Assembly: GCF_000250875.1 (NCBI RefSeq)
Contig: NZ_JH604861.1
Span: 1 to 10,267 of the forward strand
Source of the DNA: Sutterella parvirubra YIT 11816
Lineage (GTDB): Bacteria > Pseudomonadota > Gammaproteobacteria > Burkholderiales > Burkholderiaceae_F
Length of the DNA stretch: 10,267 nt
Direction: 5' to 3'
Shown here: positions 1 through 10,267 of the stretch, in pieces
How the letters are laid out: every line of letters starts with the position of its first letter
Numbering within the stretch: position 1 is the first letter of the stretch
Made by a program: the position numbers and the translations under genes
Notes under the pieces: model-generated
The model's input: only the letters and a program-made list of their open reading frames with translations
The model's database searches: none
What the model was told of the DNA's origin: nothing

Positions 1-21
1 ACAGGTCCGAAATACGTACCC

Positions 22-105
22 TCATCCCATTTCGAACGTCTTCCCCGCGAGGGCGGGCACTTCCTTCCCACCGATCCAGAGGCCGTAGGTCTTGTCTTGC
101 AGCAT
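22..105 (-). pseudogene. N-terminal fragment of an aldehyde dehydrogenase-like gene, stopped after 27 codons
   Basis: The frame starts at an ATG at 105 behind a near-ideal ribosome binding site. The first 25 residues resemble the start of NAD(P)-dependent aldehyde dehydrogenases: YGLWIGGKEVPALAGKTFE matches the usual pattern of a Y/W-I-G-G-x-x-V-x-A-x-x-G-x-T-F-E/D opening strand. In that family the next residues are normally an N-P-A-T/D-G-E stretch, but here Met, Gly and a TGA follow (stop at 22-24). None of the three frames over 1-30 restores that stretch. The homology therefore ends about 30 bases from the window edge. Explanations are a frameshift, a deletion, a mobile-element insertion, or a truly short peptide. 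The family match rests on about 20 residues read by eye, so the assignment is moderate; the translation start itself is well supported. Confidence 0.45.
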
Positions 106-112
106 CAGTGAA

Positions 113-119
113 CTCCTTT
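113..119 (-). promoter_or_regulatory. Strong Shine-Dalgarno site for the start at 105
   Basis: On the minus strand this reads AAAGGAG, followed by a 7-base spacer and the ATG at 105. It is the best ribosome binding site in the window. It selects the ATG at 105 over an upstream in-frame start at 270, whose extra residues are R/P-rich and not protein-like. Confidence 0.75.
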
Positions 120-655
120 CACATGAGTTGGGGAGCGGAGGAACGCCGTTTGAGCGCGATTGAGCGCGGGCGCATCGGTCGCCGCACGCGGGACCTTGGC
201 GGTCCCGTGCGCGGTCGCGTCCGGTTTCAGGCGCTGCGCCGCCGGTTCTGCGTTGGGGTTGCATTCCCAAAGGGGCGCCCGTCGGTGCGTTGGGTCGACG
301 GGGCCCGGTGAAGCCAGAACGCGGCGCATCCGGTGCTTGTCCGGTGCATATCCGCTCCAGGTGAAGTCAGCGTAACCGCGGGGCGCGCCGTCAAGGATCG
401 GTCAAAGGTCGATTCGGGCTCCTCCATCGGGAGGAGGGGATCCGCCGAAAGGCTGCGTTTTCGCGTTTTGGCTATTGCGGCGATTGCGCGTCCGCCTATG
501 AGGGCGAAAGGGGAGAGTTGCGGTATTCGCTTCGGGCGCAGGCGACATGCAGGAATTCGTGATGCGCGGCGCCCTTCGGGAAAAGCACGGGGCGTTCCGC
601 CCTGCCGCTTTCCACCTCAGAGGCCCTCGGGAAGGGTACTTCGCCCCCGTCGTGG

Positions 656-689
656 CCCGGGCGAGACGCCCGGGACGCTCAGGCGTTTT
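656..689 (+). other. Tandem stem-loops ending in a short T run, upstream of the hydrogenase operon
   Basis: A perfect 8-bp stem (CCCGGGCG at 656-663, loop AGA, CGCCCGGG at 667-674) is directly followed by ACGC-TCAG-GCGT at 675-686 and then TTT. An alternative pairing, ACGCC (666-670) with GGCGT (682-686), would break both, so the two folds exclude each other. That resembles a terminator with an alternative fold, but the T run is short and the nearest gene on this strand starts 430 bases later. Confidence 0.3.
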
Positions 690-699
690 CGAGAATTTT

Positions 700-730
700 C
701 CCGAGCGGGGCGCATCGCCCGCGTCTCGGG
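700..730. repeat. 12-bp imperfect inverted repeat
   Basis: CCCGAG (700-705), CGGG and CG (706-709, 711-712) pair with CG, CCCG and CTCGGG (716-717, 718-721, 725-730) around a CAT loop, with a 1-base bulge on the left and a 3-base bulge on the right. No T run follows on either strand, so it is not an obvious intrinsic terminator. It may be a leader structure or an operator. Confidence 0.4.
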
Positions 731-738
731 CCCGCGCG

Positions 739-758
739 GATAAGGCAAAATACTGAAT
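739..758 (+). promoter_or_regulatory. AT-rich pocket, weak promoter candidate for the hydrogenase operon
   Basis: GATAAGGCAAAATACTGAAT is the most AT-rich stretch upstream of the hydrogenase genes and contains AATACT as a possible -10 element. No good -35 hexamer lies 16-18 bases upstream. If used, it would give a leader of about 360 bases containing the hairpins at 781-812, 851-863 and 962-985. This is a guess from base composition. Confidence 0.2.
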
Positions 759-961
759 CGACTCTGAAGGCGATGCCGGCGGGGCGCAGGGGGAGAGGTT
801 CCCCCGGGCCCCTCGACCGGCGGCGGCTTCGGAGAGGGAGAGCCGGGGAGGCGTCGGAGACGCGCCCGCCCCGCGACGGTTTCCGCAAGACCCCAGACCC
901 GCATCAACGAGAAGACCCTGCCTGACGGCTTTTCGAACCGTCGACACCGCCTCATCGTTCG

Positions 962-985
962 CCGCCCGTCCGCCCAGACGGGCGG
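962..985. repeat. Perfect 9-bp inverted repeat in the hydrogenase leader
   Basis: CCGCCCGTC (962-970) and GACGGGCGG (977-985) pair perfectly around a 6-base loop, 135 bases before the start codon at 1120. There is no T run on either side, which argues against an intrinsic terminator. It could be an mRNA structure or a protein-binding site. Confidence 0.4.
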
Positions 986-1119
986 ATTCGACGTGCGTGC
1001 TCCGGGGCCGCGCATGCCCATCCGTCCGCTTCGTCCTTCTCCGGAGCTTGACCCGCCTTCCGTCAAAGAATCCGACCCCGGGCGCTTCGGCGCTCACTTG
1101 CCGCACCATAAGGACAACC

Positions 1120-3132
1120 ATGGACGAACTCATCTACGGCGTCTGGGAAGGCCGACCCTACGACAACCGGCGCCGCCCCGAAGGGGAATCGCCCGAAGGG
1201 CTCGACCTCGAAGGCTTCATGAGCTTCAATTCAGGAAACCCGGTCACCGGGTTCGTGGGTCCCCAGGGATTCCTGATCTTCGACAACCGCGTCACCTTGG
1301 CGCACACCCTTTGGCGCTACTACGAGCGCACGATGAAGCTCTCGTGCGGGCGCTGCACGCCCTGCCGCATGGGGTCGGTCGTGATCGCCGAAGCCCTGGA
1401 GAAGGCCGCGAAGGGCGAAGGGCGCGCGGTCGATTGGGAGCTCGTCATGGAGGTCGCCCGGCAGATGCGCGAGACGTCGCTCTGCGGGATCGGGCTCACG
1501 ACGCCCGAGGCGCTGATCGGCGCTCTGACCTACTTCCCCGAACTTCTGCGCGACGCGCCGGCCCAGCCCCCGGTGAAGCACGACTTCTACGCGGTGGCGA
1601 CCGCGCCCTGCATCGAAGCCTGCCCCGCGCACGTCAACATTCCTCGCTACATCGACTACATCCGGGACGGCCATCCCGAGCTCGCGACGGGGGTGCTGCT
1701 GGAGCACTACCCCTTGGTCGGCTCCTGCGGGCGCGTCTGCGTGCGCCCGTGCGAAAAGGCCTGCGTGCGCAACAAGGTCGACGCCCCGGTCTCGATCAAG
1801 GACCTGAAGCGCTACGCCGCGGACCACGCGGGGGCGCCCATCGAGCAGCTCTTCATCGAGAGCGAAAAGCCGGCGGCGACGCCGGTCTCCGCGCACGTCG
1901 CGGTCGTGGGGGCGGGCCCCGCGGGGATCAACTGCGCGTACCACCTTTTGAAGCGCGGCCACTTCGTCGACATCTTCGAAGCGAAGCCCCACGCGGGCGG
2001 CATGGCGCGCCTGGGGATTCCGGCGTACCGGCTTCCGAACGACCTCCTGGCGAGCGAAACCGAAGCGATCGAACGCATGGGCGGGCGGTACTTCTTTGAG
2101 AAGGCCCTGGGGCGCGACTTCACGATCGATTCGCTCCTGAAGCGCGGCTACCGCGCGGTGTTCCTGGGCGTGGGCTGCGCGTTGGGGCAGCATCTCGGTC
2201 TCCCCGACGAGGACGTCACGGCCAAGGGGTACTTGAAAGGCCTCGACTTCCTTTTGGACATCGAAGCGAAGCAGACCGAAGGCGTTGAGCTGGAATTGGA
2301 CGGCGACGTCGTCGTGGTCGGCTGCGGGAACGTCGCGATGGACTGCTGCCGCTCCGCGCGCCGACTTCTCAAAAACGGGCGCGTGACGGTGTCGTACCGC
2401 CGCACCCGCGCGAGCGCTCCGGCCGACCCCGCCGAAATCACGGCGGCCTTGGAAGAGGACATCGAATTCGCGTTCCTGACGGCGCCGAAGCGCGTTCTGG
2501 TCGAGGACGGTCGGGTGGTCGGGATCGAGTTGGTCCGCATGGAAGAGACCGAACCCGACGCGTCCGGCCGCCGCGGCGTGCGCGCCGTCGAGGGGAGCGA
2601 ATTCGTGATCCCCTGCCGATACGTGATCGCCGCCATCGGTCAGAAGATGGACGGCTCGATCTTCTGCGAGAAGGACGGCATCCGCTTGACCCGCAGGGGC
2701 ACGATCGAGGTGAAGGACGACCTTTCGACCTCGCGCCCCGGCGTCTTCGCCGGGGGCGACGCCGCTGCGGGCCCCACGTCCCTCATTTGGGGGATGGCGG
2801 ACGGCCAGACCGCCGCGCAGTCGATCCACGAGTGGCTCCTCACCGAAGACACGGGCTTCATCCCGCGCCGCCGGATGACCGCGATGATCCACGACGCGAA
2901 GCTTCTGGATCACTGCCCGGCGCCCCGCGCCGGGGCCGTGCTCCCGACGCCGCGCCACCACGTGGCGCACCTCCCTGCCGACGAGCGCATCCACCACTGG
3001 GAGGAAGTCGAATTCGGCATGACGGATGCGGAGGCGAGGCGCGAAGCGTCCCGCTGCATGCGCTGCTACCGGCTCTTCGCCGCGGCGACGCTCCTCCCGA
3101 TTCCGGGCAAATCCGAACTGGAGGCGCTCTGA
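1120..3132 (+). CDS. NuoF-type [4Fe-4S] domain fused to a GltD-like FAD/NAD(P)H oxidoreductase; probable electron-input subunit of the [FeFe] hydrogenase
   Basis: This 670-residue soluble protein probably moves electrons between NAD(P)H and the hydrogenase encoded next. Residues 35-145 match the C-terminal iron-sulfur domain of NuoF/HoxF (S-C76-G-R-C79-T-P-C82-R and S-L-C122-G-I-G), but the FMN/NADH-binding domain that normally precedes it is missing. Residues 155-235 are the GltD-type iron-sulfur domain (C164 and C168, then C203, C207, C211 and C215). An FAD fold follows (VAVVGAGPAG, 260-269), then a pyridine-nucleotide fold (VVVVGCGNVAMD, 397-408, followed by SYRRTR, whose arginines suggest NADPH), and the second FAD segment GVFAGGDAAAGPTSLIWGMA (541-560). 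The C-terminus has C646 and C649. The ATG at 1120, with AGGA five bases upstream, is preferred to an in-frame ATG at 997 whose extra 41 residues look non-coding. The stop overlaps the next start by one base, indicating translational coupling. GltD here does not imply glutamate synthesis; this subunit type also serves hydrogenases and other reductases. Confidence 0.88.
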   Translation: MDELIYGVWEGRPYDNRRRPEGESPEGLDLEGFMSFNSGNPVTGFVGPQGFLIFDNRVTLAHTLWRYYERTMKLSCGRCTPCRMGSVVIAEALEKAAKGEGRAVDWELVMEVARQMRETSLCGIGLTTPEALIGALTYFPELLRDAPAQPPVKHDFYAVATAPCIEACPAHVNIPRYIDYIRDGHPELATGVLLEHYPLVGSCGRVCVRPCEKACVRNKVDAPVSIKDLKRYAADHAGAPIEQLFIESEKPAATPVSAHVAVVGAGPAGINCAYHLLKRGHFVDIFEAKPHAGGMARLGIPAYRLPNDLLASETEAIERMGGRYFFEKALGRDFTIDSLLKRGYRAVFLGVGCALGQHLGLPDEDVTAKGYLKGLDFLLDIEAKQTEGVELELDGDVVVVGCGNVAMDCCRSARRLLKNGRVTVSYRRTRASAPADPAEITAALEEDIEFAFLTAPKRVLVEDGRVVGIELVRMEETEPDASGRRGVRAVEGSEFVIPCRYVIAAIGQKMDGSIFCEKDGIRLTRRGTIEVKDDLSTSRPGVFAGGDAAAGPTSLIWGMADGQTAAQSIHEWLLTEDTGFIPRRRMTAMIHDAKLLDHCPAPRAGAVLPTPRHHVAHLPADERIHHWEEVEFGMTDAEARREASRCMRCYRLFAAATLLPIPGKSELEAL

Positions 3133-5033
3133 TGACGGAGAACGTGATGAATGAAGCAGTGAAGGGAGAGGCGGCGATGACGAATGAACACAACGGGGTG
3201 GCGGACCTCCGCGCGGTGATCAACGGGCGCGAGGTGGCGTTCCGCGAGGGCGAAACGGTTCTGGAAGCCGCGCGCCGCGAGGGCGTCTTCATCGAGACGC
3301 TCTGCGAATTCGCGGAAATGGGGCACCGCCCGGGAACCTGCCGCATGTGCCTGGTGGAGGTGACGCCCGTGGAGGGCGACGCGTTCGTCGCGACCTCCTG
3401 CGACACGGTGCTGCGCGCGGGCTGGAGGGTCGAAACCAAGACCGCGAAGATCCGCCGGATGCAGAAGCTCCAACTGGAACTCCTGATGGCCGACCACTGC
3501 CAGGACTGCGCGCGCTGCTCGCGCCATGGGGCGTGCGAATTGCAGTCCGCGGGGATGCGCCTGGGGCTTCGCGCCCCCGCGCGCATCCACTTCCGCCCGA
3601 AGGCGGCGGAGCGGCGCTATGACGACTCCCGCCGGGCATTGGTCTTTGACGGGAGCCGGTGCGTGCGGTGCCTGCGCTGCGTCGAAGCCTGCCGCAAGGT
3701 GGCGGGGCAGAGCGCGCTCACCTTGAACGGCGTGGGGACCTCGGCCGCGATCGGCTTCGGGCCGGTCGGCATGAAGTGGGCCGAGAGCAGCCGCTGCGTC
3801 GCCTGCGGGCAGTGCACGTTGGTGTGCCCGACAGGGGCGTTGTCGGAAAAGGACCAGGGCGACGTGCTCCTCGACTGGATCGAGGATCCGGCGGTCACGA
3901 CCGTCGTGCAGACGGCGCCCGCGGTGCGGGTGCAGCTGGGCGAAGCCTTCGGGCTCCCGCCCGGGACCAACGTCGAAGGCCGCATCACGGCGGCGTTGAA
4001 AGCCTTGGGCGTCGACTTCGTGATGGACACGCGCTGGTCCGCCGACGTGACGATCATGGAGGAGGGGACGGAGGTTCTCGCCAAACTCAAGGCCGACCGT
4101 GAGGCCGGCCGCCGCGGCACGTACTTCACGTCCTGCTGCCCGGGCTGGGTGAACTACGTCGAGCTTTCCGCCCCGGAATTGACCCCGAACTTGTCCTCCA
4201 CCCGCAGCCCCCAGGCGATCTTCGGCGCCCTGTCGAAGACCTATCTGCCTCAAAAGAAGGGGCTCGATGCCAAGGCGATCCGCACCATCGCCATCATGCC
4301 CTGCACCGCGAAGAAGGAGGAGGCCGCGAGGCCCACGCTCGTCCGCGAAGCGGGCGTGCAGGACACCGACCTCGTGCTCACCACCCGCGAATTCGCGGCG
4401 GTGCTGCGCCGCGCCGGGATCGACCTCGCGCAGATGCCCGAAGTCCCGTACGACTCGCCCTTCATGAGCGCGTCGTCCGGGGCCGGGGCGCTCTTCGGCG
4501 CGACCGGGGGCGTGATGGAGGCCGCCGTGCGCACGATGCGCGCGGTGACGGGGGTCGACGACAAGACCTGGCGCCCGGCCTTCGAGGCCGTGCGCGGCAT
4601 GGATGGGATCAAGGAGGCCGAAGTGGAACTCCCCGGCGTGGGCGTGATCCGGATCGCGGTCGTGCATGGTCTTGCGAACGTGAAGACCGTGGTGGAGGCC
4701 GTGAAGAGGGGCGAATCCCGTTGGGACTTCGTCGAAGTGATGGCCTGCCCCGGCGGCTGCGTCGGGGGCGGGGGCGCGGGCCGCGGGCAGCGGACGCCCC
4801 GCGCGGCGTTGCCGTCACGCCTTCAGGGCATCTGGAAGATTGATGCCGAGGCGCCGATCCGCGCCTCGCACGAGAACCCGGACGTGCGGCGGTTGTACGA
4901 AGACTTCCTGGGCGAGCCGGGCTCGCACTTGGCGCACGATCTTCTTCACTGCGAGTACCGGGACCGCCGGGCGGCGCCCAATCCCCCGTCCGCGGAGCAG
5001 CTCTTCCGGACGGTGGAGTTGACGGGGTATTGA
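3132..5033 (+). CDS. hydA: [FeFe] hydrogenase, M3 type, catalytic subunit
   Basis: This 633-residue enzyme interconverts H2 with protons and electrons. Domains in order: [2Fe-2S] ferredoxin (C58, C70, C73, C90); His-Cys [4Fe-4S] site (H122, C126, C129, C135); two-cluster ferredoxin domain (C177/180/183/187 and C222/225/228/232); and the H-cluster domain from about residue 255. All three signature motifs are present: TSCCPGW (333-339), MPCTAKKEE (389-397) and EVMACPGGC (535-543), supplying the four ligands of the H-cluster [4Fe-4S] and the proton-relay cysteine C335. The last motif is unusual: after the glycine run come A-G-R-G before Q553, where the family normally has GGGQP at once. The ATG at 3132 overlaps the previous stop (TGATG) and has GGAGG seven bases upstream; ATG at 3177 also has a purine-rich site and could be used. 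The partner subunit suggests the glutamate-synthase-linked class (group A2 as I recall HydDB). No maturation genes (hydE, hydF, hydG) are in the window, so they must lie elsewhere if the enzyme is active. Confidence 0.95.
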   Translation: MTENVMNEAVKGEAAMTNEHNGVADLRAVINGREVAFREGETVLEAARREGVFIETLCEFAEMGHRPGTCRMCLVEVTPVEGDAFVATSCDTVLRAGWRVETKTAKIRRMQKLQLELLMADHCQDCARCSRHGACELQSAGMRLGLRAPARIHFRPKAAERRYDDSRRALVFDGSRCVRCLRCVEACRKVAGQSALTLNGVGTSAAIGFGPVGMKWAESSRCVACGQCTLVCPTGALSEKDQGDVLLDWIEDPAVTTVVQTAPAVRVQLGEAFGLPPGTNVEGRITAALKALGVDFVMDTRWSADVTIMEEGTEVLAKLKADREAGRRGTYFTSCCPGWVNYVELSAPELTPNLSSTRSPQAIFGALSKTYLPQKKGLDAKAIRTIAIMPCTAKKEEAARPTLVREAGVQDTDLVLTTREFAAVLRRAGIDLAQMPEVPYDSPFMSASSGAGALFGATGGVMEAAVRTMRAVTGVDDKTWRPAFEAVRGMDGIKEAEVELPGVGVIRIAVVHGLANVKTVVEAVKRGESRWDFVEVMACPGGCVGGGGAGRGQRTPRAALPSRLQGIWKIDAEAPIRASHENPDVRRLYEDFLGEPGSHLAHDLLHCEYRDRRAAPNPPSAEQLFRTVELTGY

Positions 5034-5059
5034 ACCCAGGAAAAGAAGGAGCAAACGCC

Positions 5060-5941
5060 ATGACGGCGAAAGAACCACCCCGAAACGTCATCGACCCACC
5101 CCGAAGCACCGACGGCTTCCGAGCCATCCGTGAGGAAGGGTGGTGCTTCGTCGACAAGACGGACGTCATCGCCCGGCTCGCCGACGTCGGCGACTTTCTG
5201 ATTTTTCTCCGGCCCGCGGGCTTCGGGAAGAGCCTTCTCGTTTCCACTTTGGCCGCCATGTGGCGGGGCGGACCGGACGCCGTCCGGGGTCTTCGCGCGG
5301 AAGGCCGTTGGCGCCATGAATCGTGCCGGGTCGTGGTGATCGACCTTTCAGCAATCCATCTGCCGAACCCCTGGAACGCAGGGGCTTTCGCGTCGGCGGC
5401 GGACGAGCTTCTGCGGCATGCATTCGCGCCTGCGGGATTCGCGACGGCTGCTGAGCCGATGGAGCCGCTCGCGCGATGGCGCGCGTTTTTGGAAGCCTCG
5501 CGGGGCGTCGTGCTCCTCATCGACGGCATCGACGCGCCTCTGCGGAAGGCTCCCGAGGAGGGCCGGACGGAGGTCGGGCGCTTCCTCGAGGGTTTCCTCA
5601 CGATGGTGAAGAACCTCGGGAGCGGCCTGCGGTTCTGCCTCATCACGGGCGAAGCCATGGGGCTCGATCTCGCGGCGGCGGTCAACAACTTCTCGGACGT
5701 CTCGGGCGACCTGCCTTTCGGTGACCTTCTAGGCTTCACGACGGCAGATCTCCGCACCGGCCTTCGGCCGCTTGTTGAGCGGAAGGCGGAGGCCTTGGGG
5801 ACGACGCCGGAGGCGGTGGTCGAGCAGATTGAGCGCACCTGGGAAGGACGGACCTTCGATGAGCTGCGCCGCACCCGCGTCGCGCAGCCTGCGGCCGTGC
5901 TCGCGTTTCTCACGGGGGACGAGGGGTTCCCGGGCGGGTGA
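5060..5941 (+). CDS. Short AAA-ATPase-like protein (PF09820 type) with degenerate ATPase motifs
   Basis: The 293-residue product follows the pattern of the AAA-ATPase-like family common in gut bacteria: FRAIREEGWCFVDKT (20-34, usual pattern K-I-R-E-x-G-Y-x-Y-V-D-K-T), RPAGFGKS (51-58, usual RPRRFGKS Walker A), LLIDGIDAP (152-160, usual LIDEYDKP Walker B), an ITG sensor strand (195-197) and DLLGFTTADLR (222-232). It lacks the second half of the family, where a PD-(D/E)xK nuclease-like domain normally sits, and ends just past TWEGRTFDELRRTRV. The Walker B glutamate is replaced by glycine, so ATP hydrolysis is doubtful. The ATG at 5060 has AAGGAG eight bases upstream; a TTG at 5030 overlapping the hydrogenase stop is less likely. 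It starts 26 bases after hydA and may be co-transcribed. No function is known to me; it may be a decaying copy of a multi-copy family. Confidence 0.75.
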   Translation: MTAKEPPRNVIDPPRSTDGFRAIREEGWCFVDKTDVIARLADVGDFLIFLRPAGFGKSLLVSTLAAMWRGGPDAVRGLRAEGRWRHESCRVVVIDLSAIHLPNPWNAGAFASAADELLRHAFAPAGFATAAEPMEPLARWRAFLEASRGVVLLIDGIDAPLRKAPEEGRTEVGRFLEGFLTMVKNLGSGLRFCLITGEAMGLDLAAAVNNFSDVSGDLPFGDLLGFTTADLRTGLRPLVERKAEALGTTPEAVVEQIERTWEGRTFDELRRTRVAQPAAVLAFLTGDEGFPGG

Positions 5942-6063
5942 AGCCCGGCACTCCGTCGGCGGAACTCCAAAAGAAGAGGCCCGTCCCGGTCCGTCCGCGG
6001 CCGGTCGGGACATCCGGTGGCCGGGCTCCCGCGCCCGGGAACGTTCAGGATCGTCCAAGAACG

Positions 6064-6100
6064 CCGAAGTCCGGAGGGCGCGTGGCCGTCCGGGCTTCGG
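6064..6100. terminator. 12-bp stem-loop between convergent genes, possible terminator
   Basis: CCGAAGTCCGGA (6064-6075) pairs with TCCGGGCTTCGG (6089-6100), with one T-G wobble and a 13-base loop. It lies in the 211-base gap between the convergent genes ending at 5941 (+) and 6153 (-). On the minus strand the stem is followed by CGTTCTTGG, a weak T tract, so termination of the minus-strand oxidoreductase gene is the better reading. The rest of the gap shows only a 6-bp hairpin over the stop at 5941 and a 10-base tandem repeat at 6125-6144. Confidence 0.45.
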
Positions 6101-6124
6101 GGAATGCGGTCGAAAGGGGATCAG

Positions 6125-6144
6125 GGAGCCGGTCGGAGCCGGTC
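6125..6144. repeat. Tandem 10-base direct repeat
   Basis: GGAGCCGGTC occurs twice back to back, 9 bases beyond the stop of the minus-strand oxidoreductase gene. Two units of a GC-rich decamer may reflect simple slippage, and no function is evident. Confidence 0.6.
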
Positions 6145-6152
6145 AGAGTCGA

Positions 6153-6686
6153 TCAAAGAGACGCGCCCAACTTCCTCGCTTCGTCGAGCGCGCCGGTTTC
6201 TTCCAAGGGGCGCATCGCGAGCCCCAGGCCGAAGACCTGACCCGCGTTCGTCCACTTGAGGTACCCGCAGATCGCGCGGAACTGGGCGGAAAGGGGCTCC
6301 ATCGCTTCCGGCGCGGGGCCTGCGGCGACGGCAAGCAGAACCGCCTTCAAGCCCTTGGCGGCCACTTCGTCGTTGCGGGAGACGAAGCGGTCGACGACGG
6401 CTTTGAGCTGCGCGGTCATCCCGTAGTAGTACAAGGGCGTCGCGAGCACGACCGCGTCCGCCTTGAGAAGCGACGTGAAGACCTTCGCCATGCCGTCCGT
6501 GTCGACGTCCTCACCCTTGGTGAGGCGCTCGAGAAGCGCGTTCGTGCAGGGCTCGATCGTGAGCGTTTCGACGTCGATGCGCTCGACCTCGTGGCCCGCG
6601 GCGCGGGCGCCTTCCGAGAAGGCTTCGGCCAAAGCGGCGGTGGTGCCTTCGAGGTGGGGGCTGCCCATCAAGAGACAGATCTTCAT
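6153..6686 (-). CDS. Flavodoxin-fold NAD(P)H-dependent oxidoreductase
   Basis: This 177-residue cytoplasmic protein belongs to the FMN-dependent NAD(P)H oxidoreductase/flavodoxin_2 group, which reduces quinones, nitro- or azo-compounds or other electron acceptors. The N-terminus MKICLLMGSPHLEGTTAAL contains the FMN-phosphate loop (GSPH-x-x-GTTA); ADAVVLATPLYYYGMTAQLKA holds the second flavin-contact loop (P-L-Y-Y-Y-G-M), followed by a conserved V-D-R-F segment. Many relatives carry a C-x-x-C type motif after the first third, but here only one Cys remains (E-P-C-T). The ATG at 6686 has AAAGGA eight bases upstream. It follows the WYL-TyrA gene on the same strand with a gap of 150 bases containing a stem-loop, so it is probably a separate or partly read-through unit. 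The substrate cannot be told from sequence. Confidence 0.85.
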   Translation of the reverse strand: MKICLLMGSPHLEGTTAALAEAFSEGARAAGHEVERIDVETLTIEPCTNALLERLTKGEDVDTDGMAKVFTSLLKADAVVLATPLYYYGMTAQLKAVVDRFVSRNDEVAAKGLKAVLLAVAAGPAPEAMEPLSAQFRAICGYLKWTNAGQVFGLGLAMRPLEETGALDEARKLGASL

Positions 6687-6761
6687 GGTGTTGGTCCTTT
6701 GGGTTGAATTCGATTTTCGGGGGCGCACCGGGAACATTCAGGTGTCCGGGCGCCCGGGCCC

Positions 6762-6808
6762 CAAGAAGTGTAGGGCCTCCGCGGTGAATCTGCTTCACCG
6801 GGAGGCCC
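6762..6808 (-). terminator. 15-bp stem-loop after the WYL-TyrA gene, probable terminator
   Basis: GGGCCTCC (6773-6780) and CGGTGAA (6782-6788) pair with TTCACCG (6794-6800) and GGAGGCCC (6801-6808); a single G at 6781 is bulged and the loop is TCTGC. On the minus strand it begins 29 bases after the stop at 6837 and is followed by TACACTTCTTGG, a modest T tract. The stem is exceptionally strong. Because the T tract is weak, read-through into the oxidoreductase gene at 6686 is possible. Confidence 0.6.
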
Positions 6809-6836
6809 GTGGGTGGGGGTGTCGAGGTCAGGCGCG

Positions 6837-8789
6837 TCAGCCCTGCGGCTTCGGCTGTGCCTTGGCGGCCTCGGCCCGCCGGCGGCGTTCGGCCTGAACG
6901 AGTGCCAGCATCCGACCGCTCTCCTTCATTGCGGTGTCGGCCCAGCTGCCGAACCAGCCGCGGGCGGTCATGAAGCGCGAGATGAAGGCGTCGCGGTCGC
7001 GGCGAAGCACCATGTCGAGCTCCGGCGCCAAGCTCTCGACGTAGGCGCGGATGATGTCGGCGTTCGCTTCGGAACTCAAGACGATGTCGGCGTAGAGCCG
7101 GGGATCCTGTGCGAAAAGACGCCCCACCATCTCGAGCTCCAACCGGTAGATGGGGGACGAGAGCGCGAGGATCTGGCGCAGATCCGGCCGGATCTTCGAG
7201 AGGAAGACGCCGTAGGCGTAGGTCGTGAAGTGGCGGAGCGCCTGGATGATGCTCATCGAGCGGTCGTGGTCCGCGGCGGAGCATTCGACGACGGAGACGT
7301 CTTCGGACAAAAGGTCCCGGCGGAGTTCTTCCGAGGCTTCGGGGCAGCGTGCCCGGACGTAGACGAAGACCTGACGCGCGAGGTCGACGACGTCCGGCCC
7401 GAACATCGGGTGCATGCCGAGGACGGGGCCGGTGTGGGCCTTCAACATCGCTTCGACCGGCGCGCGCTTCACGCTCGTCACGTCGCAGAGCAGCGTGTCG
7501 GGGTCAAGAAGCGGCCCCAACTGCTTGATCACCGCGATCGTCACGTCGATCGGCGCCGACACGACGACGATCCCGGCCCCCGCGAGAATCTCGCGCGCGC
7601 GGGGCCAGTCGTCCCGCTCCAGAATCCGCACGGGGTGGCCGTGACGTCGGAAGAACGCCTGGAGGATCTTCCCCATGCCGCCCGCACCGCCCACGATGAC
7701 GACGGGCTTGCGGGAGGGTTCGGCCTGCGCGGGAAGAGCCGGATCAGCGGCCCCGGCGGCTTCACCGGAGGAAGCCGCTCCGAAGGCCGCATCCGCCGCA
7801 TCGCCCGGCATCGGATCGAGCCACGCGCGCTTTTCGACGAGCCGGATCCCTGCGGCGTCCCGCCACATGGCGAGCCACCCGTCGACGGCGGGCGTGTCGT
7901 CCAGGACGGCGCGCAGGCGCCACCCGTCGGGGAGCTTCGTCAGTTCCTGCTCGGCGCGGAAAGGCGTCTCTCTGAGGTTCCGGGCGGTGACGTCGCTCGT
8001 GAACTCCACGATGAGTTCGATCTTCTGGCCGTTCGAGTAGTTGAAGTGGCGCGAGGTCACGTAGGCTTCCAACGAAAACCCTTCGGGGCGGCGCGCCTGG
8101 CGCTCCAGAAGGTGCGCGCGCTTCATGCGGTGGAGCGCGAGGTGCCGCACGTCGTCGTAGTTTTCAAAGACGCAGACGAGGTAGAGGCGGCTGTCCTGCT
8201 GAACGAGCCCCAGAGGGGAGACCGTCCCCACCGTTTCGTGCCCCTGGGTGTTGACGTACTTGATCTCGATGAGGCTCCCGCGAAAGAGCGCTTCGCTCAC
8301 GGTCTCGAAGACCTTCCCGTCGATCGCGGGCGGCACGACGGGAAGGGCGGGCGAGACGAAGGCGACTTTGTTCAGCCACGCCCTGGCCTTTTCGCTCCGG
8401 GCGTCCTCGTGAAGGACGTCCTTCGCCGCGTCGAAGAGCGAGGCCATCCCGCGCGCGATGTAGGGCGGGAGCTGGTGCTTCAGGTGCTCTTCGCAGAGCC
8501 GCAGCGTCAACGCTTCGCGGGGCGTCAGCCTCGTCGTCGCCAAGTCCGAGACGTCGGGCCCGCGCCGGTACCGGTAGGGCTTCGTCGTCTTGTCGACTTC
8601 GACGTTCATGTCGGAGGAGAGGACGAGGGACGAGAGCGCCCGCTGAAGACGCCTCGTCGGCACGTCGACGCCGTCGTCGGACAAGCGTTGGGCGAGTTCA
8701 GAAGAGGAGATCCAGCGGCCTCTGGGAATGCGCCTCAGGATGGCGATCAAGGTCGTCGCCTCGGTGAGGGCGTCGGTCGTGCGGGTCAT
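6837..8789 (-). CDS. Fusion of a winged-helix/WYL-type transcription regulator with prephenate dehydrogenase (TyrA)
   Basis: One uninterrupted frame of 650 residues carries two modules. Residues 10-75 look like a winged helix-turn-helix (WISSSELAQRL, then PTRRLQRALSSL). Residues 160-232 are a WYL domain: SPLGLVQQDSRLYLV with the signature triplet read as L-Y-L, then HLALHRMKRAHLL. Residues 255-325 resemble the WCX extension. An Ala/Gly/Pro-rich linker (327-360) leads to a full TyrA domain (362-632): VVIVGGAGGMG nucleotide loop, GMHPMFGPD with the family's catalytic His (H460), IQALRHFTTYAYG, and LALSSPIYRLELEMVGRLFAQDP, very close to the E. coli T-protein. That enzyme makes 4-hydroxyphenylpyruvate from prephenate for tyrosine synthesis, but its N-terminal chorismate mutase is absent here. 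I infer a cytoplasmic regulator that senses, or is governed by, tyrosine-pathway metabolites. The ATG at 8789 follows a -10-like TAAGAT and precedes the helix-turn-helix directly; no clear Shine-Dalgarno is seen. An upstream ATG at 9011 adds 74 R/P-rich residues and crosses the terminator region, so it is rejected. Confidence 0.9.
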   Translation of the reverse strand: MTRTTDALTEATTLIAILRRIPRGRWISSSELAQRLSDDGVDVPTRRLQRALSSLVLSSDMNVEVDKTTKPYRYRRGPDVSDLATTRLTPREALTLRLCEEHLKHQLPPYIARGMASLFDAAKDVLHEDARSEKARAWLNKVAFVSPALPVVPPAIDGKVFETVSEALFRGSLIEIKYVNTQGHETVGTVSPLGLVQQDSRLYLVCVFENYDDVRHLALHRMKRAHLLERQARRPEGFSLEAYVTSRHFNYSNGQKIELIVEFTSDVTARNLRETPFRAEQELTKLPDGWRLRAVLDDTPAVDGWLAMWRDAAGIRLVEKRAWLDPMPGDAADAAFGAASSGEAAGAADPALPAQAEPSRKPVVIVGGAGGMGKILQAFFRRHGHPVRILERDDWPRAREILAGAGIVVVSAPIDVTIAVIKQLGPLLDPDTLLCDVTSVKRAPVEAMLKAHTGPVLGMHPMFGPDVVDLARQVFVYVRARCPEASEELRRDLLSEDVSVVECSAADHDRSMSIIQALRHFTTYAYGVFLSKIRPDLRQILALSSPIYRLELEMVGRLFAQDPRLYADIVLSSEANADIIRAYVESLAPELDMVLRRDRDAFISRFMTARGWFGSWADTAMKESGRMLALVQAERRRRAEAAKAQPKPQG

Positions 8790-8824
8790 GGTCGGTCCGG
8801 GTTGGGTAGTCGGTCGAATGACCC
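8772..8824. promoter_or_regulatory. Candidate operator at the WYL-TyrA start: three direct repeats and one inverted repeat
   Basis: GTCGGTC occurs at 8772-8778, 8791-8797 and 8809-8815, spaced 19 and 18 bases apart, so roughly on the same face of the helix every two turns. A perfect 7-bp inverted repeat, GGGTCAT (8783-8789) and ATGACCC (8818-8824), encloses two of them and includes the start codon. The cluster lies between the -10 candidate and the first codons, a typical place for a repressor to block transcription. Binding by the encoded WYL protein is inference. Confidence 0.45.
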
Positions 8825-8830
8825 ATCTTA
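8825..8830 (-). promoter_or_regulatory. Candidate -10 element of the WYL-TyrA gene
   Basis: The minus strand reads TAAGAT, one of few AT-rich hexamers here and 35 bases upstream of the ATG at 8789. A weak CTTCGA lies 16 bases further upstream as a possible -35 element. The poor -35 suggests a weak or activator-dependent promoter. Confidence 0.35.
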
Positions 8831-8915
8831 CCGCGGCCGCCGGGCTTCGAAGGCGGTGAATCCTCGGTGGAAGCGCGTAGGTGGAAACGGCAGAGCGTCG
8901 TGTGTTGACGCAGGA

Positions 8916-8951
8916 GGGCGGCCCCATGAGGGGCCCGGGAAGAGGCCGCCC
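8916..8951. repeat. Nested GC hairpin upstream of the WYL-TyrA promoter
   Basis: GGGCGGCC (8916-8923) and GGCCGCCC (8944-8951) form a perfect 8-bp inverted repeat. A competing smaller hairpin, GCCCC-ATGA-GGGGC, lies at 8921-8934. It sits just beyond the terminator at 8960-8993 on the minus strand and has no T tract of its own. It could back up termination or be a binding site. Confidence 0.4.
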
Positions 8952-8959
8952 GGGGCGCG

Positions 8960-8993
8960 AAAAAAGGCCCCGGACCCTTGCGGGTGCCGGGGC
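8960..8993 (-). terminator. Strong Rho-independent terminator of the FAD reductase gene
   Basis: GCCCCGG and ACCC (8967-8977) pair with GGGT and CCGGGGC (8982-8985, 8987-8993) around a 4-base loop with one bulged G. On the minus strand the stem is followed by CTTTTTT (A run at 8960-8965 on the plus strand). It lies 70 bases after the stop at 9063 and insulates the WYL-TyrA gene from upstream transcription. Confidence 0.85.
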
Positions 8994-9022
8994 AAACTCA
9001 CATTCACTCAAAGAACCGGGGG

Positions 9023-9049
9023 CCGGGATCGGAAGGTTCCGGTTCCCGG
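9023..9049 (-). terminator. First of two tandem stem-loops after the FAD reductase gene
   Basis: CCGGGA (9023-9028) pairs with TCCCGG (9044-9049), and the inner CGGA (9030-9033) with TCCG (9038-9041) around AGGT. It begins 14 bases after the stop at 9063. The minus strand continues with a G/C stretch and then TTCTTTG, so it is a weaker terminator or a 3'-end stabilising hairpin ahead of the strong one at 8960-8993. Confidence 0.45.
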
Positions 9050-9062
9050 GGAGAAACGTTCG

Positions 9063-10267
9063 TCAGTTCTTCGCGACCTGCTGGCCGGCGATGCGGCCGA
9101 AGACCAGGCAGTCGAGAATGGCGACGGAACCGAGACGCACGGCGCCGTGGACGCCGCCCGTGGCTTCACCGGCCGCAAAGAGGTTCTTGATCGGCTTGTC
9201 CGTGCGCACGTCGAGGACGCGGCAGGTTTCGTCCGTCAGGAGCCCGCCCATGCAGTGGTGAACCTTCGGCTGGCAGAGGCCCGCGTACCAGGGGCCGTCG
9301 ACCATCGGAACCTGGTCGTTGTTGATGTAGCGGCCGAGCTGCGGGTCGTTCTTCGACTTGACGGCTTCGTTGAAGGCGTCGATCGTGGCCTTGAGGTTTT
9401 CGTAGGGGATCTTCGTGCCCTTGGCGAGATCCTCAAGGGTGTCGTACTTCTCGACGATCTTCTGTTCGAGCATGCGTTCAAGGAACCCCGGGCGCTGCTT
9501 CTTCAAGGGACCGACGTTGGGTTCGTTGCAGAGCGCCCAGCACTGGCGGCCGGCCTGCTGCTCGACCATGATCGCGTCGGCGCGGACCTTGCGGTTCGCG
9601 AGTTCGTTCACGAAGCGCTTGCCGTCGGTGTTGACCCACACGCCGTATTCGGCGGCCGCGGTCTGGTTGAACTGCCAACCGATGCCCATGCCCTTTTCCT
9701 TCGGGTTGCCCCAAGGACCGCACTGGATCCAGTCGGCCTGGATCTGCAGGCACCCGATCGCGGCGGTTTCACGCCAAAGCTCAGAGGTGGCGCCCGGCTG
9801 GTTCGTCGTGTCGAGCGTGGCGTCCAACTTCGGGTCCTGGTGCATGCGGAAGGTCACGTCCGCGGAGAAGCCGCCGTAGCAGAGGACGACCCCCTTCGTG
9901 GCGCGGATGAACTTCGTCTTCCCGCTCTTCGCGTCCGGGAAGCGGTAGCCTTCGCGGACTTCAAGACCGAGGACTTCGCCTTCTTCCGTGCGGATGATGT
10001 GTTCGACGTAGCAGCGCTTGCGGATGGGCACGCCGAGCTTCTCGCACATCGCGATTTCCTTCGTGACGATCCCCGAGCCCGAGCCGTTCGTCGTCGTGAC
10101 GTAGCGCGGAACCGAGTGGCCGCCTTCCTGACCGATCGCGTCCGGGAGGTACTCGACGCCGAGTTCCTTCACGGTCCATTCGTAGTTGGAGAGGGCGTGT
10201 TCGGCCATGAGACGGACCTTCTTGCGGTCGTTCATGTAGACCTGAACTTCCCGCCGATTTGACACTC
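9063..10267 (-). CDS. FAD-dependent fumarate-reductase-like flavoprotein (flavocytochrome c family), C-terminal 400 residues, runs off the window
   Basis: The family reduces a C=C bond in small unsaturated acids (fumarate, urocanate, acrylate types), usually in the periplasm as the end of an anaerobic electron chain. Numbering from a GTG at 10265, visible signatures are VNTDGKRFVNELANR (211-225), KVHHCMGGLLTDE (334-346) and AAGEATGGVHGAVRLGS (364-380), then LVFGRIAGQQVAKN at the C-terminus. The N-terminal part with the first FAD-binding loop (about 100 residues or more) and any export signal lie beyond 10267, so the true start is unknown. By manual alignment to Shewanella flavocytochrome c3, the equivalents of R402, H504 and R544 are kept (R225, H337, R377). 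The usual I-Q-x-H-P is I-Q-C-G-P (180-184), and the E378/R381 pair seems lost. The substrate is therefore probably not fumarate. No heme-binding C-x-x-C-H is present in the visible part; partners may be encoded outside the window. Confidence 0.88.
   Translation of the reverse strand, partial: VSNRREVQVYMNDRKKVRLMAEHALSNYEWTVKELGVEYLPDAIGQEGGHSVPRYVTTTNGSGSGIVTKEIAMCEKLGVPIRKRCYVEHIIRTEEGEVLGLEVREGYRFPDAKSGKTKFIRATKGVVLCYGGFSADVTFRMHQDPKLDATLDTTNQPGATSELWRETAAIGCLQIQADWIQCGPWGNPKEKGMGIGWQFNQTAAAEYGVWVNTDGKRFVNELANRKVRADAIMVEQQAGRQCWALCNEPNVGPLKKQRPGFLERMLEQKIVEKYDTLEDLAKGTKIPYENLKATIDAFNEAVKSKNDPQLGRYINNDQVPMVDGPWYAGLCQPKVHHCMGGLLTDETCRVLDVRTDKPIKNLFAAGEATGGVHGAVRLGSVAILDCLVFGRIAGQQVAKN

Follow-up and report, generated by a model that had tools for sequence, protein, structure and literature searches.

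We report a gene in which a WYL-domain transcription regulator is joined in frame to a T-protein-type prephenate dehydrogenase (TyrA), located at 6837-8789 on the minus strand of the window, the 10,267-nucleotide stretch of Sutterella parvirubra YIT 11816 DNA analysed here. This wyl-tyrA gene, whose product of 650 aa we call P0001, appears real and intact: its translation gives 650 codons plus a stop with no break in the frame, and a fused homologue, P0002, is 98% identical. Judging from the sequence, we favour with moderate confidence a recent in-frame fusion whose product works at both ends, as a prephenate dehydrogenase and as a class-A WYL regulator. With an enzyme part and a DNA-binding part on one chain, P0001 has the domain content of a trigger enzyme.

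A sequence-only reading of this DNA had placed a winged helix, a WYL domain, a WCX-like domain and a complete TyrA in a single frame, and translation, Pfam, the structure model and Foldseek all bear this out. Domain searches, which that reading had proposed as a check on the N-terminal half, found WYL (PF13280) there at residues 160-226 with 50.7 bits against a cut-off of 21.8. The start at the ATG at 8789 is supported by P0104, a stand-alone homologue of the regulator, which begins with the identical MTRTTDALTEATTLIAILRRIPR. A clear Shine-Dalgarno sequence is absent from the 41 nt preceding this ATG.

The enzyme half

The TyrA domain spans residues 360-635 (6885-7712, minus strand). Pfam recognises PDH_N at residues 403-466 (47.2 bits) and PDH_C at 505-604 (39.1 bits), and the NCBIfam equivalog profile PRK11199 (chorismate mutase/prephenate dehydrogenase) scores 336.7 bits, well over its cut-off of 273, which marks the domain as T-protein type. 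This match covers profile positions 93-372 of 374 and leaves the mutase part (1-92) unmatched; no chorismate mutase domain family was found in P0001 by Pfam and NCBIfam scans (E <= 1), and the protein is accordingly not an AroQ-TyrA. The profile also exceeds its cut-off in all five Sutterella-type TyrAs scanned, none of which has a complete mutase. Because PRK11199 passes its cut-off despite the absent mutase, automatic naming as a bifunctional chorismate mutase/prephenate dehydrogenase would follow, an annotation trap for a protein that carries a regulator in place of a mutase. The earlier description of this domain as very close to the E. coli T-protein is right as to type and overstated as to degree, since the TyrA half is 44% identical to the prephenate dehydrogenase domain of the Haemophilus influenzae T-protein (2pv7), with an rmsd of 1.3-1.4 A.

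Catalytic, ligand and gating roles were taken from the H. influenzae TyrA residues described in the available text of PMC2954222 and mapped to S439, H460, D466, H508, D509, H520, Y548, R557, Q561, Y566 and G625 of P0001. Ten of the 11 mapped residues are kept, including all nine counterparts of Ser179, His200, His248, Asp249, His260, Tyr288, Arg297, Gln301 and Tyr306; the exception is the gating R365, replaced by G625. Position 625 is Gly in seven rows and Arg in two (the enteric-type P0030 and P0033) of the nine-row alignment A2. The NAD-binding glycines G367, G368, G370 and G373 are also kept. A412 of P0001 is V in the eight other rows of A2, and Ala occurs in 4 of the 33 rows of alignment A4 that have a residue there.

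In a search of 67 genomes of one family, 36 were matched (E <= 1e-50) and seven have a T-type TyrA. PDH_N matches once per genome in all seven, so that the T-type TyrA is their only recognisable prephenate dehydrogenase, and loss of its activity should, by the same token, cost tyrosine prototrophy. We presume that the genome from which the window comes likewise has no TyrA besides that of the fusion. The C-terminal half would be a working prephenate dehydrogenase, and the cell's own, converting prephenate and NAD(P)+ to 4-hydroxyphenylpyruvate.

The regulator half

The N-terminal half follows the domain order of class-A WYL proteins, a class defined by an N-terminal winged helix in the part of PMC12340889 available to us. 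The winged-helix DNA-binding part, residues 1-76 (8562-8789, minus strand, as are all features of the half), is modelled with helices at 7-20, 29-38 and 45-57 and strands at 63-66 and 73-76. A helical part follows at residues 90-139 (8373-8522), with model helices at 90-103, 109-114, 116-125 and 133-139 and a block pLDDT of 54-81; it is the positional equivalent of the three-helix bundle of DriD and is named by analogy to that protein, as far as PMC12340889 describes it in the same available part. The WYL domain occupies residues 142-231 (8097-8366), with model strands at 142-145 and 172-231, and the WCX-like domain residues 256-322 (7824-8024), as seen in the model and in the Foldseek alignment to DriD (8tp8_D).

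No Pfam family was found for the winged helix or the WCX in P0001 (E <= 1), and both calls come from the structure model together with Foldseek alignments to DriD and PafBC. The alignment to 8tp8_D has 327 columns for a DriD chain of 326 residues; the rmsd values for DriD and PafBC, about 14-18 A, are large, in keeping with domains that are free to move. The VIA-align structure list was filled by the TyrA domain and is uninformative on this half. Besides the WYL domain recognised by Pfam and the winged helix placed by model and Foldseek, the C-terminal WCX dimerisation domain of the class is predicted by the model and by the extent of the alignments. We infer that the N-terminal half is an intact class-A WYL regulator, predicted to form a DNA-binding dimer.

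Residues Q49, R50, Y203, L204, R215, A218, L219, H220 and R221 are identical in all 21 rows of alignment A3 (P0001 included), and the WYL-motif tyrosine Y203 is thereby kept together with R215 and R221. PafB R211 and R214 are required for ssDNA binding according to the available portion of PMC11804915, and on our reading of the alignments they correspond to A218 and R221 of P0001. The RxxR pair that marks the ssDNA sensors DriD and PafBC is therefore incomplete, with A218 in place of the first Arg in 21/21 A3 rows; residues 215-221 of P0001 read RHLALHR. As one Arg of the pair is missing throughout the aligned WYL subfamily, we do not claim ssDNA as its ligand, which, to go by this substitution, may differ from that of DriD and PafBC.

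Distribution of the fusion

Relatives of the whole protein were sought by scoring the 7994 candidates that share most words with it, and WYL and TyrA occur together in one of the 102 relatives, P0002. A search for long TyrA proteins, with the TyrA region of the 724-aa open frame as query, gave 202 relatives of 398-1267 aa; among the 120 matches listed of these 202, four are without the mutase family, and only P0002 of the four has a WYL domain. Also among the matches listed are P0216-P0219 (620-733 aa), in which a single chain carries both a DAHP synthase family domain (PF00793) and a T-protein-like TyrA. The WYL-TyrA fusion occurs in none of the seven T-type-TyrA genomes among the 67 of one family, each of which has two or three WYL matches. 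Four of the seven TyrA matches (in G760, G761, G763 and G767) contain one internal stop; since the TyrA frames are complete (366-406 aa), we take these to be matches that extend beyond the stop.

Wider searches gave TyrA matches only. A scan of genome contigs yielded 12 loci, all to the TyrA half and none titled Sutterellaceae, and in viral contigs alignment A2 hit four loci that share 50-51% identity with the TyrA half, with no match for P0001 or A3. Earlier genome screens had matched 119/274 genomes (none Sutterella-like), 0/47 and 28/399, and a screen with the TctC family (11/143 genomes matched) was used to choose a likely Burkholderiales genome. Some relatives carry the name Sutterella in their sources. 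The search for this domain order and its taxonomic spread, suggested with the first description, thus recovered the fusion in a second protein, P0002, but in one narrow lineage only, and we have dropped the idea of a widespread WYL-TyrA architecture.

Origin of the fusion

Close stand-alone relatives exist for each half, P0104 for the WYL half (83% identity) and P0003 for the TyrA half (88%), and the fusion is therefore probably recent. In the complete T-protein P0030 from Aeromonas, PRK11199 matches profile positions 1-373 and CM_T is present. The chorismate mutase part is incomplete in 5/5 Sutterella-type TyrAs scanned: the profile match starts at position 57-61 in P0012, P0014 and P0019 and at 91-93 in P0003 and P0005, and Pfam recognised no mutase in P0003, P0005 and P0012. 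In the model of P0003, residues 8-61 still form a two-helix hairpin, and residues 65-88 after it are disordered. Among the matches listed, P0213 and P0214 (55-57% identical) still have the mutase family. That a regulator stands in the place of chorismate mutase, as first proposed, is upheld, whereas replacement of a working mutase is not: the mutase part is already a remnant in Sutterella-type relatives including P0003, and it is most likely this remnant that gave way to the regulator.

The linker between the halves, residues 323-359 (7713-7823, minus strand), holds the fusion junction. The flexible linker described earlier is real, residues 326-356 being disordered with pLDDT < 50. The junction lies directly before SRKPVVIVGG, a stretch shared with the stand-alone TyrA P0003. 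A wyl gene adjoining tyrA in relatives was sought as the source of the fusion and not found: the stretches around 7/7 tyrA loci (8.7 to 18 kb each, two ending at contig ends) had no WYL match. Only in G760 and G762 do tyrA and a WYL gene share a contig, the nearest WYL gene being about 87 kb away in G760 and about 211 kb away in G762; in the other five genomes they lie on different contigs.

Together these relationships point to a wyl gene that probably moved recently to the front of tyrA and replaced the mutase remnant. In the sequence of events we propose, a wyl gene would have brought along its 5' end, probably together with its promoter, and come to lie directly before tyrA; the junction would fall between the WYL tail and the disordered linker that precedes TyrA, the mutase remnant would have been lost, and tyrA would now be read from a wyl-type promoter. 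The direction of the rearrangement and the origin of the promoter are deduced. The locus would in this way represent a domain replacement caught at a seemingly early stage, in which the mutase decays in the family and a regulator takes its place in one lineage.

Promoter region and neighbouring genes

A -10-like hexamer, TAAGAT (8825-8830, minus strand), lies 35 nt before the ATG, a spacing like that of stand-alone wyl genes. Of nine wyl genes, that of the window among them (only wyl genes were sampled), eight have such a hexamer 20-50 nt upstream, compared with a mean of 2.95 genes in mononucleotide shuffles, 0/300 of which reach 8. The spacing is generic and may at most indicate a promoter directly upstream of the fusion gene; no promoter emerged from a stricter two-hexamer scan. 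A terminator-like hairpin with a T run (8960-8993, minus strand) separates the fusion gene from the flavoprotein gene upstream of it. The region 8945-9062, which includes this hairpin, has a predicted fold with z -2.0 (7/200 shuffles fold as well), and a terminator scan did not report the hairpin. An Rfam search gave no match at gathering scores.

The proposal that the protein represses its own gene is unsupported. Repeat and k-mer analyses identified no operator near 8760-8840: the intergenic repeats are short and GC-rich, and the k-mers common to nine wyl upstream regions, sought as a conserved operator, are barely above shuffles.

The next gene downstream of the fusion encodes an NADPH-dependent FMN reductase-like protein (6153-6737, minus strand; PF03358, 80 bits). 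The same order is found at the G762 locus L092, with tyrA at 7830-8699 and the FMN reductase at 8747-9232, a linkage present in 1/7 tyrA loci only; four of the seven (G760, G763, G765 and G770) have another gene block in common. On the plus strand, 1090-5033 holds two genes: the first encodes NuoF-type iron-sulfur and pyridine-nucleotide oxidoreductase domains, the second an iron-only [FeFe] hydrogenase (Fe_hyd_lg_C, Fe_hyd_SSU). We take this pair to resemble an electron-bifurcating hydrogenase, which to our knowledge seems unusual for a betaproteobacterium. It is followed at 5030-5941 (plus strand) by a gene that starts at the end of the hydrogenase frame and encodes a 303-aa AAA-ATPase_like protein (PF09820), whose C-terminal end has no other domain.

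Function of the fused protein

In the reading that we favour, the N-terminal half would stay a dimeric DNA-binding regulator while the disordered linker lets each half dimerise independently. The main effect expected, given this independence, would be to couple enzyme and regulator in amount and location.

The two fused sequences bear on whether both halves are under selection. P0002 has 655 aa and the same architecture; it represents a cluster of 169 member sequences and 2 contigs, with sources ncbi, lgn and ena, its architecture being known from the representative sequence alone. Compared with P0001, it shows no differences in residues 1-329, three in the linker (one inserted residue and two substitutions) and two in the TyrA domain, A412V and S615G; the remainder lie in the C-tail. 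This pattern fits selection on both folded halves, as far as a comparison of sequences goes. Promoter capture or a near-neutral accident, in which only the enzyme matters and the regulator is a passenger whose fold is kept since the fusion is young, is a serious rival given that there are two fused sequences in one narrow lineage, and the close stand-alone relatives that date the fusion as probably recent speak for it. We nevertheless consider it a minority possibility: the regulator half shows zero differences against two in TyrA (a weak argument, from n=2 fused sequences), and the residues invariant across the WYL family are kept.

The sequence-only reading had suggested that binding of prephenate, NAD or tyrosine sets DNA binding. 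P0001 would then be a metabolite-gated one-component switch similar to PutA, in which prephenate, tyrosine or NAD(H) on TyrA alters DNA binding by the N-terminal part. Both halves are indeed intact on one chain, tyrosine-bound H. influenzae TyrA is more closed than tyrosine-free TyrAs (in the available text of PMC2954222), and transcriptional repression by enzymes has precedents in PutA and BirA (in the accessible part of PMC6978683). Against this stand a linker disordered over about 31 residues, a pTM of 0.55 for the full-length P0001 model, with no fixed interface predicted in this monomer model, the absence of a wyl gene from the stretch around tyrA in 7/7 genomes, and the failure to find an operator upstream. 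We therefore regard the switch as unlikely and the suggestion as unsupported; direct transfer of the ligand state of TyrA to the DNA-binding part is possible and is not our default. A new type of trigger enzyme, with a WYL regulon whose activity depends on whether TyrA is occupied by prephenate or tyrosine, is doubtful to the same extent. If it were true, a WYL regulator would have gained a primary-metabolite sensor, and a committed step of tyrosine synthesis would lie inside a transcription factor.

It is improbable, more so than the switch, that two proteins are made, with an internal start or proteolysis in the linker separating regulator and enzyme. In-frame ATG codons are present at residue 327, inside the linker, and at 308 and 372, and the 25 nt before residue 327 lack a clear Shine-Dalgarno sequence, which argues little, as the main start is also without one.

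An assembly chimera or frameshift artefact is hardly credible: the single-member proteins P0038 and P0043 are chimera-like joins of the same WYL family to unrelated domains, for which reason the member count of the P0002 cluster matters, but P0002 stands for 169 members from three sources and has a different linker with both frames kept. P0038 and P0043, which join the WYL family to PF11795 plus PF09983 and to PF01261, are probably assembly chimeras themselves; PF11795 and PF09983 are presumably JetD-like.

Comparison with known systems

Our favoured reading, a prephenate dehydrogenase and a class-A WYL regulator working on one chain, sets the protein beside several known systems. The AroQ-TyrA T-protein of enteric bacteria has the same type of TyrA (PRK11199, 2pv7), preceded in the same position by a partner domain; here this partner is a winged helix-WYL-WCX regulator instead of chorismate mutase. 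TyrA is a frequent fusion partner, and the partners named in the available part of PMC1173090 (AroQ, AroF, HisHb, ACT and REG) are catalytic or small-molecule regulatory, none of them a DNA-binding regulator. With DriD of Caulobacter and PafBC of actinobacteria, P0001 shares the order of winged helix, helical part, WYL and WCX, and its Foldseek matches span the length of DriD; unlike them, it is fused to an enzyme and has A218 as the first RxxR residue. WYL-enzyme fusions listed in the accessible text of PMC4012209 involve Cas3, nucleases, a helicase and other defence-type domains, that is, nucleic-acid or defence enzymes and none for amino-acid biosynthesis. That the WYL part of P0001 is defence cargo is an idea we do not favour. 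In the open-licence literature, no paper was found with 'WYL domain' and 'prephenate dehydrogenase' or with 'WYL', 'TyrA' and 'fusion', in agreement with the initial statement that no described WYL fusion to an amino-acid biosynthetic enzyme is known.

A further parallel is offered by the trigger enzymes PutA and BirA, which, in the available portion of PMC6978683, unite catalytic and DNA-binding functions on one protein, as predicted here, and differ in their enzymes and pathways. Enzyme-regulator fusions are already known, and it is the pairing of WYL with TyrA that is new. Since each half has a close unfused relative (83% and 88% identical), the joined and separate states can be set directly side by side, and such a comparison could show at what point a fusion of enzyme and regulator turns into a real switch.
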